From Natronorubrum daqingense (lineage in GTDB: Archaea; Halobacteriota; Halobacteria; Halobacteriales; Natrialbaceae): DNA of 64,000 nucleotides. The position numbers and the translations under genes are program-made. The notes under the pieces were generated by a model. It saw only the letters and a list, made by a program, of their open reading frames with translations, did not search any database and was not told the origin of the DNA. Shown piece by piece: positions 1 to 64,000 of this stretch. The stretch covers positions 620,001 to 684,000 of the forward strand of contig NZ_CP019327.1 of NCBI RefSeq assembly GCF_001971705.1. The letters run 5' to 3'. Numbering within the stretch: the stretch's first letter is position 1; every line of letters starts with the position of its first letter.

Positions 1-1
1 G

Positions 2-46
2 AGACTACGAGGGGTGGCGTGGCTGGAGGACAACGGCTTCGTGTGA
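2..46 (+). CDS. 3' end of an unidentified upstream gene
   Basis: The first bases can be read as the last 14 codons of a gene that begins before the window, ending in TGA at 44-46; the tail reads roughly WLEDNGFV. Nothing can be said of its function. The frame choice rests only on the tail looking like haloarchaeal protein, so this is tentative. Confidence 0.35.
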   Translation, partial: RLRGVAWLEDNGFV

Positions 47-263
47 CCCGCGGCGTCGACCGATCACGTCTGTAACGTGAGAGTGACACTGGCGTTTTTC
101 GGTATCACGCTAATTCTATCGCCCTTGCTATCAGATACCAGTCGGGTAGGTTCATGACCGTCCGTGTCGTACCATGACATGGGTTTCCCACTCTCGTGAG
201 CGGCGAGTCGGTCGGGCGCAAGGAGTAGTCGAACGGCGGGTGAGAATCCACAGGAGGGTCCCA

Positions 264-668
264 ATGGTATCGACAGAAATTCAGGAAGAAATCGAGGCGT
301 ATCTCGGAACGGTTCCAAGCTGGATCGAATCACTTCCGGAACCGGCCGCAGATCACAGTTGGAAACTCGTGCGCGACCTCCAGTTGGAGGAGACTGAGCT
401 ATCGGCACGCGAGAAGGCACTCGTCGGCCTCGGCGCGGCGAGTGCGACCCAGTGTCCGTACTGCGTACACTTCCACCGAGCGGAGGCCTCGCTCGAGGAC
501 GTAACGGACGAGGAACTCCAAGAGGCAGTCAACATCGCGGGTGAAGTCCGGTACTTCTCGTCGGTCTTACACGGATCGGAGATCGAGTACGATGCGTTCG
601 TCAGCGAGACGGCGGAGATGGTCGAACACATCGAAACGCAACAGGCCGCGATGTCGGGGAGCGACTGA
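264..668 (+). CDS. AhpD-fold / carboxymuconolactone decarboxylase family protein
   Basis: This 134-residue protein carries the CxxC active site of the AhpD/CMD family, CPYCVHFH at residues 64-71 (Cys64, Cys67, His71), inside an all-helical domain of the usual size. Relatives reduce peroxides or act as disulfide oxidoreductases using the cysteine pair. The reading frame is open further upstream, but I start it at ATG 264 because a clear GGAGG Shine-Dalgarno sequence lies at 253-257. A run of six T at 691-696 follows the stop and may end its transcript. It stands alone, with purK starting 66 bases later. The exact substrate cannot be told from sequence. Confidence 0.85.
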   Translation: MVSTEIQEEIEAYLGTVPSWIESLPEPAADHSWKLVRDLQLEETELSAREKALVGLGAASATQCPYCVHFHRAEASLEDVTDEELQEAVNIAGEVRYFSSVLHGSEIEYDAFVSETAEMVEHIETQQAAMSGSD

Positions 669-690
669 GCCTCTGGCTCTGCGGGCTGTA

Positions 691-696
691 TTTTTT
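691..696 (+). terminator. T-run, possible archaeal terminator
   Basis: TTTTTT lies 22 bases after the stop of the AhpD-like gene and just before the purK promoter. Archaeal RNA polymerase often terminates at such U-tracts without a hairpin. Inference only. Confidence 0.35.
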
Positions 697-703
697 GAGA
701 ATC

Positions 704-709
704 CTTAAG
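704..709 (+). promoter_or_regulatory. TATA-like box of purK
   Basis: CTTAAG is centred about 27 bases before a predicted start of transcription next to the purK ATG at 735. This is the spacing expected of a leaderless haloarchaeal transcript. Confidence 0.5.
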
Positions 710-734
710 CGCAGTCACCGTAAACCGCCGTGCA

Positions 735-1946
735 ATGACCACGCTCGAGACGCCGGGACCGACAGTCGGCGTCGTCGGAGGGGGACAACTCGGACGGATG
801 CTCGGCGAAGCGGCTGCACCGCTTGGCATCGAGGTGATCGTACTCGATCCGACGCCGGAGTGTCCGGCTGCACCCGTCGTCAGCGACCAGCTCGTCGCCG
901 GGTTCGACGACGAGGAAGCCATCCGTGACCTCGCTTCACGCGTGGACGTACTCACGTTCGAAATCGAACTCGCCGACCAGGACGTTCTCGAGCGCGTCGA
1001 GGCGGAGACGGGCACGCCGGTTCACCCGAAACCCGCGACGCTCCGGACGATTCACGACAAACTCGTCCAGAAGCGCGAACTCGAGGACGCTGGAATCCCC
1101 GTTCCACCGTTCCGGGAAGTCGAGGACGCCGCTGACATCCGGGAAGCGATCGACGACTACGGCGCGCCGGTGATGCTCAAGGCCCGAACGGGCGGCTACG
1201 ACGGCCGCGGCAACGTCCCCGTCGAGTCGAAAGACGAGGCTGCGGAGGCCCTCGAGTCCGTCGCCGGCCCCGCGATGGTCGAGGCGTTCGTCGAGTTCGA
1301 GCGCGAAGTGTCCGTCATCGCGGTGAAGGGTGAGGACGACGTCGCAACCTTCCCACTCGGGGAGAACGTACACGTCGACGAGGTGCTCCGAGAAACGATC
1401 GTTCCCGCGCGCTCGAGCGCGGACGCGACCGAACGCGCATACGAAGTCGCGCGGGACGTCCTCGAAGTGATGGACGGCCGCGGCGTCTACGGCATCGAAC
1501 TGTTCGAGACGAGCGAGTCGGCGCGCGCTGACGGTGACTCGGGTGAGAACCGAGCGGGCGGCGGCGAAATTTTGCTCAACGAGATCGCACCGCGCCCGCA
1601 CAATTCGGGCCACTGGACGATCGAAGGGACCCATCACTCCCAGTTCGAACAACACCTCCGCGCGGTGTTGGGGTGGCCCCTCGGTGAAACCCAACTTCGC
1701 TCGCCGACCGTACTCACGAACCTGCTGGCCGACGTCGAAGACGAACGGACGGCGCAACTGCGCGATATTGATTCGGTGCTCGAGACGCCCGACGCGCACC
1801 TCCACTGGTACGGCAAGGAGCAAGCCCGTCCGCTCCGGAAGATGGGGCACGTGACGGTGTCGGGTCGCGAGGAAGACGCCGACATCGAGGCCTTGCTCGA
1901 GACCGCGCGCGACCTCGAGGACGGACTCACGTTCCGACCCGAGTGA
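735..1946 (+). CDS. purK: 5-(carboxyamino)imidazole ribonucleotide synthase PurK
   Basis: PurK uses ATP and bicarbonate to carboxylate aminoimidazole ribonucleotide (AIR) to N5-CAIR in purine synthesis. The 403-residue protein opens with the PreATP-grasp nucleotide loop GVVGGGQLGRMLGEAA, near residues 12-27. An ATP-grasp domain follows, with the signatures GYDGRGN and EIAPRPHNSGH, the latter the family's C-terminal ATP-site motif. The C-terminal PurK domain closes with LHWYGKE. An insertion between GIELF and EILLNEIAPR is rich in Glu, Ser and Gly and looks like a haloarchaeal surface loop. The purE gene, the next enzyme, follows after 55 bases. Assignment is secure. Confidence 0.97.
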   Translation: MTTLETPGPTVGVVGGGQLGRMLGEAAAPLGIEVIVLDPTPECPAAPVVSDQLVAGFDDEEAIRDLASRVDVLTFEIELADQDVLERVEAETGTPVHPKPATLRTIHDKLVQKRELEDAGIPVPPFREVEDAADIREAIDDYGAPVMLKARTGGYDGRGNVPVESKDEAAEALESVAGPAMVEAFVEFEREVSVIAVKGEDDVATFPLGENVHVDEVLRETIVPARSSADATERAYEVARDVLEVMDGRGVYGIELFETSESARADGDSGENRAGGGEILLNEIAPRPHNSGHWTIEGTHHSQFEQHLRAVLGWPLGETQLRSPTVLTNLLADVEDERTAQLRDIDSVLETPDAHLHWYGKEQARPLRKMGHVTVSGREEDADIEALLETARDLEDGLTFRPE

Positions 1947-2001
1947 CGAATCGCGCGACGTTTACCACCGTTTGAAGTCACCCGCCCGACGACTCTCGAG
2001 T

Positions 2002-2634
2002 ATGAGCGACAGCGTGAGCGACCTGATCGATCGGTTACACCGCGAGGCCGGACAGGACCTCCCGGACGAGGAGACACCCGACGTCGGCATCGTCATGGGA
2101 AGCGACTCGGATCTCACGGTCATGTCCACCGGCGGCGACCGCCGCGGGGCGTACGACGCCTTCGTCGACGAACTCGGCTTCGTCGAACAGACCGACTACG
2201 ACGAGCCACCCGAGGAACGGTTCACGTTCGAGACGTCCGTCACCTCCGCCCACCGAACTCCCGACCTGATGGCGGCCTACGCGGAGACGGCCGAAGATCG
2301 CGGCCTCGAGGTGCTCATCGCCGGTGCGGGCGGCAAGTCGGCAGACCTGCCGAACATGACCGCGTCGATCGCCTATCCGCTGCCGGTGATCGGCGTCCCG
2401 GTCCAGGAGAAGTCGGTCGATAGCGTCATCGGGATGCCGACCGGTGCCCCACTCGTCGCCGTCGACGCGGGCAAATCGTTCAACGCTGCCCTCTCGGCCG
2501 CCCAGATTCTCGCGCGACAACACGACGAGGTTCGCGAGCGCCTCGTCTCCTACCACGACGACCTGCGAGCGGGTGTCGGGGACGTCTCTCGAGAACTTCA
2601 CGACGAGGGAACCGTCTCCTTCTCGAATAAGTGA
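2002..2634 (+). CDS. purE: N5-CAIR mutase PurE
   Basis: PurE converts the PurK product N5-CAIR to CAIR. The 210-residue protein shows the nucleotide loop GIVMGSDSDLTVM, the catalytic-histidine motif SAHRTPD and the loop AGAGGKSADLPNM. Compared with bacterial PurE it has an N-terminal extension of about 25 acidic residues. It also has roughly 17 extra residues between the MGSDSD loop and the SAHRTPD motif (STGGDRRGAYDAFVDELG and on). I start at ATG 2002 because the upstream in-frame codons are unlike PurE. It probably shares a transcript with purK. Confidence 0.96.
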   Translation: MSDSVSDLIDRLHREAGQDLPDEETPDVGIVMGSDSDLTVMSTGGDRRGAYDAFVDELGFVEQTDYDEPPEERFTFETSVTSAHRTPDLMAAYAETAEDRGLEVLIAGAGGKSADLPNMTASIAYPLPVIGVPVQEKSVDSVIGMPTGAPLVAVDAGKSFNAALSAAQILARQHDEVRERLVSYHDDLRAGVGDVSRELHDEGTVSFSNK

Positions 2635-3010
2635 GTGGATGAGTGGATAAACCGGTCAGTAAGTGGGAGAGTACGCGAGTAACCACGGTTGCGGATCGGG
2701 CGACTCGAATCGGAAGTAAGTGCTCGACCGTCGCGGCGAATTGTAGTGCAGCCGAATCGATCATTCGTCCGATTGTTACTGATGGGATCGCGTTCTTCTC
2801 ACCGTCGAACCCGCCGCAGTCCCGTGGTTTCTTCGCCGTCGTGATCTTCGTCCGACGGTTCGTTCGATCTTGAAACGTGAATATATTGTATAAGGGGATA
2901 AGTCAATTTCGCGTCAGATCGCAGAAGTCGGGGATGTAGCCCGTCTGCGGCCCCTAAACGAACAATCAACCCTTATATGCGTGCGGTCTGAATCTCCGAA
3001 CGTTATCGAG
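2635..3010. other. Intergenic region upstream of the nuo operon
   Basis: No convincing gene is visible in these 376 bases. A short plus-strand open frame at 2643-2873 has no recognisable domain and non-haloarchaeal composition. The 3' half becomes AT-richer (around 2880-2910) and ends in the nuoA promoter, so it most likely holds the purE terminator region and operon control sequences. Confidence 0.6.
2972..2978 (+). promoter_or_regulatory. TATA box of the nuo operon
   Basis: CTTATAT lies about 27 bases before a predicted transcription start near 3001, so the message would begin about ten bases before the nuoA ATG at 3011. It argues against the longer frame from GTG 2981. Confidence 0.55.
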
Positions 3011-3424
3011 ATGAACGATTGGATCGCTATCGGGGCACTGGCGCTCGTGGGGCTGTTGATACCATTTGGCATGATGGTGGTCTCAGCACTCCTGCGACCG
3101 TCGGTTCCCGAAACGAGTAAGCGTGCCACCTACGAGAGTGGCGAGATTCCCACCGGCGGAACGCGCATTCGCTTTAACATCCAGTACTACATGGTTGCGC
3201 TACTGTTCGTGGTCTTCGATATCGAGACCGTTCTCTTGTTCCCCTGGGCGGTCGTCTACCAGGATGCGCTGGCCGCGCCGGAGTACGGGCTTCTCGAGGC
3301 GCTGGGTCCGATGTTGCTGTTCGTCGCTATCCTCCTCGTCGGACTCGCGTGGGCGTGGCGCACCGGTGCGGTACAGTGGGCACAGACACCTCGTCAGGCA
3401 GCGTCTGAGAGTGACCGACAATGA
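3011..3424 (+). CDS. nuoA: Complex I subunit NuoA
   Basis: NuoA is a small membrane subunit at the junction of the peripheral and membrane arms of respiratory complex I. This 137-residue version has three predicted helices: IAIGALALVGLLIPFGMMVV, the YMVALLFVVFDIETVLLFPW segment and a C-terminal one (LLFVAILLVGLAWAW). It contains the family signature F-D-I-E-T-x-F/L-L-F-P-W, with the conserved acidic pair in the second helix. The start is ATG 3011 from promoter spacing. Its stop overlaps the nuoB start by four bases (ATGA), the first of many such couplings in this operon. Confidence 0.96.
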   Translation: MNDWIAIGALALVGLLIPFGMMVVSALLRPSVPETSKRATYESGEIPTGGTRIRFNIQYYMVALLFVVFDIETVLLFPWAVVYQDALAAPEYGLLEALGPMLLFVAILLVGLAWAWRTGAVQWAQTPRQAASESDRQ

Positions 3425-4128
3425 GTAGTAACAATCCACGGCAATCGATCTACGACAGTACCGACCCGTCGACGGATACCCGCGACTCGCGGATCGGTGA
3501 GGGTCCCGACAACCGGTTCAACTCGAAACTTCGAGAGGCTTTCGGCGCGTCGCCGTTCATCCTCACGAAGTTCGACCAGTTCATGAACTGGGTCCGCGGA
3601 AACTCGATGTTCATGCTGCAGTTCGGGATCGCCTGTTGCAGCATCGAGATGATCCACACGTACGCGATCAGACACGACATCGATCGCTACGGTGCCGGTG
3701 TGCCACGCGCCTCGCCGCGCCAGGCCGACGTGATGATCGTTCCCGGAACGATCGTCTCGAAGTTCGGCCCGCGCATGAAGCGCGTCTACGACCAGATGCC
3801 CGAGCCAAAGTTCGTCGTCGGCATGGGCTCGTGTACGATCTCCGGCGGCCCGTTCCAAGAAGGGTACAACGTCGTCAAGGGTGCCGAGGAGATCATCCCC
3901 GTCGACATCCACGTTCCCGGCTGCCCGCCACGACCCGAAGCGCTGATCTACGGGGTGTTGAAGCTTCAAGAACGAATTCAAAACGGCGAATCCTCGCCGG
4001 TCGTCGTCAAACCCTACGAACTCGAGCAATTCGGCGACTTGCCGAAGGACGAACTCGTCCAGAAACTCGCAAACGACATCGACGAGGAGGACCTCGTCAT
4101 GCGCTACAACTGGGCTGATTCGCCATGA
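3421..4128 (+). CDS. nuoB: Complex I subunit NuoB (cluster N2)
   Basis: NuoB carries iron-sulfur cluster N2, the last electron carrier before quinone. The 235-residue protein has all four cluster cysteines: the tandem pair Cys72-Cys73 in GIACCSIEM, Cys138 in GMGSCTISGG and Cys168 in VPGCPPRPE. An N-terminal extension of about 40 polar residues is typical of haloarchaeal versions. It overlaps nuoA and nuoCD by four bases each, indicating coupled translation. Secure. Confidence 0.97.
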   Translation: MSSNNPRQSIYDSTDPSTDTRDSRIGEGPDNRFNSKLREAFGASPFILTKFDQFMNWVRGNSMFMLQFGIACCSIEMIHTYAIRHDIDRYGAGVPRASPRQADVMIVPGTIVSKFGPRMKRVYDQMPEPKFVVGMGSCTISGGPFQEGYNVVKGAEEIIPVDIHVPGCPPRPEALIYGVLKLQERIQNGESSPVVVKPYELEQFGDLPKDELVQKLANDIDEEDLVMRYNWADSP

Positions 4129-5780
4129 GCACGGGACTCGAGCGACAGTCGTCGGTCGAAGTGACGGAATCGGACCTCGAGGCAGTAATCGGTGATCGCG
4201 CGCTCGCGCGTGACGACCACCTGAACGCACCGGGATTCGTCATTCGTCCGAACGACGTCGAGGACGTGCTGACGGACCTACGTGACCAAGCGGGCTTCGA
4301 CCACTGTTCGTGTCTGACCGCACAGCAGTACGAAGATCGCTACGAGTCGATCTATCACCTGAAGAAGTACGCCGATCCAACGCAGGAAGTCTCGATCGTC
4401 GTGCCGACGCCGACGGACGACCCCGTCAGCGAGTCGGCCGCGTCGGTCTACCGGACGGCAGATTGGCACGAACGGGAAGCGTTCGACCTCGTGGGAATCG
4501 ACTACGAGGGCCACCCCGACCCCCGACGAATCTTGCTGCCTGAAACTTGGCAGGGACACCCACTCTCCAAGGGATACAATCAGGAGAAGCCACAGGTGGT
4601 AACGCTCGCCGAACACGAGAACCCGATTCAGCCGGATCATCACGAGGCCGAATCGGACACGATGTTCCTGAACATCGGGCCACACCACCCGGCGACACAC
4701 GGCGTGTTACACGTCAAAGCGGTGCTCGACGGCGAAACGATCGTCGACATCGACCCCGACATCGGCTACCTTCATCGCTGTGAGGAGCAGATGTGCCAGC
4801 AGGGAACCTACCGCCACCAGATCATGCCCTATCCGGACCGCTGGGACTACGTCTCCGCGGGGCTGTTGAACGAGTGGGCGTACGCGCGCGCAGCGGAGGA
4901 TCTGGCGGACATCGAAGTGCCCGAGTACGCACAGATCATCCGCACGATGGGTGCCGAGTTGTGTCGGATCGCGTCACACATGCTCGCGCTCGGAACCTTC
5001 TGTCTCGACGTCTACGGCGACTTCAACGCCGTCTTCCAGTACGCCTTCCGCGACCGAGAAGTCGTCCAGGATATTCTGGAGGACCTCACCGGTCAACGGC
5101 TGATGTTCAACTACTTCCGTCTGGGCGGCGTCGCCTGGGACCTCCCCGAACCTCGCGAGGAGTTCATCGAGAAGACGCGGGACTTCCTCGACGAACTGCC
5201 CGCGAAAATCGACGAGTACAACGACCTCGTCACCGGAAACGAAATCTTCCAGATTCGCTGCAACGACACGGGCATCTTAGAGCCCAGCGTGGCCAAAGAC
5301 TACGGCTGTACCGGCCCCGTCGCCCGGGGATCGGGCATCGACTACGACCTCCGACGCGACGACCCCTACGGCTACTACCCCGAACTGGACTGGGACGTCG
5401 TCACCAAGGACGGCTGTGACAACTACAGCCGCGTCCTCGTGCGCATGCAGGAAGTCGAGGAGTCCGCGAAGATCATCGAGCAGTGTCTCGATTTGCTCGA
5501 GGAGTGGCCGGAAGACGACCGGGAGGTACAGGCGAACGTCCCGCGAACGTTGAAACCCGACGCGGACACGGAAGTCTATCGCGCCGTCGAAGGGGCGAAG
5601 GGGGAACTCGGGATCTACATCCGATCGGACGGGACGGACAAGCCTGGCCGGTTCAAGATCCGCAGTCCGTGTTTCCACAACCTCTCGGCGCTCGGCGAGA
5701 TGACCGAAGGGGAGTACATCCCCGATCTGATCGCCTCGCTCGGTAGTCTCGACATCGTTCTCGGCGAGGTGGACCGGTAA
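4125..5780 (+). CDS. nuoCD: Complex I fused subunit NuoCD
   Basis: This 551-residue protein fuses the 30-kDa NuoC domain (about residues 20-150, with the WHEREAFDLVGIDYEGHPDPR signature region) to the 49-kDa NuoD domain (about 175-551). The D part shows GPHHPATHGVL, which forms the quinone pocket beside cluster N2, and ends SLDIVLGEVDR as the family does. In bacterial NuoD the next motif is GYLHRG; here it reads GYLHRCEEQMC, so glycine is replaced by cysteine with a second cysteine nearby. The C-D fusion is also known in E. coli. nuoH follows after two bases. Confidence 0.96.
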   Translation: MSTGLERQSSVEVTESDLEAVIGDRALARDDHLNAPGFVIRPNDVEDVLTDLRDQAGFDHCSCLTAQQYEDRYESIYHLKKYADPTQEVSIVVPTPTDDPVSESAASVYRTADWHEREAFDLVGIDYEGHPDPRRILLPETWQGHPLSKGYNQEKPQVVTLAEHENPIQPDHHEAESDTMFLNIGPHHPATHGVLHVKAVLDGETIVDIDPDIGYLHRCEEQMCQQGTYRHQIMPYPDRWDYVSAGLLNEWAYARAAEDLADIEVPEYAQIIRTMGAELCRIASHMLALGTFCLDVYGDFNAVFQYAFRDREVVQDILEDLTGQRLMFNYFRLGGVAWDLPEPREEFIEKTRDFLDELPAKIDEYNDLVTGNEIFQIRCNDTGILEPSVAKDYGCTGPVARGSGIDYDLRRDDPYGYYPELDWDVVTKDGCDNYSRVLVRMQEVEESAKIIEQCLDLLEEWPEDDREVQANVPRTLKPDADTEVYRAVEGAKGELGIYIRSDGTDKPGRFKIRSPCFHNLSALGEMTEGEYIPDLIASLGSLDIVLGEVDR

Positions 5781-5782
5781 GG

Positions 5783-6871
5783 ATGGTAGCCGAACTCACC
5801 ACCGCGCCGCTCCAGAACGACGAACCGGTCTTGCTCCCCGAGCGAATCGGGGACTTGACGGGACTCGATGGACTCGGCGTCGGCGGGGAACTCCTCGCCG
5901 CGTTCATCGCCGCGTTCATCATCGGCAACCTGATGCTCGCGATGACGGGCGTCGCCGGCCCGTGGGCGAAACGAAAGATCACGGCCGCGTTCACGGATCG
6001 AATCGCGGTCACGCACCTCGGCCCGGCAGGGCTGTTCATCATCGTGGCAGACGCCGTGCGACTGCTCTCGAAGGAGCTGATTATTCCAGAGAACGCCGAT
6101 CGACCGGCCTACGACCTCGCGCCGATCGTCGTCGCCTCCTCTGCGCTCCTTGGATTTGCCGTGATTCCGATGGGCAGTGGCATTCACCTCGCCGACCCCG
6201 AAGTCGGACTGGCGTTCGTCTTCGCCGTCGCCGGCATCGCGAGTATCGGACTCGTGATGGCCGGCTACGCGTCGGCGAACAAGTACTCGATGCTCGGCGG
6301 ACTGCGCGCGGTCGCACAGAACGTCGCCTACGAGATCCCGCTGGTCGTCACCGGGATGTCGGTCGTCATCTTCGCCGGCTCGTTGCAGATGAGTACCATC
6401 GTCGATGCACAGGCCCAGACGCTGGTCGATCTCGGTGCCGTTTCGATTCCGGCGTGGTACGCACTGGTCAATCCGTTCGCGTTCGTCCTGTTCTTGCTGG
6501 CGAACTTCGCGGAAGTTGGCCGAAACCCATTCGACACGCCAGAGGCACCGACCGAGATCGTCGCCGGCTACCAGACCGAGTACTCCTCCGTGTACTTCGT
6601 GTTGATCTACCTCGGAGAGTTCCTCCACATCTTCCTCGGCGGCGCGATCATCGCAACGATCTTCCTCGGCGGGCCAGCCGGACCGGTACTACCGGGAATC
6701 GTCTGGTTCCTCATCAAAATCTGGGCGGTGTTCTTCCTCACCCAGTGGCTCCGTTCTGCGGTGCCACGCGTCAGGATCGACCAGCTAATCGAGATCGGGT
6801 GGAAGGGACTGCTCGTCCTCTCGTTTGCGAATCTCATACTCACTGCAGTCATTGTGGGGCTGATAGCATGA
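5783..6871 (+). CDS. nuoH: Complex I membrane subunit NuoH
   Basis: NuoH forms the quinone chamber and links the peripheral arm to the pumps. The 362-residue protein has about eight predicted helices. Its conserved loop (AVTHLGPAGLFIIVADAVRL followed by LSKELIIP) corresponds to the GPNRVGP-x-GLLQP-x-ADA motif. A second conserved loop contains ANFAEVGRNPFDTPEAPTE. The stop overlaps the nuoI start by four bases. Confidence 0.96.
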   Translation: MVAELTTAPLQNDEPVLLPERIGDLTGLDGLGVGGELLAAFIAAFIIGNLMLAMTGVAGPWAKRKITAAFTDRIAVTHLGPAGLFIIVADAVRLLSKELIIPENADRPAYDLAPIVVASSALLGFAVIPMGSGIHLADPEVGLAFVFAVAGIASIGLVMAGYASANKYSMLGGLRAVAQNVAYEIPLVVTGMSVVIFAGSLQMSTIVDAQAQTLVDLGAVSIPAWYALVNPFAFVLFLLANFAEVGRNPFDTPEAPTEIVAGYQTEYSSVYFVLIYLGEFLHIFLGGAIIATIFLGGPAGPVLPGIVWFLIKIWAVFFLTQWLRSAVPRVRIDQLIEIGWKGLLVLSFANLILTAVIVGLIA

Positions 6872-7329
6872 TCGGACTACTCAAATCCATGGCCACGACG
6901 ATGAAACACGCACTGGACGGCTCGACGTTCACCGTCGAGTACCCCGACACCGCACCCGACGTCTCCCCGCGATTCCGAGGCGTCCACAAGTTCAGTCAGG
7001 AACGGTGTATCTGGTGTCGTCAGTGTGAGAACGTCTGTCCGAACGACACCATCCAGATCGTCATGGACGACCAACGAAACGGCGAACAGTACAACCTCCA
7101 CATCGGACAGTGCATCTACTGTCGACTCTGCGAGGAGGTCTGTCCCGTCGACGCGATCTTGCTCACCCAGAACTTCGAGTTCACGGGTGATACCAAGGAC
7201 GATCTGGTTTACAACAAAGAACAGCTCAAAGCCGTACCGTGGTACAAGGATATCGACCCACTCGAGTCGCGCGAGCCCGACCGAGGCGCGTGGATCGGTG
7301 AGGGAGAGGGGGACGTCGATTACCAGTAA
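6868..7329 (+). CDS. nuoI: Complex I ferredoxin-like subunit NuoI
   Basis: NuoI holds the two 4Fe-4S clusters N6a and N6b that pass electrons to NuoB. The 153-residue protein has both CxxCxxCxxxCP motifs: CIWCRQCENVCP and CIYCRLCEEVCP. The frame is open far upstream, but the true start is ATG 6868, overlapping nuoH by ATGA, because the protein from there matches NuoI from its first residues. In a complex without NuoEFG it may be where an external reductant delivers electrons; that is inference. Confidence 0.96.
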   Translation: MIGLLKSMATTMKHALDGSTFTVEYPDTAPDVSPRFRGVHKFSQERCIWCRQCENVCPNDTIQIVMDDQRNGEQYNLHIGQCIYCRLCEEVCPVDAILLTQNFEFTGDTKDDLVYNKEQLKAVPWYKDIDPLESREPDRGAWIGEGEGDVDYQ

Positions 7330-7331
7330 CA

Positions 7332-7601
7332 ATGATGGAAACGATTGCGTTTGTGGTGTTTGCGTTCGTGACGCTCGCCAGCGCGCTCGGCGTTGTCCTC
7401 CTCGAGGACCCTTGGCACGCGGCGCTCATGCTCGGCGTTGCCCTGATGAGTATCGCGATTCACTTCGTGATGTTGGCGGCGGAGTTCGTCGCCATGATGC
7501 AGGTGCTCGTCTACGTCGGCGGGGTGCTCGTGCTCATCACGTTCGCCGTGATGCTCACCCAGCGTGAGACGGGAGCGTCCGAAGAGGTGGTACAGCCATG
7601 A
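7332..7601 (+). CDS. nuoJ1: Complex I subunit NuoJ, N-terminal half
   Basis: This 89-residue membrane protein corresponds to the first three helices of NuoJ, including the conserved FVMLAAEFVAMMQVLVYVGG segment, which contains the pi-bulge helix of the family. In bacteria NuoJ is one chain; here it is split over two overlapping genes, as known in haloarchaea. It overlaps nuoJ2 by four bases. Confidence 0.93.
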   Translation: MMETIAFVVFAFVTLASALGVVLLEDPWHAALMLGVALMSIAIHFVMLAAEFVAMMQVLVYVGGVLVLITFAVMLTQRETGASEEVVQP

Positions 7602-8137
7602 CGACCGGACCGAAACTCAAACTCGGGAAGACGCTCGTCCCCGGGCTTCTCGCCGTCGCGCTGTTCGCGTTGATGGCGCTGGTCGTCCTCAACACGCCGT
7701 TCGACTCGATGGCCGACGGCGGCTTCGAGGCGGAGTCGATCACCGCCGCCATCGGCTACTCACTGTTCAATTTCGACGCGCTTCAGCAATCCGACGGCGT
7801 GCCCGGAACCGAGCCGTTCCTCGCCGCGTTCTTGTTGATCGCGGTCGCACTCGACGCCGCACTCGACGCCTCGCTCGTCCTCGCAAAGCGCGAGGAAGAC
7901 GGTGAACCGGTGTCGGCGCTCGGGAGCATCGGTCCGAGCGATGCAGCCCCCGGAACCGGCTCCGGGGACTCGAGTGGTTTTAGCCACCCCGGGCCGGCGG
8001 CAACCGACGGTGGAACGGGTGGCGCTGACGGGACGACGGACGACGTCGCCACCGATGACGGTGACGACGGTGTCGCTGCTGGTCCCGACGCGGATGCGGA
8101 TGACGACGACGCGTCGTCGGGAGGTGAAGACCGATGA
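7598..8137 (+). CDS. nuoJ2: Complex I subunit NuoJ, C-terminal half with acidic tail
   Basis: The first 110 or so residues hold the last two membrane helices of Nuo[20 protein letters not shown], and [20 protein letters not shown]. The remaining 70 residues form a tail dominated by Asp, Gly, Thr and Ser (for example [20 protein letters not shown]) that no bacterial NuoJ has. The tail is probably disordered and cytoplasmic, an adaptation to high salt. Length is 179 residues. It overlaps nuoK by four bases. Confidence 0.9.
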
Positions 8138-8439
8138 CGGTTGGCGTCGAGTACTACGTTTTGCTGTCGATGGCCCTGTTTTGCATCGGGCTTGTCGGCG
8201 TGTTGACGCGTCGAAACGCACTGATGTTCCTGATGTCCGTCGAACTCATGTTGAACGCGGCGAACATCAACCTGATCGCCTTCGCGTTCTACCACGGCAA
8301 CCTGACGGGACAGGTGTTTGCCCTGTTCACGATGGGACTGGCCGCCGCGGAGGTGGCCGTCGGGCTCGGGATCATCCTGGTGTTGTACCGAAACTTCCGT
8401 GACGTCGACGTCACGGTTCCAACGACGATGAGGTGGTAA
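8134..8439 (+). CDS. nuoK: Complex I subunit NuoK
   Basis: NuoK is the small antiporter-like subunit of the membrane arm. The 101-residue protein has three helices and the two conserved membrane glutamates expected of the family: one in [19 protein letters not shown] and one in [19 protein letters not shown]. It fits the usual length of about 100 residues and is coupled to nuoJ2 by overlap. nuoL begins one base after its stop. Confidence 0.96.
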
Positions 8440-8440
8440 G

Positions 8441-10474
8441 ATGGAAGGGGCATTCTCCTACGCGCCGGCGATAGCGGCGTTCCCGCTCGTGGCCTTCGTG
8501 GTCGCGCTCGTCTTCGGCAAGTGGTTGCCGAAGAAGGGGGCGATTCCGGGCATCGCAGCGACCGCAGCGTCACTGCTGTTCTCGCTGTGGATGCTCGCGG
8601 TGGTCGCGAGCGGCGAAGTGTACAACGAGACGCTCTACGAGTGGACAAGCGGTGAAGCCGCAAGCGAGGTCGGTGCCGATGGAATCGAGTTCTCCTTCGG
8701 TATCCTGATCGATCCGCTGGCGGCGCTCATGCTGGTTATCGTTTCGCTCGTGGCGTTTCTCGTCCACGTGTTCAGCCTCGGCTACATGAACGCCGAAGGC
8801 GAGACCGGACTCCCGCGCTACTACGCCAGTCTCGGCCTGTTTACGTTCAGCATGCTCGCGTTCGTCTACTCGGACAACCTGCTGATGGCGTTCATGTTCT
8901 TCGAGCTCGTGGGCCTGTGTTCGTACCTGCTGATCGGCTTCTGGTTCCGCACGAAATCGGCCCCCTCGGCCGCGAAGAAGGCGTTCCTCGTCACTCGTTT
9001 CGGGGACTACTTCTTCCTGATCGGGGTCGTCGCCATCGCTGCAACGTTCGGCACGGTCGGCTTCGCCGGCGACGACTCGTTCGTCACGGCCGCGGAAACG
9101 GCGATCAACGACGGCGAGACGCTCTTCGGGTTCGGCGCTGAGACCTGGGTGACGATCACCGGGTTACTCGTTCTCGGCGGCGTGCTGGGCAAGTCGGCTC
9201 AGTTCCCGCTTCACACGTGGCTTCCGGACGCGATGGAAGGGCCGACCACCGTCTCCGCGCTGATTCACGCGGCGACGATGGTCGCAGCAGGTGTCTACCT
9301 CGTCGCCCGGATGTTCGGCTACTACGCGCTCTCGCCTACCGCGCTCGCGATTATCGCGTTCGTCGGCGGGTTCACCGCGCTCTTCGCCGCGACGATGGGC
9401 GTCGTCAAAGACGACATCAAACAGGTGCTGGCGTACTCGACGATCAGCCAGTACGGCTACATGATGCTGGGACTCGGCGTCGGCGGCTACGTCGCCGGGG
9501 TCTTCCACCTGATGAACCACGCCTTCTTCAAGGCGCTCCTGTTCCTCGGGGCCGGTGCCGTCATCATCCTCATGCACCACGAACAGGACATGTGGAAGAT
9601 GGGCGGACTGAAGGACAAAGCGCCCGTCACCTACTACACGTTCCTCGCGGGCGCGCTCGCGCTCGCCGGGATCATCCCGTTCTCGGGCTTCTGGTCCAAA
9701 GACGAGATCCTCTACGACGCCATGATCGTCGGCCTCGAGGAGCCGATCATCCTCGCGGCGTACGCGATGGGACTCGCTGCGGTCTTCTTCACCGGCTTCT
9801 ACACCTTCCGGATGGTCTTCTTGACCTTCCACGGTGAGCCACGTTCGGAAGCGGCAGAAGACCCACATCCGGTAGGCTGGAGCGTCAAGGTTCCCCTCAT
9901 CACGCTCGGCGTGCTCGCGCTCGTCGCGGGTGCCGCAAACCTCGCGCCGGTCGCCAAAATCGTCGGCGTGGACATCACGTTCTTAGAGCACTGGCTCGAC
10001 GGCGAGTATGGTGCGATCGACGCGCTCACCTACAGCGCGTACAGTGAGATGATCGCCTTCGAGAGCGGTGTCATCGGCTCCGAGCAGGTGACGGTGCTCG
10101 TCGCTGCCGGCCTGTCATTACTCCTTGCATTCTCCGGGGCTGGACTCGCCTGGAAGCTCTACAACGTCCCCGAACCGGTCGCTCACAAGGAACGACTGGG
10201 AAGCGCTCGCAAGATCGTCGAGGACAACTACTACCAAGACGAGTTCCAGGTCTGGCTCGCTCGAGGCGTCACGCTGCCACTCGCTCGAGTCGCGAACCGA
10301 TTCGACCAGACCGTCATCGACGGCACGGTTAACGGCGTCTCGAGCGTCAGTCTGTTCGGCAGCAACTGGGTGAAACGCATACAGACCGGCCTCGTGACGA
10401 ACTACGCGGCGTTGATCGTCGCGGGCGTCGTCGCCTTACTGGCCGTTCTCGGCGTCTACGGAGGGTGGTTCTGA
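8441..10474 (+). CDS. nuoL: Complex I proton-pumping subunit NuoL
   Basis: NuoL is the distal antiporter-like pump and carries the long lateral helix. The 677-residue protein has the conserved core GKSAQFPLHTWLPDAMEGPT with its lysine and histidine. It also has the broken-helix region HAATMVAAGVYLVAR and a conserved KDDIKQVLAYSTISQYGYMM segment. Length and topology (about 16 helices) match the family. The stop and the nuoM start share one base. Confidence 0.96.
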   Translation: MEGAFSYAPAIAAFPLVAFVVALVFGKWLPKKGAIPGIAATAASLLFSLWMLAVVASGEVYNETLYEWTSGEAASEVGADGIEFSFGILIDPLAALMLVIVSLVAFLVHVFSLGYMNAEGETGLPRYYASLGLFTFSMLAFVYSDNLLMAFMFFELVGLCSYLLIGFWFRTKSAPSAAKKAFLVTRFGDYFFLIGVVAIAATFGTVGFAGDDSFVTAAETAINDGETLFGFGAETWVTITGLLVLGGVLGKSAQFPLHTWLPDAMEGPTTVSALIHAATMVAAGVYLVARMFGYYALSPTALAIIAFVGGFTALFAATMGVVKDDIKQVLAYSTISQYGYMMLGLGVGGYVAGVFHLMNHAFFKALLFLGAGAVIILMHHEQDMWKMGGLKDKAPVTYYTFLAGALALAGIIPFSGFWSKDEILYDAMIVGLEEPIILAAYAMGLAAVFFTGFYTFRMVFLTFHGEPRSEAAEDPHPVGWSVKVPLITLGVLALVAGAANLAPVAKIVGVDITFLEHWLDGEYGAIDALTYSAYSEMIAFESGVIGSEQVTVLVAAGLSLLLAFSGAGLAWKLYNVPEPVAHKERLGSARKIVEDNYYQDEFQVWLARGVTLPLARVANRFDQTVIDGTVNGVSSVSLFGSNWVKRIQTGLVTNYAALIVAGVVALLAVLGVYGGWF

Positions 10475-12000
10475 TGATGATCGAAGCACTAATCGCGGTC
10501 GCACTGGTCGGCGCACTCCTCACGTTCATCGCGCCGAATCGCGTGGCGGGCAAACTGGCGTTCGCTATCAGCCTGATTCCCGTCGCCCTCAGCCTCTGGA
10601 TGTTCGCGACGTTCGACGGCAGCGGCAACGCGTTGATCGACGGCACGCTCGCCTTCGAATCCCACCTCGAGTGGATCCAACTCGGCGAGTACTCCATCTC
10701 GTGGTTCGTCGGCGTCGACGGCATTAGCCTGCCACTCGTCGTGTTGACCACGATACTCTGTTCGCTCGCGATCATGAGTTCCTGGACGCCGATCGACGAG
10801 CGCGAGTCCCAGTTCTACGGACTCGTGCTCTTCATCGAGGCGAACCTGATCGGCGTCTTCACCGCGCTCGATTTCTTCCTCTGGTTCATCTTCTGGGAGG
10901 CCGTCCTCATCCCGATGTACCTGCTGATCGGCGTCTGGGGCGGCCCGCGCCGGAAGTACGCGGCGATCAAGTTCTTCGTCTACACGAACGTCGCCTCGCT
11001 CGTGATGTTCGGCGCGTTCATCGCGCTCGTCTTCGGCCTCGGCGACGTCACGAGCTTTGCCCTGCCGGAGATCGCGACGGCGATGGTCGAGGGCGGCCCC
11101 GACGGCCTCTTCGGCCTCGAGGGATCGACGCTCGCCGCGGTCGTGTTCATCGCGATGTTCCTCGGTTTCGCGGTGAAGGTGCCGGTCGTGCCGTTCCACA
11201 CGTGGCTGCCGGACGCTCACGTGCAGGCACCGACGCCCGCGTCGGTGTTACTGGCGGGCGTCCTCCTGAAGATGGGGACCTACGCCCTGCTCCGGTTCAA
11301 CTTCACGATGTTCCCCGAGCAGGTCGAGACCTACGCGGTTCCGATCGCCGCAATTGCGGTCATCAGCGTCATCTACGGCGCGATGCTCGCGCTCGCACAG
11401 ACCGACCTGAAACGGATCGTGGCGTACTCCTCGGTGTCGTCGATGGGCTACGTGATCCTCGGTCTGATCGCGTTCACCCACTTCGGCGTCGGCGGCGCGA
11501 CGTTCCAGATGGTCTCACACGGCCTCATCTCGGGGCTGATGTTCATGGCCGTCGGCGTGATCTACAACGCGACCCACACCCGCCTCGTCACCGACATGTC
11601 CGGCGTCGCCGACCGGATGCCCATCGCCGTCGGCATCCTCGTCGCCGGCGCGTTCGGCTACATGGGACTGCCGCTGATGAGCGGGTTCTTCGGCGAGTTC
11701 ACGATCTTCTTCGGGGCCTTTGGCTCCGAGGCGCTCGCGTACTCGCAGGTGTTCACGGCGCTTGCGATGTTCGGCATCGTCATCGTCGCCGGCTACCTGC
11801 TCTTTGCACTCCAGCGCGCCGTCTTCGGCCCCTACGAACTCGAGACCGACTACGACGTGACTCGCGCCCCGCTACACGACGTCGCACCGATGTTCGTGTT
11901 GCTCGGATTGATCATCCTGTTGGGCGTCGCACCGGACCTGATCTTCGAGATGATAACCGATGCCGTCGATCCGATTCTCGAGAACGGAGGTGACAGCTAA
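10474..12000 (+). CDS. nuoM: Complex I proton-pumping subunit NuoM
   Basis: NuoM is the middle antiporter-like pump. The 508-residue protein shows the family glutamate in FIFWEAVLIPMYLLIGVWGG, the VKVPVVPFHTWLPDAHVQAP core with the pump lysine, and LKRIVAYSSVSSMGYVILG. I start it at ATG 10474, which shares a base with the nuoL stop; ATG 10477 is an alternative. It ends sharing one base with the nuoN start. Confidence 0.96.
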   Translation: MMIEALIAVALVGALLTFIAPNRVAGKLAFAISLIPVALSLWMFATFDGSGNALIDGTLAFESHLEWIQLGEYSISWFVGVDGISLPLVVLTTILCSLAIMSSWTPIDERESQFYGLVLFIEANLIGVFTALDFFLWFIFWEAVLIPMYLLIGVWGGPRRKYAAIKFFVYTNVASLVMFGAFIALVFGLGDVTSFALPEIATAMVEGGPDGLFGLEGSTLAAVVFIAMFLGFAVKVPVVPFHTWLPDAHVQAPTPASVLLAGVLLKMGTYALLRFNFTMFPEQVETYAVPIAAIAVISVIYGAMLALAQTDLKRIVAYSSVSSMGYVILGLIAFTHFGVGGATFQMVSHGLISGLMFMAVGVIYNATHTRLVTDMSGVADRMPIAVGILVAGAFGYMGLPLMSGFFGEFTIFFGAFGSEALAYSQVFTALAMFGIVIVAGYLLFALQRAVFGPYELETDYDVTRAPLHDVAPMFVLLGLIILLGVAPDLIFEMITDAVDPILENGGDS

Positions 12001-13535
12001 TGGAACCGTTACAACTTCCCGAGTGGGCTGCACTCGCACCGGCCTTGCTCCTCGTGGGCACGGCGCTGGTGTTGTTCGTCTTCGATAGCATCTCGCCCCA
12101 CTCCACGAACCGATCACTGATCGCCGCCACCGCTGCCGGCGGCTCGCTCGCATCGCTCGCCGTCGCCGCGTGGTTCACCGTCGCCGGCGTCGGCACGCCG
12201 ACCGCAGCCGGCGGTCTCGGCGAGATCGATCCGATCCACGGCTTCGTCGTCGACCAGCTCGCGCTGTTCTTCATGATCATCGTCGCGATCGTGACAGCGC
12301 TGGTCGTCGTCGCAAGCTACGACTATCTGGTCGACCACGCCTACCAGGCCGAGTACTACTCGCTGATCATCCTTGCCGCGTCGGGGATGTCGCTGCTCGC
12401 GGCCGCAGACAGCCTCGTGACGATCTTCATCGCGCTCGAGCTGGCGAGTCTGCCGTCGTACGCGCTCGTGGCGATCCTCAAGGATAATCGCGGCAGCGTC
12501 GAAGCCGGGCTGAAGTACTTCCTGATCGGCGCACTGTCGTCGGCGATCTTCGTCTACGGCATCTCACTGGTCTACGGCGCGACGGGCTACCTCGAGTTGT
12601 CCGCGATCGCGAACGTCATCCTCGAGGGCGAGGCGGCCGACTACGGCGGGTTGCTCGGACTCGGCATCCTGCTGTTGATCGGTGGCTTCGCGTTCAAGAC
12701 GGCGAGCGTGCCGTTCCACTTCTGGGCACCGGAAGCCTACGAAGGCGCACCCGCACCCGTCAGCGCCTTCCTCTCGTCGGCGTCGAAAGCGGCCGGCTTC
12801 GTCGTGCTCTTTCGGGTGTTCACGGAAGCGTTCCCGCTCGGTGAGGAGATGCGCGTCGCGATCGGCTTCGATTGGACGATCGCGTTCATCATCCTCGCCA
12901 TCGTCACGATGACGCTCGGGAACTTCGCCGCGGCGACCCAGAACAACGTCAAGCGCATGCTCGCGTACTCCTCGATCGGCCACGCCGGCTACGCGCTGAT
13001 CGGCCTCGCGGGACTCACCGTCGACGGCGGCGAACTCGTCATGGGCGCGGCGATGATGCACTTGCTCGTCTACGGCTTCATGAACACCGGCGCGTTCCTG
13101 TTCGTCGCGCTGGCCGAACACTGGGGCGTCGGGCGGACCTTCGAGGACTACAACGGCCTCTCCGCGCGGGCACCCGTGGCCTGCGGGGCGATGGCCGTCT
13201 TCATGTTCAGCCTCGCGGGCATCCCGCCGTTTGGCGGCTTCTTCAGCAAGTTCTTCCTGTTCATGGGCTCGCTCGAGGCAGCCGCAACGAACACGGCGAT
13301 GCTCGCGGTGGCCGCCGCGCTCGTCGTCAACAGCGCGCTCTCGCTGTTCTACTACTCGCGACTGGTCAAGGCGCTCTGGATCGAAGAGCCCGCGACAACG
13401 CGTGACCGACTCGCGAAGCCGACGGGACTCTACGCGGCAATCGTCGTCGCCGCGGTGATGACGGTCGTCATCCTCCCCGGCTTCGGCCCGGTCGTCGACG
13501 CCGCACTCGAGGCGGCGACGGCGCTGCTGAACTGA
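12000..13535 (+). CDS. nuoN: Complex I proton-pumping subunit NuoN
   Basis: NuoN is the third antiporter-like pump and the last gene of the operon. The 511-residue protein carries ALELASLPSYALVAI with the conserved glutamate, FKTASVPFHFWAPEAYEGAP, and NNVKRMLAYSSIGHAGYALIG. About 14 helices are predicted. The short GC-poor spacer to the next gene (13536-13576) contains a CTTTTCC stretch that could be a TATA-like element for it. Confidence 0.96.
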   Translation: MEPLQLPEWAALAPALLLVGTALVLFVFDSISPHSTNRSLIAATAAGGSLASLAVAAWFTVAGVGTPTAAGGLGEIDPIHGFVVDQLALFFMIIVAIVTALVVVASYDYLVDHAYQAEYYSLIILAASGMSLLAAADSLVTIFIALELASLPSYALVAILKDNRGSVEAGLKYFLIGALSSAIFVYGISLVYGATGYLELSAIANVILEGEAADYGGLLGLGILLLIGGFAFKTASVPFHFWAPEAYEGAPAPVSAFLSSASKAAGFVVLFRVFTEAFPLGEEMRVAIGFDWTIAFIILAIVTMTLGNFAAATQNNVKRMLAYSSIGHAGYALIGLAGLTVDGGELVMGAAMMHLLVYGFMNTGAFLFVALAEHWGVGRTFEDYNGLSARAPVACGAMAVFMFSLAGIPPFGGFFSKFFLFMGSLEAAATNTAMLAVAAALVVNSALSLFYYSRLVKALWIEEPATTRDRLAKPTGLYAAIVVAAVMTVVILPGFGPVVDAALEAATALLN

Positions 13536-13576
13536 ACCCGGTAGCTTTTCCCCATCGGAATTGCAAAGCGCGGTAT

Positions 13577-15121
13577 ATGGTTTTCCGGCTCGTGCTCGGG
13601 TGTACGACGGTCGGCCGCCAGGTGGTCGAGCAGATACCCGAGCGCACCGGTGACGACAGCGACCGACTCCACGTCGTCACCGAGAACGAAAGCGTCGTGG
13701 AAGCGCTTCGCGACGAAAGCATTCCCGCTCGAGCGGGCGATCCGACCGACCCGTCGATGATCGCCAACATCGAGCGGCCGGACGTCATCTTCATCGGGAG
13801 CGACCGCACCGACGTCAACCGCGTCGCCCTCGAGCGAGCGCGCGATCGATTCCCGATGGCGTCGATCGTCGCCTACCTCGGCGGGAACGCGACGGAATCC
13901 GACCGGCGGGTGTTCGAGAACCTGGCGGATCACGTCGCCGATGCGACGGACGCGATGGTTTCACACATCATCGACGGCGTCGCCCGACCGTCGGCCGGGG
14001 CCGCGATCGGTCTCCGAAAGCACCTGACGGCGATCGACGGTCGCCTGGGTGTCTTTATGCACGACAATCCGGATCCGGACGCCATCGCGAGCGCCGTCAC
14101 GCTCGTCGACATCGCCGCCGAGGTCGGTGTCGACGCCGACGCCTGCTACTTCGGCGATATCTCCCACCAGGAGAATCGAGCGATGGTCAACTTACTCGAC
14201 CTCGATTTGCGAAACCTCTCGCCCGACGATTCACTCGAGGAGTACGAGGCCTTCGCACTGGTCGATCACTCCCGGCCCGGCGTCAACGACCAACTCCCCG
14301 AGGACCTCCACGTCGATATCGTCATCGACCATCACCCGCCCCGCGGGCCGGTCCCCGGCGAGTTCGTCGACCTTCGAGAACAGGCCGGTGCGACGAGTAC
14401 CGTCATGACGGATTACCTCACTCGCTTTCGCCTCGAGCCCCGGGAGTCGACGGCGACGGCGCTGCTCTATGGCATTCGAATCGATACGAACGATTTCAGC
14501 CGGGAGGTCTCACCGGCCGATTTCGAAGCCGCGTCGATCCTCTGGCCACACGTCGACGTCTCGCTCCTCGAGCAGATCGAACAGCCGACGATCGAGGGGG
14601 AGATTTTAGAGACCATCGCGCGGGCCATCAAGAATCGCATTCAACACGACTCGGTCGCCGTCGCGAGCGTCGGCCAGATCAACAACCGCGATGCCTTGCC
14701 ACAGGCTGCCGATCAGTTGTTGGCGATGAACGGGATCGAGTCGACGCTCGTCTTCGGCTTCAAAGACGAGATGGCGTTTCTCTCCGCGCGCTCGCGGGGG
14801 AGCGATGTCGACCTCGGCGAAACGCTTCGAGACGCCTTCGAACGAATCGGCAGCGCCGGTGGACACGCCGGGATGGCCGGTGCCCAACTCGAGGTCGGCA
14901 TTCTCGCCAGCGCCGATGACGAAGACGAGGTCGAATCGATCGTGAGCGTCGTCGAAGAGGTGATCACGAACCGATTCCTCGAAGCGATCGACACGCAACC
15001 AGGGTCCTCAGTTGGCGCGTACTCCCAAACGAGTCAGTGGCTGTTCGATATCGAAGAGGGCGAAACCGAGGGGCCACCGACGGCCGACGACGGAAAGCAA
15101 CGGGGCGAAGAGTCCCAGTGA
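13577..15121 (+). CDS. DHH/DHHA1 phosphoesterase with TrkA-like N-terminal domain
   Basis: The 514-residue protein begins with a nucleotide-binding Rossmann-like domain (about residues 1-115, LGCTTVGRQVVEQ and VIFIGSDRTDVNRVALERA) like TrkA/RCK domains. A DHH phosphoesterase domain follows, with HDNPDPDAIASA, the metal motifs FGDISHQENRAM and VDHSRP, and the namesake DHHP. The C-terminal DHHA1 domain has GGHAGMAGAQ. Relatives act on nanoRNA, pAp or cyclic di-AMP. An RCK-like domain on a DHH enzyme suggests control by a nucleotide or cyclic nucleotide; the substrate is not visible in the sequence. A CBS-domain gene follows by 113 bases. Confidence 0.88.
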   Translation: MVFRLVLGCTTVGRQVVEQIPERTGDDSDRLHVVTENESVVEALRDESIPARAGDPTDPSMIANIERPDVIFIGSDRTDVNRVALERARDRFPMASIVAYLGGNATESDRRVFENLADHVADATDAMVSHIIDGVARPSAGAAIGLRKHLTAIDGRLGVFMHDNPDPDAIASAVTLVDIAAEVGVDADACYFGDISHQENRAMVNLLDLDLRNLSPDDSLEEYEAFALVDHSRPGVNDQLPEDLHVDIVIDHHPPRGPVPGEFVDLREQAGATSTVMTDYLTRFRLEPRESTATALLYGIRIDTNDFSREVSPADFEAASILWPHVDVSLLEQIEQPTIEGEILETIARAIKNRIQHDSVAVASVGQINNRDALPQAADQLLAMNGIESTLVFGFKDEMAFLSARSRGSDVDLGETLRDAFERIGSAGGHAGMAGAQLEVGILASADDEDEVESIVSVVEEVITNRFLEAIDTQPGSSVGAYSQTSQWLFDIEEGETEGPPTADDGKQRGEESQ

Positions 15122-15234
15122 CACCGGGACGGGCGACCACTCCGCATCGAACCCGATTGGCTCAGGAGACGGACTCGATCGAGTGAGAGCGACGGGAAGA
15201 CACGCTTTTGCGCGCGGAGACCGTGGAACCTGCT

Positions 15235-16038
15235 ATGGAGGTCGCGTCGGACGGAACGAAGCCCCAGGTCAACGAGTACATGACGCGCGATGTCGTGACC
15301 GTCACCCCCGATGAAACCGTCGGTGACGTCGCGGAGCGAATCGCTGGCAGCGACGAGCACAGCGGTTTCCCCGTCTGTGAACGACGACGCGTCGAAGGAT
15401 TCGTCAGCGCTCGAGACCTGTTACTGGCCGACGACGACGAACCGATTTTCAAGGTGATGACGACGGACCTGCTGGTCGCACACCCGGATATGAAAGTAAC
15501 CGACGCCGCCCGCGTCATCCTCCGTTCGGGAATCCAGAAACTTCCCGTCGTCGACGACGCGGGCAACCTCGTCGGGATCATCTCGAACGCCGACGTGATC
15601 CGTAGCCAAATCGAACGCGCGACGCCCGAGAAGGTCGGGAAGTTGATGCGGACGCTCGAACAGATCCACAACACGAACTTAACGCAAGAACGCCGAACGG
15701 TCTCGCTAGCGGAACTCACGCCGACGCAGGGGCGTGTCTACGCAGACGAACTCGAGGGACGGCGCTACGAACTCGAACGCGGCCTCGCAGAGCCGTTAGT
15801 TGTCATCGACAACGATGGGACCTTGTTGCTCGCAGACGGCCATCACCGGGTACTTGCCTCGGACCGCCTCGGCATCGACGAGATGGACGCCTACGTCATC
15901 GTCGTCGATCACGAAATCGAACTCGGCATGGCCGAGACGGCCGAAAAAGAAGAACTCGAGGAAATCGACGATATCGACATCGTCGACTATGCGCGTCACC
16001 CGCTCGTCCAGACGACGAAACGTCTCCAATCTCGCTAG
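15235..16038 (+). CDS. CBS-pair protein with ParB/sulfiredoxin-like C-terminal domain
   Basis: This 267-residue protein has two CBS repeats: MTRDVVTVTPDETVGDVAER with FPVCERRRVEGFVSARDLL, then MTTDLLVAHPDMKVTDAARV with LPVVDDAGNLVGIISNADVI. CBS pairs usually sense adenine nucleotides. The C-terminal part contains EPLVVIDNDGTLLLADGHHR, like the GxxR/DGHHR core of ParB/Srx-fold domains, which in other proteins bind DNA or use nucleotides. It ends in an acidic tail. I start at ATG 15235, after a CTTTTGC box about 30 bases upstream. Its role is unknown; a nucleotide-responsive regulator is the best guess. Confidence 0.8.
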   Translation: MEVASDGTKPQVNEYMTRDVVTVTPDETVGDVAERIAGSDEHSGFPVCERRRVEGFVSARDLLLADDDEPIFKVMTTDLLVAHPDMKVTDAARVILRSGIQKLPVVDDAGNLVGIISNADVIRSQIERATPEKVGKLMRTLEQIHNTNLTQERRTVSLAELTPTQGRVYADELEGRRYELERGLAEPLVVIDNDGTLLLADGHHRVLASDRLGIDEMDAYVIVVDHEIELGMAETAEKEELEEIDDIDIVDYARHPLVQTTKRLQSR

Positions 16039-16139
16039 CATAGTCGTCGCGGAATGCTATTTCGCAAACCGATGACGAGTCTCGTCCCAACCTGTCGGCT
16101 CCCGAATCCTTACGTCGGTCGGTGGCAAATATTACGAGC

Positions 16140-17840
16140 ATGTACGACGACGAGGACCTCGAGGCGATTCGAGAGTCTGGCGAGAAGTGGGAGACTGACA
16201 CGCTCGACCCGGTCCTCGAGCGTCACGGTGAACGACAGGAAGACTTCGCGACCGTCTCGAATATCGACGTGGACCGTCTGTACACGCCCGAGGATGTCGC
16301 CGACCTCGACTACCTCGAGGACCTGGGCTTTCCGGGCGAGGAACCCTACACTCGCGGCCCCTACCCGACGATGTACCGCGGGCGCACGTGGACGATGCGT
16401 CAATTCGCCGGTTTCGGGACCGCAGAAGAGACCAACGAGCGATTTCACTACCTGATCGACGAGGGACAGACCGGACTCTCGGTCGCGTTCGACATGCCGA
16501 CGCTCATGGGACTCGACTCGGACGACCGCATGAGCGAGGGCGAGATCGGCAAAGAGGGCGTCGCGGTCGATACGCTGCGGGATATGGAGATCCTCTTCGA
16601 CGGTATCGACCTCGAGGAGATCTCGACTTCGTTTACGATCAACCCCTCCGCGCCGGTGATCTACGCGATGTACGTCGCGATGGCGGACCAGCAGGGAGTT
16701 CCCCGCGAGAACATCCGCGGCACCCTCCAGAACGACATGTTCAAGGAGTTCATCGCCCAGAAGGAGTGGGTCGTTCCACCGGAGCCGTCCCTCGACCTCG
16801 TGACGGACGTCCTCGAGTTCAGCACCGAAGAGACGCCGCAATTCCACCCCATTTCGGTCTCCGGGTACCACATCCGTGAGGCGGGCTCCACGGCCGTGCA
16901 AGAACTCGCCTTCACGCTCGCCGACGGCTTCGCGTACGTCGAGGACGCGATGGAGAGAGGGCTCGCCGTCGACGAGTTCGCACCGCGCCTGTCCTTTTTC
17001 TTCAACTGCCACAACTCCTTTTTCGAGGAAATCGCCAAGTACCGGGCTGCCAGGCGGATCTACGCCCGCGTGATGGACGAGTGGTACGACGCGCAGCGAG
17101 ACGAATCGAAGCGCCTGAAGTTCCACACGCAGACCGCGGGCCAATCGCTGACGGCCCAACAACCGATGAACAACGTCGTTCGAGTGACGATTCAGGCGCT
17201 CGCGGGCGTCCTCGGCGGGACGCAGTCCCTGCACACGAACAGTTTCGACGAGGCCCTCGCCCTCCCCTCCGAGGATGCGGTCCGAGTCGCACTCCGCACC
17301 CAGCAGATCATCGCCGAGGAGTCGGGTGCCGCAGACATCGTCGATCCGATGGGCGGCAGTTTCGCGGTCGAGGCCCTCACCGACGAAACCGAAGAGCGAA
17401 CGATGCGCTACTTGACGGAGATCCGCGAGATGGGTGAAGGTTCCATGCGCGACGGCGTCCTGAAGGGAATCGACGACGGCTACTTCCTCCGCGAGATTCA
17501 GGACGCCTCCTACGAGTACCAAGAACGCGTCGAGCGCGGCGAGGAGGTCGTCGTCGGCGTCAACGAGTTCACCCTCGAGGAAGACACCAGCCCCGAAACG
17601 CTCAAGATCGACGAGACGACGGCCGAACGCCAACTCGAGCGCCTCGAGCAGGTCAAAGCCCAGCGAGACGACGCGGCCGTCGAGGACGCACTCGAGGAAC
17701 TCCAACGAACGATCGACCGCGGTGAAAACACCATTCCGGTGCTCGTCGAGGCCGTGAAAGCGTACGCAACGGTGGGCGAGATCATGCAGGTTTTCGAGGA
17801 CGAACACGGCGCGTACAGCGAGGAGATCGGACTCGCGTAA
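16140..17840 (+). CDS. mutA: Methylmalonyl-CoA mutase large (catalytic) subunit
   Basis: The enzyme interconverts methylmalonyl-CoA and succinyl-CoA with adenosylcobalamin. The 566-residue protein has the TIM-barrel catalytic part only: YTRGPYPTMYRGRTWTMRQ, GLSVAFDMPTLMGLDSDD, GTLQNDMFKEFIAQ and the GGTQSLHTNSFDEALALPSE motif. It ends where the B12-binding domain would begin, so a separate small subunit encoded elsewhere must supply it, as is usual in archaea. ATG 16140 follows a CCTTACG box by about 30 bases. It fits propionate or methylaspartate-type carbon metabolism. Confidence 0.95.
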   Translation: MYDDEDLEAIRESGEKWETDTLDPVLERHGERQEDFATVSNIDVDRLYTPEDVADLDYLEDLGFPGEEPYTRGPYPTMYRGRTWTMRQFAGFGTAEETNERFHYLIDEGQTGLSVAFDMPTLMGLDSDDRMSEGEIGKEGVAVDTLRDMEILFDGIDLEEISTSFTINPSAPVIYAMYVAMADQQGVPRENIRGTLQNDMFKEFIAQKEWVVPPEPSLDLVTDVLEFSTEETPQFHPISVSGYHIREAGSTAVQELAFTLADGFAYVEDAMERGLAVDEFAPRLSFFFNCHNSFFEEIAKYRAARRIYARVMDEWYDAQRDESKRLKFHTQTAGQSLTAQQPMNNVVRVTIQALAGVLGGTQSLHTNSFDEALALPSEDAVRVALRTQQIIAEESGAADIVDPMGGSFAVEALTDETEERTMRYLTEIREMGEGSMRDGVLKGIDDGYFLREIQDASYEYQERVERGEEVVVGVNEFTLEEDTSPETLKIDETTAERQLERLEQVKAQRDDAAVEDALEELQRTIDRGENTIPVLVEAVKAYATVGEIMQVFEDEHGAYSEEIGLA

Positions 17841-17860
17841 GCTCCTCGCCACCAGATTCG

Positions 17861-18820
17861 CTACAAGACGAGCGTCGAAAGGAGGCCGACGAGTCCCGCC
17901 ACCGAGAAGCCGAGCCCCGGAACGAGGAGTAAGCCGCCGAAGAGGACGTACATGGTGCCGGTTCGTCGCTTGGCTGCGAGCACGTCGAAGTAACCCGCGT
18001 TCGAGATTTCGAACCAGCCAGCTTCAGCTTCATCGGCACTGACGGTGACGACGGGGCCGGAACCGACGGTCCCTGCGGACTCATCGTAACCGACGGTACC
18101 GACAGAGTCACTCGAGTCGGTGACGCGGCCACCGAGCACGGAGACGTCGTCGCCGGGCCCGAGGCGTCGTTCGCGGTACTGCCGGACGATTCCGTCGGGC
18201 TGGTCGCTCGCTTCGTGACCGTCGTGGACACCGGAGGTTCCGGAGTCGCCCCCGCCGAAATCGCCGGACCGAAGGAGATCCTCATCCTCGAGTCGGCGTC
18301 TCGCTGGCGCGGAAAGTGTTTCTTCGTCGACCCACGACGGCGTTGGTGTCGTCGGTGTCTCGGGGTCCTCGATGGGCTGTCCGTCAGAGAGCGAGAGGGT
18401 GGCGTTCGCCGGATCCACCGAGACCGCGTCGTACTCGTCTTCGACGACGAATCGCGTTCGGCCCGTCGCCTGTCCGTCTCGCTGACGGACGACGTCGGCG
18501 GCGGTGTGTTCGCTTGCTGCGCGCTCGCCGCCGCCACTCGCTTCGACCACCGACCGAGCGTCGACGGCGTACGCCACACACGAGTCGCCGGAAAGCGGTG
18601 CCTCGAGCGTTCCGTCTTCGCCCGCCCGTACGATCCCATCTACCCTGATCGGGTCCGTGGTCGTGGTGAGTTCACCCACTGGCGTCGGGCCGTTCTCGCG
18701 AATCGTTCGAACCGTCCGAACCCGTCGCATTCCGGTCCGCACGATAGTGATGCTACCGGTAACGATACCAACCCCCACCATGGCGACGGCACTGACGACG
18801 AGAACGTCTGCGAACGACAT
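17861..18820 (-). CDS. GIDE-domain-like membrane protein
   Basis: The 319-residue protein has an N-terminal membrane helix (FADVLVVSAVAMVGVGIVTG) and a soluble middle part. Two C-terminal helices follow (TMYVLFGGLLLVPGLGFSVA and AGLVGLLSTLVL). The soluble part shows the pattern EAPLSGDSCVAYAVDAR followed by RTRFVVEDEYDAVSVDPANA. This resembles the GIDE domain (named from a eukaryotic E3 ligase but common in bacterial and archaeal membrane proteins). No RING or catalytic motif is present. The ATG at 18820 lies about 27 bases after a minus-strand AATTATGC box. Function unknown. Confidence 0.65.
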   Translation of the reverse strand: MSFADVLVVSAVAMVGVGIVTGSITIVRTGMRRVRTVRTIRENGPTPVGELTTTTDPIRVDGIVRAGEDGTLEAPLSGDSCVAYAVDARSVVEASGGGERAASEHTAADVVRQRDGQATGRTRFVVEDEYDAVSVDPANATLSLSDGQPIEDPETPTTPTPSWVDEETLSAPARRRLEDEDLLRSGDFGGGDSGTSGVHDGHEASDQPDGIVRQYRERRLGPGDDVSVLGGRVTDSSDSVGTVGYDESAGTVGSGPVVTVSADEAEAGWFEISNAGYFDVLAAKRRTGTMYVLFGGLLLVPGLGFSVAGLVGLLSTLVL

Positions 18821-18876
18821 ACCGGCCGGTTTCCGGCGAGCGCGCATAATTCCCCCGACTGCGCGGACGAGGTCGG

Positions 18877-19143
18877 TCAGACGGTCTCGTCGTCGAAGTG
18901 TGAGACCGCAGCGACGACGAGACCCAGCGTGAGGAGAAAGACGCCGACGGTTACGCCCGCGTACAGGCCGACCGACGAGGGCGTGATCGGCACCGCCATC
19001 TCGAGGACGACCAGTTCCTCGATGCCAACGGCCGTCGGAAGGACGAAGCCGAGGAGGGCGCCACCGACGGTGGCGACGGCGGTCGCTGCGAGGAGCGTTC
19101 CTACGAATCGCCGTCGGTTGCCCGGTTCTCGGTCGACGCTCAC
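18877..19143 (-). CDS. Small two-helix membrane protein
   Basis: I do not recognise this 88-residue protein. It has a basic N-terminus (EPGNRRR) followed by the helices FVGTLLAATAVATVGGALLG and YAGVTVGVFLLTLGLVVAAV, and a short acidic C-terminus. The arginine-rich start predicts both termini inside the cell. It lies 56 bases upstream of the GIDE-like gene on the same strand, so the two may be cotranscribed. Confidence 0.65.
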   Translation of the reverse strand: MSVDREPGNRRRFVGTLLAATAVATVGGALLGFVLPTAVGIEELVVLEMAVPITPSSVGLYAGVTVGVFLLTLGLVVAAVSHFDDETV

Positions 19144-19202
19144 GTTCCAGTGTTGGACGGAGGCAACCGAGACTGTTGTGGTTTCCGGCGGAATACGGGG
19201 TG

Positions 19203-20267
19203 CTACTCCTCGCGTTCGATCACGAACTCGGTGAACTCTCGGAGCTTTCGAGTGGTCTCTTCGTCGAAATCGAGCTCCTCGACCGCCGCGCGGGCCTGTG
19301 CTGAGAGTTCGAGAGCCTGTTCGCGCGCGTACTCGAGACTCCCCGCATCCTCGATGATCGAAAGGGCCTCCGCGACTTCCTCGTCGGTGTTAGAGTCCGC
19401 ACTCAGAATGTGCTGGAGACGCTCGGCCTGATCGGGGGCGCTCTCCTGGAGAGCGTGGATGACCAGCAACGTTTGCTTTCCTTCGCGGATGTCGTTGCCG
19501 AACTCCTTGCCGAAGTCGCCGGCTCTGCCCAGCGAGTGTTCGACGTCGAGAATATCGTCGCCGATCTGGAAGGCGACGGCCGTCAGTTCAGCGTAGGTGG
19601 CGACGGCCTGCTCGACTTCGGCAGGTTGGTCGGTGAGGATCGCTGCGAGGCGGGCAACGATCCGCGCGAGACACCCTGTCTTGCACGCACACATCTCGAG
19701 GTACTGCTCGGGGGTAGCGCGGATGGCGTGTTCGTTGTGCCAGCAGATGTCCATTCCCTGTCCGAGGTGGGTTCGATTGAGTTCGTGCATGAGCATCTCG
19801 AAGGCCTCGAGGCGACGATCCGCTGGAATCTCGTCCGCCCGGTCGCTCAGGACTTTCAGCGGCAGGAAGTACAATGCGTTTCCCGCGTTGAGGGCGATGT
19901 CCTGCCCGTAGAGGTGGTGGAGGGCTCGTTCACCCCGACGGATCGTCGCGCCGTCTTCGACGTCGTCGACGATGATCGTCCCGTTGTGGAGGATCTCGGG
20001 GATACAAGCGTAGTGGACGTACTCGGCGGGATCTTCGCCGAATCCCTCGACGAAGACGAGAAAGAGCACGGCCCGCCAGCGTTTCCCCCCTCGATCGAGC
20101 AAGTCCCACAGTGGCGTCGAGAGCGATCGCTGAACGGCGTATGGGTCGTACTCGTACGTCGGTTCGCCGAAGTACGACTCGAGGTACTCGGCGTCGATCT
20201 CGCGTGGGACCAGATCGGCGATTGCGTCGTCGATAGCCGGGCGCCAGTCGGCAAGCGTCTCCCGCAT
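19203..20267 (-). CDS. Polyprenyl diphosphate synthase family protein
   Basis: The 354-residue protein is a trans-prenyltransferase that extends allylic diphosphates with isopentenyl diphosphate, as needed for archaeal lipids and quinones. It has the first Asp-rich motif DDVEDGATIRRGERALHH and the second GDDILDVEHSLG, plus GKEFGNDIREGKQTLL near the C-terminus. It lies about 27 bases after a strong minus-strand box TCTTTTTTA, which supports ATG 20267 over an upstream in-frame start. Product length cannot be told. Compared with short-chain synthases it has extra acidic C-terminal sequence. It is divergent from the peptidase gene. Confidence 0.88.
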   Translation of the reverse strand: MRETLADWRPAIDDAIADLVPREIDAEYLESYFGEPTYEYDPYAVQRSLSTPLWDLLDRGGKRWRAVLFLVFVEGFGEDPAEYVHYACIPEILHNGTIIVDDVEDGATIRRGERALHHLYGQDIALNAGNALYFLPLKVLSDRADEIPADRRLEAFEMLMHELNRTHLGQGMDICWHNEHAIRATPEQYLEMCACKTGCLARIVARLAAILTDQPAEVEQAVATYAELTAVAFQIGDDILDVEHSLGRAGDFGKEFGNDIREGKQTLLVIHALQESAPDQAERLQHILSADSNTDEEVAEALSIIEDAGSLEYAREQALELSAQARAAVEELDFDEETTRKLREFTEFVIEREE

Positions 20268-20290
20268 ACTCGAATCGTGAGAGAGTGGCG

Positions 20291-20299
20291 TAAAAAAGA
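20291..20299 (-). promoter_or_regulatory. TATA box of the polyprenyl synthase gene
   Basis: On the minus strand this reads TCTTTTTTA and sits about 27 bases before the ATG at 20267, giving a leaderless transcript. Confidence 0.55.
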
Positions 20300-20380
20300 T
20301 TCCCAGTTTCACTTGTCAGTAGTGAAACTATCTCTTCCGCGAACGGTACAATTACCCACCCCTCCGTTCTGTGTAACCGT

Positions 20381-21691
20381 ATGACAGCGTGGATTAGCGA
20401 AGTCTTCACGAGTGACGTCGGCTGGAACCACCTCGAGACGCTCGTCGACCTCGAGACCAGAATGGCGGGTAGCGACGGCGAGCAAGTCGCAGCCGAACGA
20501 ACGCGAGACGCGCTCGAGGAGGTAGGGGCACGAAACGCCCGCCTCGAGTCGTTCGAAATTCAGGGCTGGACGCGCGGCGACAGTTCGATCGGGGCCGGCG
20601 AGACGACGCAGGAGTGTATCGCCCTTCCCCGAAGTCCGTCCGCACAGGTCACGGCACCGCTGGTCGATCTCGGCTACGGACTGCCCGAGGACTTCGCTGA
20701 GGCCGATCTCGAGGGCACGATCGTCATGGTGCGAAGCGACATTCCGAGCCACTACGAGCGCTACATTCACCGTCGAGAGAAGTACTACAACGCCGTCGAG
20801 AGCGGTGCCGTCGGCTTCGTCTACCGGAATCACGTCGAAGGGTGTCTCCCACCGACGGGGAGCGTGGGGACCGAAGACGATCCGATCGGCGAGATTCCGG
20901 CCGTCGGCGTCTCGAGCGAGACCGGCGCGCGATTGGCTCGTCGGTTCGACGGCGACGAAATCGAACTGACGATCGACGCCGATATCCACGCGGCCGAGAG
21001 CCAGAACGTCCACGCCGAACTCGGCCCGGAGACGGACGAACGCGTCCTCGTGACGAGCCACGTGGACGCTCACGACATCGCGGAGGGGGCACTCGACAAT
21101 GGGGCTGGAACGGCCATGGTACTCGAGATCGCGAACGCGCTCGCCGCGCGCGAAGACGACCTCGAGACGCGCGTCGAGTTCGTCGCCTACGGCGCGGAGG
21201 AGGTCGGCCTCGTCGGCTCTGCGTACCACGCCGAGACGACCGACCACGACACGATCGCGGCCATCGTCAACAACGACGGCGTCGTCCGCGATCGAACGCT
21301 CTCGCTTACCACCCACGGATTCGACGATCTCGAGGCTGCGGCGGACGAGATCGCCGCTCGGTACGGTCATCCGATCGAGACCGTTCCGAAACTCGGCCCT
21401 CACAGCGACCACTGGCCGTTCGTCCAGTGGGGCGTCCCCGGCTACCACGTCAAATCGACGTCCGATGACGTCGGTCGCGGCTGGGGACACACCTTCGCCG
21501 ACACGTTCGAAAAACTCGAGCAGCGCACGCTTCGCGAACAGGCGATCTTACTGACCGATCTGACGGTCCACCTCGCGCGCGAATCCGTCGACGTCGACCG
21601 TCGTTCACCTGAGGAGATCGCGGGCGACCTCGAGACGCAGAACCTCGCAGAGGGTATGCGCCGAACCGGCGATTGGCCGTACGACGAGTAA
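20381..21691 (+). CDS. M28-family zinc metallopeptidase
   Basis: This 436-residue protein is a co-catalytic zinc aminopeptidase or carboxypeptidase of family M28. It shows the ligand motifs SHVDAHD (His and Asp), DNGAGTAM (bridging Asp), YGAEEVGLVGS (catalytic and ligand Glu), NNDGV and HSDHWPF. A PA-like insert (about residues 85-190) precedes the catalytic core. There is no signal peptide, so it appears to be cytoplasmic. Transcription diverges from the polyprenyl synthase gene, and a TACAATT box lies near 20347-20353. Confidence 0.92.
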   Translation: MTAWISEVFTSDVGWNHLETLVDLETRMAGSDGEQVAAERTRDALEEVGARNARLESFEIQGWTRGDSSIGAGETTQECIALPRSPSAQVTAPLVDLGYGLPEDFAEADLEGTIVMVRSDIPSHYERYIHRREKYYNAVESGAVGFVYRNHVEGCLPPTGSVGTEDDPIGEIPAVGVSSETGARLARRFDGDEIELTIDADIHAAESQNVHAELGPETDERVLVTSHVDAHDIAEGALDNGAGTAMVLEIANALAAREDDLETRVEFVAYGAEEVGLVGSAYHAETTDHDTIAAIVNNDGVVRDRTLSLTTHGFDDLEAAADEIAARYGHPIETVPKLGPHSDHWPFVQWGVPGYHVKSTSDDVGRGWGHTFADTFEKLEQRTLREQAILLTDLTVHLARESVDVDRRSPEEIAGDLETQNLAEGMRRTGDWPYDE

Positions 21692-21732
21692 CCACCCCGC
21701 ACGCTTTTTTCTGCGCTGGCCGAACTCGTGGT

Positions 21733-22611
21733 ATGGACCTCGAGTGGCCCAGGAACGAGCAGGCGGTCGTCGGAGTCGTCTCGTCGGGAGCCGACGCACT
21801 TCCGCTCGGCGACACGATCAACGCCAGCGACGACGTGACGACGATCCGCGACGACGTAGAGAGCGTTCTCGCCGCAGAGCCGACACTCGTCGTCGCCGAC
21901 GGAGAGTCGTCTCTCTCAGCCCTCGCGCGCGCCGAACCGTCCGTCCCCGTCTTACCCGTCGGCGACGTTTCCGGGGTCGACGCCGTTTCGCCGACAGCGC
22001 TGCCTGGCGCACTCGAGGCGATCGCCAACGGGGATGCGACCCTCACAGAACTGGCAGTGGTCGACGTGAGGGTCGAACCGAAAGGTGACGACGTGAGTCC
22101 GAGCCGTGACGCCGACTCGTCGATCGAGCGCGGTGATGGAGACGACCGCGCGGATTCGATCGGGAACACTACCGCCCCGGCCGCGACTGTCGGCGAGGAC
22201 TCGACTCGAGCCCTCTTCGACGTGACGCTCGTCACCGACGAACCGGCACGGATCTCCGAGTACGGTCTCTCGAGTCGCGGCGAGACGGTCGATACGATTC
22301 GGGCGGACGGTCTCGTCGTCGCCACCGCAGCCGGCACGTCCGGGTACGCCAGTGCGCTCGAGACGCCACAGTTGTCCACGGCCGTCGATGCTGTTGCGGT
22401 TGCACCGATTGCCCCGTTCGCGACCCAAGCCCGACGCTGGATACTGCCGACGGACGACCTCGGACTGACGGTCGAGCGAGATGACGGTGACGTGAGTCTC
22501 GTCGTCGACGACCGCGTCGTTCAGACTGTTGGCGTCGACGACCGCATACGACTCAGCGTCGACTCGACGCTGTCGACGGTGGTCGTTCCAGCCGACGTCC
22601 CGACCGTCTAA
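21733..22611 (+). CDS. Degenerate NAD kinase-like protein
   Basis: The 292-residue protein keeps the C-terminal shape of NAD kinases: LVTDEPARISEYGLSSRGE, then IRADGLVVATAAGTSGYASA in place of the usual DG-x-hhATPTGSTAYS. A stretch near APIAPFATQARRWILP resembles the family's IxPICPHTL-like segment. The N-terminal GGDGT phosphate-binding motif is absent; the matching region reads VVADGESSLSALA. The middle holds an acidic low-complexity insert. It therefore looks like a pseudoenzyme or a divergent kinase. It starts at ATG 21733, 41 bases after the peptidase gene. Confidence 0.7.
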   Translation: MDLEWPRNEQAVVGVVSSGADALPLGDTINASDDVTTIRDDVESVLAAEPTLVVADGESSLSALARAEPSVPVLPVGDVSGVDAVSPTALPGALEAIANGDATLTELAVVDVRVEPKGDDVSPSRDADSSIERGDGDDRADSIGNTTAPAATVGEDSTRALFDVTLVTDEPARISEYGLSSRGETVDTIRADGLVVATAAGTSGYASALETPQLSTAVDAVAVAPIAPFATQARRWILPTDDLGLTVERDDGDVSLVVDDRVVQTVGVDDRIRLSVDSTLSTVVVPADVPTV

Positions 22612-22618
22612 CGCATCG

Positions 22619-22909
22619 TTACGTGTCTGTAATCGTTATCTCGCCACTTGTTGTCACTAAAATATTATAACCTTCGTACCTGAACGTAACTGAGACAGAG
22701 CAGTTCTGGCGTCGGGAGTGTCGTATCAATTCGTTTAACGGTTCTGGGCCGACACTCTCGTAGAGGACCTCGAGGTCGGAATAGCCAGTGTCCTCCAGTG
22801 TCGAAATCCCACGGAGGATGGCCTGAGACGTCGACTCACTCGACTTTTCCTCGACGACGACTTCCGATCCGCCATCCGGTCGTCGGTCACGGTGGGGGGA
22901 GTCAGTCAT
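22619..22909 (-). CDS. HalOD1 (haloarchaeal output domain) protein
   Basis: This 96-residue protein is a stand-alone HalOD1 domain: SQAILRGISTLEDTGYSDLE, LYESVGPEPLNELIRH and VSVTFRYEGYNILVTTSGEI. The domain is known only from haloarchaea, where it occurs alone or on response regulators; its biochemical role is not established. The gene converges on the NAD-kinase-like gene and has an AT-rich upstream region (22920-23000). Confidence 0.85.
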   Translation of the reverse strand: MTDSPHRDRRPDGGSEVVVEEKSSESTSQAILRGISTLEDTGYSDLEVLYESVGPEPLNELIRHSRRQNCSVSVTFRYEGYNILVTTSGEITITDT

Positions 22910-23099
22910 GTGCTACGGTGTAAATTCACAGACCTTTCAAACATTAACCAAAACAAATAGGAATATCGCTGTTTAGATTATATCATTCAAAGTTTATTAT
23001 AGGCGTGTAGAACGGTTATCCGCATCCCGGTCTGGCAAAAATCCGGCGACGAACGTCGACAGCGAAGTGGCTAAACCGTCCCACTCCCAAGGCGAAGGT

Positions 23100-24011
23100 A
23101 TGCAAGCGCTGGTTATTGCGGCGCACGGCTCACATCTGAACCCCGACGCCTCGGACCCGACGTACGCCCACGCAGACACCGTTCGGGAGACGGGTGCGTT
23201 CGACGAGGTTCGCGAGGCGTTCTGGAAGGAAGAACCGCACTTTCGAGAGGTGATCCGCACCCTCGAGTCCGAGGAAGTGTTCGTCGTCCCGCTGTTCATC
23301 AGCGAGGGCTACTTCACCGAACAAGTCATTCCTCGAGAGTTGCGACTCGAGGACTGGAACCCCGACAAGTGGGACTCCGACGGAACGGCCGCCTCCACCG
23401 TCACGCTCGAGGCAACCGACGTCGACAAGACGGTCCACTACTGCGGCCCGGTCGGCACGCACGACGCGATGACGGACGTAATCGTCCAGCGGGCTGAAAC
23501 CGTCACCGAGGACTCCGACGTCGGTGCGGGGTTCGGCCTCGCAGTCGTCGGCCACGGCACCGAGCGCAACGAGAACTCGGCGAAGGCCATCGAGTACCAC
23601 ACCGAGCGAATTCGCGAGCAGGGCCGATTCGACGAAGTCGAGGCGTTGTTCATGGACGAAGAACCCGAAGTCGACGACGTTACCGACTTCTTCGAGGCCG
23701 AGGACGTCGTCGTCGTCCCCCTCTTCATCGCGGACGGCTACCACACCCAAGAGGACATCCCCGAAGACATGGGGCTGACCGACGATTACCGCCTCGGCTG
23801 GGACGTCCCGGCAGAAGTCGATGGCCACCGAATTTGGTACGCCGGCGCAGTCGGCACCGAAGGACTGATGGCCGACGTCCTTCTCGAGCGCGCCGTCGAT
23901 GCCGGTGCAGACGTCGGCGACGCACTCGAGGCCGTTCGAAACGAGGTGTCGCTTCGGGACGGTGGCACATCCGACAGCACGAGCGGACCGACGACCGAGG
24001 CGGGGGACTGA
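23100..24011 (+). CDS. cbiX: Tandem CbiX sirohydrochlorin cobaltochelatase
   Basis: The 303-residue protein has two CbiX domains: an N-terminal one opening with VIAAHGSHLNPDAS and a second with AVVGHGTERNENSA. Each has the histidine that, in the family, takes part in metal insertion. CbiX puts cobalt into sirohydrochlorin in B12 synthesis, or a related metal into a similar ring. Each half also has the EDVVVVPLFIADGYHT type of segment. The DR2241 gene starts three bases after its stop. ATG 23100 follows GGCGAAGGT. Confidence 0.93.
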   Translation: MQALVIAAHGSHLNPDASDPTYAHADTVRETGAFDEVREAFWKEEPHFREVIRTLESEEVFVVPLFISEGYFTEQVIPRELRLEDWNPDKWDSDGTAASTVTLEATDVDKTVHYCGPVGTHDAMTDVIVQRAETVTEDSDVGAGFGLAVVGHGTERNENSAKAIEYHTERIREQGRFDEVEALFMDEEPEVDDVTDFFEAEDVVVVPLFIADGYHTQEDIPEDMGLTDDYRLGWDVPAEVDGHRIWYAGAVGTEGLMADVLLERAVDAGADVGDALEAVRNEVSLRDGGTSDSTSGPTTEAGD

Positions 24012-24014
24012 CGC

Positions 24015-25205
24015 GTGGATCGAACGTCACCCGAATTCGAAGCGGTCCTCGAGACCGTCACCGACGAGGAGCGTATCGCGTTCGACGGACTCACTATCGA
24101 ACGCGACGGCGACACGTACACCGTCGAGACCCCCGCCGGCGCGCAGACGGGTCTCGAGCGATCGGATCTTCCCCAGGCACTCGAACCCGTCTCCGCGTAC
24201 GTCACGAACTGGTACTACTGGCAACGGACGGTCGGCGGCGAGGACACCGCCCGGCGGGCGTTCCTCCGGTGGTGTGAACGAGCACCGATAGAGACTGAGG
24301 GTACCGGAGCTGACGAACCAGCCACCAGTGACGCGAGTACCTACACAAACGCCGACGATGGAACCGTCGCGGTCCCGGCGCGCGACGAGGCGCTTCGAGA
24401 CGGGATCGACAGGGAGTGGGGCGAACTCGTCGTCACGACACGGCTCGTCGACGACGTCGACCGACCCGAGAGCGAACGCGTCTACGATTGTTGGCACGTA
24501 GCGGACGCCGGTACCGACCTCGCGGAACTCGAGGTCTATGACGACCCGCGTGCGGCACGGGAGCTCGCAACGCACGACGAGGACGGCCGCTATCGGCCGC
24601 TGAAAACGGCTCCAACGCTCGTCTCCGGGTGGGCGTTCACCGGCCTTTCGGGAGCCGAACTCGTCGACACGATCGGCTTCTTCTATCCCGCGACGGTCGC
24701 TAACTGGCATCGCGAGCAACGCGACGCGCTCGACGTCGACCACTGGGCCGAGACGGCAGACCGCCAGAGCGGTATCTACGACGTCGTCGACGAACTGCCA
24801 CGCGAGGCCGTCGAGTGGATGACCGAAGCCTGCTGTGTCGACTCGCAGTGTCTTCGCCGACGCGAGTGGCACTTCGAGGAAGACGACGAACTCGCCGTCG
24901 ACGGCGGCGACGGGCAGTTCCCGTGTCGAGAGCCGTGCTCGCTCGTGATCGCCGCCGCTCGATCGTGGGCCATCCTCGAGTCCGAAGACGAGCACACGTA
25001 CGAACTCGAGTTGACGACGAGCGAGCTCAACCAGCTTACAGAGATCGTCGACGCCGTTGCCGACGGACGAACGGACGAAATACGCGAAGCGGACGTCAAC
25101 GACGGCGCGAATCGATTCCGCGCACGATACCTTCGTGCCAAGCGATTCGACGACGATGGTGGATTCACAGCGCGGCGACGAGCAGACGAAACCGACGCCG
25201 ACTAA
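24015..25205 (+). CDS. DR2241 family protein, probable iron-sulfur partner of CbiX
   Basis: The 396-residue protein belongs to the DR2241 family, often found next to cbiX. Its C-terminal half holds five cysteines in CCVDSQCLRRRE and FPCREPCSLVIAAARSW, likely ligands of a 4Fe-4S cluster. The N-terminal part is an acidic domain without a known motif. It begins at GTG 24015, three bases after cbiX, so the pair is an operon. The family is thought to act in cobalamin or chelatase chemistry, but no reaction has been shown that I know of. Confidence 0.8.
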   Translation: MDRTSPEFEAVLETVTDEERIAFDGLTIERDGDTYTVETPAGAQTGLERSDLPQALEPVSAYVTNWYYWQRTVGGEDTARRAFLRWCERAPIETEGTGADEPATSDASTYTNADDGTVAVPARDEALRDGIDREWGELVVTTRLVDDVDRPESERVYDCWHVADAGTDLAELEVYDDPRAARELATHDEDGRYRPLKTAPTLVSGWAFTGLSGAELVDTIGFFYPATVANWHREQRDALDVDHWAETADRQSGIYDVVDELPREAVEWMTEACCVDSQCLRRREWHFEEDDELAVDGGDGQFPCREPCSLVIAAARSWAILESEDEHTYELELTTSELNQLTEIVDAVADGRTDEIREADVNDGANRFRARYLRAKRFDDDGGFTARRRADETDAD

Positions 25206-25235
25206 CGCGTCGGCCGACCGTCGACACGCTCGCCG

Positions 25236-25811
25236 CTATCGAACCAACAAAACGAGTGCGACACAAAAGCCAACGGCGACGATCCCGACGCCGATCATCG
25301 AAAGCGTTCCACCGACCGTCGCTGCCGTTACCGTCGCGATTCCGATGGCGACGAGCCCGAGGGCGACGACGGCGAGAGTCGCCGGATCGAGCCCACTCAC
25401 CGTGAGGACACGCTCGAGTGTGGATGGCTCCGGTGTCGGGTTGGCCGGTTCGGCGAGTGACTCGTCGACGTCGACCGGCCCCGGTGCGGGTTTGACGACG
25501 ACGGGGACTGTGACCGTCTCGGAACCGTAACCCGTGACGACCTCGAGTTGCCCCTCGATTGGGGCCTCGAGATTCTCCGCAGCGACGTGAACGGGGACGA
25601 CCGTTTCGCCCTCGGTCTCGACGTAATAGTTCGACGTCTCCAGCGTGGCGATTCGCTCGAGGTCCCCGTGTAGACGACAGTGGACGTGTGCGGGTCGTTC
25701 GTGTCCGTCGAGTAGCAGGTTGAACGAGCCACGCGTCTCGAGAGTACTGACGGCTGCCTCGAGGGAATCTGTGGACCCGCGATTGACGTGAACGGTGACC
25801 TCCTGGGACAC
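25236..25811 (-). CDS. Conserved membrane-anchored protein, beta-rich N-terminal part
   Basis: I do not recognise this 191-residue protein. Residues 1-125 alternate hydrophobic and charged residues in a beta-sandwich-like pattern (EVTVHVNRGST, PAHVHCRLHGDLERI, VVPVHVAAENLEAPIEGQLE). A Pro-rich linker and two C-terminal helices follow (ATLAVVALGLVAIGIATVTA and MIGVGIVAVGFCVALVLLVR). No signal peptide is seen, so the soluble part probably faces the cytoplasm. It converges on the DR2241 gene. Confidence 0.65.
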   Translation of the reverse strand: MSQEVTVHVNRGSTDSLEAAVSTLETRGSFNLLLDGHERPAHVHCRLHGDLERIATLETSNYYVETEGETVVPVHVAAENLEAPIEGQLEVVTGYGSETVTVPVVVKPAPGPVDVDESLAEPANPTPEPSTLERVLTVSGLDPATLAVVALGLVAIGIATVTAATVGGTLSMIGVGIVAVGFCVALVLLVR

Positions 25812-25826
25812 GATGAATCAGGCCGG

Positions 25827-26036
25827 TTAGGCCGGGGACTCCTCGCGCATATCCGGTGGAAGCAGGTTTGGAATACCGTCTTCGAGGGGGTATCGTTCAC
25901 CACACTCTTCGCAGACGAGCGTTCCGTCGATGATCTCCTCGCTGTCGTCTTCGCCGGTTTCGTACTCGGCGTCCTCGAGTTCCAGTTCGTGTTTGTCGAG
26001 CGGACAACAGAGAATTTCCAGCAACGACTCCTTCAT
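25827..26036 (-). CDS. Trm112-like methyltransferase-activating zinc protein
   Basis: This 69-residue protein shows the Trm112/UPF0434 pattern: MKESLLEILCCPLDKHELEL, then LVCEECGERYPLEDGIPNLLP. The cysteines form a small zinc knuckle. In archaea and eukaryotes Trm112 stabilises and activates SAM-dependent methyltransferases acting on tRNA, rRNA and release factors. The start is ATG 26036, about 27 bases after a minus-strand CCTTTTG box. It lies 15 bases upstream of the membrane-protein gene on the same strand. A Trm9-like enzyme is encoded at 33438. Confidence 0.85.
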   Translation of the reverse strand: MKESLLEILCCPLDKHELELEDAEYETGEDDSEEIIDGTLVCEECGERYPLEDGIPNLLPPDMREESPA

Positions 26037-26137
26037 ACTACGTAGGCTGGCCGCATCCAGCAAAAGGTTTCGGGAACGCGCCGCGCGAAGAGTGTGGCGG
26101 CGGCCCGCGTGCGGTACTCGTGGTCGTGGCCGTCGCG

Positions 26138-27517
26138 TTACTCGTATGGGTTCTCGACGACGACGGTTTCCTCACGGCCCGGACCGACGCCAACCGCATA
26201 GATCGGTGCCTCGAGTTCGTCGCTGAGATACTCGAGGTAGGTGCGGGCGTTTTCGGGGATGGCGCCGTAGCCCTCGGCGGCGACTTCAGCCCAGTCGACC
26301 TCGTCCCAGCCGTCGAACGTACGGAGATTCGCCTCGCAGCGGCCCCACTCTTCGGTCGTTGGGGGCATCGCGAGCAGCTCCTCACCATCAAGGTCGTAGC
26401 TGTGGCCGACTTTCACTTCGTCCAGCCCGGCGAGCACGTCGATGTGGTTGACTGCGAGTCCGGTGAAGCCGTTGACGCGCGCGGAGTGGCGAAGCATTGG
26501 CATGTCGAGCCACCCGACGCGGCGCGGACGGCCGGTGACGGTGCCGTACTCGCCGCCTTCCTCGCGGATGTACGTCGCGAGTTCTTCGTTCTCGCCGTCG
26601 CCTTGCGTATCGTATCCGGGCGTGTCGCCTTCGACGCCGCCGAGTTCGGTCGGGAGCGGCCCGCTGCCGACGCGCGTGAGGTAGGCCTTGACGATACCGA
26701 TGATCTCGCCGTCAGCAATGACGTTCGGGCTCAGTCCCGTGCCGACTGCTGCGCCGCCCGCGGTCGGGTTCGAGGACGTAACGTAGGGGTAGTTCCCGTG
26801 GTCGATATCGATAATCGTCCCCTGTGCGCCCTCGAACATGACGGTCTCGCCGCGTTCCATCGCGTCCGTAAGGAACGCGCTGGCGTTGACGGTCATGTTC
26901 TGGTCGGCGAGGCGCTCGCCGATTTCGCTGAACTCTTCGAAGAGTGCGTCGACGTCGAACGCCTCCGGATTCTCGAGATCCGAGACGTCCGCGCCGTAGA
27001 CATCTTCGATGAGCGCCTTCTTCTGTGGGACGACGTACTCGAGGCGTTCGCGCAGAGTTTCGGGGTCGAGCAGGTCGCCGACGCGGACGCCGCGGCGGCC
27101 GGCTTTGTCCTCGTAGGTTGGGCCAATGCCGCGCCCGGTCGTGCCGACTTCCTGGTCATCTTCGCTCTTGACATCCTCTTCGATGCCATCGAGGACGCGG
27201 TGGAACGGCAGGATGACGTGAGCGCGCTCTGCGACCCGAACGTCCGGAGAGAGCCCTTTCTCCTCGAGCGTCAAGATTTCGTCGAACAGCGTCCGCGGGT
27301 TGATTACACAGCCGTTGCCGAGGACGCCGATCTTCCCCCGAACGGCACCCGACGGAACGAGCGATAGCTTGTACTTCTCACCGTCGTGAACGACGGTATG
27401 CCCGGCGTTGTCTCCGCCCTGATACCGGGCGACGACATCGGCAGCGTCGCCATACAGGTCGACGACGCCACCCTTGCCTTCGTCGCCGAGTTGCGACCCG
27501 ACGATTGTGACGGTCAT
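26138..27517 (-). CDS. purA: Adenylosuccinate synthetase PurA
   Basis: PurA joins IMP and aspartate using GTP, the first committed step to AMP. The 459-residue protein starts with the P-loop-like IVGSQLGDEGKGGVVDLYG. It has NAGHTVVHDGEKYKLSLVPSG, the GRGIGPTYEDKAGRRGVRVGD signature and the catalytic-site stretch GAQGTIIDIDHGNYPYVTSS. I start at ATG 27517; in-frame codons upstream are unlike PurA. A long leader is possible because a GTGTATATATTAGG promoter-like element lies near 27577-27590. Confidence 0.96.
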   Translation of the reverse strand: MTVTIVGSQLGDEGKGGVVDLYGDAADVVARYQGGDNAGHTVVHDGEKYKLSLVPSGAVRGKIGVLGNGCVINPRTLFDEILTLEEKGLSPDVRVAERAHVILPFHRVLDGIEEDVKSEDDQEVGTTGRGIGPTYEDKAGRRGVRVGDLLDPETLRERLEYVVPQKKALIEDVYGADVSDLENPEAFDVDALFEEFSEIGERLADQNMTVNASAFLTDAMERGETVMFEGAQGTIIDIDHGNYPYVTSSNPTAGGAAVGTGLSPNVIADGEIIGIVKAYLTRVGSGPLPTELGGVEGDTPGYDTQGDGENEELATYIREEGGEYGTVTGRPRRVGWLDMPMLRHSARVNGFTGLAVNHIDVLAGLDEVKVGHSYDLDGEELLAMPPTTEEWGRCEANLRTFDGWDEVDWAEVAAEGYGAIPENARTYLEYLSDELEAPIYAVGVGPGREETVVVENPYE

Positions 27518-27637
27518 AACAGCGGCGGATTCTTGCCGGTCCGATAAACAGATTACGGTCTGGATGAGCCGTTCCACCTAATATATACACACACGTGGGT
27601 ATAATTGACCAATCCGAATTCGGTCTTTCGTGAGAGA

Positions 27638-27646
27638 ATATAAAAG
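27638..27646 (+). promoter_or_regulatory. Strong TATA box with no assigned gene
   Basis: ATATAAAAG is the best match to an archaeal TATA box in this spacer. Transcription would start near 27669, 17 bases before the palindrome, and no ATG follows closely. It may drive a small RNA or a long leader of the gene at 27894. Confidence 0.45.
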
Positions 27647-27685
27647 CAACTCCGCGAGAGGAACAGAACGTTGCTACTCGAGCGC

Positions 27686-27702
27686 CGATTGCCTGGCAAT
27701 CG
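27686..27702. repeat. Perfect 17-base palindrome CGATTGCC-T-GGCAATCG
   Basis: Two eight-base arms around one T form a perfect inverted repeat. As RNA the minimal loop makes a long hairpin unlikely unless the stem opens, so an operator for a dimeric DNA-binding protein is the simpler reading. Confidence 0.6.
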
Positions 27703-27860
27703 ACACGATCACTGTTGGTTCTAACTGCGTACCCACTCACACGAGGCTCACGCCAGGGTTGAATATACGCGCGTTCGACCGTCTCGAGAACGGAACGGTT
27801 AACTACTGCCAGAAACGAACATCGGGTTGAGAGTGGGGGAGTCAATCTCCGAGAGTAACT

Positions 27861-27867
27861 TTTAAAA
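27861..27867 (+). promoter_or_regulatory. TATA box of the winged-helix gene
   Basis: TTTAAAA is centred 30 bases before ATG 27894, giving a nearly leaderless message. Confidence 0.55.
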
Positions 27868-27893
27868 GGAACAACGACAAGTTAACAAATGCC

Positions 27894-28199
27894 ATGATAG
27901 ACCGACTTGAGAAGGAAGTGGATATGTTGGAACGACATCTGCAGGTCCTGAAGATGGTTATCGAGAACGAACCGATCGGGATCGTCAAGATGTCGAACGA
28001 GACCGGGTACCCCCACCACAAGGTCCGCTACTCGCTGCGCGTCCTCGAGGAAGAAAACCTCATCGAGCCCTCCAGCCAGGGTGCGATCAAGACGGAGCGA
28101 ACGGCCGAGTTCGTCGACGAACTCGACGGGAAACTCGACGACATCATCGACAAACTCGACGGCATGAAGATCGAAGACGTCGCCGAGATCGAAGGCTAA
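27894..28199 (+). CDS. Winged-helix transcriptional regulator
   Basis: The 101-residue protein begins with a coiled-coil-like helix (LEKEVDMLERHLQVLKMVIE). A winged helix follows: EPIGIVKMSNETGYPHHKVR as helix-turn-helix and YSLRVLEEENLIEPSSQGAI as wing. It ends in an acidic amphipathic helix (ELDGKLDDIIDKLDGMKIED) likely used for dimerisation. Such short stand-alone regulators are widespread in haloarchaea. The target is unknown; its own promoter region with the 17-base palindrome is a candidate. Confidence 0.8.
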   Translation: MIDRLEKEVDMLERHLQVLKMVIENEPIGIVKMSNETGYPHHKVRYSLRVLEEENLIEPSSQGAIKTERTAEFVDELDGKLDDIIDKLDGMKIEDVAEIEG

Positions 28200-28383
28200 T
28201 CTCTCTCCCGACCACCTGACTCGAACACCCGTTTCACTCGAGTCGCCCTGAGGGGGGAGCAACGGGAAAAACGTCTCCAAGCAGTCGAATCGCAGTTTTT
28301 ACTCCTGTCGAAGACGATTATCGCTGGCCACGACTCGTGGCTCAGTACGGACACGTCACTCGAAAAAAGCGACCGAGACCGGA

Positions 28384-30945
28384 CTACAACTCGGGGACGT
28401 TCATATGGAACCCTTCCGAGCGCGCCTCGACGAGACAGAGGTGATACCCCTGTTTTCGCGAGAGCGAGACGTAACTCAGCTTCGAACCGCGGCTGAGGAA
28501 CCCACCTCCGGTCGCTCGTTCGGTGACCTCGAGTGCACCCGGTTCGAAGTAACTCGAGGTGACGACCATCGCCGCCGCGAGCGTCTGATAGTTCGCCTTG
28601 ACCGCCGAAGCGGCTTCTTCCATCTCCTCGAGCATTCCCTGCGTTGCGGGCTGGCGCGAGTCGTTGAGGTTCGCGACGACGAGTGGATTACCCATCTTGT
28701 CGAACGCGACGACGTCGAACGTGACCTCGTCGGGAACGTGTTCAGTCTCGTCGTCGGTGAGCGAAATCGATGCACCCAACTCCGCGCGGTCGATTCGCGG
28801 AATTGCGTCGTAGAGATCGGCGAGCGCGTCAGCCTTTCCAGTGTCTCGAACCTCGTAGAGCACCGTCTCGGTCAACCACGTGACGAACTGGTGTTCCATC
28901 GTCCCGGTCAGAAAGTCGTCGAATGGCTCTCCATCGACTGCGACATCGGCGGCATCGAACCCTGTATGATGCTCGAGTCGCAGGTTCGAAGCGACCTCGC
29001 TTCGATCGGCGTTCGCGTCGTGAGCCGTATCGAGCGTCGGTTGACTCTTCGAGGCGTATCGAACGAAGAGGTTCGTGTCGGAAAGCGCCCGCTGGCGCGA
29101 CAGTTCGGTTCGCGTTGGCGTCGAATCCGTCTCTGCGGGGCTCGGAGCCTGCGTCTCGCGCGCCTGTTGTAGGGACTGCTCGAGATCGTCGATTCGGGCC
29201 TGTAAGCGCTCGACCGTCGAGGAGAGTTCCTCGTTTTCGGATTTGAGTCTGTCCCGGTCAGCTTCTAACTCCTCGTACTTCCTGACGAGTGCGTCGCGTT
29301 GGTCCTCGAGGGACCCAACCTGTTCGGTGAGGTCTGCGACTCGATCGTCTTGCTCCTGACTCGAGGGAGCGGGCTTCCCTCGACCGGGCGCTGACTCGCT
29401 TGGAGTCGTGCGTTGTCGTTGCTCTTCCCCCAGGGCTGTCGATTGTGTGGCCGTCGCGTCCGTCGACGACCGGGACACGGTCGATCTCGAATCAGGGTCG
29501 GTGCGCGTCGCAGCCTCGGCAGTTGTCGTCGGTTCCTGGGTGTTATCGGGGTCGATCGACGGAATATTCCGCGTTTCCCGCCACTGTTCTTCTTCATCGA
29601 ACCGCTCGCCATTTTCCGTCGACTCTGGTTCTTCAGTCGTGGCGTCGACGTCGTCTTCCGTCCAGGAAATATCGTTCTGCTCTAACTGTTCTGCGGCAGC
29701 TTCGACCTCGGCGAGGTCTGGTCCTGGATCGGACGGATCAGCGTCTCCATCAGCAGTCGACTCGTCTTCTGGTTCGTCGGCCGTCTCGGTCGACACAGCA
29801 GATTGGTTCTCCGTCGTCTTCGGCTCCGACTCTCGGGGCTGACGATCGGTAGGCGGCGATGGGTCGATTCCGTCCCCAGGTGTCTCAGTTGAGCGCTCGG
29901 CCGGTACCCCGGTCTCCGGTTCGGCCGGTGACTGCTCGTTCGATTCGGTTACCGACTGGTCTTCCGGATCCGAGTACGTGTGCGTTTCGACGCTCGAGGA
30001 GGTGATGCCACTGGGTGCCGACTCGAGATCGGTCCCCTCGGGTTCAGTCGGCGTCGAGGAGTCGGCGTGATCCGCCGCGTTGGACGTATCGACGGTCGTC
30101 TCCTCGCCCAGCGTTTCCTCGAGTGCGATATCTTCGATCGACCGGCCCTTCGGCGTTCGATCGTCTGGCTCCGCCGTCGATTCCGCGATGTCGATCGACT
30201 CGAGTGATGACGACGAAGGGGGGACCGATACGTCGTCTGTCGAGTCATCTCGTCCGCTTGGCGTCTCCGGGCCGGGAGGTTCCGAGTCGCTCGTGTCTTC
30301 GGGACTCGAGGAAGCAGTCGGCTCGGTCTCAGGGGCAGCAGTCGGCTCGGTCTCGGAGACTGGGTCGGAACTTGCCTGTGTCTTTGCACTGGCGTCATCG
30401 GATGTCCGTCCGGGGACGTCGGTGACGTCGATTTCGACGTCTCGAACCTCGTAAATCCCGACCTCGTCGTCGGCCCGTTCGAACGCTTCTTCACCGGTGA
30501 GCAACCGTTCGGCGTTGCCGATGTAGGCGGCTGCCATCCGGCGACCGCCGTAGTAGACGGCGTAGTAGTCGCCGCTCAGAACGTTTTCGCTGAGTTCGAC
30601 GTAGCCGGTGAACGAATTGTGCTGTAACGTCTCGTCGACCTCTCGAAGCGGAGTTTTGTTGGTATAGTACCTCGCTCGCGTCTCTCCGCCCGTCTCTTCC
30701 ATCGTACAGAGCAACGGCAACGCGGGGTGTGGTGCGTCGTAGATCGTCCCTGAGGCGGCTTCGAACGACTCGAGTTCCCCGTCGACGACGCCGACGATGC
30801 GACCGTTGAGCATGAACAGCCACGTTCCGGCGCTGACGACGGCACCCGAGAAATCACTCGAAGCGAGATCGGAAAGGCCGTCGTATCCGCCGCTGAACGG
30901 GCGAGAATCCCATTGTTCGGCGCGCTCTTTCGTGCGCGGTTCCAT
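28384..30945 (-). CDS. Large coiled-coil protein with conserved N- and C-terminal domains
   Basis: This 853-residue protein has three parts. Residues 1-175 form a conserved domain (GAVVSAGTWLFMLNGRIVGV, PHPALPLLCTMEE, SGDYYAVYYGGRRMAAAYIG). Residues 180-540 are a low-complexity acidic region rich in Ser, Thr, Pro and Glu, followed by a coiled coil (LTEQVGSLEDQRDALVRKYE to about 620). The last 230 residues are a second conserved domain with TEVLYEVRDT-like helices and a core FDVVAFDKMGNPLVVANLND. That core recalls PD-(D/E)XK nucleases, but the Glu-x-Lys is missing. No membrane helix is seen. Function unknown. Confidence 0.75.
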   Translation of the reverse strand: MEPRTKERAEQWDSRPFSGGYDGLSDLASSDFSGAVVSAGTWLFMLNGRIVGVVDGELESFEAASGTIYDAPHPALPLLCTMEETGGETRARYYTNKTPLREVDETLQHNSFTGYVELSENVLSGDYYAVYYGGRRMAAAYIGNAERLLTGEEAFERADDEVGIYEVRDVEIDVTDVPGRTSDDASAKTQASSDPVSETEPTAAPETEPTASSSPEDTSDSEPPGPETPSGRDDSTDDVSVPPSSSSLESIDIAESTAEPDDRTPKGRSIEDIALEETLGEETTVDTSNAADHADSSTPTEPEGTDLESAPSGITSSSVETHTYSDPEDQSVTESNEQSPAEPETGVPAERSTETPGDGIDPSPPTDRQPRESEPKTTENQSAVSTETADEPEDESTADGDADPSDPGPDLAEVEAAAEQLEQNDISWTEDDVDATTEEPESTENGERFDEEEQWRETRNIPSIDPDNTQEPTTTAEAATRTDPDSRSTVSRSSTDATATQSTALGEEQRQRTTPSESAPGRGKPAPSSQEQDDRVADLTEQVGSLEDQRDALVRKYEELEADRDRLKSENEELSSTVERLQARIDDLEQSLQQARETQAPSPAETDSTPTRTELSRQRALSDTNLFVRYASKSQPTLDTAHDANADRSEVASNLRLEHHTGFDAADVAVDGEPFDDFLTGTMEHQFVTWLTETVLYEVRDTGKADALADLYDAIPRIDRAELGASISLTDDETEHVPDEVTFDVVAFDKMGNPLVVANLNDSRQPATQGMLEEMEEAASAVKANYQTLAAAMVVTSSYFEPGALEVTERATGGGFLSRGSKLSYVSLSRKQGYHLCLVEARSEGFHMNVPEL

Positions 30946-30993
30946 AGTTCAACAAACAAGAAGTACACTAAATACGTTTCGCCTATCTCGTTG

Positions 30994-31272
30994 CTATATT
31001 TTCGACTCGGCGTCGTCGGCTAATTCCTTCATTCGTTTGCCAATTCGACCGGCACTCGAGAACTCGTCTTCGCTCATTCCCTTCGCGAGGGCGTTACCGA
31101 GTACGAATACGGCGTGTTTGTGCTCACTTTTGGATTTGTGGACGTGTGAAGGGTCGACGTCGAGTTGATGGTACGGGTCGAACAGTTCCTCGTCGACGTC
31201 CTCCCGCTGGGAGAAATACTCCATAATCACGACGAGTTCTTCGTGGAGCTCGAGGAGTTCGTCTTTGTGCAT
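30994..31272 (-). CDS. UPF0058 family protein
   Basis: The 92-residue protein matches the archaeal UPF0058 family: MHKDELLELHEELVVIMEYF, DPYHQLDVDPSHVHKSKSEHKHAVFVLG and KRMKELADDAESK. The clustered histidines (HVHKSKSEHKH) suggest metal binding, which is inference. ATG 31272 lies behind an ACGTTTATG box at about 31299-31307. The large coiled-coil gene follows on the same strand after 48 bases. No function has been assigned to the family. Confidence 0.85.
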   Translation of the reverse strand: MHKDELLELHEELVVIMEYFSQREDVDEELFDPYHQLDVDPSHVHKSKSEHKHAVFVLGNALAKGMSEDEFSSAGRIGKRMKELADDAESKI

Positions 31273-31418
31273 GGTGTGGCGTACGAACGGTTTCGGCATA
31301 AACGTTGTGTGCAACACCGATACAAGCCACTACGGAAGCTGAATCCACCCGATAGCGGTGATTGTTCTACGCGATCAGACCGATGTGAGCGGCGTCTCGA
31401 GAACAGTCCGTCCGCGAG

Positions 31419-32579
31419 TTACGCTGTTGTGGTCGTCTCCGTCTCCGTCTTCGTCCGCTGGTTGGCGGGGAACCACGCGAGTTCGTGGTCTGCGGTGACG
31501 CGAACGGCGACGCGTTCGTCTAAGTCGATTCGATCCGAGTGGTTGTGCATGCACTCGATCGTCTCACCGGAGTCGAGTTCGACGCGGTAGAGCACCGTTG
31601 GCCCGAGATACCGTCGATAGACGACGTGACCGTTGGCCTCCGACCCGGACGCCGGAAACGCCGTGACGTCGTCGGGTCGAACGAGTAAGTCGATACTGGT
31701 GCTGTCGTACTGCTCTGCGAGTCCGTTAACGTCGTCGCGGAGGACTCGCCCGAGGGCCGTGTCGACGCTATCACCGTGAACGTCACCCGAGAGGAAACTC
31801 GCGTGTCCGAGAAAGCCCGCGACGAAGCGGGATTCGGGTTGCTGGAACACCTGCTGGGGCGTATCTATCTGCTCGACGTCGCCGTCGTTCATCACGGCGA
31901 CGCGGTCGGAAATCGACAGCGCCTCTTCTTGATCGTGCGTGACCGAAACTGCAGTGACACCGGCTTCTTTGATGATTCGACGAACCTCCTCTCGCATTTC
32001 GACGCGCAAGTCGACGTCGAGATTCGAGAAGGGCTCGTCGAGTAACAACATCGCCGGTTCCGGGGCGAGCGAGCGAGCGAGCGCGATTCGCTGTTGTTGG
32101 CCGCCCGAGAGCTCGTCCGGGTAACTCTCACCCTGTGACTCGAGGCCGACGAGGTCGAGGAGTTCTTCGACTCGAGCGTCGCGTTCGTCTTCCGGCCACT
32201 CCTGTAAGCCGAAGGCGACGTTTTCACGGGCGCTCAGGTGGGGAAACAATGCGAACTCTTGAAACACGACCCCGACGCCGCGTTCTTCCGGTGGGACGAA
32301 TCTCCCGTTGCCGGCAACGTCGTCGTCGCGAAGCTGGATTGTCCCGGTATCGGGTCGCTCGAGGCCGGCGATTAGCCGGAGTGTCGTCGTCTTTCCACAG
32401 CCAGATGGGCCGAGCAACGTGAGGATTTCACCGTCGCGAACTGACAACGAGAGGTCCGGAATGACCGCTTCACTGCCGTAGTGTTTCGCGACGCTATCGA
32501 GTTGGAGGACCGCATCGTGGGCGTGTGACTCCGGAGCTTGTTCCTCGGCTGCCGTCGTGAGTAGTTGTCCGTTCGCCAT
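31419..32579 (-). CDS. ABC transporter ATP-binding protein, iron(III)-type (FbpC/PotA class)
   Basis: The 386-residue ATPase has Walker A GPSGCGKTTTLRLIAG, the Q-loop VFQEFALFPHLSARENVAFG, signature LSGGQQQRIALARSL, Walker B LLLDEPFSNLD and the H-loop SVTHDQEEALSISDR. A C-terminal TOBE-type domain (VRPDDVTAFPASGSEANG onward) senses substrate or regulatory state. The class serves iron(III), polyamine, thiamine or sugar importers. No permease or binding protein lies beside it, so partners are elsewhere or it is shared. An iron-box-like palindrome in its promoter favours iron. Confidence 0.85.
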   Translation of the reverse strand: MANGQLLTTAAEEQAPESHAHDAVLQLDSVAKHYGSEAVIPDLSLSVRDGEILTLLGPSGCGKTTTLRLIAGLERPDTGTIQLRDDDVAGNGRFVPPEERGVGVVFQEFALFPHLSARENVAFGLQEWPEDERDARVEELLDLVGLESQGESYPDELSGGQQQRIALARSLAPEPAMLLLDEPFSNLDVDLRVEMREEVRRIIKEAGVTAVSVTHDQEEALSISDRVAVMNDGDVEQIDTPQQVFQQPESRFVAGFLGHASFLSGDVHGDSVDTALGRVLRDDVNGLAEQYDSTSIDLLVRPDDVTAFPASGSEANGHVVYRRYLGPTVLYRVELDSGETIECMHNHSDRIDLDERVAVRVTADHELAWFPANQRTKTETETTTTA

Positions 32580-32613
32580 TGATCGCCTCCGCCGTCTCTC
32601 GGCGTCTATTCTA

Positions 32614-32629
32614 TTTAGGCTCCCCTAAA
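32614..32629 (-). promoter_or_regulatory. Iron-box-like palindrome (DtxR/IdeR type)
   Basis: TTTAGG-CTCC-CCTAAA is a perfect inverted repeat close to the DtxR-family operator TTAGG-n-CCTAA. It sits between the minus-strand TATA box (32631-32640) and the expected transcription start near 32609, so a bound repressor would block initiation. The match to the DtxR consensus is from general knowledge of that family. Confidence 0.65.
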
Positions 32630-32630
32630 A

Positions 32631-32640
32631 CACTTATACC
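32631..32640 (-). promoter_or_regulatory. TATA box of the ABC ATPase gene
   Basis: On the minus strand this reads GGTATAAGTG. It precedes the iron-box-like palindrome, giving a leader of about 30 bases before ATG 32579. Confidence 0.55.
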
Positions 32641-32719
32641 TGCCGGTCGCTTCCAGAACTGTCGCAAAAACATCAGTCACACTGAATATACGCTCGCGGA
32701 TTACCTTGGTGAGCGCAGA

Positions 32720-33190
32720 TTAGAGTTCGACGCCACTCGGAATCAGACTGTGTTGACGCATGAGATTCCCGTCGACGTCGTAAACCAGAAAGGTCTGTTT
32801 GTCGTAGGTGACGAACTGCTCACCTTCGATGAGAATTTCGACTTCGTACCGACCGTCGTCTTCCGTCTCGCTCTCGCCGTAACTCCGGGCCGCCTGGATG
32901 AACGTCAGCACGTTCTCGGCGGTTTCGTTGAGTTCGAGGACGAACTCGCCAGTGACCCGATTTGTGACGCTGATTACGCCAGTCGTGTCGGTGTCCAGTG
33001 GCGCCTGAAGCCGAAGGGAGACGTCGGTTTCACCGGCATCGAGGAGTTCGCCGTCGGGCCCTGTAAGGCGCTCGCGGAGCATCGTCGTCGAGCCAGTGAC
33101 GTCGATCGATACTTCGGGTTTCCGTGGCTCGCCGTTGGTCTCGGCCCACTCGATATTGCTGACAGTTACTGTGAAGTGCTCGCGCCTCAT
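32720..33190 (-). CDS. Conserved haloarchaeal protein, possibly DUF5793
   Basis: This 156-residue protein opens MRREHFTVTVSNIEWAETNG and is beta-rich throughout (PEVSIDVTGSTTMLRERLTG, VISVTNRVTGEFVLELNE, GRYEVEILIEGEQFVTYDKQ). It resembles a family of haloarchaeal proteins labelled DUF5793, though I am not sure of the number. No motif points to activity. No signal peptide or membrane helix is present. It stands alone between the ABC ATPase and methyltransferase genes. Confidence 0.65.
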   Translation of the reverse strand: MRREHFTVTVSNIEWAETNGEPRKPEVSIDVTGSTTMLRERLTGPDGELLDAGETDVSLRLQAPLDTDTTGVISVTNRVTGEFVLELNETAENVLTFIQAARSYGESETEDDGRYEVEILIEGEQFVTYDKQTFLVYDVDGNLMRQHSLIPSGVEL

Positions 33191-33437
33191 TCCGTACCCG
33201 ATGATTCGGACTCACACCGTATCAACGTAACGCACACCAATCGGATATCCGTACACTAACGAGATTCGTTTCGTGACGATTCTATTCGCACGGTACCCGC
33301 AGGTGACAGGAACTGAGCTTTACGGCGATGGTATGATGACACACATCTGATATGTGCAGTGGCGATGGGGGAAACTGGCGACTTCCGTACCGAGGAGTGC
33401 GAACGCTTTTTGCGCGTTCCACGACGAACGTTCGACG

Positions 33438-34145
33438 ATGGCCGACCAGCAGGACCCACCGGCGACGGACGACCTCGCGCGTCGCGCCGACGTCCGGGAC
33501 ACGTACGACGAGATTGCGACTCACTTCGCGTCGACCAGAGCGTACGCCTGGCCGGAGGTCGAATCGTTCGTCGACGCGCACGCGGCGTCGAACTCACGGT
33601 CCGGCACTCGAGTCGGTCTCGACCTCGGCTGTGGCAACTGCCGGCACGCCGAGTTGCTCGTCGATACTTGTGAGACCGTCGTCGGCCTCGACGCCAGCGC
33701 CGGCCTCCTCGAGACTGGTCGCGAGCGCGCACGCGAACGCGGATTCGAGGTTGCGCTCTGTCAGGGAGATGCCGCCGCGCTCCCACTGGCGACCAACACC
33801 GTCGACATCGCCGTGTACGTCGCGACGCTTCATCACCTCCCGACTCGACGTGCCCGGCGGGCGAGTCTCGACGAACTGGCGCGCGTTCTCGACCCCGACG
33901 GGCGAGCACTGCTCAGCGCGTGGTCGACCGCCCACGACAAATTCGACGAAACCGACGGCTTCGATACGACCATCGAGTGGACGCTTCCCGGCGGGGAACC
34001 CGTCGACCGATTCTATCACATCTACGCCCCAGACGAGTTCGACGCCGACCTCGAGGCGAGCGACCTCGACGTCCTCGAGTGGGAACTCTCGAGTGGGAAC
34101 TGTTATGCGACGGTTGCAGGTTCTGAATCAGATCTCAGCGAATGA
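33438..34145 (+). CDS. Trm9/ALKBH8-like SAM-dependent methyltransferase
   Basis: The 235-residue enzyme has VRDTYDEIATHFASTRAYAW near its N-terminus, the hallmark of the Trm9/ALKBH8 group (V-x-YD-x-IA-x-HFS-x-TR-x-x-W). The SAM-binding motif LDLGCGNCRHAELL and VVGLDAS and GDAAALPL follow, then FYHIYAPDEFDADL at the end. Eukaryotic Trm9 methylates carboxymethyl-uridine at tRNA position 34 and needs Trm112; a Trm112-like gene lies at 25827. ATG 33438 follows a CTTTTTGCG box about 27 bases upstream. The tRNA substrate in archaea is inference. Confidence 0.82.
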   Translation: MADQQDPPATDDLARRADVRDTYDEIATHFASTRAYAWPEVESFVDAHAASNSRSGTRVGLDLGCGNCRHAELLVDTCETVVGLDASAGLLETGRERARERGFEVALCQGDAAALPLATNTVDIAVYVATLHHLPTRRARRASLDELARVLDPDGRALLSAWSTAHDKFDETDGFDTTIEWTLPGGEPVDRFYHIYAPDEFDADLEASDLDVLEWELSSGNCYATVAGSESDLSE

Positions 34146-34253
34146 GGATTTGAGACGGCCGAGTTTGGAGGGTGTGGTGGGCAAAACGACGGACTCGAGG
34201 CGAGTAGTCGAAAACGGAAGCGCCTTAAACACCGAACCAGAATAGCAGACTGC

Positions 34254-34324
34254 GCGCGGATGGTCTAGTGGTAGGACCTGAGCCTTCCAAGCTCATGGCC
34301 CGGGTTCAAATCCCGGTCCGCGCA
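34254..34324 (+). tRNA. tRNA-Gly, anticodon TCC
   Basis: A full cloverleaf folds over 71 bases. The acceptor stem GCGCGGA pairs with TCCGCGC, the D arm is GTCT-AGTGGTA-GGAC, and the anticodon stem TGAGC/GCTCA carries loop CTTCCAA with anticodon TCC. The T arm is CCGGG-TTCAAAT-CCCGG and the discriminator base is A. No intron and no encoded CCA are present. A CCTTAAAC box about 30 bases upstream probably drives it. The 3' end recurs twice downstream. Confidence 0.97.
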
Positions 34325-34358
34325 TTTCTGCTGCGAGCAATACCGCGAGCAGCAGAAA
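34325..34358. repeat. Inverted repeat directly after tRNA-Gly
   Basis: TTTCTGCTGC (34325-34334) and GCAGCAGAAA (34349-34358) are perfect ten-base arms around a 14-base loop. A hairpin here could aid 3' processing or termination of the tRNA transcript. Confidence 0.55.
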
Positions 34359-34425
34359 TCGTACGAAGGATTTGAAGTAGAGAAGTCGCAGTGCACGAGC
34401 GAAGCGAGTGCAACCGTCTTCGCGT

Positions 34426-34449
34426 GGTTCAAATCCCGGTCCGCGCATT
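34426..34449 (+). repeat. Partial copy of the tRNA-Gly 3' end (copy 2)
   Basis: These 24 bases are identical to 34303-34326, covering most of the T arm, the acceptor 3' strand and two flanking bases. Such remnants typically mark integration of an element at a tRNA gene. Confidence 0.75.
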
Positions 34450-34458
34450 CCTGTCTTT

Positions 34459-34479
34459 AAAGAGCGCGCCGCGCTCTTT
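34459..34479. repeat. Inverted repeat after tRNA-end copy 2
   Basis: AAAGAGCGC and GCGCTCTTT are perfect nine-base arms around GCC. With the following T it resembles a terminator hairpin and takes the same place relative to copy 2 as the first hairpin does to the tRNA. Confidence 0.55.
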
Positions 34480-34486
34480 TGGACCT

Positions 34487-34505
34487 CGCAAAGCTTCCCT
34501 TTGCG
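34487..34505. repeat. Third small inverted repeat
   Basis: CGCAAAG and CTTTGCG, seven-base arms around CTTCC, follow directly on the previous hairpin. Confidence 0.5.
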
Positions 34506-34731
34506 TAGCTGCGAACAAATACGTGAGTCGCAGGAATCGTAGGGGAGGTTCCGTGGTGTTAATGAAATAAGACAGACATTTACTCCACAGCACATCATGT
34601 GGGTTCAGAAACTTATCCCCGCGCAATCTTGCGGTTTTGGATGAACTATTCGTCGTCCGGCTGAGAGAACGTCGACGTACTCGTGATGAAGTTCGTAGCG
34701 GTGTTCGAGGCGGTCATCTCCTCGTCAGCGG

Positions 34732-35949
34732 TCACTGATTCTCGGAGAGCCCGGTGCCGTCGGATGTCGTCGCACGTTCCTCGAGGGCAATCAGAGTGAA
34801 CGAAAACGTCGACCCCTCGTCGGGTTCGGAGTCGACCCAGATCTCGCCCCCGTGGCGCTCGACGATCCGACTGCAAATCGCCAGTCCGATGCCTGAACCG
34901 GCGTGTTCGTCAACCGAATGAAGGCGCTGAAAGATATCGAAGATACGGTTAGATCCAGCCGGATCGATTCCGATCCCGTCGTCGTGAACCGAAATCGTCC
35001 ACGTCGATTCCTCGGCGGTCGACGACACGTGTATCCGTGGCGACTCGTCGCCGCTGTACTCGATCGCGTTCGACAGGAGGTTTTGGAACAGTTGCTGCAA
35101 CTGCCTCGCGTCGCCTTCGACGGTAGGCAAGGGCTCTCGAGTGATCGTGGCGTCCGTCTCGTCGATGGTGACCTGAAGGTCAGTAAGGACGTCGTCGAGC
35201 ACGCAGTCCAGGTCGACGGCGTCGAACGAGTTTCCCTGCGTGTCGACCCGGGAGTACGCGAGTAAACCGTCGATCTTGTTGCTCATACGGTCGGCACCGT
35301 CGGCGGCGTATTCGATGAACTCCTGGCACGTGTCGTCGAAGTCGTCCCCGTACCGTTCGATGGCGAGGTCGAGGTAGCTCGTCACCATGCGGAGCGGTTC
35401 CTGTAAGTCGTGGGAGGCAGCGTAGGCGAACTGCTCTAACTCTTCGTTCGACGCCTCCAACTCCGCGACGGCGTCCTCGAGGCGCCGTTCGGTTCGTTTC
35501 AGTTGTTCGTTTTTCTTCTCGAGCATCGCGGCGCGGGTGAGCGCCTGTGCTTCGTGGACGCCGATCCCCAGGCCGGCGATCGAACCGACCGCGAACAGGA
35601 CCGCCTGCGTCCCGAACGTAAACTCGACGTCGACACTGGGATGGAGAAAGCGGAGCCCCTGAACGAAGCCGACGGCGACGACACCGCCGACCGTCCAGGC
35701 CACGATGCGCGGATAGCATTCAGCCTCGAGCGACGTGTTCGGCAACCGGAGCCCAACGTACAGCATCACGAGGCCCGGAACGCTCAGCAAGATTAGGTCG
35801 AGCCCCGCTTCCAGCAGTCCGCCGGTACTGGTCAATTCGGCGATTGATTTCCCGACTGCAGCGGTGAGAAGAAGCACACCTAACGCGGGTATAACGAGGT
35901 ACCAGTAGCTCGTCTTACTCCGACCCGATTCGACAGAATCTCCCCTCAT
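34732..35949 (-). CDS. Membrane-bound sensor histidine kinase
   Basis: The 405-residue kinase has four N-terminal helices: YLVIPALGVLLLTAAVG, LLSVPGLVMLYVGLRL, IVAWTVGGVVAVGFV and AVLFAVGSIAGLGIGV. A coiled linker and the HisKA dimerisation helix follow, with its phospho-accepting His in YAASHDLQEPLRMV. The HATPase domain shows NLLSNAIEYS (N box), DDGIGIDP (G1), FDIFQRLH (F box) and GSGIGLAICSRI (G2). There is no PAS or recognised sensor domain. ATG 35949 is preferred over GTG 35952. It lies 68 bases downstream of the HTH gene on the same strand, and both lie between tRNA-end copies. Confidence 0.93.
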   Translation of the reverse strand: MRGDSVESGRSKTSYWYLVIPALGVLLLTAAVGKSIAELTSTGGLLEAGLDLILLSVPGLVMLYVGLRLPNTSLEAECYPRIVAWTVGGVVAVGFVQGLRFLHPSVDVEFTFGTQAVLFAVGSIAGLGIGVHEAQALTRAAMLEKKNEQLKRTERRLEDAVAELEASNEELEQFAYAASHDLQEPLRMVTSYLDLAIERYGDDFDDTCQEFIEYAADGADRMSNKIDGLLAYSRVDTQGNSFDAVDLDCVLDDVLTDLQVTIDETDATITREPLPTVEGDARQLQQLFQNLLSNAIEYSGDESPRIHVSSTAEESTWTISVHDDGIGIDPAGSNRIFDIFQRLHSVDEHAGSGIGLAICSRIVERHGGEIWVDSEPDEGSTFSFTLIALEERATTSDGTGLSENQ

Positions 35950-36017
35950 CACACGTACCGAAGATGTCCCGTGCTGTTTAGCCTGCCTTTTTACTATCCA
36001 AAACAGTTTTACGCAGG

Positions 36018-36677
36018 CTACCGACTCGAGGAGTCGACCTCCGAAAGCGTGTGTCCGAGGATCTGGTCGATACCGCGCCGAAGTCGAGACGCGACGGCCT
36101 GTGGTGAGATCCCGAGTTCGTCTCCGATCTCTTCCATCGTCACGTCCCGCGGCGAGTTGAAGTAGCCGCGATTGTAGGCGAGTACCAACGCCTCTTGTTG
36201 CGTATCCGTCAGCGCCGCTTCGGTATCCGTTTCGATCGGCGTTAGCGCTTGCAGCCTCGTCAGGGTGATCGAAATTCCCAGGTCCCCACAGCGCCGTTGG
36301 AAGTCAGCGATGTCGCTCCGGTCGTCTGCCCGAATATCGAACGTCCACTGTTGATTCGTGCCGACGGCTTTGATGAGCGGAACGTTCGTCTCGGTCAGGG
36401 TGCTCAGAACGCCGTCATACTCGAGCGTCCACTCAACGCGCAACAGGTACTCGTCCCCGACTGAATCGACGAGTTGGATCTGCTTTACCCCCAGATGGTC
36501 CGTAAATGATCCCTCGATGTCGTCGACGGCGCTCCCGCGGACCCAAAAGTAGGGAACCACCACGTCGCGTGCCGGAATGATTCGTTCGAGTTCGACCGTG
36601 ACGCCCGGGAACCGTTCGAAGATGCTTCCCAGGGGGAACTGGTCGGACGGAACCGTAAATGTCGCTTCGGTGGCCAT
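36018..36677 (-). CDS. Bat-type (bacterio-opsin activator) HTH regulator
   Basis: This 219-residue protein combines an N-terminal BAT domain of about 150 residues (ATEATFTVPSDQFPLGSIFE and WTFDIRADDRSDIADFQRRC) with the C-terminal HTH_10 domain. The HTH reads LTDTQQEALVLAYNRGYFNS, RDVTMEEIGDELGISPQAVA, SRLRRGIDQIL. Such regulators activate haloarchaeal genes in response to signals such as light or oxygen. ATG 36677 is chosen because a TTTAGTA box lies about 27 bases before it. It precedes the histidine kinase gene, so the pair may work together, although no receiver domain links them. Confidence 0.92.
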   Translation of the reverse strand: MATEATFTVPSDQFPLGSIFERFPGVTVELERIIPARDVVVPYFWVRGSAVDDIEGSFTDHLGVKQIQLVDSVGDEYLLRVEWTLEYDGVLSTLTETNVPLIKAVGTNQQWTFDIRADDRSDIADFQRRCGDLGISITLTRLQALTPIETDTEAALTDTQQEALVLAYNRGYFNSPRDVTMEEIGDELGISPQAVASRLRRGIDQILGHTLSEVDSSSR

Positions 36678-36734
36678 TGTCGAACCGAAGGTCGCTGGTA
36701 CTAAAGCCCTATCACTCCTACGCGAGGGCCCCAT

Positions 36735-36750
36735 TTCATGGCTCCATGAA
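36735..36750. promoter_or_regulatory. 16-base palindrome upstream of the Bat-type gene
   Basis: TTCATGG-CT-CCATGAA is a perfect inverted repeat 58-73 bases before the HTH gene start, upstream of its TATA box. That is the place expected of an activator-binding site, possibly for the HTH protein itself. Confidence 0.5.
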
Positions 36751-36872
36751 GTGTCCGGCGACTCGGTCATCGTCCGGGCGAGAGAACCTCGACGTACCTG
36801 TGATGAGATTCCCGTGTGCGGCGTGAAGCACGCGAGTCGCAGCGCGAACGAAGTGAGCGCCCGTCTCGCAGT

Positions 36873-36893
36873 CGGGTTCAAATCCCGGTCCGC
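36873..36893 (+). repeat. Partial copy of the tRNA-Gly 3' end (copy 3)
   Basis: These 21 bases match 34301-34321 exactly and then diverge inside the acceptor strand. Together with copy 2 it brackets the kinase and HTH genes. Confidence 0.7.
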
Positions 36894-36982
36894 ACCCCGT
36901 TAGCTGCCCGCGCCAACAAACTACCGCGCAACGACAGCTGTCGCACTCGAGGCGACTCCCAACCCTATAACCGAGCCCTCGT

Positions 36983-38152
36983 TCAGGGCGTCATCACGAC
37001 CTTGATACAGTCGTCGTCCTTGTCGTTGAACGTCTCGTACATTTCGGGACCGTCCTCGAGAGACGTTTGGTGCGTGATCACGAACGAGGGGTCGATCTCG
37101 CCGTCTTCGATCTTCTCGAGGAGGGGGTCGAGGTAGTGTTGGACGTGGGTTTGTCCGGATTTCACCGTCAGGGCCTTGTTCATCAGCGGACCGAATGGGA
37201 TGTTGTCCGATTCCCTGATGTAGACGCCGGGGACGGAGAGCGTCCCGCCCTTTCTACAACACTTGATGGCCTGGCGAAGGACGTGCGGTCGGTCGTCCTG
37301 AAGATGCATTTCCTGTTTGACCTGGTCGGTTACTCCCTCGAGGCCGGTGCCGTGGGCTTCCGTGCCGACGGCGTCGATACACCGGTCTGGGCCCCGGCCG
37401 CCGGTGAGGCTCTGCAGTCTATCGTAGACGTCCTCGTGTTCAAAGTTGACCGTCACGGCGTCGCCGTGATCGCTCGCCATGTCTAAGCGCTCCTGAACGC
37501 GATCGATCGCGATGACCTGATTCGCACCGAACATCCAGGCGCTCTGGATGGCGAACTGGCCGACGGGGCCACACCCCCAGACGGCGACGGTGTCGCCGTC
37601 CTCGATGTCTGCGTTCTCGGCGGCCATGTACCCCGTCGGGAAGATGTCCGAGAGGAAGAGGACCTGCTCGTCCGGCAGGTCCGAGTCGACCGTCACCGGG
37701 CCGACGTCGGCGTAGGGGACGCGAAGGTACTCCGCTTGTCCGCCGGCGTACCCACCCAAGAGGTGCGAGAAGCCGAAGAGACCCGCCGGAGAGTGCCCCA
37801 TCGCCTTGCTCGCCAGTTCGGCGTTCGGGTTCGAGTTGTCACACAGCGAGAACATCTCGTTCCCGCAGAACCAACACGAGCCACAGCTAATCGTGAACGG
37901 GACCACGACGCGGTCGCCGACCTCGAGGGTCTCGACATCCCGTCCGACCTCGACAACTTCGCCCATCGGTTCGTGCCCCAGCACGTCGCCTTCGCGCATG
38001 CCGGGCATGTAGCCGTTGTAGAGGTGGAGGTCGGAGCCACAGATCGCGGTCGCCGTCACCTCGATGATCGCGTCCGTCGGATTCGCGAGTTCGGGCTTTG
38101 GAACCTCCTCGACGCGGATATCCTGTTCGCCGTGCCAGGTGAGCGCTTTCAT
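36983..38152 (-). CDS. Zinc-dependent alcohol/formaldehyde dehydrogenase family protein
   Basis: The 389-residue medium-chain dehydrogenase has the catalytic-zinc ligands Cys38 (AICGSDLH) and His60-Glu61 ([12 protein letters not shown]). Structural-zinc cysteines 90, 93, 96 and 104 lie in [15 protein letters not shown]. The NAD(P) fold reads [20 protein letters not shown] with an acidic residue after the second strand (AIDRVQERL), favouring NAD. The insert [16 protein letters not shown]-like segment and length match glutathione-independent formaldehyde dehydrogenases. The true substrate cannot be told. It is a single gene. Confidence 0.9.
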
Positions 38153-38380
38153 CGAAGCGCCTCACCTCGTCGATCGCGACTCGAGTCTGGTGTCACAGTC
38201 GGCTTGTTGTCAGTCATCGAAGAATCCTCGATAGCATTCGACAGGCAAGACTCGAGTAAAACCCGGGCTTACGCTTGCAACGACCGTGAAATTCGGGTTA
38301 CTACGTCCATCGAGGCTCGCCAGCGGGATACTTGCGTATCCGTGCACGGGGCCTACCAGGATCGCCGGACGAACCTGCGT

Positions 38381-38860
38381 ATGAGCGAGTCGACACCCAG
38401 CGTTTCGGAAGGGACCGGGGTCGCGACGCCGGACGGTCGCGGAGTGGTTGCGGCCGTCTTGACGAGCGACTTCGAATTTCCCCAGGGAGAGGACGAACTG
38501 ACCGACGTCTCGGCCAGTGACGACGAACCAGCGTACGTCGTCGGCCTCGAGTCCGTCGGTTCGGCCGTCTATCGTGAAACAGCGCTCGAGTCGACTGATT
38601 TCGAAGACGACGGTGCGCCGGAATCGACCGATGGCGAGGCCCTCACTGGCATCGTCGACGAGGATGTGAACGGACTCGACGACCTGCCGGAGGGCTGGGA
38701 TCGAGACAGCGTTCTCGAGTACTGGTCGTCGATCGGCGGCTCGTGGGAGGAGTGCACCGACGAGATGCGCGACGAACTCGGCGAAGAGCGAGCGAAACAA
38801 CACTGTTCGGCGATGAAAGACGAGGTAGTTCGAACCCAGCGCTGGCGGAATCGGTTTTGA
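38381..38860 (+). CDS. Conserved acidic protein of unknown function
   Basis: I do not recognise this 159-residue protein. Residues 1-95 are acidic and low in predicted order. The last 60 form a compact conserved-looking domain, LPEGWDRDSVLEYWSSIGGS then WEECTDEMRDELGEERAKQH, CSAMKDEVVRTQRWRNRF. Its two cysteines, regular helices and basic C-terminus suggest a small helical domain. I start at ATG 38381; the open frame further upstream shadows the dehydrogenase. Function unknown. Confidence 0.65.
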   Translation: MSESTPSVSEGTGVATPDGRGVVAAVLTSDFEFPQGEDELTDVSASDDEPAYVVGLESVGSAVYRETALESTDFEDDGAPESTDGEALTGIVDEDVNGLDDLPEGWDRDSVLEYWSSIGGSWEECTDEMRDELGEERAKQHCSAMKDEVVRTQRWRNRF

Positions 38861-38886
38861 GCGGATTCGGAAAAACGCGAGTCGAG

Positions 38887-39441
38887 TTACTCCTCGAGCG
38901 GTCGTTCGTCAGATCGGCCGTAGAGGTCGACGGTGGCGGCGAAGACGAGCCCGAGGACCGTTCCGAACACGAGGTGGCCGACGAGACTTTCGACGGCGTC
39001 CGTCGGAAAGTCGCCGATCTCGCCGCCCACGCCTGCTGTTTCGACCCAGACTGGAAGGACGAGCAACGGGAGGATCGCCCAGACGGCAAGCCCAAAGACG
39101 AATCCAGCGCCGACGAGCCTGAACATGACTCCAGTTCGAGAGAGGCTTTCGGTCTCGACGTCCGTCAGTAAGACGCCGAGGACGGCCTCTCGAGTGATGA
39201 TGACACCGAAGATGAGACCGAGCACGATTCCGTGGACGATGTGCATTCCCCACCCGACGACCCCGACGGGCTCGAGTCCGTAGACGGCGGGGATCGCCAC
39301 TTCGACGATAGCGGGATCGAGCAACCACATGAGCAGGCCGAACGCGGCGGCACCGAGTGCGCCGCCGACTGTGCCGCCGACCAACCAGCCGGTTGCGCCA
39401 CTGATACCGAACGCTGCCGCGTTATCGGACTCGGTACTCAT
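38887..39441 (-). CDS. Five-helix membrane protein of unknown function
   Basis: This 184-residue protein has about five glycine-rich membrane segments: GWLVGGTVGGALGAAAFGLL, VGWGMHIVHGIVLGLIFGVI, MFRLVGAGFVFGLAVWAILP, LLVLPVWVETAG and LVGHLVFGTVLGLVFAATVD. The repeated H-x-V-x-G-x-V-L-G-L-I/V-F pattern in the second and last helices suggests an internal repeat. No catalytic motif is seen. It starts at ATG 39441 and is convergent with the preceding acidic protein gene. Confidence 0.65.
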   Translation of the reverse strand: MSTESDNAAAFGISGATGWLVGGTVGGALGAAAFGLLMWLLDPAIVEVAIPAVYGLEPVGVVGWGMHIVHGIVLGLIFGVIITREAVLGVLLTDVETESLSRTGVMFRLVGAGFVFGLAVWAILPLLVLPVWVETAGVGGEIGDFPTDAVESLVGHLVFGTVLGLVFAATVDLYGRSDERPLEE

Positions 39442-39583
39442 ACCCGCGCCTTCCACGGGCCCCGCCAAAAGTGTTCGACCGGCAACCACAACCACAGGCA
39501 CAAACAACAATGGTTGCAGCGACAACCACAGTTACTCGACCGGGCCACCAGAAGCTTAGTAGCTACGGTGGAAACCCGTTTCT

Positions 39584-40222
39584 GTGGAGTTCGAACTACT
39601 CGGCTGGCCAGTTGACGGCCCGACCCTTCGGCTCGATTACGAGCGCTTTAGCTACGCCGGCAAGTTCGTCATGTCGAACACGGGAAAGGCCGTGGCCAGA
39701 ACCGACGCCGAGGGGGACGACCCGAATTCCGACCAGCAAGCCGACGACATCGTCGCTGCCGTCGCGTTCAACGAGGACCGAACCGACTCGAGCACCCTCT
39801 GGCTCCGGTACGTCACCGTCGAACGGTCTCACCGGGGCGAGGGTATCGGCCCCAACCTCTGCTCGTTCGTCCGCGAACGCGCCCTCGAGCGAGACTACGA
39901 ACGGCTTCGGATCGCCGTCAACAACCCCTTCGCCTACGAAGCCCTCTACCGGAGTGGCTTCGAATTCACCGGCGAGACGACGGGCATCGCCGAACTCGTC
40001 CTCGAGTATCCCTCGCCCAACCCGGTCGAAGACACCGACGACACCGATGACACCGATGACAGGGACGAGTGCTATCAGGTCGGACTCGAGGAATTTCGAG
40101 ACCGAGAACTCTCCGAGGGCGAACACGCGTTCCTCGACGACCGGCGACACGACGGTGCACCCGGCCTCGAGACCGACGACACCCCCCGCGGCCACGATAC
40201 CAGTCGCGGCGATCGCCGGTAA
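39584..40222 (+). CDS. GNAT family N-acetyltransferase
   Basis: The 212-residue protein has the GNAT core: LWLRYVTVERSHRGEGIGPN, where R-x-x-G-x-G is the acetyl-CoA pyrophosphate loop, then LCSFVRERALERDYERLRIA and NNPFAYEALYRSGFEF. The C-terminus carries an acidic run in which an Asp-Asp-Thr unit is repeated three to four times (near 40029-40066), followed by a charged tail. It begins at GTG 39584; no closer ATG would keep the N-terminal domain. The acetyl acceptor is unknown. Confidence 0.85.
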   Translation: MEFELLGWPVDGPTLRLDYERFSYAGKFVMSNTGKAVARTDAEGDDPNSDQQADDIVAAVAFNEDRTDSSTLWLRYVTVERSHRGEGIGPNLCSFVRERALERDYERLRIAVNNPFAYEALYRSGFEFTGETTGIAELVLEYPSPNPVEDTDDTDDTDDRDECYQVGLEEFRDRELSEGEHAFLDDRRHDGAPGLETDDTPRGHDTSRGDRR

Positions 40223-40585
40223 ATCGATTCGCTGGCGCGCGGTGGCGCGGCGAGCACTCGCGAGACGCGCCACGACTCGCGAGGGGCGAGCGAGCGTCCG
40301 GCGGACGCGAGTGAGTCGGCTGGGGAGGGTGAGGAAATCCCTGTGTCCAGTAATCGAGGAACGAACGAACGCGTTATCCAGCCGTGTCCAGTAATTGAGG
40401 AACGAACGAACGTGTTATCCAGCCGTGTCCAGTAATCGAGGAACGAACGCACTCGTTGTTCAGGAATGACGTACGAACCCCTCCAGTATCCAGAAATCGC
40501 TGGCAGACGTACTCATCACCACCGTATTCATCAAGCTAACCGCACCGAGAACACTACTCGAGCACCCACCGGACGACCAACTCGT
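40223..40585. other. Gene-free stretch with 41-base tandem repeats
   Basis: These 363 bases lie between convergent genes. I see no protein or RNA gene. The main content is the tandem repeat at 40343-40467. Confidence 0.65.
40343..40467. repeat. Tandem repeat, 41-base unit, three copies
   Basis: The unit begins GTGTCCAGTAATCGAGGAAC at 40343, 40384 and 40425, an exact 41-base period. Copies 1 and 2 differ at two or three places; copy 3 diverges in its second half (GAACGCACTCGTTGTTCAG). No spacers are present, so it is not a CRISPR array. Confidence 0.85.
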
Positions 40586-41338
40586 TCATCCAAACGAGCC
40601 GAGCGAGGACTGGAGGTTCTGTCGCGTCGTCCCAGCATCCACCTCGTAGCCGACGAGGTCTCGCATGTCCACCGCGTATTCGGTTCCGTTGTGCTCGAGG
40701 ACGAGCAGCCGCCCCTTCACACCGCGAACGGTCCCTGAGAGCAGCGTCTCGCGCACGGGCTGGGTCTCGAGTCCGAGCCCGTAGTCGAACTCGAAGCGCT
40801 CGAGGATGTCGAACGCTGCGAGCACGTCCTCCCACGCTCCATCCTCCACAGTAGCCGCGAGAGATTCGACTTTCGCGGGCGTCCGAACGCGATCGACCAA
40901 CCACTCCGCGATTTCGGCCTCGAGTTCGCGAGCGATCCGGCCGTTCGAGACGGTGTGGACGTGGGCACCGCGATCTGCACCCTGCTCGCGAAGCCGGGTC
41001 TCGAGTCGTCGGCTCTTGGTAACGCCGACTTTGAACGTGTCGGGGGCGAACGCGGCGATGTAGACGGCGTGTTCTTCGTAGCAGTCCATCTCGTCCTTCA
41101 GACACGTCCCGGTACACCGGGCACAGACCCACGTGCTGGTGTGGTACTGGCAGTACGGGGTTCCAGAACGGTCGCAGGCGACGTGCTCGCCGTCGTCGAT
41201 CGTGCCGGCGCAGTGGCGTTCCCCCAGCGAGTGCGAGAGCGTCTCGCCGGCTTCGAGAGGCCGTCGCTCGACGCTCCCGCCGTCACCGAACACCACTGCA
41301 GAGCCGCGTCCGCGGGGCTCGTAGCCGACCAGTTGCAC
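40586..41338 (-). CDS. DUF2797 family protein
   Basis: The 250-residue protein has an N-terminal cysteine-rich part (RHCAGTIDDGEHVACDRSGT, YCQYHTSTWVCARCTGTCLK), likely binding zinc. A domain with AVYIAAFAPDTFKVGVTKSR, RLETRLREQGADRG follows, as in the DUF2797 family. That stretch resembles the start of GIY-YIG-like folds, but no nuclease activity is established. The C-terminal region contains LSGTVRGVKGRLLVLEHNGT. The family is common in haloarchaea and actinobacteria. Function unknown. Confidence 0.85.
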   Translation of the reverse strand: MQLVGYEPRGRGSAVVFGDGGSVERRPLEAGETLSHSLGERHCAGTIDDGEHVACDRSGTPYCQYHTSTWVCARCTGTCLKDEMDCYEEHAVYIAAFAPDTFKVGVTKSRRLETRLREQGADRGAHVHTVSNGRIARELEAEIAEWLVDRVRTPAKVESLAATVEDGAWEDVLAAFDILERFEFDYGLGLETQPVRETLLSGTVRGVKGRLLVLEHNGTEYAVDMRDLVGYEVDAGTTRQNLQSSLGSFG

Positions 41339-41575
41339 GATCGTGGCTTCGCAGCGACGGCAGAAATACCGTTCGCCTTCTCCACTCGTCCGTCGACACC
41401 TTGCTGTCCGTCGGCACCCCCGTCGCGTGAAGTCGAACGAGAACCGCGTCGGGAACGAGCAGAGACGGAATCCAGCGGATACCAGAGAGACGTGAGTACC
41501 GAGTGACGGGCAAAAAAGCCGAACGAAACCGCGGGAAATCGGCGAGCGGACGAACGCGCGAGGGCTCGAGCGCGA

Positions 41576-41818
41576 TTAGCTGTTGAACGGCTCCTCGTCG
41601 CGATGGTTGTCCGGGTTCTGGTGCTCGAGGGCGTCGTCCTCTCGGTCGTCGGATTTGTGTTCGATGTCCTGGCGACGCTGTTCTTCTTGCTGGCGTTCGC
41701 GAGCCTCCATTTCCTCTTCCGTGAGTTCTTCTTCGTCCTCGTCGTCGGTGTCTTCGTGGGTTAATTCGACGTCGCGTCCGTGCTCGTCTTTGCCGGTCTC
41801 GCCAGTATTGTCAGACAT
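41576..41818 (-). CDS. Small highly acidic protein
   Basis: This 80-residue protein is almost entirely charged and polar (VELTHEDTDDEDEEELTEEE, MEARERQQEEQRRQDIEHKS). The middle looks like a single long helix or coiled coil and the ends disordered. Codon use fits a haloarchaeal gene. I cannot assign a function. The 237 bases before the DUF2797 gene hold no other gene. Confidence 0.6.
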   Translation of the reverse strand: MSDNTGETGKDEHGRDVELTHEDTDDEDEEELTEEEMEARERQQEEQRRQDIEHKSDDREDDALEHQNPDNHRDEEPFNS

Positions 41819-41951
41819 AGTTCTTCACTCGAAAAGACGGGAAACGGACAAAAAGGCGTTGGGGTTGCAATCGCGCTCGCGCGTCGAGATGTGGTCCCCA
41901 GATGATCGTTGTCGCCGATCAAAATCTCCGTACGTGTGCTACGTCAGGAGG

Positions 41952-42635
41952 TCACCAGTCGTCGCCAGACGCGAGGTCGACGTCGCTGTCGCCCTTCTCG
42001 GAGGGGCAGATGTCAGCCAACACGCAGTCGCTACAGTCGGGGTTTCGGGCCGTACAGGTCGCTCGTCCGTGGTCGATACAGAGGTGAGTGAACTGCTGCC
42101 AGTAGCCCTCGGGGACGAGTTCCATCAGTTCCTGTTCGATTGCTTCGGGTCGTTCCTCCTCGGTCAACCCGAGTCGTCTCGAGAGTCTCTGCACGTGCGT
42201 ATCGACGACGATTCCTTCGACCACGTCGTGGCCGTGTTGCAAGACGACATTCGCCGTCTTCCGACCGACGCCCGAAAGTTCCGTCAGTTCCTCCATCGTG
42301 TCCGGCACCTCGCCGTCGTGTTCCTCGAGAATCGTCTGACAGGAGTCGCGAACGTACCCCGCCTTGGAGTTGTAGTACGTAATCGAGTTCAGGTCTTCGG
42401 CGAGTTCGTCCTGGGGCGCGTTCGCGTACTCCGCCGCGCCGTCGTACTTCTCGAAGAGGTGTTCCGTCTCCGTGTTCACACGCTCGTCCGTACACTGTGC
42501 GGAGAGGATCACCGCGATCAACAACTCGAGGCGATTCGAGTACCGAAGCGAGATCGTCGAGTCCGGATACGCCTCCTCGAGGCGGTCGACGATCTCAGCG
42601 GCCTGTTCCTCGCGCCTCTCGAGTCGGGTTCCCAT
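41952..42635 (-). CDS. nth: Endonuclease III (DNA glycosylase/AP lyase)
   Basis: Nth removes oxidised pyrimidines and cuts the abasic site. The 227-residue protein has the helix-hairpin-helix ELSGVGRKTANVVL with catalytic Lys126, the catalytic Asp145 in VVDTHVQRLSRRL and the 4Fe-4S cysteines C194, C201, C204 and C210 in C-x6-C-x2-C-x5-C spacing. Length matches the family, with a short acidic C-terminal tail. It is a single gene divergent from the mevalonate-pathway gene. Confidence 0.96.
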   Translation of the reverse strand: MGTRLERREEQAAEIVDRLEEAYPDSTISLRYSNRLELLIAVILSAQCTDERVNTETEHLFEKYDGAAEYANAPQDELAEDLNSITYYNSKAGYVRDSCQTILEEHDGEVPDTMEELTELSGVGRKTANVVLQHGHDVVEGIVVDTHVQRLSRRLGLTEEERPEAIEQELMELVPEGYWQQFTHLCIDHGRATCTARNPDCSDCVLADICPSEKGDSDVDLASGDDW

Positions 42636-42862
42636 GCTGTCGCTCTTACGAGAGCAGCCATTTGAGGGGTTCGAATTCGGACCGGTGGGACCACCGGTTG
42701 AACACGTTACCGGCCCACGCCACCGGCTCGTAAGTCACTGGTGAGTCTCCTCACGTACCGCTCTCGGTCGGCTGCGTGCCCCACAGAATTACTCCGAAGA
42801 GAATCGAGATCGATCAATCGGATGCCGTGAACTTTAAGCGGCCGTCCTCCACCTATCAGGGT

Positions 42863-43846
42863 ATGAAAGCTACGGCCATGGCCCACCCGATTCAGGGGCT
42901 GGTAAAGTATCACGGGATGCGCGACGAGGTCAAGCGACTTCCCTACCACGACAGCATCAGCCTCTGTACGGCACCAAGTCACACGCGCACGACCGTCGAG
43001 TTCTCGATGGACTACGACGAGGACACCTTCGTCGTCGACGGCGAGGAACTCGACGGGAGAGCCTACGAGCGCGTCGAGGCCGTCGTCGAGAAGGCGCGCT
43101 CGAAATCCGACGCGGCCCACACCGTCTATCCGGTTCGACTCGAGAGCGAGAACAGTTTCCCGTCGAACGTCGGGCTCGGCTCCTCTTCTTCCGGCTTCGC
43201 CGCGGCCGCGATGGCGCTCGCCGAAGCGGCGGAACTCGACGCCTCGCGACAAGAAATCTCGACGATTGCCCGCGTCGGATCGGCCTCGGCCTCGCGCGCC
43301 GTCACCGGCGCGTTCTCCCAGCTTCACACGGGACTCAACGACGAAGACTGTCGGTCCCGGCGTATTCCGTCCGATCTTCACGAAGACCTCAAAATCGTCG
43401 TCGGGCTCGTTCCGTACCACAAGGAGACCGAGGATGCCCACGACGAGGCCGCAGACAGCCACATGTTCCAGGCACGCAACGCCCACATCCACGGCCAGCT
43501 CGCCGAGATGCGCGATGGCCTACGAAACAACGAGTTCGACACCGTCTTCGAACTCGCCGAACACGACTCGCTCTCGCTGGCCGCGACGACGATGACCGGT
43601 CCATCCGGCTGGGTCTACTGGCAACCAGCTACGCTCTCGATTCTAAACACCGTCCGAGAGCTTCGCGAGGAGGAGGATATCCCCGTCTACTTCTCGACCG
43701 ACACGGGTGCCAGCGTCTACGTCAACACCACCGAAGAGTACGTCGACCAAGTCGAGGAAGCCGTCGCCGACTGCGGCGTCTCCACCACCGTCTGGGACGT
43801 CGGTGGCCCCGCAAAACTCCTCGACGAAGAGAAACACCTCTTCTAA
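42863..43846 (+). CDS. mvaD: Phosphomevalonate decarboxylase (archaeal mevalonate pathway)
   Basis: This 327-residue GHMP-family protein shows KATAMAHPIQGLVKYHGMRD, the phosphate loop PSNVGLGSSSSGFAAAAMAL, and the decarboxylase motifs SASASRAVTGAFSQ and FSTDTGASVYVNT. Bacterial and eukaryotic homologues decarboxylate diphosphomevalonate; the Haloferax volcanii relative was shown to use phosphomevalonate, with isopentenyl phosphate kinase following. By descent this enzyme probably does the same. ATG 42863 follows an ACTTTAAGC box by about 27 bases. Its product feeds the prenyl synthase encoded at 19203. Confidence 0.93.
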   Translation: MKATAMAHPIQGLVKYHGMRDEVKRLPYHDSISLCTAPSHTRTTVEFSMDYDEDTFVVDGEELDGRAYERVEAVVEKARSKSDAAHTVYPVRLESENSFPSNVGLGSSSSGFAAAAMALAEAAELDASRQEISTIARVGSASASRAVTGAFSQLHTGLNDEDCRSRRIPSDLHEDLKIVVGLVPYHKETEDAHDEAADSHMFQARNAHIHGQLAEMRDGLRNNEFDTVFELAEHDSLSLAATTMTGPSGWVYWQPATLSILNTVRELREEEDIPVYFSTDTGASVYVNTTEEYVDQVEEAVADCGVSTTVWDVGGPAKLLDEEKHLF

Positions 43847-44079
43847 CGGTACCTGCGACTCGAGTTCGCTCGCGACAGTCTCGGTGAGCACGAGTGTGGG
43901 TTTTTGGTGCGACGGGAACCGTCTCTGTCGACGGTCGTGAGACGGGTCGTCCTATCTGCTCCGCTCACGTTGTCTATCGCGCTGTTCTCCGTTTGGAGTG
44001 TGTCGATAGTATCGATTGTAACGAAACTACGAAACTTCCCATCCACACATTGAATACGAGAACCAGTCATTCTGTATAT

Positions 44080-45096
44080 ATGTCGAATCGACCGATACTA
44101 TCCCCGCACCGACGTGCTGACGATCGCTCGCCTACCACCGCTGTCAGTCGGAGACACCTCCTCCAAGGGGGGAGCGTCGCCGGTATCCTCGCCATCGCCG
44201 GCTGTCTCGACTCGCTCAGCAGTGGCGGGGGCGACGATGGTGACGACGAAAACGACGATGGTGACGACGACGGAACCGAGCGCACAAGTGACGACGACGA
44301 TGACGACTCGAGCGAAACCGAGTCGGATCCGCTCACAGTCGTCGATACCTACTTCGAGGCCGCTGCAAATGGTGACACGGAGACGATTAGCGGGATTTCC
44401 CACGAGTTGAACCCCCTCGAGCCGACGATGTGGGAAGACGAAGGCTGGGAGTTCCAGGGCGGCGACGGTGAGGAGCCAGAATACGATGCCGACGTTCGGA
44501 CGGAAGACGGCTCCGTCGACGACATCCACGCACTCGAAGGATCCGAGTTCTGGTTCGGCGATGTCGATCTCGAAACCGAACTCGAGGGCGAATCCATCGC
44601 AGTCGTCGAGATAGCGGGCGAGGACGAAGACGGGGAAGCGACCTGGATCCTCGCCACCGACGACGGTGAGTGGCAACTCCTCGTACAGGGTGAAGAAGAC
44701 GAGACGCCCGACGACCCCGAGGAGGCCTTCGACGAACCGATCGAAGACGAAGACGAGGACATCGTCGTTGACGTCGACTGGGAGCACGAGAGCGAAACCG
44801 GAGTCGACTCGGACGAGGAAGACGACGCGACTGGAGGCGACGACGAACTCGACCTCGAGGTTCACCAGGTTGCGGTCTCGCTGACCGACTCGCCGGGAAT
44901 CGACGCCGAAGCCGTCCGCGCCGAAACGGCGATTGCCGGCAGCGAGCCCGAAGTGTACAGTCCGGACAGGGAGGCCGGCGGGTGGGCCGGCTCGATAATC
45001 TACCCGACGTTCGATCCCGATGGTGACCAACTCGAGGTACTCGCAATTGACGGCAACGAGGAGACGGTCGTCCACCGAGAACACTACGAGCCCTGA
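44080..45096 (+). CDS. Tat-exported acidic lipoprotein of unknown function
   Basis: The 338-residue protein has a twin-arginine lipobox signal, SRRHLLQGGSVAGILAIAGC, with Arg24-Arg25 and lipidated Cys42. A very acidic linker (about residues 45-90) and a beta-rich domain follow (PLTVVDTYFEAAANGDTETI, ATWILATDDGEWQLLVQGEE). The first segment after the linker resembles NTF2-like or DUF4878-type folds, which open with a helix D-T-Y-F-E-A-A-A-N-G-D. A second acidic linker and a C-terminal domain end it. I start at ATG 44080; the open frame upstream lacks family resemblance. Ligand unknown. Confidence 0.75.
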   Translation: MSNRPILSPHRRADDRSPTTAVSRRHLLQGGSVAGILAIAGCLDSLSSGGGDDGDDENDDGDDDGTERTSDDDDDDSSETESDPLTVVDTYFEAAANGDTETISGISHELNPLEPTMWEDEGWEFQGGDGEEPEYDADVRTEDGSVDDIHALEGSEFWFGDVDLETELEGESIAVVEIAGEDEDGEATWILATDDGEWQLLVQGEEDETPDDPEEAFDEPIEDEDEDIVVDVDWEHESETGVDSDEEDDATGGDDELDLEVHQVAVSLTDSPGIDAEAVRAETAIAGSEPEVYSPDREAGGWAGSIIYPTFDPDGDQLEVLAIDGNEETVVHREHYEP

Positions 45097-45180
45097 ACTG
45101 ACTCCCAGTCTCGAGCGCGCCGAATCGGAGACCATCGCCTCCATCCGCATCTTTTTGCCAGACGTTACCAGTCAACACGT

Positions 45181-46275
45181 ATGGTCGCAGAGACGTTCAC
45201 CGCCGCTGCCGCACAGGTCGAACCCGTCTACCACGACAAGGAGGCCACGCTCGAGAAGACCTGCCAGTGGATCGAACGGGCCGGAACGCGAGACGTCGAC
45301 GTGCTGGTCTTCCCGGAGACGTACTTCCCGGGCTATCCCTACTGGCGTGGTTGTTCGATCAGCCGCTGGAGCGAACTCGTGGTCGAATTACAGAAAAACA
45401 GCCTCTCGGTCGGAGACGACGCACTCGAGATCATCGGCGAGACGATCGACGAAGCGAACCTCCACGTCGTCCTCGGGACGAACGAACTCTCGGAGCGGCC
45501 GGGAAGCGAGACGCTGTACAACTCGCTGTTTTACTTCGATCGATCGGGCGAGTTGGTTCGTCGCCACCGGAAACTCATGCCGACACACGGCGAGCGAGCG
45601 ATCTGGGGACGCGGGGATCCGTCGACGCTCGACACCCACGACACCGACATCGGCCGAATGGGCGGACTCATCTGCTACGAGAATCACATGACGCTCTCCA
45701 AGGGTGCTCTGGCCGCGATGGGCGAGGAGATCCACCCCGCCGTCTGGCACGGCTTCTGGGAACAACACGGCCATCCCGGCAACAAGACGAAAGCGACGGA
45801 CCGAGAGGCGATCGAGACGTGCGATCAGTACCCCGCGATGCGCCAGTACGCCTTCGAAACCCAGTCGTTCGTCATCTCGAGTTCGGCGTACGTCAGCGAC
45901 GAGATGCTGGACTCCGTCTCAGAGGAAGTCGGCCTCAACATCGCCGCCGGCGGGAGCATGCTCGTCAACCCCGCCGGAATCGTCAAAGCCGGACCCGTTC
46001 TGAACGAGGAAGCGCTGCTCACCGCCGAGTTCGACCGGGACGAACGTCGTGCGACGAAGGCCTACTTCGACGCGATGGGCCACTACACCCGCTGGGATGC
46101 CGTGAATCTGAACGTCCGGAATACCGATCTCGAGCCACTCGAGTCCGACGACGCACGCGTCGACCGCGCCAGCCCCGCAGCCCCGAGTCCGGCGGCGATC
46201 GAAGAAATCGCGACGGAACACGACCTCTCGATCGAGACGGTCGAGTCGGTCGTCGACTCGATTCACTCGCGGTAA
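45181..46275 (+). CDS. Nitrilase-family carbon-nitrogen hydrolase
   Basis: The 364-residue enzyme has the nitrilase triad: Glu46 in VLVFPETYFPGYPYW, Lys131 in RRHRKLMPTHGERAIWGRGD and Cys165 in MGGLICYENHMTLSKGA. The flanking words (FPGYPYW, KLMPTHGERAIWG, CYENHM) are those of true nitrilases, branch 1 of the superfamily, which turn organic nitriles into acids. They are unlike amidases or ureidopropionases. The last 40 residues form an acidic haloarchaeal extension. No helper genes flank it, so the natural substrate is unknown. Confidence 0.9.
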   Translation: MVAETFTAAAAQVEPVYHDKEATLEKTCQWIERAGTRDVDVLVFPETYFPGYPYWRGCSISRWSELVVELQKNSLSVGDDALEIIGETIDEANLHVVLGTNELSERPGSETLYNSLFYFDRSGELVRRHRKLMPTHGERAIWGRGDPSTLDTHDTDIGRMGGLICYENHMTLSKGALAAMGEEIHPAVWHGFWEQHGHPGNKTKATDREAIETCDQYPAMRQYAFETQSFVISSSAYVSDEMLDSVSEEVGLNIAAGGSMLVNPAGIVKAGPVLNEEALLTAEFDRDERRATKAYFDAMGHYTRWDAVNLNVRNTDLEPLESDDARVDRASPAAPSPAAIEEIATEHDLSIETVESVVDSIHSR

Positions 46276-46286
46276 AACGCAAATAT

Positions 46287-46334
46287 CGGAAGACCGGAAG
46301 ATCGGAAGACCGGAACACCGGCAGACCGGAAGGC
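46287..46334. repeat. Six 8-base tandem repeats (CGGAAGAC)
   Basis: The units read CGGAAGAC, CGGAAGAT, CGGAAGAC, CGGAACAC, CGGCAGAC and CGGAAGGC with an exact period of eight, in the spacer between nitrilase and the convergent FEN1 gene. Confidence 0.8.
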
Positions 46335-46389
46335 GGAGGGACAGAGAGACGAGAAGACGCAAAAGCGGACACACTGCCAGCGTCGTCGT

Positions 46390-47367
46390 TCAGGTCCAGC
46401 GATCGAGTCCAGTTTGGCTGACGCTCTCTTCGATCCGTTCGAAGCCGCGATCGACTTCGTCGGCGTGTACTTGCCACTCCTCGCAGACGTAGTCTCGAGC
46501 CGCCTCGAGGTCCGGATCCAGCGACGGATCGAACGCGTAGTCGTCGGTCACGTTCGGATCGCGAAACAACTGCCTGACGCGGTCGCCGTACTCGACGTGG
46601 GCGTCTCGCGCCTCGAGGACGCTCCAGAGGTCGCCGTGTTCGGTGATGGCCGAGATGGCCGTTTTGGGCCCGATTCCCGTCACGCCCTCGTTGAAGTCCG
46701 TCCCGATGAGGATGGCCGCGTCGATCAGTTGCTCGAGGGTGAGGTCGTGGTGTGCGAGCGTCGCCTCGAGATCCATCAGTTCGGGGTCGCCCTTGCTCGT
46801 GAGCTGGCGAAGCGTCAGCGGCGAGCCAAAGAGCAAGGCGTCGTAGTCCTCCGATCCAACGTAGTCGGCGTCGCCGCGTCGAACCATGTGCGCGGCCTGT
46901 GCCTCGCCCTCCGCGGGGGCTTCGACGATCGGCACGTCGAGCAGTTCCAGCAGCTTCCGGCTCGTCTCTTGGATCGTCGGCGTCAGTCGTTGGGTCCGGG
47001 ACTCGAGTTGGGCGATGGCCACTTGATCGCCTTCCTCGCGAGCGGTCTCGAGTTGTTCCTCGTAGGTTTCGCGCTGCTCACGGCGGGACTCGATTTCGTC
47101 TTCTTTGAGTTCGGAGGGGCCGCCGTCGAAGACCATCACGGGCGTGATGTCGTGCTCGAAGAACTTCGGCAGGCCCTGGACGATCCCGACGAGATTCGCG
47201 ACTTCGGTGTCGTCTGCGGTCGTGTACTTTTCGCTCGAGGTCCACTTGACCGTCGTCGTCAGGTACCGATAGAGCCAGTTGTGGGCGTCGACGGCGACGA
47301 CCCCCTCGATATCGTCGAACGGCACCTCCTCGATCGCGGCGATGTCACGGAGTGCAGCGTTTCCCAT
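46390..47367 (-). CDS. fen: Flap endonuclease 1
   Basis: FEN1 removes 5' flaps during lagging-strand synthesis and repair. The 325-residue protein has the N-domain ([19 protein letters not shown], then [20 protein letters not shown]) and the I-domain ([20 protein letters not shown] with metal-binding acids, [16 protein letters not shown]). The H2TH segment is [22 protein letters not shown]. The C-terminus, QTGLDRWT, is a PIP box for binding the sliding clamp. Start ATG 47367. Secure. Confidence 0.96.
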
Positions 47368-47557
47368 TGGTCTTTCCTTAGGAGGTGTGGGATTTGTATC
47401 ATTGCCTTCCCGTCAGCCCGATTGGAGGTCCACTCGAGGAGCGCGGTCGATAGTCGACGAAATCTGACAAGTAGAGTCGCGAACCGTCAGGGGCCCACAC
47501 TGTCGCGCGATCGAAGACATGACAATCCTTTTCCGCGGCGATAGAGAATCCGAGGGT

Positions 47558-47947
47558 ATGTCCGACGAGGATCAACCAAACGACGCCAGCGACGACGGAG
47601 AGGAGAAGTCCTTCCGCGAGCGAGTCGAAGAGATTCGCGAAAAGCGCGCTGAAGAGGGCGAAGGCGAGGGCGAACCGCCGGAGAGCCCATTCGGCGGCGG
47701 CGGTGGCGGCCCAGGCGGGATGGGCGGTGGCGGCAACCCGTTCGCCCAGATGATGGGCGGCATGATGGGCGGCGGTGGCGGCCCGCCAGGCATGGGCGGC
47801 GGTCCGGGCGGTCCCGGTGGCCCCGGTGGCCGCAGCGAGGAGGTCGGCAACGAAGAACTCGTCCAAGAGGTCCGTCAACTTCGCGACGAAATGCGCGACC
47901 AGACCCGCGCCCTCAAGCGGATCGCTGACGCACTCGAAGACAACTAA
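47558..47947 (+). CDS. Gly/Met-rich protein with charged ends
   Basis: This 129-residue protein has three parts. There is an acidic N-terminal helix (SFRERVEEIREKRAEEGEGE) and a middle made almost only of Gly, Met and Pro (for example NPFAQMMGGMMGGGG). The C-terminal helix, EELVQEVRQLRDEMRDQTRA then LKRIADALEDN, has heptad spacing. It looks like a disordered linker between oligomerising helices. I know no function. ATG 47558 is chosen because the upstream codons are unlike protein; an in-frame ATG at 47519 is possible. Confidence 0.7.
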   Translation: MSDEDQPNDASDDGEEKSFRERVEEIREKRAEEGEGEGEPPESPFGGGGGGPGGMGGGGNPFAQMMGGMMGGGGGPPGMGGGPGGPGGPGGRSEEVGNEELVQEVRQLRDEMRDQTRALKRIADALEDN

Positions 47948-48054
47948 CCACTCCCGCTCGGTGCGACTTTCCGTGTGATACTCTATCGCGTAGTGACTGG
48001 TGTCGTCCTCGAGAACCTCCTAAAACGCTACACAGCAGGACGCCAGATTCGAGC

Positions 48055-48912
48055 CTACGAGTCAGAGTCGCGATTCCGAACGCTCGAGAGTGACGGGAGT
48101 CGACCGTTGGCCCACTCGTAAACCGACCAGCGGCCGACGAGCAGGCGGGAGAGTTCGACGCAGACGTACGCGAGGACGACGCCCGCGACGACGTCGATCG
48201 CCCAGTGAATGCCGAGGTACATCGTCGAGATGACGACCGAGAGGCCCAGAATCGAAGCGACGAGAGCCCACTTCGGGTAGACCGACCGCGTGTGGAACGC
48301 GAGGATCGAGACGGTCGCCGCCAGGGACGTGTGGAGAGAGGGGAAGACGTTCGTGTTTCGGTTGACCTGGCGCGTGAGGTGTTGGTACTGCGGGTACGTG
48401 TCGTAGAGCAACGCGTCGACGAGCTCCGGCATCATGTTCCGCGGCCCGTAGGCGATGATGAGGATGTAGAGTACCGTCCCGAGAACGTAGTTCAGCGTGT
48501 ACGCCGTCAGGAGCTCTCGGAGCGGCCGCGTATTCGAGAGCGCGAAGTAGGCAATGACCGGGAACACGAGCAAGAAGACGTAGCCGTAGATGTAGATGAA
48601 CGAGAAGTACGCCGTCACCGCCGGCGTTTCGAGCGACTGTAGCCAGACGATGAACTGGCCTTCGATGTCGTAAATCGCCCACGTCAGGTTCCAGTCGATC
48701 AGCCACGATATTTCGGGGACGAACTGCCTCGAGAGTCCGTTGAGCGAGAGGACAGCGGCGAGGAGGACGGTCGCCGGGGCGGCCGCCCGGAGGCGGTCTC
48801 GCCACTCGACTTTCGTATCGCGAAGCCGGTATCGGCCCACGAAGAGCGCGATCGAGACGAGCGTCATGAACGTGACGACCAGCGCCAGCTGAATCAGGAC
48901 GTTCGCGAGCAT
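48055..48912 (-). CDS. PAP2/AUR1-like integral membrane phosphatase or phosphotransferase (module 1)
   Basis: This 285-residue protein has about six to seven helices. It carries the PAP2 core NRNTNVFPSLHTSLAATV, with His194, and STMYLGIHWAIDVVAG, with His236 and Asp240. A preceding AYGPRNMM replaces the classic K-x6-RP; GPR with NT-x-x-PSLH is typical of the inositol-phosphotransferase (AUR1-like) branch. The active site should face outside. Enzymes of this class split or transfer lipid-linked phosphate groups. Its start shares one base with the stop of the upstream lipoprotein gene, so the two are translationally coupled. A close paralog is at 50837. Confidence 0.87.
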   Translation of the reverse strand: MLANVLIQLALVVTFMTLVSIALFVGRYRLRDTKVEWRDRLRAAAPATVLLAAVLSLNGLSRQFVPEISWLIDWNLTWAIYDIEGQFIVWLQSLETPAVTAYFSFIYIYGYVFLLVFPVIAYFALSNTRPLRELLTAYTLNYVLGTVLYILIIAYGPRNMMPELVDALLYDTYPQYQHLTRQVNRNTNVFPSLHTSLAATVSILAFHTRSVYPKWALVASILGLSVVISTMYLGIHWAIDVVAGVVLAYVCVELSRLLVGRWSVYEWANGRLPSLSSVRNRDSDS

Positions 48913-50729
48913 CAGTGTCTCACCCGAAGGGTTCCGTCCTCGCCGTATCGGAAGCCGGCGTCTTCGAACGCGGCCCGTGACGCATCGACGTCGACGTCGC
49001 CGTCCGTTCCGAGAAACGGCATAGCCGGATCCTCGCCGTCCCACTCGAGGTCATCAGGTAGCCACTCCTCGTCCGTAAGCGGCGTCGCGATCGGGTCGGC
49101 GTAGCCGTCGAACACCTCCTCGGTCAGCCACTCCTTATCGATCAACCGCGCGACGGCCCGTCTGAACTGCGGGTTGCTAAACGGCGCGTTTCGGGTGTTG
49201 AACCCGAGGTGATAGAACGACCACGACGGCGATTCGAGTAACTGGACGTCGTCGGTCTCTTCGATGTCGTTGACCACGTACGTCTCGAGTGCGGAACTCG
49301 TGACGTCGGCGTCGCCGTCTTCGATCAACTGGATCGCGGACGTACTCCGCGGATCGATCTGTACGCGGAGTTCCTCGACGGTCGGTTCGGGGAGGTCGAC
49401 GTCATCGCGCAGCGTGAAGTGGTCGTCGAATCGATCGAACGTCACGTGTTCTCTGTCGGTGTGATCTGCGTACTGAAACGGCCCGGTGCCGACCGGCGGA
49501 ATGTTGTTCGAGACGACCGCATCGGTCGTCCCCTGTGCGACGCGGACACCGCGGACAGATGCGTGCTCAGCGCGGTCCGCCCAGACGTGCTCGGGAAGGA
49601 TCGGAACCGTGAGCGCGCGTTCGCCGACCGTCTGGTTCGAGTCGGTCGTGAACTCGAGGGTGCGTTCGTCAGTCGCCTCAACGTCGTCGATCGCACTGAC
49701 CACCCCGCGATACCGTGGGGAAGGTGCAGGTGCAGAACCGTCCCCGTTTGCAGTATCTGAGAGGAACTCGTACGTGAACTCGACGTCCTCGGCGGTGAGC
49801 GATTCGCCGTCGTGAAACGTCAAGTCGGTGTGGAGGGAAACGACGAGCGTCGATTCGTCTTCCCACTCCCACTCCTCGGCGAGCCACGGCGTGAACGTCT
49901 GTTCGCCGTCACCGGAGACGGCGTCGATCGCGAGGGAGTCGTAGACGAGGTCCATTATCGTGTCACGGTAGCGGTATTCGACCGTCAACGGGTTGAGGTT
50001 CTGTGACGGACGCGCGTCCGTGTGAACGGTTCGGAGGTGTTCGCTGTGCTCGTCTGCAAGTGGTTCGACTCCGAGATAGCCACTTCGCGTCGCGAGATGA
50101 CCGTCCGTCCAGCCGTCGTATCGACCTGCTCTGGCCAGGCGGTGTTCCGTCGGCGTACAGATCGGGACGAACGGCTGTTCGGCCACGAACCCCTCGAGCA
50201 TCGATTCGACCGCCTCTTCGCGCTCGTCCTCGTCGGCCTCACGTTGCTCCTCGAGTAACTCGTCGAGTAACAGGTTCGTCACGCCGAATGGGTTCTGCCA
50301 ACCGGATTCGTCGGCATACTGTGAGTGGAGCGCTTCGTAGAGAAAGTCCGGGTCGGTACCACCCGGATGTTCACCGACGTAGATGTCGAAATCGTGGTTA
50401 ATCAAAACGGCCCGCAAAAACTCCTCGCTCGAGCGCATCTCGATCGACGACTCGATTCCGGCCGCCTCGAGCGCGTTTGCCACTTCTCGAGCGAGTCGGA
50501 TCGTCTCTCTGTCGCCGTCTGCAGGGAGCGTCGTAATCGTCACGGAAAGCGGATCGATGTCGTCGCGATTGACGATGCTCCGGAATTGACTCAGACAGCC
50601 ACTCGTCGCCACCGTGAGGCCTGCTGCGCCCGCAAGCGTGGCCCGACGGCTCAGCCCACCAGTGGAGGAACCACCGGCGTTATCGTCGTTCATCTCGTCT
50701 CCGACCGGTGTGCCTCCGCGTTTGCTCAT
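48912..50729 (-). CDS. Tat lipoprotein, SBP_5 (oligopeptide-binding) fold in permuted order (module 1)
   Basis: The 605-residue protein has a Tat lipobox signal, LSRRATLAGAAGLTVATSGC (Arg28-Arg29, Cys45). Residues 60-215 match the end of normal SBP_5 proteins: LSVTITTLPADGD, REVANALEAAGIESSIEMRS, HDFDIYVGEHPGGTDPDFL, EEAVESMLEGFVAEQPFVPI and RYDGW. Residues 235-605 match the normal start and middle: RPSQNLNPLTVEYRY, LVYDSLA, PWLAEEWEWEDES, TFHDGESLTAEDVEFTYEFL and FRRAVARLIDKEWLTEEVF, stopping at AFEDAGFRYGEDGTLRV. Partner PAP2 gene overlaps its stop. No permease or ATPase is near. ATG 50693 is an alternative start. Confidence 0.85.
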   Translation of the reverse strand: MSKRGGTPVGDEMNDDNAGGSSTGGLSRRATLAGAAGLTVATSGCLSQFRSIVNRDDIDPLSVTITTLPADGDRETIRLAREVANALEAAGIESSIEMRSSEEFLRAVLINHDFDIYVGEHPGGTDPDFLYEALHSQYADESGWQNPFGVTNLLLDELLEEQREADEDEREEAVESMLEGFVAEQPFVPICTPTEHRLARAGRYDGWTDGHLATRSGYLGVEPLADEHSEHLRTVHTDARPSQNLNPLTVEYRYRDTIMDLVYDSLAIDAVSGDGEQTFTPWLAEEWEWEDESTLVVSLHTDLTFHDGESLTAEDVEFTYEFLSDTANGDGSAPAPSPRYRGVVSAIDDVEATDERTLEFTTDSNQTVGERALTVPILPEHVWADRAEHASVRGVRVAQGTTDAVVSNNIPPVGTGPFQYADHTDREHVTFDRFDDHFTLRDDVDLPEPTVEELRVQIDPRSTSAIQLIEDGDADVTSSALETYVVNDIEETDDVQLLESPSWSFYHLGFNTRNAPFSNPQFRRAVARLIDKEWLTEEVFDGYADPIATPLTDEEWLPDDLEWDGEDPAMPFLGTDGDVDVDASRAAFEDAGFRYGEDGTLRVRH

Positions 50730-50760
50730 TCGGTTCGTTTACGACAGTTGGCTGGCCGTG

Positions 50761-50767
50761 GTATAAC
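50761..50767 (-). promoter_or_regulatory. TATA box of module 1
   Basis: The minus strand reads GTTATAC, placing the transcription start near 50737, about eight bases before ATG 50729. It implies module 1 has its own promoter, separate from module 2 upstream. Confidence 0.5.
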
Positions 50768-50836
50768 AGTATTGCGTTGGGCCCGGTTGGTGTCGGAAGG
50801 ATGAAGTCAGCACCGAGCCAGCGATAACGGACGGAA

Positions 50837-51661
50837 TTACCGGTCGAGGGCCTCTCGAGTACGATCGACGATATCCGAGAGTGTCCACCGCCCGACGAGT
50901 TGATCCGACGCCCAGACACAGAATGCGGCGAGTGCGAGGCCAGCAACGACGTCAATCGCCCAGTGGATCCCCAGGTACATCGTCGAAATGATGACGCTGA
51001 TCGAGAGGATGAGCGCGACGACGAACCAGTAGGGGTACTCAGAGCGCGTGTAGAACGCGAAGATACCGACCGTCGCGGCCAGAGACGTGTGCAGCGACGG
51101 AAACACGTTCGTGTTCCGGTTGACCTCCGTTGTGACGTGTGCATATTCGGGTCCGAAGTCGTACAGGACCACACCCATTTCCTCGGGGTACATGAACTGA
51201 CGGGGCCCGTATGCTCCGACCAGGAGATACACTGACAATCCAATGAGGTAATTGAGCGTGTAAGCTGTCAGCAGTCGCCGAAACATTCGCGTGTTAGAGA
51301 GGACGAAGTAAGCGATAGCGGGGAAGATGAGTATATAGGCGTATCCGTAGACGTACACGAAGGAGAAGTACATCGTCAGCCTCGTCGTTTCGATATCTTG
51401 GAAGACGTAGATGAGGTCTCCTTCCAGCCTTCGAATCACCTGCGTCATCGGGAAAATCCCGTCTTCCTCGCTTTGACGCATCAGTCGGTTTATCAACAAC
51501 GCGATACCCAAGACGACGAGGACCGGCCCGGTGATCTGTAACCGAGATCGCAACTGTGCGAGCGTCGTTGTGAGTGCTTCGCGGCTGATAAAGAGCGCAA
51601 TCGAGATCGCCAGCATAATGCCGACGATCTGTACCATTCCCACCAGAACCTCCTGAAGCAT
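50837..51661 (-). CDS. PAP2/AUR1-like integral membrane phosphatase or phosphotransferase (module 2)
   Basis: The 274-residue paralog of the protein at 48055 shares its helices and the stretch LTAYTLNY. It also shares AYGPR, NRNTNVFPSLHTSLAATV with His191 and STMYLGIHWAIDVVAG with His233 and Asp237. The N-terminal third differs most (RQSEEDGIFPMTQVIRRLEG in place of RQFVPEISWLIDWNLTW), so the two may differ in lipid or acceptor choice. Its ATG shares a base with the stop of the lipoprotein gene, as in module 1. It ends 108 bases before module 1. Confidence 0.87.
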   Translation of the reverse strand: MLQEVLVGMVQIVGIMLAISIALFISREALTTTLAQLRSRLQITGPVLVVLGIALLINRLMRQSEEDGIFPMTQVIRRLEGDLIYVFQDIETTRLTMYFSFVYVYGYAYILIFPAIAYFVLSNTRMFRRLLTAYTLNYLIGLSVYLLVGAYGPRQFMYPEEMGVVLYDFGPEYAHVTTEVNRNTNVFPSLHTSLAATVGIFAFYTRSEYPYWFVVALILSISVIISTMYLGIHWAIDVVAGLALAAFCVWASDQLVGRWTLSDIVDRTREALDR

Positions 51662-53547
51662 TAATTACGCCTCAGAATCTCCTCATCTTCATCGTATCGA
51701 TAGTCGATTGAATCGATCGACTCAAATGCAGAAATCGCACCATTGACGTCCACTTCACCGTCGCTCCCAGCAAATGGTGTTTCCGGATCCACTCCATCCC
51801 ACTCGAACGCCTCTGGAACCCACTCGTCGGTCACTGGAACGGCAATTGGATCGGCGTAGCCGAAGAAGAACTCCTCGGCGATAAATTCCTTGTCGACTAG
51901 TCGGCAGATCGCACTCCGGAATTGGGGGTCGTAAAACGGTGGTCCATCCACACGTCCCGCATTGAATCCGAGGTGGTAAAACGTCCACGAGGACGCTGGC
52001 ATCGTTTCGAGACTATCGTCGTCGGGAACGTCGTCTATCGCGTAGGCTTCGAGCATCGTTCCGGTAAAGTCGGACCCACCACTCGCAATTCGTTCGACAG
52101 ACGATGCACTTCCAGTATCGGCAACGAACGTGAGTTCTTCGACGATCGGCTCGAGGAGGTCTTCCTCGTCCGACCCGATCGAGAAGTGATCGTCGAATCG
52201 CTCGAGCGTGAGGCTATTCTGATCGGATTGATCGGCAAACTGGTAGGGGCCGCTCCCCACCGGTTCGATCGCGCTGCTCGTCACGAGGCCCCACTCACCT
52301 TTCGGTGCCGAGAGGTCGTCACTCGATCCGATTCGCTCGTCGAGTTCGTCCTCGAGCCAGATGTGCTTCGGTAAGATCGGGACGGTAAACGCCCGCTCGC
52401 CGACCATCGTACTGGTGTGGAAGGGAATTCGAAGTTCGTACTCGTTTTCGATCTCGATACCGTCGACGTCGACCGCGCTCACGTGGCCTTGATAGCGGGG
52501 TGCTGGTGACGTGTTGCCCTGTCCGAGCGTCGTGTTCTCGAGGAGTTGGTAGGTAAATTCGACGTCCTCGGCGGTGAGGGGTTCACCCGTCTCGTCCTCC
52601 TCGAGGGTGTGGAACGTGACGTCTTCTCGAAGCGTGACGTGCGCGGTATTCGTTCCATCTTCGTCGTCGATCCACTCCCACGATTCGGCGAGCCAGGGTT
52701 CGACACGGTATTCGACGACGTGGTCGTCGGTGTCGACGCCGTCCTCGCCGTCTTCGTCGTCCTCGACGATGACGGTTCCGAGAGAGTCGTACACCAAATC
52801 GATAATCGTCTCCCGTTCACGGTTTTCTGCCATGAGCGGGTTGATGTTCTGCGTCGGTCGCGAGTCCGTTATGAGCGCCTCTAGCTCGTTGTCGTCGTTA
52901 CTGTCGGTGGGTTCGAGACCGAGATACCCCCGCTGGGTAGCGAAGTGCCCATCGTGCCAGCCGTCGAATCGGTCTCCACGCCCAATTCGAAACTCGTGGG
53001 GTCGACAAATCGGCTCGAACGGTTTTTCACTGACGAATTCCTCGAGCAGATCGGTGAGTATCTCCTGTCGCTCTTGTTCGTCGTCCGCCCGGCGCTGATC
53101 CTCCAGAAGGTCGTCGACGAAGTTCCTTCCAGTCGAATACGCGTACGGGTTTTGCCACCCGGGTTCGTCCGCGTACGTGGAGTGGAGGGCCTCGAAGAGA
53201 TAATCGGGATCGAAGTCGCCAGGGTGCAAGCCTACGAACATATCGTAATCTTGCTCGATGAGGACCATTTCCAGAAACTCCGTTTGGGATCGCATATCGA
53301 TAGTGGCGTCGATGCCGGCTGCTTCGAGATTCCCTTCAATGTGGCGGGCGATCTGAGGGGACTGCCTGTTATCGTCCTGCGAGACCGTGGCGATGGAGAG
53401 CGAAAGCTGATCGTCGGTTGTGCCGGTGACGACGCTTCGGACGTTGTCCATACAGCCGCTCAGCGAGAGCGAGAGCCCGGCCGCACCTGCAGCGAGTACT
53501 GACCGGCGGTCGACGCCGTCAACCGGATCAGTTGTAGTGCGATTCAT
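51661..53547 (-). CDS. Tat lipoprotein, SBP_5 fold in permuted order (module 2)
   Basis: This 628-residue paralog has a Tat lipobox signal VDRRSVLAAGAAGLSLSLSGC (Arg14-Arg15, Cys32) and the same domain order. The segment normally last comes first: LSLSIATVSQDD, GNLEAAGIDATIDMRS, DYDMFVGLHPGDFDPDYLF, EFVSEKPFEPI and RFDGW. The normal N-terminal segment follows: RPTQNINPLMAENRE, LVYDSLG, PWLAESWEWIDDED, LTAEDVEFTYQLL and FRSAICRLVDKEFIAEEFF. It ends at YRYDEDEEILRR. It has longer acidic inserts than module 1. The shared order means the rearrangement predates the duplication. Confidence 0.85.
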   Translation of the reverse strand: MNRTTTDPVDGVDRRSVLAAGAAGLSLSLSGCMDNVRSVVTGTTDDQLSLSIATVSQDDNRQSPQIARHIEGNLEAAGIDATIDMRSQTEFLEMVLIEQDYDMFVGLHPGDFDPDYLFEALHSTYADEPGWQNPYAYSTGRNFVDDLLEDQRRADDEQERQEILTDLLEEFVSEKPFEPICRPHEFRIGRGDRFDGWHDGHFATQRGYLGLEPTDSNDDNELEALITDSRPTQNINPLMAENRERETIIDLVYDSLGTVIVEDDEDGEDGVDTDDHVVEYRVEPWLAESWEWIDDEDGTNTAHVTLREDVTFHTLEEDETGEPLTAEDVEFTYQLLENTTLGQGNTSPAPRYQGHVSAVDVDGIEIENEYELRIPFHTSTMVGERAFTVPILPKHIWLEDELDERIGSSDDLSAPKGEWGLVTSSAIEPVGSGPYQFADQSDQNSLTLERFDDHFSIGSDEEDLLEPIVEELTFVADTGSASSVERIASGGSDFTGTMLEAYAIDDVPDDDSLETMPASSWTFYHLGFNAGRVDGPPFYDPQFRSAICRLVDKEFIAEEFFFGYADPIAVPVTDEWVPEAFEWDGVDPETPFAGSDGEVDVNGAISAFESIDSIDYRYDEDEEILRRN

Positions 53548-53573
53548 TCAGTCTATTACACCTCTTTGCTGTT

Positions 53574-53583
53574 GATATATAAC
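53574..53583 (-). promoter_or_regulatory. TATA box of module 2
   Basis: The minus strand reads GTTATATATC, centred 27-30 bases before a start of transcription near 53551, four bases before ATG 53547. The core GTTATA is shared with the module 1 promoter. Confidence 0.55.
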
Positions 53584-53771
53584 AAGATTTCGTACTGTGT
53601 TCGACTAGAGGGAAGGGTCAAAAACGTTTTCAATCGGCCGCTGTTTTGTGACATACTACGGAGAATGTGCTATTTGTTGGCAAGGATGTAGGCCGCCAGT
53701 AACTGGGTTCTGTGTCCGAAATGCGATCACTGGAAGAAAACATCAATATGTGAACCCCCGAAAGACGAGGT

Positions 53772-54050
53772 ATGGATATCGCTGCCGAACGGCTCGAGCG
53801 ACTCCACAAACTGGCTCGAGAAGCGGCAGCGGACCGCGAAGACGACAGGGCCAGAACGTACGTCCGTCTCGCACGCCGTGTCGCAGAGCGAAACCGACTC
53901 GAGTTGCCACGAGAGTTCCGTCGGTTCACGTGTGACCGGTGCGATTCGTACCTCCGACCGGGCGTGAACGCGCGTGTGAGGCTTCAGGACGGCCACGTCG
54001 TGATTACCTGTGACTGCGGGGCTCTCGCCAGGTACCCCTACGAGGAGTGA
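53772..54050 (+). CDS. rnp4: Ribonuclease P protein component 4 (Rnp4/Rpp21)
   Basis: This 92-residue protein matches archaeal RNase P component 4. It has an N-terminal helical pair (AAERLERLHKLAREAAADRE, ARTYVRLARRVAERNRLELP) and a zinc ribbon with FTCDRCDSYLRPGVN and HVVITCDCGALARYPY. With the RNase P RNA and other proteins it trims 5' leaders of tRNA precursors. The YhbY-like gene follows after 89 bases, a gene order often seen in archaea. Confidence 0.95.
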   Translation: MDIAAERLERLHKLAREAAADREDDRARTYVRLARRVAERNRLELPREFRRFTCDRCDSYLRPGVNARVRLQDGHVVITCDCGALARYPYEE

Positions 54051-54139
54051 GGAGGGGTGCGCTGTAGAGCCATTCGCGCCACACAGTTTTGAAAAGCCAA
54101 TCGAGAAGATTGAAACGGCTCGCGTCGTTATTCAGGGGT

Positions 54140-54388
54140 ATGGATACACAACGGCTCAAAGAACGAGCGCACGACGTCGACGTCACCGTCTGGGTCGGCA
54201 AGAGCGGTCTCGAGTCAGTCGTCGACGAACTCAACGACCAGCTATCAGACCGACAGCTCGTGAAGGTCAAATTCCTCCGTGCGGCCCGTGCGGGGAGTTC
54301 GACCGAGGAAAAGGCAGCCGATCTGGCCGAGCGCGTCAACGCGACGCTGATCGACACCCGCGGACACACCGCCGTTATCGCCAGATAA
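54140..54388 (+). CDS. YhbY/CRM-domain RNA-binding protein
   Basis: The 82-residue protein is a single CRM domain. It has LKERAHDVDVTVWVGKSGLE, the conserved GKSGL loop, then SVVDELNDQLSDRQLVKVKF and a C-terminal TLIDTRGHTAVIAR. Bacterial YhbY binds pre-50S ribosomal RNA, and archaeal members are thought to act in ribosome or RNase P related RNA work. I start at ATG 54140; the upstream frame is basic and unlike the family. It follows rnp4. Confidence 0.9.
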   Translation: MDTQRLKERAHDVDVTVWVGKSGLESVVDELNDQLSDRQLVKVKFLRAARAGSSTEEKAADLAERVNATLIDTRGHTAVIAR

Positions 54389-54586
54389 CACCTCCCCTGC
54401 ACGCTCGGCGATGCAACCGGAGAAACTCCTCGCGGCCGAGCGGCGCTTCGGAGAACGCGGACTCGAGGGCGACTTCGTACTCGAGGAGTCGTACTCAAAC
54501 TACTCGAGGAGTTGTACCCGAACGCCGTCGACCGTCCGTCCGTTTGGGCGAGAAGTGTGCTGTCGTACCCTTCTAACCACTCCGAA

Positions 54587-55381
54587 TTATGAGGCTGTGA
54601 CTGTCGTATTCGCCGGCGGCTCGAAGTCGAACGTCTCGTCGCCGAGATCCTGATTGAACGAGACCGTTTCGTACCGTTCGGTGAGTTCGTGGCGGTCGTC
54701 GTCGGGGTCGTCGACGACCAGGTGCTCTTTGAGCGGGAACGCGTACTCGGTGTCGATCCAGATGGTCTGTTCGACGACGTCGAGTTCGTCATCGGGATCG
54801 ACCGTCTCGAGGGCGTAGACGTACTCGGTATCACCGACCAGAATCGAGAGTCCTTCTTCGACGGCCTCGTCTTTCGCTTCGACGTCGAGGACGTGCGCCT
54901 CTCGATCCGCAATCGTCTCCGTCCCCTGGTACTCGAGGTCGTACAGGTCGCGTTGTTCGTCGGCCATCTCAGCGCGGTCCGCGCGCACCTCGTCGCTGTC
55001 GAAGGGGTCGTCACTTTCGAAGTACGTCGCCGCTTGCGCGTTCGAGTCGTACCACCACGACATCGACTCGTTCGAGACGTAGACCTCACCCTCGCGATCG
55101 TCGTCCGTCGACTCGAGGGTTTCGCTTCGCTGTTCGACGTACGGCCGCTCGGCGCGTTCCTCGCGCTCTTCGATCGTCTCGTTCCCGTCGGTTACCGTCG
55201 TCGTAAGGGTGCCTTCGACATCCTCGAGGTCGTCGCTGTGGACGAACGCGCCCTCGAAGACGTCCTCGGGTGCTGGGTCGTCCGATTCCTGAGACGAGAT
55301 CGACTCGAGTGCAACGCACCCACTCAGCGTGAGTGTGAGGGTGAGTACACAGACAGTGGCCGCGACTCGACGAGACGCCAT
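54587..55381 (-). CDS. LolA-like lipoprotein
   Basis: The 264-residue protein has a classical lipoprotein signal, RRVAATVCVLTLTLTLSGC, with Cys22 in the lipobox TLSGC. The rest alternates beta strands of the LolA/LppX class: LEDVEGTLTTTVTDGNE, GEVYVSNESMSWWYDSNAQA, TIWIDTEYAFPLKEHLVVDD and GDETFDFEPPANTTV, the typical ending. In bacteria such folds carry lipids or lipoproteins; in haloarchaea the cargo is unknown. ATG 55381 follows a minus-strand CACTTAGGG box by about 27 bases. Confidence 0.82.
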   Translation of the reverse strand: MASRRVAATVCVLTLTLTLSGCVALESISSQESDDPAPEDVFEGAFVHSDDLEDVEGTLTTTVTDGNETIEEREERAERPYVEQRSETLESTDDDREGEVYVSNESMSWWYDSNAQAATYFESDDPFDSDEVRADRAEMADEQRDLYDLEYQGTETIADREAHVLDVEAKDEAVEEGLSILVGDTEYVYALETVDPDDELDVVEQTIWIDTEYAFPLKEHLVVDDPDDDRHELTERYETVSFNQDLGDETFDFEPPANTTVTAS

Positions 55382-55489
55382 TGGGTGAGTGGACCGACAG
55401 AAACGCCCTAAGTGTTTTCATTGCTGTCGGGCTCACGAAAAATTCAACGACGGGATACCCCACTGATTCGACGGGCTCCGTCGCTAGGA

Positions 55490-55818
55490 AGGGTGAATAC
55501 GGTATGAATGTGGAGGCCGCGATTGCCCGGCGTTCCGGCCGGGGGAATCCCGGTTGCCTTCTCCACCCCGCAACCCGTCGAGCGACAGGTGTCCGGCGGT
55601 CCACTGCTCGCTTCCGCGCCTGATGGGCTGTCGCCGGCTAACCACGCTGGGACGTCCCTGCGGACGGCCACCGTGGACCGCTGTCCCCGACGGACGAGGC
55701 TTCTCTGTTGGCTCCCGAGGCCCCGGCCGGTCTGACCGGACGCCCGCGGTGTTCGGTCCCCGCTAATGACCATAGCGCGGGTAACGAGCAGGGCCAAACT
55801 GCCCGACCTATCCACCCG
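55490..55818 (-). ncRNA. ffs: Signal recognition particle RNA (7S RNA)
   Basis: Read on the minus strand, the domain IV (helix 8) core CAGGCGCGGAAGCGAGCAG (near 55606-55624) carries the GGAAG tetraloop and the AGCAG side of the SRP54-binding loop. CGGTCCAC (55673-55680) pairs with GTGGACCG (55598-55605). Helix 5 pairs CCGGCCGGGG with CCCCGGCCGG. The ends pair through GGGTGGATA (55809-55817) and TATTCACCC (55491-55499), the archaeal helix 1. A weak TATA-like CCCTTACG lies at 55835-55843. Length near 330 bases fits archaeal SRP RNA. The exact ends are estimates. Confidence 0.88.
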
Positions 55819-55914
55819 TACGTAGACGAGTGGGACGTAAGGGTCTTTCGCTCCCCGAATATCCAAGCGGGCGTCGGGATACGCGCCCCTCGAACGGAGA
55901 AGATGCGCCCGAGT

Positions 55915-56616
55915 TCACTCCTCGAGGTCGCCGTGTTCCGCGCTGCCGGATTCGCCGCGTTCTTTCGAGGAGAGCGGGATGGCCAACACCAGCAACGCGA
56001 CGTAGTAAACGGCGACGGCGGCGACGACGGTAGTACCCTCGACACCGGGCAAGGCTGCGCTCTCGAGGAACGGTTCGTCGGGGTTGAACGACCAGATGTG
56101 AAAGATCCAGCCGAGTAACATCGCCGTCATCAACGGGAGATAGACCCGTCGAAGCCGGTGGCTAAACGCACCACGGTAGCTGATTTTGCTCTCGGGGTCG
56201 CGATAGTCTTCACTCAGTTCCTTGCGCCACGCGTCCCGTTCGATTCCCTCGGAGGGATCGAGCGCGTTCGCGAAGAGGTTCTCCTGGAGGACTCTGACGC
56301 GCGAGCGCCAGATATCGTAATCGCGGAACCGACGCGCCTCGATGAACAAAAAGACGGTTCCCATGATGAGTCCAGCGAGGATGACCGCGTGTGAGACCTC
56401 GCCGGAGAAGGCGTACGCGACGATGGCCGACATCACCGTCACCGCCCAGTTCGTCGTCGTATCGAGGCGACTGCGCCACTCGACCGTTCGTTCCATCTCG
56501 CCTCGATAGAGGTGAGCAGCGACCGAGCCGAGGCCGGTGCTTTCGTCGACCATTTCGCGACCGATCTCTTTCTCCTCGGGTTCTTCGGGATCGAAGTCGG
56601 CTTCCCCGTCGGCCAT
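55915..56616 (-). CDS. DUF2270 membrane protein
   Basis: The 233-residue protein begins with an acidic tail and then HLYRGEMERTVEWRSRLDTT, the start of the DUF2270 domain. Four membrane segments follow, among them NWAVTVMSAIVAYAFSG, VILAGLIMGTVFLFIEARRF and VYLPLMTAMLLGWIFHIWSF. A conserved cytoplasmic stretch (RFRDYDIWRSRVRVLQENLF) lies between. The last helix is VVAAVAVYYVALLVLAIPLS. I start at ATG 56616. The family has no known function. Its gene follows the channel gene on the same strand after 54 bases. Confidence 0.88.
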   Translation of the reverse strand: MADGEADFDPEEPEEKEIGREMVDESTGLGSVAAHLYRGEMERTVEWRSRLDTTTNWAVTVMSAIVAYAFSGEVSHAVILAGLIMGTVFLFIEARRFRDYDIWRSRVRVLQENLFANALDPSEGIERDAWRKELSEDYRDPESKISYRGAFSHRLRRVYLPLMTAMLLGWIFHIWSFNPDEPFLESAALPGVEGTTVVAAVAVYYVALLVLAIPLSSKERGESGSAEHGDLEE

Positions 56617-56670
56617 ACCTACTTGTTCGATATCCACACACAACACGCTTTTACTGGGACGTGCCAGGGG

Positions 56671-58353
56671 TTAGCTTCCCACTCGCTTTCGAAGCCGTTC
56701 GATCTCCTCTTCGGTCCCAGCGACGACGAGGCGATCGGGTGGCGTGAACGACTCCCCCTCGCGCGTCGGACGCAGGCCGCCGTCGCGCTCGAGTGCAATC
56801 ACGACGCAGCCGGTCTGTTGTCCGATCGTATCGCCCTCGAGTGACTCGTCGAGTGACGCAGTAATCTCGACGGTTCGGATCTGAAGTTGGTCGCTGAACG
56901 TCATCGTCTCGTACTCGAAGATTCGAAGCGCGAGCATACGACCGGCGACGTTCGACAGGCCGAGCGTGTAGTTCGCACCAGCATCGCGGAGCCGGACGAC
57001 GTTTCCCGTTCGGGTAACGGCCGCGAGAATCTCGAGGTCTGGGTTGAGTTCGCGGGCGACCAACGTCGCGAGAAGCGTCGTGAGATCGTCACCGAGCGCG
57101 AGAATCAACGTTCCGGCGCCGGGGACGCCCGCTTCGAGCAGTCCGTCTTCCGTCGTCGCGTCGCCGACGACGTCGACGATTTCGTCGTCGTGGATATCGA
57201 GAACGGTGGTGTCGATACCGGAACGCGCGAGCGTGCCGATGACCGACGCGCCGACTGTCCCGGTTCCCGCGACGACGACCGGTTCGCGCTGCGGTCGGTA
57301 CGACGACCCGCGTAGATCGGATTCGTCGGTAACGGACTCGAGCGTGTCCGGCGTCCCGGCGATCAGTAGAGTCGTGTTCTCGTCGACGTGCACGTCGGCC
57401 GGCAGGGACCGAAGGAAGTCGCCGCGCACCCACGCGCCGAGGATCGTCACGCCGACGGACTCGAGACGTCCGCAGTTCGAGAGTGGTTCCCCGTAGAACT
57501 CGCTAGTATCGTCGAGTGGGAATTCACGCAGGCGAAGGTCATCGTCGAACTCGGTAGTCGACGTAGCGGAGGTTTCAGCGGCGTCCTCGAGTTCGATGTC
57601 GACGACCGGTCTGACTTTGTCACCGAGTGCTTTTCCGAGCCGGTGTTTTGGTGAGAGCACTTCCTCGGCCCCGGCGTAGCGCAAGTACCGAGAATCCCCG
57701 GGATCGACGACGAGCGCGAGCACCCGCGGCTCCTCGTCGCGACGGCAGAGTTCGATGACCGAGCTGATGTGTTCGGTCTCCGAGGCGTCGACGACGACCG
57801 CTAACGCATCGTCGACCTGTGCGTCCTCGAGGGCCGCTGCCGACGCCGGATCACCGTGGAGGACGACGAGGCCGTCCTCGTGGAGCGACTGGGCGCGCTC
57901 TTCGTCGCCCTCGAGGACGACGTAGTCGGTCCCGCTCGTCCGGAGTTCGTCGACGAGTGACTCACAGAGTGGCGTGTATCCGACCACGACGACGTGGCCG
58001 TCGAGTTCCGCGACGTCCGACGGTGGCGTCGGTTCGACGAGCGTCTGGAGCCACGGCACGAAGAACAAGGGTACCGCCACGAAGATGTAGGCAATTCCGG
58101 TCGACTGAATAAGGACCATGAACGCCGTCATTTCGAGCGTTTCCCACGGTGCGTCCTGTCCGTACCCCGTCGTCGTCATGGACTGGATGACCACCTCGAG
58201 TGCGTGATACCACGACCGACTTTCGCCCTCGAGCGTCGCCATTCCCCACTGGTATCCGATCGCGTAGATGACTGTGAGCACGACGAACGAACCGGCGTAA
58301 ACGACGAGTCGGTAGCTCAACCCCGTCACTGCTCTGTGTCGGCTGGTCCGCAT
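56671..58353 (-). CDS. Potassium channel with two RCK/TrkA modules
   Basis: The 560-residue protein has two membrane helices (LVVYAGSFVVLTVIYAIGYQ and VLIQSTGIAYIFVAVPLFFV) around a pore loop. The selectivity filter TTTGYG is at residues 60-65. Two cytoplasmic RCK units follow: VVVVGYTPLCESLVDEL with its TrkA-C part, then VVVAGTGTVGASVIGTLARSGI with a second TrkA-C ending IERLRKRVGS. Such channels are gated by calcium, NAD or cyclic di-AMP. The first nucleotide loop (GYTPLCES) lacks the usual second and third glycines; the second (GTGTVG) is closer to consensus. Start ATG 58353 by topology. Confidence 0.92.
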   Translation of the reverse strand: MRTSRHRAVTGLSYRLVVYAGSFVVLTVIYAIGYQWGMATLEGESRSWYHALEVVIQSMTTTGYGQDAPWETLEMTAFMVLIQSTGIAYIFVAVPLFFVPWLQTLVEPTPPSDVAELDGHVVVVGYTPLCESLVDELRTSGTDYVVLEGDEERAQSLHEDGLVVLHGDPASAAALEDAQVDDALAVVVDASETEHISSVIELCRRDEEPRVLALVVDPGDSRYLRYAGAEEVLSPKHRLGKALGDKVRPVVDIELEDAAETSATSTTEFDDDLRLREFPLDDTSEFYGEPLSNCGRLESVGVTILGAWVRGDFLRSLPADVHVDENTTLLIAGTPDTLESVTDESDLRGSSYRPQREPVVVAGTGTVGASVIGTLARSGIDTTVLDIHDDEIVDVVGDATTEDGLLEAGVPGAGTLILALGDDLTTLLATLVARELNPDLEILAAVTRTGNVVRLRDAGANYTLGLSNVAGRMLALRIFEYETMTFSDQLQIRTVEITASLDESLEGDTIGQQTGCVVIALERDGGLRPTREGESFTPPDRLVVAGTEEEIERLRKRVGS

Positions 58354-58630
58354 CGACGCTCGTCGACCCGTTCGTCGCCGTTCGTGGGCACAGTACCGGC
58401 CATGAGATCCACCCCGTGTACGCGCCCCCAGAGTATCGTTCTTGGTGGGGCCTGTGCAAGGCACGCATCGAACACGAGGTAACGAGGCCGAGGTTTCGGC
58501 GGAGGCCGGGACGGGGTTCGAGCGGACTGGCATCGTCCGAACATGGGTGGTGAACACGTGGCGATTCAGCCGGAGGAGCCAACACACATTGGAACAATGA
58601 TGATCCCTATCCGTCGCGTTATCTTCGATG

Positions 58631-58846
58631 ATGAGTCAATCAGAACCGGTGACGAGGATCGTTGCAGTGTGTCGTTCCTGTGAATCGGTGTTCGTCTCCG
58701 AGCAACAGCCCGACGGGACGATCAGACCCATCGGCGTCTCCGAGGAATGCACCTGCGGAGACGGCGATTTCCGGCGGGTGGAGGCTCCGACCGAGAGCGA
58801 TCCGTCGGAGGCAGGCGGCGCGGCGATTCCGCGACCATCGGATTGA
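58631..58846 (+). CDS. Small zinc-ribbon protein
   Basis: This 71-residue protein has AVCRSCESVFVSEQQPDGTI and EECTCGDGDFRRVE, giving C-x2-C and C-x-C pairs that probably bind one zinc ion. The C-terminal third is acidic and disordered. Similar small zinc-finger proteins are numerous in haloarchaea, and some affect biofilm and swarming, but no role can be given here. ATG 58628 directly precedes ATG 58631. Confidence 0.65.
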   Translation: MSQSEPVTRIVAVCRSCESVFVSEQQPDGTIRPIGVSEECTCGDGDFRRVEAPTESDPSEAGGAAIPRPSD

Positions 58847-59033
58847 TCAACCACAGTTACTCGAGTCTTCTCGAGCAAGAACGCTATCGTTTTTGTGAAA
58901 AGCCTAACCACGGAGTGAGCCATCGATAGCCGGGGGTAGACACAGACCGACGAGTTCCTTACGCGAATATGGGTCGTATGGTTCGTCGCTTCACGTATCA
59001 CGTCCACGTAACCCCGATCGCGCGGACTACCGT

Positions 59034-59270
59034 TCACCTGCTCTCGCGTTCCCACCGCAGTCGTTTCGCGTCCATCGTCTCTCGCCCCGCACGAACGTAC
59101 TCGGCGTGATCAGCCGGCCACCGCCCGAACCCGTCTCCGAACTTGCCGGCCGTCGTCTCGGCGAGCAGTCGCTCGAGTACGTCGTTATCGCACTCGCCGT
59201 GTCGCTTTCGGACCTCGAGTTCGCGTTTGACCCGCGGACTGACCCATAGTTGTTCGGTTGGCGATCCCAT
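59034..59270 (-). CDS. Small basic protein, possible ribbon-helix-helix type
   Basis: The 78-residue protein begins PTEQLWVSPRVKRELEVRKR, HGECDNDVLERLLAETTAGK. A short strand followed by two helices recalls antitoxin-like RHH proteins, where the strand reads a motif such as I-x-V-S-x-x-V/L-x. The C-terminal half (RETMDAKRLRWERE) is basic. No toxin gene is adjacent, so a toxin-antitoxin reading is unsupported. Upstream there are 205 bases without a gene. Confidence 0.55.
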   Translation of the reverse strand: MGSPTEQLWVSPRVKRELEVRKRHGECDNDVLERLLAETTAGKFGDGFGRWPADHAEYVRAGRETMDAKRLRWERESR

Positions 59271-59475
59271 ATATCACACCTCGCGGCGAGACGATATCGC
59301 CTTTGTGCCCGGGTAGTCAGCCGTGTGAACGGTCTCGTGCGATGAAACGCTACCGACCGACCGGTGACTCGAATCACTATCGAGGTTGAGACGTTCTACC
59401 GAGGAGCCCGCATCCGATTATCTGGCGTGAATATCAGAACAAAATACATAAGCAGATTCCGAAGAAGCCATAGAC

Positions 59476-60987
59476 ATGACAGAACCACGTGCTGTCTCTG
59501 CTGATCGGATCGACGTCGACGACCTCGAGATTGCCCCCGAACGCGGCTGGAACGGACTGTATCTCGACGGCGAGTGGAACCCAGCGGGGGACCGAAACCC
59601 GATCGACGTCGAAAATCCCGCGACGCAGGAGACGCTGACTACGGTCCCCGCTGCGACCGAAGCCGACGTCGACGAGGCGTACGCCATCGCCGACGATGCC
59701 CAATCGGAGTGGGCCGACTATCCCCCGCAGGAACGCGCCGCCATCGTCTCCGAAGCCTCCCGACTCCTAAGCGAGTACGCCGACGACCTCGCGACGCTGT
59801 TCGCCCTCGAGTGTGGCGGCGTGCAGTTGAAAACCGGCTTCGAGATCCAACTCGCACAGGGGACGATGGACGTCGGTGCCGGGCTGGCCATGCGCGACGG
59901 CGGCCGACGCAAGGAATCGGTCACGCCGGGCAAGGAGAACTTCCTCGTTCGCGAGCCAGCGGGCGTCGTCGGCGTCATCACGCCGTGGAACTTCCCGCTG
60001 TACCTCTCGAGTCGCGTCGTTGCCCCCGCTCTCGCATTGGGCAACAGCGTCGTCCTCAAACCCGACGAACACACCCCCATCACGGGTGGGCTCGTGCTCG
60101 CGAAGATCTTCGAAGAGGCCGGGCTCCCCGACGGCGTCTTGAACGTCGTCCCCGGCAACGGCCACGAAATCGGCGACCACTTCTCCGGCCATTCGGTTCC
60201 CTCGGTGATGTCCTTTACCGGTTCATCCGAAGTCGGCCGCGGCGTCGGCCAGCGCGCCGTCGGCGCGTTCACGGAGCCCGCACTGGAACTCGGCGGAAAC
60301 AACGCCCACATCGTCCTTGAGGATGCCGATCTCGAGCGAGCGATCGACGCCGGCGCGTTCGGCTCGTTCACCCACCAGGGCCAGGAGTGCATCTCGATCA
60401 ACCGCCACCTCGTCCACGAATCGCTCTACGACGAGTACGTCGCTGGCCTCGCCGAGCGTGCCGAACAGCTCCCCATCGGTCACCCACTCGAGGAGGGATC
60501 CCTCGTCGGCCCGGTCATCAACGAGAGCCAGCGGGACAAGATCGTCGGCTACGTCGAGGAGTCGATCGAACGCGGTGCGACAGCAGAAGCCGGTGGCGAC
60601 CACGACGGCCTGTTCGTCGAGCCCACGGTGCTTTCGGGGGTCACCAGTGACATGCCGGTAGCGTGCAACGAGCATTTCGGACCGGTCGCACCGGTAATCC
60701 CCTTCGAATCGGACGAGGAGGCAATCCGCCTGGCCAACGAGACCGAGTACGGGCTGTCAGGTTCGGTTCACTCGAGCGACGTCGCTCGCGCCCGAGACGT
60801 CGCCGACGCCCTCGAGACCGGAATGGTCCACATCAACGACCAGCCGTTGAACGACGAGCCCCACGTTGCATTCGGCGGCGTCGGCGCGTCGGGCATGGGC
60901 CGGTACAACGATGAGTGGATTATGGACACCCTGACGACGTTGAAGTGGATCTCCGTTCAGCGCGAGCCTCGCGAGTATCCGTACTGA
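59476..60987 (+). CDS. NAD(P)-dependent aldehyde dehydrogenase
   Basis: The 503-residue enzyme has the full ALDH set: GVITPWNFPLYLSSR with Asn171, LKPDEHTPITGG with Lys195, FTGSSEVGRGVGQRA as the nucleotide loop, LELGGNNAHIVL with general-base Glu271 and QGQECISINR with catalytic Cys305. A 45-residue N-terminal part precedes the domain. The substrate is not evident: similarity to benzaldehyde- and sugar-semialdehyde-type enzymes is too general. It is a single gene with an AT-rich leader (59440-59475). Confidence 0.93.
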   Translation: MTEPRAVSADRIDVDDLEIAPERGWNGLYLDGEWNPAGDRNPIDVENPATQETLTTVPAATEADVDEAYAIADDAQSEWADYPPQERAAIVSEASRLLSEYADDLATLFALECGGVQLKTGFEIQLAQGTMDVGAGLAMRDGGRRKESVTPGKENFLVREPAGVVGVITPWNFPLYLSSRVVAPALALGNSVVLKPDEHTPITGGLVLAKIFEEAGLPDGVLNVVPGNGHEIGDHFSGHSVPSVMSFTGSSEVGRGVGQRAVGAFTEPALELGGNNAHIVLEDADLERAIDAGAFGSFTHQGQECISINRHLVHESLYDEYVAGLAERAEQLPIGHPLEEGSLVGPVINESQRDKIVGYVEESIERGATAEAGGDHDGLFVEPTVLSGVTSDMPVACNEHFGPVAPVIPFESDEEAIRLANETEYGLSGSVHSSDVARARDVADALETGMVHINDQPLNDEPHVAFGGVGASGMGRYNDEWIMDTLTTLKWISVQREPREYPY

Positions 60988-61049
60988 GTCGGCCCAATCG
61001 TGAAGAAGCCAAATCGGTTGTCACACGAAGCGCCGTCGCTCGAAGCGGG

Positions 61050-61703
61050 TTAGATCCACTCGACGCGATACGTACAGCGCTGGTCGTCGTCTTCTCGACA
61101 CTGTTCTCCGATCTCCTCTACGTCGACGTGGTTGTCCGTGAACTTCTCCGCGACGCCCATGATGAGTCCCTTGTCGAATTCACAGGGATACGGCGTCTCA
61201 CAGGTCATGATTCCCTCACTCGAGCCGTCCATCTCGAACTCGTAGAAGCCGATTTCGTCACCGCGGTGGTTCTGTTGATAGGCTCGATCGATCGCGTGCA
61301 ACGCGTTCTCGACCTCGGTGAGTTCCGGCGGGAATTCGACGTGCTCGGGGACGTTTTGACCCATGTTGCGCATTCTGACACCACCGTACTCGTCTCGCAT
61401 ATCGTACAGCATTGCGAGCGGGATCGCGAGCGAATACCACTCCTCGGGCTCGATTTCCTCGAGTCCGTACTCCGAGAGTTTGTGTGTCACCTGTTTTCCG
61501 ACGTACGATGATACCGACTCGCCCGCTTCGACGTACGACTGTGGGCTTCGACCGATCACTTCCGCACCCTCGAGCGAGCCGTCGAACCCCATTCGGGTAT
61601 CGACTGCCGACAACACGTCGTTCGATTCAGATTCGTCGTCTGAACGTCCGACGAGCGACTTTATCCACGATGTAGAGATGAGAACCGTATTGATCATTGC
61701 CAT
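61050..61703 (-). CDS. Protein with V4R/heme-sensor-like C-terminal part
   Basis: The 217-residue protein has a hydrophobic N-terminus (MINTVLISTSWIKSL) and a middle helical region (GESVSSYVGKQVTHKLSEYG, EPEEWYSLAIPLAMLYDMRD). It ends in CETPYPCEFDKGLIMGVAEK, followed by VDVEEIGEQCREDDDQRCTYRVEW. That ending, with G-x-Q/x-C-x(5-7)-C-x-Y-x-V, resembles V4R and related small-molecule-binding domains. I cannot name the ligand. ATG 61703 is preferred because an ACTTATTT box lies about 30 bases upstream. Confidence 0.6.
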   Translation of the reverse strand: MAMINTVLISTSWIKSLVGRSDDESESNDVLSAVDTRMGFDGSLEGAEVIGRSPQSYVEAGESVSSYVGKQVTHKLSEYGLEEIEPEEWYSLAIPLAMLYDMRDEYGGVRMRNMGQNVPEHVEFPPELTEVENALHAIDRAYQQNHRGDEIGFYEFEMDGSSEGIMTCETPYPCEFDKGLIMGVAEKFTDNHVDVEEIGEQCREDDDQRCTYRVEWI

Positions 61704-61937
61704 ACTGATTGCAGCGTGTAACCGACACAACAAATAAGTTCTCGTTAGTGTCACCCGATCTGTTATTGCGTAGTTACGACGGCGTTACCGGAGAGGGTTC
61801 GCTGTCCGATGGGCCAACGATACTAATGATCGTCAATGAGGGCACTGAAATACAGTAATTCACCGGCGTGAACGGTTGGGTCCGATTCGTGGTGTCGGAT
61901 TGGGGCGATTCTGCGTATCGTGTGAGGACGGTTCTGC

Positions 61938-63002
61938 TTAGGACGAGTCCGCGTACTTCCACGCGAGTCCACGAGTGCTCGACGGCGGGGCGAGCGGACT
62001 CGAGGGGAGATCATCGCTCGGTTCCGGTTCGTTGTACCCCTTCGGCGCGATGTCGTTCGGCGACTCCGGATAGAACAGCGACGCGATGGCGTGGAGGTGT
62101 TCACGTCCGACGCCGAGTTCGAACTGGCCGCCACCGTACATCCGTATCCCGTTGTTCTCACAGTACTCGAGCGTGTCGAACAGCGCTCGAAGCGAGCCGA
62201 AGCGCGACGGCTTGATATTGAGCCACGTCGGCTCCCACGGAAGGTCCTCGATGGTCTCGACGCTCCGGATCGGGTAGTCCCACGTCACGCTGTCCTCGTG
62301 ATCCTCGAACAACGGTCGCGTCTCGTCGGTCAACGCCGGATCCTCGATGAGTGCCTCCGGGAAGCCGTCGATGACGCGCTCGTAAAGCGCCGGATCGGCC
62401 GGCTGATCGACGGTCGTCCCGTGGTATTGGCCCTTGAGGTCGAGCACGCGAACGGCGTCGGTTTCGGCCAGCCGGGAGACGGTGCCGTCCGTCCACTCCG
62501 ACGTCGGATCGAGTTTGAACTCGAGAGTTGGATCTTGCTCGAGCCACTCGAGGATTCGATCTCCCGTCGGCGGCTCGTCCAGACGGGTGCTCACGACGAA
62601 CCTGACGGGACGGTACTCCCGACCGAGACGCTCGGCGAGCGTCGTTTCGGCTTGTTTCAACGCGAGGTCGAGCGCGGCGCTTTCGAACGCCCACCGTCGG
62701 TAGTTTCGAAAGATCGATTGGTCCGGTTCGGTGCCGGGAAACAACTCCTGTGTCGACAACTGAGTCGAGAACTCCTCGAGCGTGTACTGGCCGTTCAGGG
62801 AGAACTCCTCGGGCGCGTTTTGCAACGCGTTGTGGTCCTCGTTGTCGTACGTAACGTCTTCACCGGTTCCGGTCTCGTCGCCGCCGTGCAACGCGACGGT
62901 GGTCGTCACGCGGTCGAAGCCACTCGACGTCGCTCGCTCGTGGCGGTGGAGGTCGTACCCATCGATATCGACGCTGAGCCCAGAAACGTCGTCGTAAAGC
63001 AT
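61938..63002 (-). CDS. Enolase-superfamily protein
   Basis: The 354-residue protein has the two-domain shape of the muconate-lactonising/mandelate-racemase branch. A capping domain comes first, with ending FRNYRRWAFESAALDLALKQ. A barrel follows with RFVVSTRLDEPP, LEFKLDPTSEW, VLDLKGQYHGT, ALIEDPAL, VTWDYPI and WLNIKPSRFGSL. The Asp, Glu and Asp in the last strands are likely magnesium ligands and the Lys in NIKPSR the acid/base, though this alignment is by eye. Substrate unknown. ATG 63002 lies behind a GTATAAGTG box at about 63031-63036. Confidence 0.82.
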   Translation of the reverse strand: MLYDDVSGLSVDIDGYDLHRHERATSSGFDRVTTTVALHGGDETGTGEDVTYDNEDHNALQNAPEEFSLNGQYTLEEFSTQLSTQELFPGTEPDQSIFRNYRRWAFESAALDLALKQAETTLAERLGREYRPVRFVVSTRLDEPPTGDRILEWLEQDPTLEFKLDPTSEWTDGTVSRLAETDAVRVLDLKGQYHGTTVDQPADPALYERVIDGFPEALIEDPALTDETRPLFEDHEDSVTWDYPIRSVETIEDLPWEPTWLNIKPSRFGSLRALFDTLEYCENNGIRMYGGGQFELGVGREHLHAIASLFYPESPNDIAPKGYNEPEPSDDLPSSPLAPPSSTRGLAWKYADSS

Positions 63003-63249
63003 ACTCTGTCGGTAGTACGTCACCCAGTCACTTATACCAAAACGGGGGCTACGGCGCGATCAAATCTCGCTTTTACTCCGCGATCCGTGATCGAGTGTTT
63101 CGTGGACCTCGAGGGGGTCGAATATCGTGAAAACATGGGCGCTGCAGGCGCACGTTCACGGGAGGAACGATTCGACCTTTCGGACCCAACACATCCGATA
63201 TCGAGCACCGATATTGGGGCTCCAAACGTGGTTCGCACCACAAAGAGCG

Positions 63250-63441
63250 ATGAGTCTCGAACCAATCGATCCAAAAACTGCGCTAGAACTGTACCTCGCT
63301 GACCGCGATACCGAAGTGTCGAAAGCGACGCTGTACTCTCACAGCTCGCGACTCGGCCACTTCGATCGCTGGTGTGATGCTGAGGAAATTGCCAATTTAA
63401 ACGAGCTATCGGGGCGGACACTCCATGAGTACCGCTTGTGA
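63250..63441 (+). pseudogene. Tyrosine-recombinase remnant, SAM-like N-terminal domain only
   Basis: The 63 codons read MSLEPIDPKTALELYLADRD, then TEVSKATLYSHSSRLGHFDR, WCDAEEIANLNELSGRTLHE, which is the start of a haloarchaeal integrase of the XerC/phage type. It stops at TGA 63439-63441, before any catalytic Arg, His or Tyr. No continuing catalytic domain is seen in the following 170 bases. It is a broken integrase gene marking an old element; the sequence beyond is AT-richer than the rest of the window. Confidence 0.8.
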
Positions 63442-63609
63442 CGTCGTTGCGAGGGAAGTCTCGCATCTGCTACGGAAAAAATCTCGAAAAGAAATGTTTT
63501 AGAATCGAAAAACTGGTGCTAGAAGCACGGTCTAGTGGTTCCCGGGCCATACTACAACTGAGCAAAACGAAGTGAATTGAGGCCGTGTTTCTATCCAACA
63601 TATCGGACA

Positions 63610-64000
63610 TCAATTAGCCATTTGTTTATTTCTGCGCTCCATGTCTGGGATTGCTCCATTAAAATATTCTTCAACAATTTCCTCGGCTTTTTCTACCCCA
63701 AGGGGCGTGATTTTCGCCTTCCCGTCGTCATAGTGTACCTGTCTAGATTTCTTCATACTTCCGAGATTACTCTTTACACTATGCCCGTTCGATCCAACAA
63801 TCCACTCTGTCAGTTTCTCAGCAGCAACTTCAGTCCCGAGAGCATACAGATGCACTAACAGTTCCTCTTGTAGACCGAGTTCACGATGCATCACCAAACG
63901 ATTTCCATTGTAGCTATCGATATATGGTGTCATCGGGGCGGCAAGTTGCTCAATGATTTCTGCCACATTATCGAGATGGTCCTCGTCACTGTAGACTCGC
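63610..64000 (-). CDS. Partial helix-turn-helix-like protein, gene continues past the window
   Basis: The frame is open from the window edge to the stop at 63610-63612, so the 5' end is missing. About 130 codons are visible. The segment LGLQEELLVHLYALGTEVAA, EKLTEWIVGSNGHSVKSNLG, SMKKSRQVHYDDGKAKITPL looks like a winged helix with a wing ending in ITPLGVEKAEE, as in PadR or MarR-type regulators. Base composition is clearly AT-richer than elsewhere, which points to an acquired region together with the integrase remnant. Confidence 0.65.
   Translation of the reverse strand, partial: RVYSDEDHLDNVAEIIEQLAAPMTPYIDSYNGNRLVMHRELGLQEELLVHLYALGTEVAAEKLTEWIVGSNGHSVKSNLGSMKKSRQVHYDDGKAKITPLGVEKAEEIVEEYFNGAIPDMERRNKQMAN

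Follow-up and report, generated by a model that had tools for sequence, protein, structure and literature searches.

Evidence for natural circular permutation of SBP_5 lipoproteins in Natronorubrum daqingense and for repeated changes of chain order within the family

Two genes in a 64,000-nucleotide stretch of Natronorubrum daqingense DNA (contig NZ_CP019327.1, positions 620,001 to 684,000; the window) encode binding lipoproteins of the SBP_5 class whose parts seem to stand in the wrong order, which raises the question of whether they are genuine circular permutants and, if so, how often and by what route the order has changed in this family. The initial annotation had proposed permutation from motifs, with the ending segment of a normal SBP_5 protein placed first, directly after a Tat lipobox, and the beginning segment following it; its description of the motifs at both ends holds on inspection of the sequence. 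The open reading frame coordinates that it gave also stand, but it mentioned neither the minus strand nor the overlapping PAP2 genes. The features of the locus are as follows.

48055..48912, minus strand: PAP2-A, putative PAP2_3 membrane phosphatase/phosphotransferase (PF14378, 1.3e-16)
48912..50729, minus strand: SBP-A, permuted SBP_bac_5 lipoprotein of 605 aa (ORF, profile domain order, structure prediction)
50595..50729, minus strand: Tat signal and lipobox of SBP-A, RR at 28-29, Cys45 (sequence)
50115..50561, minus strand: SBP-A residues 57-205, the normal SBP_5 C-terminal third, placed first (profile, fold)
48915..50036, minus strand: SBP-A residues 232-605, the normal SBP_5 N-terminal two thirds, placed last and ending AGFRYGEDGTLRVRH (profile, structure)
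50837..51661, minus strand: PAP2-B, PAP2_3 family (PF14378, 1.3e-18)
51661..53547, minus strand: SBP-B, SBP-A paralog of 628 aa, order likewise permuted (ORF, identity, profiles)
53452..53547, minus strand: Tat signal and lipobox of SBP-B, Cys32 (sequence)
52993..53421, minus strand: SBP-B residues 43-185, the SBP_5 C-terminal part, placed first (profiles)
51721..52902, minus strand: SBP-B residues 216-609, the SBP_5 N-terminal part, placed last (profiles)

Read 5' to 3', the genes run SBP-B (53547-51661), PAP2-B (51661-50837), SBP-A (50729-48912) and PAP2-A (48912-48055), forming two tandem pairs in which the start ATG of each PAP2 gene overlaps the stop codon of its SBP gene (TAATG for PAP2-B, TGATG for PAP2-A). 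SBP-A and SBP-B are 50% identical and PAP2-A and PAP2-B 53% identical, which indicates that the SBP-PAP2 pair was duplicated as one unit. The genome has another such pair at a separate locus (L012), whose SBP is 34% identical to SBP-A. Both lipoproteins begin with a twin arginine and a lipobox (SRRATLAGAAGLTVATSGC and DRRSVLAAGAAGLSLSLSGC), and in SBP-A the RR and the lipobox cysteine are invariant among 33 orthologs. The export signal therefore sits at the new N-terminus, as had been claimed.

The match to the Pfam model PF00496 is confined to the later part of each chain, with residues 279-601 of SBP-A corresponding to model positions 2-286 of 368 and residues 282-578 of SBP-B to positions 2-253 of 368; the scores of 179.8 and 122.4 bits, respectively, against a gathering score of 32.4, place both proteins in the family. 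The missing end of the model (282-362) was found upstream in the same 628-aa frame by a six-frame search. The model is wholly covered in both proteins, as two pieces in swapped order, and the canonical N-to-C order of the family is thus rotated. Searching the halves separately, as the initial annotation had suggested, likewise gave matches in swapped order. Against a first profile built from normal-order SBP_5 proteins only (27 sequences, 23 actinobacterial and four from the same genome), SBP-A matches model 350-485 at residues 62-193 (i-E 3.7e-8) and then model 17-341 at residues 232-598 (2.6e-47), and SBP-B matches model 347-485 at residues 44-183 (6.9e-8) and then model 10-302 at residues 216-573. 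A second profile, built from 67 normal sequences and applied to a wider protein set, again returned swapped halves.

When the chains were rotated back, the one-piece score rose from 236.6 to 299.8 bits for SBP-A and from 162.9 to 220.0 bits for SBP-B, and 127 of the 130 permuted sequences gained in the same way, by a median of +52.7 bits; rotation of 73 normal proteins cost a median of 140 bits. For L011, L190 and L215 the score changed by less than 3 bits, and the evidence for these is their pairwise pieces. When plasmids were searched by tblastn with a permuted archaeal protein as query, the joined pieces gave no information on order, so coverage alone did not serve as a criterion; the bacterial places listed consisted of two pieces, and the full-length haloarchaeal places found with SBP-A mostly of one.

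The predicted structure agrees with the profiles. An AlphaFold2 model computed with SBP-A and 32 relatives is one compact fold (pLDDT 85.4, pTM 0.84), of which residues 226-605 align to residues 1-328 of the 494 in NikZ (Z 23.3); AppA, DppA and OppA are likewise matched over their N-terminal two thirds. Folding of the N-terminal 234 residues alone was less successful (mean pLDDT 62, about 80-90 in the core), yet in the tightest alignments residues 48-195 lie on the C-terminal part of SBP_5 structures (6i3g 331-467, Z 10.6; AppA 341-491; and, from residue 49 on, NikZ 312-462, Z 9.4, and DppA 333-480); among the matches listed for this piece, the top 50 are all SBP_5-class binding proteins. In these predicted models, the two pieces together would tile a normal SBP_5 protein in swapped order, and both map to structures with the two-lobed cluster C fold, giving one SBP fold, not a complete SBP with an extra domain. 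The structure matches listed for SBP-A as a whole are likewise SBP_5 (cluster C), a strong match that does not fit cluster B, although a family's absence from such a listing would not by itself rule it out. With profile halves and structure in agreement, SBP-A and SBP-B very probably represent the SBP_bac_5 (DppA/OppA/NikA) fold in genuinely circularly permuted form.

How far does this order extend? Swapped profile halves are present in SBP-A, SBP-B and 53 relatives, comprising two further proteins of the same genome and 51 haloarchaeal orthologs. Since the 51 orthologs and a third paralog in the same genome share the order, the permutation predates the tandem duplication, in line with the original proposal. 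A census of 13 haloarchaeal genomes counted 27 permuted and 44 normal proteins among 71 SBP_5 members (about 38% permuted), and permuted matches of full length were obtained for most Natrialbaceae, the family of N. daqingense, and for many other haloarchaeal families. Outside the haloarchaea, two permuted types were found in Archaeoglobaceae of the same phylum, one of them (L162) in a complete chromosome matching Archaeoglobus fulgidus DSM 4304 (PMC4712552); methyl-coenzyme M reductase was absent from the six Archaeoglobaceae genomes tested. A further type, cut near model position 125, is encoded in full dpp operons of two Actinomycetota genomes (L300:5880-7823 and L301:5584-7662), so the phenomenon reaches beyond archaea. 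The same Pfam test found no permuted protein among 56 matches in six actinobacterial genomes, and with bacterial sampling consisting of Actinomycetota these counts do not set the rarity of permutation in bacteria.

Many permuted members keep the genomic setting of a peptide importer. Among the permuted loci numbered L161 and upward, 44 in all, 25 have a dppB gene within 6.5 kb on the same strand, followed in the full operons by dppC and two ATPase genes; DppB/DppC permease subunits and ATPases are encoded beside permuted L011, L162, and L209. The first of these is a fourth permuted SBP_5 protein of the N. daqingense genome (L011:9463-11127; C1:~255465-257126), which is cut near model position 326 and sits in a complete dppBCDF operon; a normal-order relative, L171, is 44% identical to it in the larger half. 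From such settings we infer that permuted SBPs in complete dpp operons are importer components. The permuted proteins thus resemble ordinary SBP_bac_5 or cluster C members (DppA, OppA, NikA/NikZ; PF00496) in sequence profile, in the fold of both pieces, in lipoprotein export and, for many, in adjoining a dppBCDF operon, but their chain has the last third first and their lipid anchor lies beside a different part of the fold.

The clearest view of the rearrangement comes from young pairs of permuted and normal orthologs. In permuted L162 and normal-order L289, which belong to the same genus, residues 215-539 correspond to 39-363 at 86% identity and residues 49-211 to 363-525 at 83%. In permuted L209 and normal-order L206, both in full dpp operons, residues 252-665 correspond to 82-493 at 64% and residues 64-245 to 498-679 at 65%; the L206 genome is one that we take to be Halalkalicoccus jeotgali B3. 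Nearly every residue has been retained in these pairs, the signal peptide is still N-terminal, and both halves of each permuted protein are homologous to the same normal proteins in swapped positions, the pattern that defines a natural circular permutant. The permuted L162 gene is divergent from dppBCDF, whereas in its normal-order relatives (L291/L292) the SBP gene precedes dppB on the same strand, which suggests that an inversion accompanied the permutation. Beside the permuted gene of L209 there is a second SBP_5 frame (L209:9209-10963; G004) that is interrupted by a stop (396 + 187 aa) and is possibly a decaying duplicate.

Counted on a 500-position profile, the cuts fall at about 84 (L215, seen once, in a draft genome that is 76% complete), 125 (L300 and L301), 326 (L011 and three relatives), 349 (SBP-A, SBP-B and most others) and 420 (L190; L283-L288). 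The L215 cut falls inside an insert of ~60 residues at model 84-86 that marks a haloarchaeal SBP_5 subfamily (L215, L206, L249-L254). Trees of back-rotated sequences required six, seven and then eight order changes as sampling grew, every one forced by supported branches, and a single origin appeared in none of 200 bootstrap trees; two of the eight changes rest on single instances, L190 and the draft-genome L215. Judged from these sequences, the order of SBP_5 lipoproteins appears to have changed at least eight times, at no fewer than five cut positions, and the changes on the tree may include reversals. The initial annotation, which spoke of two haloarchaeal genes, was right about the permutation and understated its extent, as at least eight order changes are spread over archaea and bacteria.

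Several other accounts of the order have to be weighed against rotation. An error of assembly or gene calling, for which one might point to the cut near 84 and its single incomplete draft genome, is hardly conceivable: the order is common to both tandem paralogs, to a more distant one and to 51 orthologs whose assemblies are independent and in part complete chromosomes, and it recurs in the complete chromosome matching A. fulgidus DSM 4304. The initial annotation had considered an assembly error unlikely on the grounds of the paralogs, and the orthologs strengthen that judgment. It is also exceedingly improbable that these are complete SBP_5 proteins of normal order to which the first 160 residues were added as a separate accessory domain. 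Pfam alone would allow this reading, as it reports one SBP_bac_5 match per protein, but in every SBP_5 profile and structure the later part of the chain accounts for no more than the first two thirds, and the absent last third is supplied, by sequence and by fold alike, by the N-terminal piece. An independent N-terminal domain was rejected on the profiles together with the fold.

Two further accounts concern history. If the C-terminal piece of one SBP had been fused before the N-terminal piece of another, the halves should carry different histories, and some observations point that way: in old lineages the halves diverge at different rates, the C-half tree counts nine order changes and the N-half tree seven, and the C-half tree needs two changes for the big haloarchaeal group. 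The half-trees nevertheless recover the same groups, with one change in each half for the PAP2-linked, C-type, L209+L206, L190 and L162 groups, and each young permutant resembles one normal ortholog to an equal degree in its two halves (86/83% and 64/65%). A chimeric origin is therefore very unlikely and was rejected on the agreement of the half-trees, which indicates rotations of one gene. One ancient permutation shared by all permuted members, with the normal-order relatives representing losses or tree error, would accommodate the cut near 349 in most haloarchaeal members, whose 18 entries form one group in the N-half tree. This is extremely unlikely as well: five different cut positions are incompatible with one event, supported branches force eight changes, and a tree that unites the big haloarchaeal clade and the permuted Archaeoglobaceae proteins is rejected at p-AU 1e-55, a value for a group named after the tree had been seen. 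Cut positions and tree together reject the single origin.

The repeated rotations would probably have arisen by in-frame tandem duplication with retention of the first signal peptide, followed by loss of the redundant ends; a tandem in-frame fusion would then need only one internal deletion and one new stop. A course of this kind agrees with the retention of the signal peptide and with ends that overlap slightly, as in L190, where model 412-425 is present in both. In another haloarchaeon a single open frame (L235:5506-10254; G003) encodes two in-frame tandem SBP_5 domains that are 70% identical. This fused dimer, a candidate kind of intermediate, is not ancestral to any permutant found, and it demonstrates that such in-frame SBP_5 fusions do occur in haloarchaea; its end looks dockerin-like. 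The dimer and the small end overlaps are what speaks for the duplication route. Permutation by duplication has been reviewed for saposin/swaposin and DNA methyltransferases, where the proposed route is likewise a tandem fusion followed by a new start and a new stop (PMC3320104). The SBP_5 permutants differ from these in keeping the N-terminal signal peptide of the first copy, and no direct intermediate was found for them.

As profiles and predicted structure show, the mature chain starts in the surface loop that follows the 'A..FE.AGF..DGTLR' helix and strand, runs through the normal C-terminal third, a linker of ~30-40 residues and the normal N-terminal two thirds, and stops at the cut. To judge from the model and the 25 permuted members in dpp operons, such a chain should still adopt the normal fold and close its two lobes like a clam shell. 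On the textbook domains of OppA, the lipid anchor would now adjoin not domain I but domain III, the lobe in which the cut lies; three of the five cuts, at ~326, 349, and 420, presumably correspond to OppA domain III, the lobe opposite the usual anchor. In cells that lack an outer membrane, re-tethering of this kind might alter the way in which the SBP swings across to its permease or partner, a possibility to which we give well below an even chance.

The function of SBP-A and SBP-B is a separate matter. For 69 of 83 A-family genes, the next gene downstream is a PAP2 gene, and the codons often overlap; the remaining 14 are all Natrinema/Haloterrigena loci (L054, L056, L061-L068, L073, L074, L076, L080), in which the second SBP of a tandem pair stands without PAP2, as if the downstream gene had been lost. 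No DppB or DppC gene lies within 6.5 kb at any of the 83 loci, so that SBP-A and SBP-B do not have the neighbors of an importer subunit. Matches to PF14378/PF01569, the H..D catalytic motifs and the motifs PSLHTS and STMYLGIHW..D place PAP2-A and PAP2-B, by sequence, in the PAP2 superfamily; they share these motifs with PAP2_3/Aur1-like phosphatases (PF14378) and differ from them in being co-translated with a permuted SBP. SBP-A and SBP-B thus appear to represent a haloarchaeal subfamily with no adjoining permease that is usually co-translated with a putative PAP2 phosphatase/phosphotransferase.

The substrates of PAP2_3 enzymes are lipids or phospho-esters, on which they act at membranes. The SBP might accordingly capture a phosphorylated or lipid-linked compound outside the cell and pass it on to PAP2 at the external face of the membrane, the most economical, though tentative, reading of the gene adjacency. 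At least as likely, and a serious possibility though short of an even chance, is that both lipoproteins belong to an importer whose permease is encoded at a distance, with the PAP2 neighbor incidental or acting after uptake. Other permuted members do sit in dppBCDF operons, and the N. daqingense genome has several complete dpp operons besides; against this stand the 83 A-family genes, none with DppB/DppC within 6.5 kb and 69 with PAP2 directly downstream.

A natural precedent exists in Treponema pallidum Tp0684 (TpMglB-2), a permuted, membrane-tethered glucose-binding lipoprotein of cluster B, for which its authors proposed a class 'Type Ic / Cluster Bc' and a possible link to tethering (PMC4990184). 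Like the proteins described here, Tp0684 is a natural, tethered, circularly permuted ABC-type binding protein, but it belongs to another SBP class, has a different cut and stands for one permuted subclass rather than repeated events. It is the one natural SBP precedent found in the openly licensed literature searched, which yielded no report of permuted SBP_5 proteins, in keeping with the initial annotation, which knew of none from haloarchaea. To our knowledge, natural circular permutation is usually viewed as a rare, old and single event per family. The unexpected part is its repetition within one family.

In domain tools the permuted proteins appear as normal SBPs whose match is truncated, and they are therefore easily overlooked. 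They are ready-made permuted binding proteins for biosensor design, and pairs such as L162 and L289, still 83-86% identical, make both the route and the fitness effect of permutation directly testable.

Follow-up and report, generated by a model that had tools for sequence, protein, structure and literature searches.

A circularly permuted SBP_5 lipoprotein paired with an AUR1-like PAP2 protein in haloarchaea

Natronorubrum daqingense carries two tandem copies of a module in which the gene for a lipid-anchored binding protein of the SBP_5 family (SBP) is followed by the gene for a polytopic, AUR1-like protein of the PAP2_3 family (PAP2). Across haloarchaeal relatives the two genes are paired and inherited together. 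The module contains no transporter, the PAP2 protein has the PAP2 fold with intact active-site residues of the AUR1 type, and alignments place the C-terminal half of the SBP ahead of its N-terminal half, a circular permutation. With moderate confidence, we propose that the module encodes an extracytoplasmic AUR1-like enzyme acting on lipid head groups or lipid phosphates, which has an SBP-derived protein as its obligate partner.

The two modules lie within the 64,000-nucleotide stretch of N. daqingense DNA analyzed here (the window), on the reverse strand (Table 1). Both SBPs match SBP_bac_5 (PF00496; 1.2e-52 and 3.1e-35; 179.8 and 122.4 bits against a curated cut-off of 32.4), and both PAP2 proteins match PAP2_3 (PF14378; 8.6e-17 and 1.3e-18; 62 and 68 bits against a cut-off of 27). 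Each SBP begins with an RR motif and a lipobox (...RRATLAGAAGLTVATSGC; ...RRSVLAAGAAGLSLSLSGC). The stop and start codons of each pair overlap by one base (TGATG at 48910-48914 for SBP-A/PAP2-A, TAATG at 51659-51663 for SBP-B/PAP2-B), and a GTTATA box is found ∼30-40 bases 5' of each SBP gene. Five window neighbors scanned with Pfam (nitrilase-like, FEN1/XPG, a MucB/RseB-like lipoprotein, DUF2270 and TrkA) include no ABC permease or ATPase. The tandem SBP_5-lipoprotein/PAP2 pairs, the one-base overlaps, the separate GTTATA box of each module and the lack of a transporter, all proposed in the initial annotation, are thus borne out. A third pair is encoded elsewhere in the same genome (SBP, G000:C1:1031526-1033247; PAP2, 1033489-1034265).

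Table 1. Features of the two SBP/PAP2 modules (window coordinates).
Feature	Coordinates	Strand	Basis
SBP-B, 628 aa Tat/lipobox SBP_5 lipoprotein, permuted order	51661..53547	-	ORF + Pfam
SBP-B, block corresponding to C-terminal half of canonical SBP_5 (residues about 48-215)	52903..53406	-	
SBP-B, block corresponding to N-terminal half of canonical SBP_5 (residues about 225-628)	51664..52875	-	
PAP2-B, 274 aa polytopic PAP2_3 (AUR1-like) enzyme	50837..51661	-	ORF + Pfam
SBP-A, 605 aa Tat/lipobox SBP_5 lipoprotein, permuted order	48912..50729	-	ORF + Pfam
SBP-A, block corresponding to C-terminal half of canonical SBP_5 (residues about 62-222)	50064..50546	-	
SBP-A, block corresponding to N-terminal half of canonical SBP_5 (residues about 236-605)	48915..50024	-	
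PAP2-A, 285 aa polytopic PAP2_3 (AUR1-like) enzyme	48055..48912	-	ORF + Pfam
PAP2-A GPR motif (Arg158)	48439..48447	-	R in 102/103 aligned PAP2 sequences
PAP2-A FPSLH motif (His194)	48331..48345	-	H in 103/103 aligned PAP2 sequences
GTTATA (TATA-like box) upstream of SBP-A	50762..50767	-	sequence
GTTATA (TATA-like box) upstream of SBP-B	53578..53583	-	sequence

To survey the pairing, SBP-A and PAP2-A were searched in 61 genomes (N. daqingense and 60 relatives) and the positions of their matches compared. Counting one row per gene, with second pieces of split matches dropped, yielded 99 SBP genes of at least 190 bits; 110 PAP2 genes reached at least 160 bits, and three weaker rows were dropped. 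A PAP2 gene lies directly downstream, on the same strand, of 94 of the 99 SBP genes (93 paired automatically, plus that of genome G013 once its split match was joined). The five SBP genes without a downstream PAP2 of their own belong to G016 and G019, where the arrangement is SBP-PAP2-SBP and one PAP2 gene is common to both SBPs, to G050, where the gene sits at a contig end, and to G058 and G060. On the PAP2 side, 94 of 110 genes are paired and 16 are solo; inspection of the 16 solo loci revealed no SBP of the PAP2-linked family at any of them, and 15 of these genes cluster in the PAP2 tree on a branch of negligible support (0.07). The pairing, described as strict in the initial annotation, is therefore near-strict: SBPs are not usually found alone or beside permeases, the outcome named there as refuting, but a minority of the PAP2 genes does stand alone.

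Among 87 pairs called from inspected loci (a set without the pair of G045, seen in locus inspection yet missed by gene calling), the genes overlap in 47, by one base in 40 and by four in 7; a further 13 pairs are separated by no more than 50 bases, and 27 are farther apart. The arrangement extends to plasmids: the next gene encodes a PAP2 protein in all seven regions opened, from 24 matching plasmid records (Natronorubrum bangense, Halostagnicola larsenii, Haladaptatus halobius, two from Haloarcula sp. JP-L23, Halobaculum halophilum and Haloferax gibbonsii, the last of which has one module, on pHG2), and the Haloarcula PAP2 neighbor is annotated as ‘inositol phosphorylceramide synthase’.

The two families also occur together. 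Across 194 genomes drawn evenly from the haloarchaeal class (SBP, E ≤ 1e-50; PAP2, E ≤ 1e-40), SBP is present in 125 and PAP2 in 126: both are found in 125 genomes, SBP alone in none, PAP2 alone in one (G305) and neither in 68 (Fisher p 3e-52, uncorrected for kinship). Eight genera (g44, g46, g51, g53, g54, g112, g114 and g115) are mixed among the genomes listed, some members having the pair and others lacking it; in every listed member SBP and PAP2 are present or absent together. Chance adjacency is ruled out by the pairing, the gene overlaps and this co-occurrence. Co-occurrence statistics ignore kinship, and only the shuffling of partners within genomes does not: tree distances of SBP and PAP2 correlate with a cophenetic r of 0.933, versus a mean of 0.118 and a maximum of 0.47 in 999 partner shuffles within 29 multi-module genomes. 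The modules were therefore duplicated and passed on as units. The linked gene trees sought by the initial annotation were thus found, and the joint function it proposed for the pair is supported by pairing, overlaps, co-occurrence and trees alike.

Evidence for the permutation, which the initial annotation did not notice, comes from direct alignments and from rotation of the sequences. Residues 259-551 of SBP-A align with residues 69-330 of PDB entry 5u4o, and residues 70-203 with 370-502, so that the halves are exchanged; against a canonical SBP (L170), residues 73-204 align with 383-516 and 244-556 with 64-344. In SBP-B, positions 2-253 of PF00496 match residues 282-578, and positions 282-362 match near the N-terminus. 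Among the SBPs of the N. daqingense genome, PF00496 covers four end to end and four others over its first three quarters alone; in two of the latter, the missing last quarter sits upstream, at the N-terminus. SBPs were also rotated and scored as a single domain against a homemade profile of five canonical sequences. Cut at the optimal point, near residue 212, SBP-A scored 177 bits instead of 147, and profile coverage grew from 32-326 to 32-487 of 520. SBP-B rose from 90 to 126 bits, and the third paired SBP of this genome from 97 to 122. Gains were likewise obtained for L120 (107 to 151), L069 (166 to 194), L155 (148 to 197) and the ABC-linked L046 (188 to 229). Another ABC-linked SBP (L124) did not gain on rotation against this profile, and three canonical controls scored best without rotation. 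With NCBIfam models, rotated SBP-A gained almost nothing (Opp4A, 90.4 to 89.4 bits; NikA, 56.7 to 58.5 bits, with the matched profile growing from 31-294 to 31-471), and the permutation claim is thus based on rotation against the five-sequence profile and on the two-block alignments, not on the NCBIfam test. A structure prediction for the SBP (AlphaFold2, 12 sequences) had a pLDDT of 46.8.

The clinching case is family f21, which belongs to the same phylum but not to the haloarchaea, and in which permuted and canonical SBPs are ∼80% identical, block by swapped block. Permuted L155 (G171) and canonical L184 (G092) share 80% identity over residues 199-520/35-356 and 77% over 19-191/345-517; L156 (G162) gives concordant values of 78 and 82%. 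As read from the sequences, the f21 cut falls where the haloarchaeal one does, between the ‘AGY’ helix and the next strand. The search for permuted SBPs covered the phylum (148 genomes), among the matches listed. In the open-licence literature searched, we found no description of a natural permutation of SBP_5.

Where the PAP2-linked SBPs came from can be read from their permuted relatives. We collected 27 permuted SBPs of lower similarity, and the surroundings of the inspected ABC-type members mostly contain DppB/DppC-like permeases and ATPases, recognized by length and motif rather than by profile; L117, L156 and L158 have no complete transporter in the stretch inspected. Compared with these 27, the PAP2-linked SBPs form a single clade (89/89, support 1.0). 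In a descent tree of aligned un-permuted sequences (a quick tree, with 46 of the 72 rows of the FastTree version), they form one group (100, a quick-tree value) within a permuted haloarchaeal clade (97, likewise), and the permuted f21 pair groups with canonical L184 and L185 (100, likewise). The AU test rejected a common origin of all permuted SBPs (p 0.001) but not one of the haloarchaeal permuted SBPs, the L046 group among them (p 0.25). This rejection and the f21 grouping together indicate that SBP_5 proteins were circularly permuted on at least two occasions, apparently with the cut in the same place. These trees place the PAP2-linked SBPs as a transporter-less offshoot of permuted transporter SBPs. 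Two features set the offshoot apart: a group-specific GWQNP block, present in 83 of 87 PAP2-linked SBPs and missing from ABC-type permuted SBPs, and one position at which 76 of 87 PAP2-linked SBPs have H and 16 of the 27 ABC-type permuted ones have W. Both suggest a changed ligand or partner.

The PAP2 protein carries an AUR1-type signature rather than that of a classical phosphatase, and its putative catalytic residues are intact. In 103 aligned sequences, R158 is conserved in 102, H194 in 103, T230 in 103, H236 in 102 and D240 in 103, and both G156-P157-R158 and F190-P-S-L-H194 are nearly invariant (L of PSLH in 102/103). In the profile alignment these correspond to the AUR1 form, FPSLH and STMYLxxHxxxD, whereas PgpB and YodM carry PSGH and SR; the classical phosphatase motifs PSGH and SRx5Hx3D are replaced, with PSLH for the former and T230 for the arginine of the latter. 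FPSLH, STMYLxxHxxxD and GPR are putative catalytic motifs. The charge pattern of the loops would place GPR, FPSLH and HWxxD on the outside of the membrane, on the same side as the lipoprotein. The best sequence-profile matches are PgpB and YodM (2.8e-6 to 4e-6), ahead of AUR1 (5.5e-4), and the best NCBIfam model is PgpB, far below its cut-off. The PAP2-A structural model (pLDDT 73.9, with low values near the GPR motif, over residues 154-184) gave VIA Z values of 14.8 and 13.7 with AUR1 (over 213 and 216 residues), 14.2 with LpxE (152 residues), 14.1 with a sphingomyelin-synthase-related protein (204 residues) and 13.0 to 10.1 with YodM/PgpB (PgpB, 10.1-10.8); all Foldseek E-values exceeded 0.001. 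With the top Z values tied, the modeled fold favors neither transferase nor phosphatase.

Other genes near the module proved less constant. A family-4 glycosyltransferase directly precedes it in eight genomes (G005, G010, G013, G018, G023, G031, G033 and Natronosalvus hydrolyticus), and a second glycosyltransferase directly follows it in seven of these (not G031). The former is kin of IagA/BgsA and of processive diacylglycerol glucosyltransferase/diglucosyl-DAG synthase, the latter of GlcN-PG and monoglucosyl-DAG synthases, all below NCBIfam cut-offs. The two often adjoin each other without the module (e.g. in G017, G039 and G057), and neither was found in the N. daqingense genome at E 1e-50 and 1e-60, on which ground these glycolipid-type enzymes were rejected as obligate partners; their link to the module is suggestive, not obligate. 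A further gene that precedes some modules (L102, L110, L111, L180 and L181), and has no Pfam match above cut-off, was also rejected as a third partner: it is widespread in the 61 genomes and rarely adjacent, with 5 of the 24 rows compared with SBP and PAP2 positions lying near one. Of 75 loci, 14 have a member of an ABC ATPase family 2 to 5 genes from the module, in most cases on the other strand; this family is not counted as part of the unit.

How might the two proteins work together? It is rather unlikely, in our estimate, that the PAP2 protein is a lipid-phosphate phosphatase (of archaetidate, PGP or dolichyl diphosphate) without head-group transfer, its activity adjusted by the SBP as a sensor: the best profile and NCBIfam matches do lie with YodM and PgpB, and the fold is common to LpxE and PgpB, but leucine replaces the glycine of PSGH, and threonine the SR arginine, almost throughout the family. 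Nutrient scavenging, the model of the initial annotation, would have the SBP capture an extracellular phosphorylated solute from which PAP2 removes or transfers the phosphate. Solute binding is typical of SBP_5 proteins, both halves of the fold are kept, and SBP and PAP2 are both expected outside the membrane; still, we regard this model as improbable, since the unit comes without an uptake system for the product (none among the five scanned neighbors), the sparse and distant ABC ATPase family is its only recurrent transporter-like neighbor, and the W-to-H position and GWQNP block suggest that ligand or partner has changed. It is very unlikely that the SBP continues to work for an ABC permease from another locus and has no more than an operon in common with the PAP2 gene: the N. 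daqingense genome does contain canonical SBP_5 genes beside permeases, and one permuted SBP that is ABC-linked, but the PAP2-linked SBPs are a clade of their own, and PAP2 accompanies them in all 125 genomes that have them.

Under the reading we favor, an AUR1-like enzyme with an SBP-derived partner, the two proteins of each pair would work as a single unit at the outer surface of the haloarchaeal membrane. The PAP2 enzyme would rearrange phosphate-bearing lipid head groups, by transfer or by removal of lipid phosphate, and the lipid-anchored SBP_5 protein, probably in physical contact with it, would be its obligate partner. The ancestor of this partner would have been an already permuted binding protein of an ABC peptide-type transporter, with the transporter then lost. 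The SBP may bind or sense a ligand or lipid head group, and then present the ligand to the enzyme or gate the enzyme. More tentatively, archaeal lipids could be remodeled on the outside of the cell by an AUR1-like head-group transferase in which the permuted SBP has become a permanent subunit, gated by its ligand. One hinge site of SBP_5 proteins could also have been opened several times over in evolution, so that binding proteins acquired a different point of anchorage and other partners. If true, an emerging rule, the re-use of nutrient-binding proteins as subunits of envelope lipid enzymes, would reach the archaea; the head-group chemistry of phospholipids outside the haloarchaeal cytoplasm would become accessible through a defined pair of genes; and there would be natural examples, one ∼80% identical to its unpermuted kin, of how permutation alters the anchoring and docking of binding proteins.

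The SBP/PAP2 pair itself has no description that we could find in the open-licence literature searched, but each of its parts resembles a known system. The permuted SBP_5 proteins of haloarchaeal Dpp/Opp-type ABC operons have the same permuted order and are the nearest sequence kin of the PAP2-linked SBPs; unlike them, they are encoded beside permease and ATPase genes and lack the GWQNP block. The lipid-phosphate phosphatases PgpB, YodM and LpxE share the PAP2 fold and the His-His-Asp residues, although PgpB and YodM have PSGH and SR where the haloarchaeal protein has PSLH and ST. AUR1 (inositol phosphorylceramide synthase) shares the PAP2_3-type domain, PSLH with STMYLxxHxxxD, and the fold over 213-216 residues. 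Its substrate lipids, ceramide and PI, are to our knowledge not haloarchaeal. AUR1 also works with an accessory subunit, Kei1 (9ivc, the Aur1-Kei1 complex), a likeness that lies in having a partner.

A parallel to the SBP lies in the mycobacterial envelope. According to the passages cited, the transporter-less SBP lipoproteins LpqZ and FecB co-immunoprecipitate with AftA and AftB, respectively (PMC12802301), LpqW steers PIM4 flux against PimE (PMC3229680), and the LpqW structure 2GRV is the nearest PDB relative of an SBP (PMC7312458). In those passages the partners are glycosyltransferases, whereas here they are PAP2 enzymes, and neither gene-by-gene co-duplication nor permutation is described there for the mycobacterial proteins. 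By the same passages, LpqW, LpqZ and FecB are lipid-anchored proteins of SBP type, without a transporter and tied to membrane enzymes of the envelope; the haloarchaeal SBPs are likewise SBP-type lipoproteins with no transporter genes beside them, and their genetic link is to a polytopic enzyme.

The module, an SBP_5 lipoprotein gene followed directly by a PAP2 (AUR1-like) gene, is flanked on both sides by glycolipid-type family-4 glycosyltransferases in seven genomes, and in an eighth the first of the two glycosyltransferases stands alone beside it (loci: L037, L041, L067, L072, L077, L085, L094, L096). Among the 75 module loci whose neighbours were clustered, 32 have a relative of the window's Gly-rich protein gene downstream, in the opposite orientation, and in 14 a photolyase-like gene, identified by eye, follows immediately on the same strand. 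Four of the seven plasmid regions opened (L178, L179, L180, L181) carry an annotated arylsulfotransferase gene, which is encoded on the opposite strand and at most ~3 kb upstream. The immediate upstream neighbour in several non-Natrialbaceae loci belongs to an uncharacterised family bearing an LWPYTSRxRS motif, for which a Pfam scan returned nothing above cut-off.

The module's PAP2 family also includes sixteen genes that lack an SBP neighbour (L125-L140). Several of these adjoin malate dehydrogenase-like and large helicase-like genes (identified by eye); that of L139 has a similar glycosyltransferase pair nearby, and that of L127 is divergent from an LWPYTSRxRS-motif gene.

Features and their coordinates within fetched loci or the window
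Feature	Locus	Position	Remark
Family-4 glycosyltransferase, glycolipid-type	L037	3961-5136	
Family-4 glycosyltransferase, glycolipid-type	L037	10657-11811	
Gly-rich protein	window	47519-47947	contains EEKSFRERVEEIREKRAEEG stretch
Photolyase-like	L078	3207-4610	13 other loci likewise
LWPYTSRxRS-motif protein	L102	7202-8428	
LWPYTSRxRS-motif protein	L110	4073-5323	
LWPYTSRxRS-motif protein	L111	7311-8687	
LWPYTSRxRS-motif protein	L180	1902-3371	
LWPYTSRxRS-motif protein	L181	1122-2441	
LWPYTSRxRS-motif protein	L127	3435-4691	
Permuted ABC-linked SBP, second haloarchaeal group	L046	5463-7127	G000:C1:255471-257111; further members L165, L166
Permuted SBP_5	L155	5324-6886	
Permuted SBP_5	L156		
Canonical SBP_5	L184	1744-3306	
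Canonical SBP_5	L185	1694-3304	

Among the haloarchaeal SBPs that are permuted and ABC-linked there is a second group, which has a member (L046) in the window's own genome (G000); here, too, the C-terminal half precedes the N-terminal half. This group may have arisen by a permutation separate from that of the other haloarchaeal permuted SBPs; a single origin of both was not rejected (AU p 0.25). Within one archaeal family, the permuted SBP_5 proteins of L155 and L156 and their canonical counterparts in L184 and L185 share ~77-85% identity when compared block by swapped block. Dpp-type genes adjoin in this case. The permuted and canonical forms are related by a natural circular permutation of recent date.
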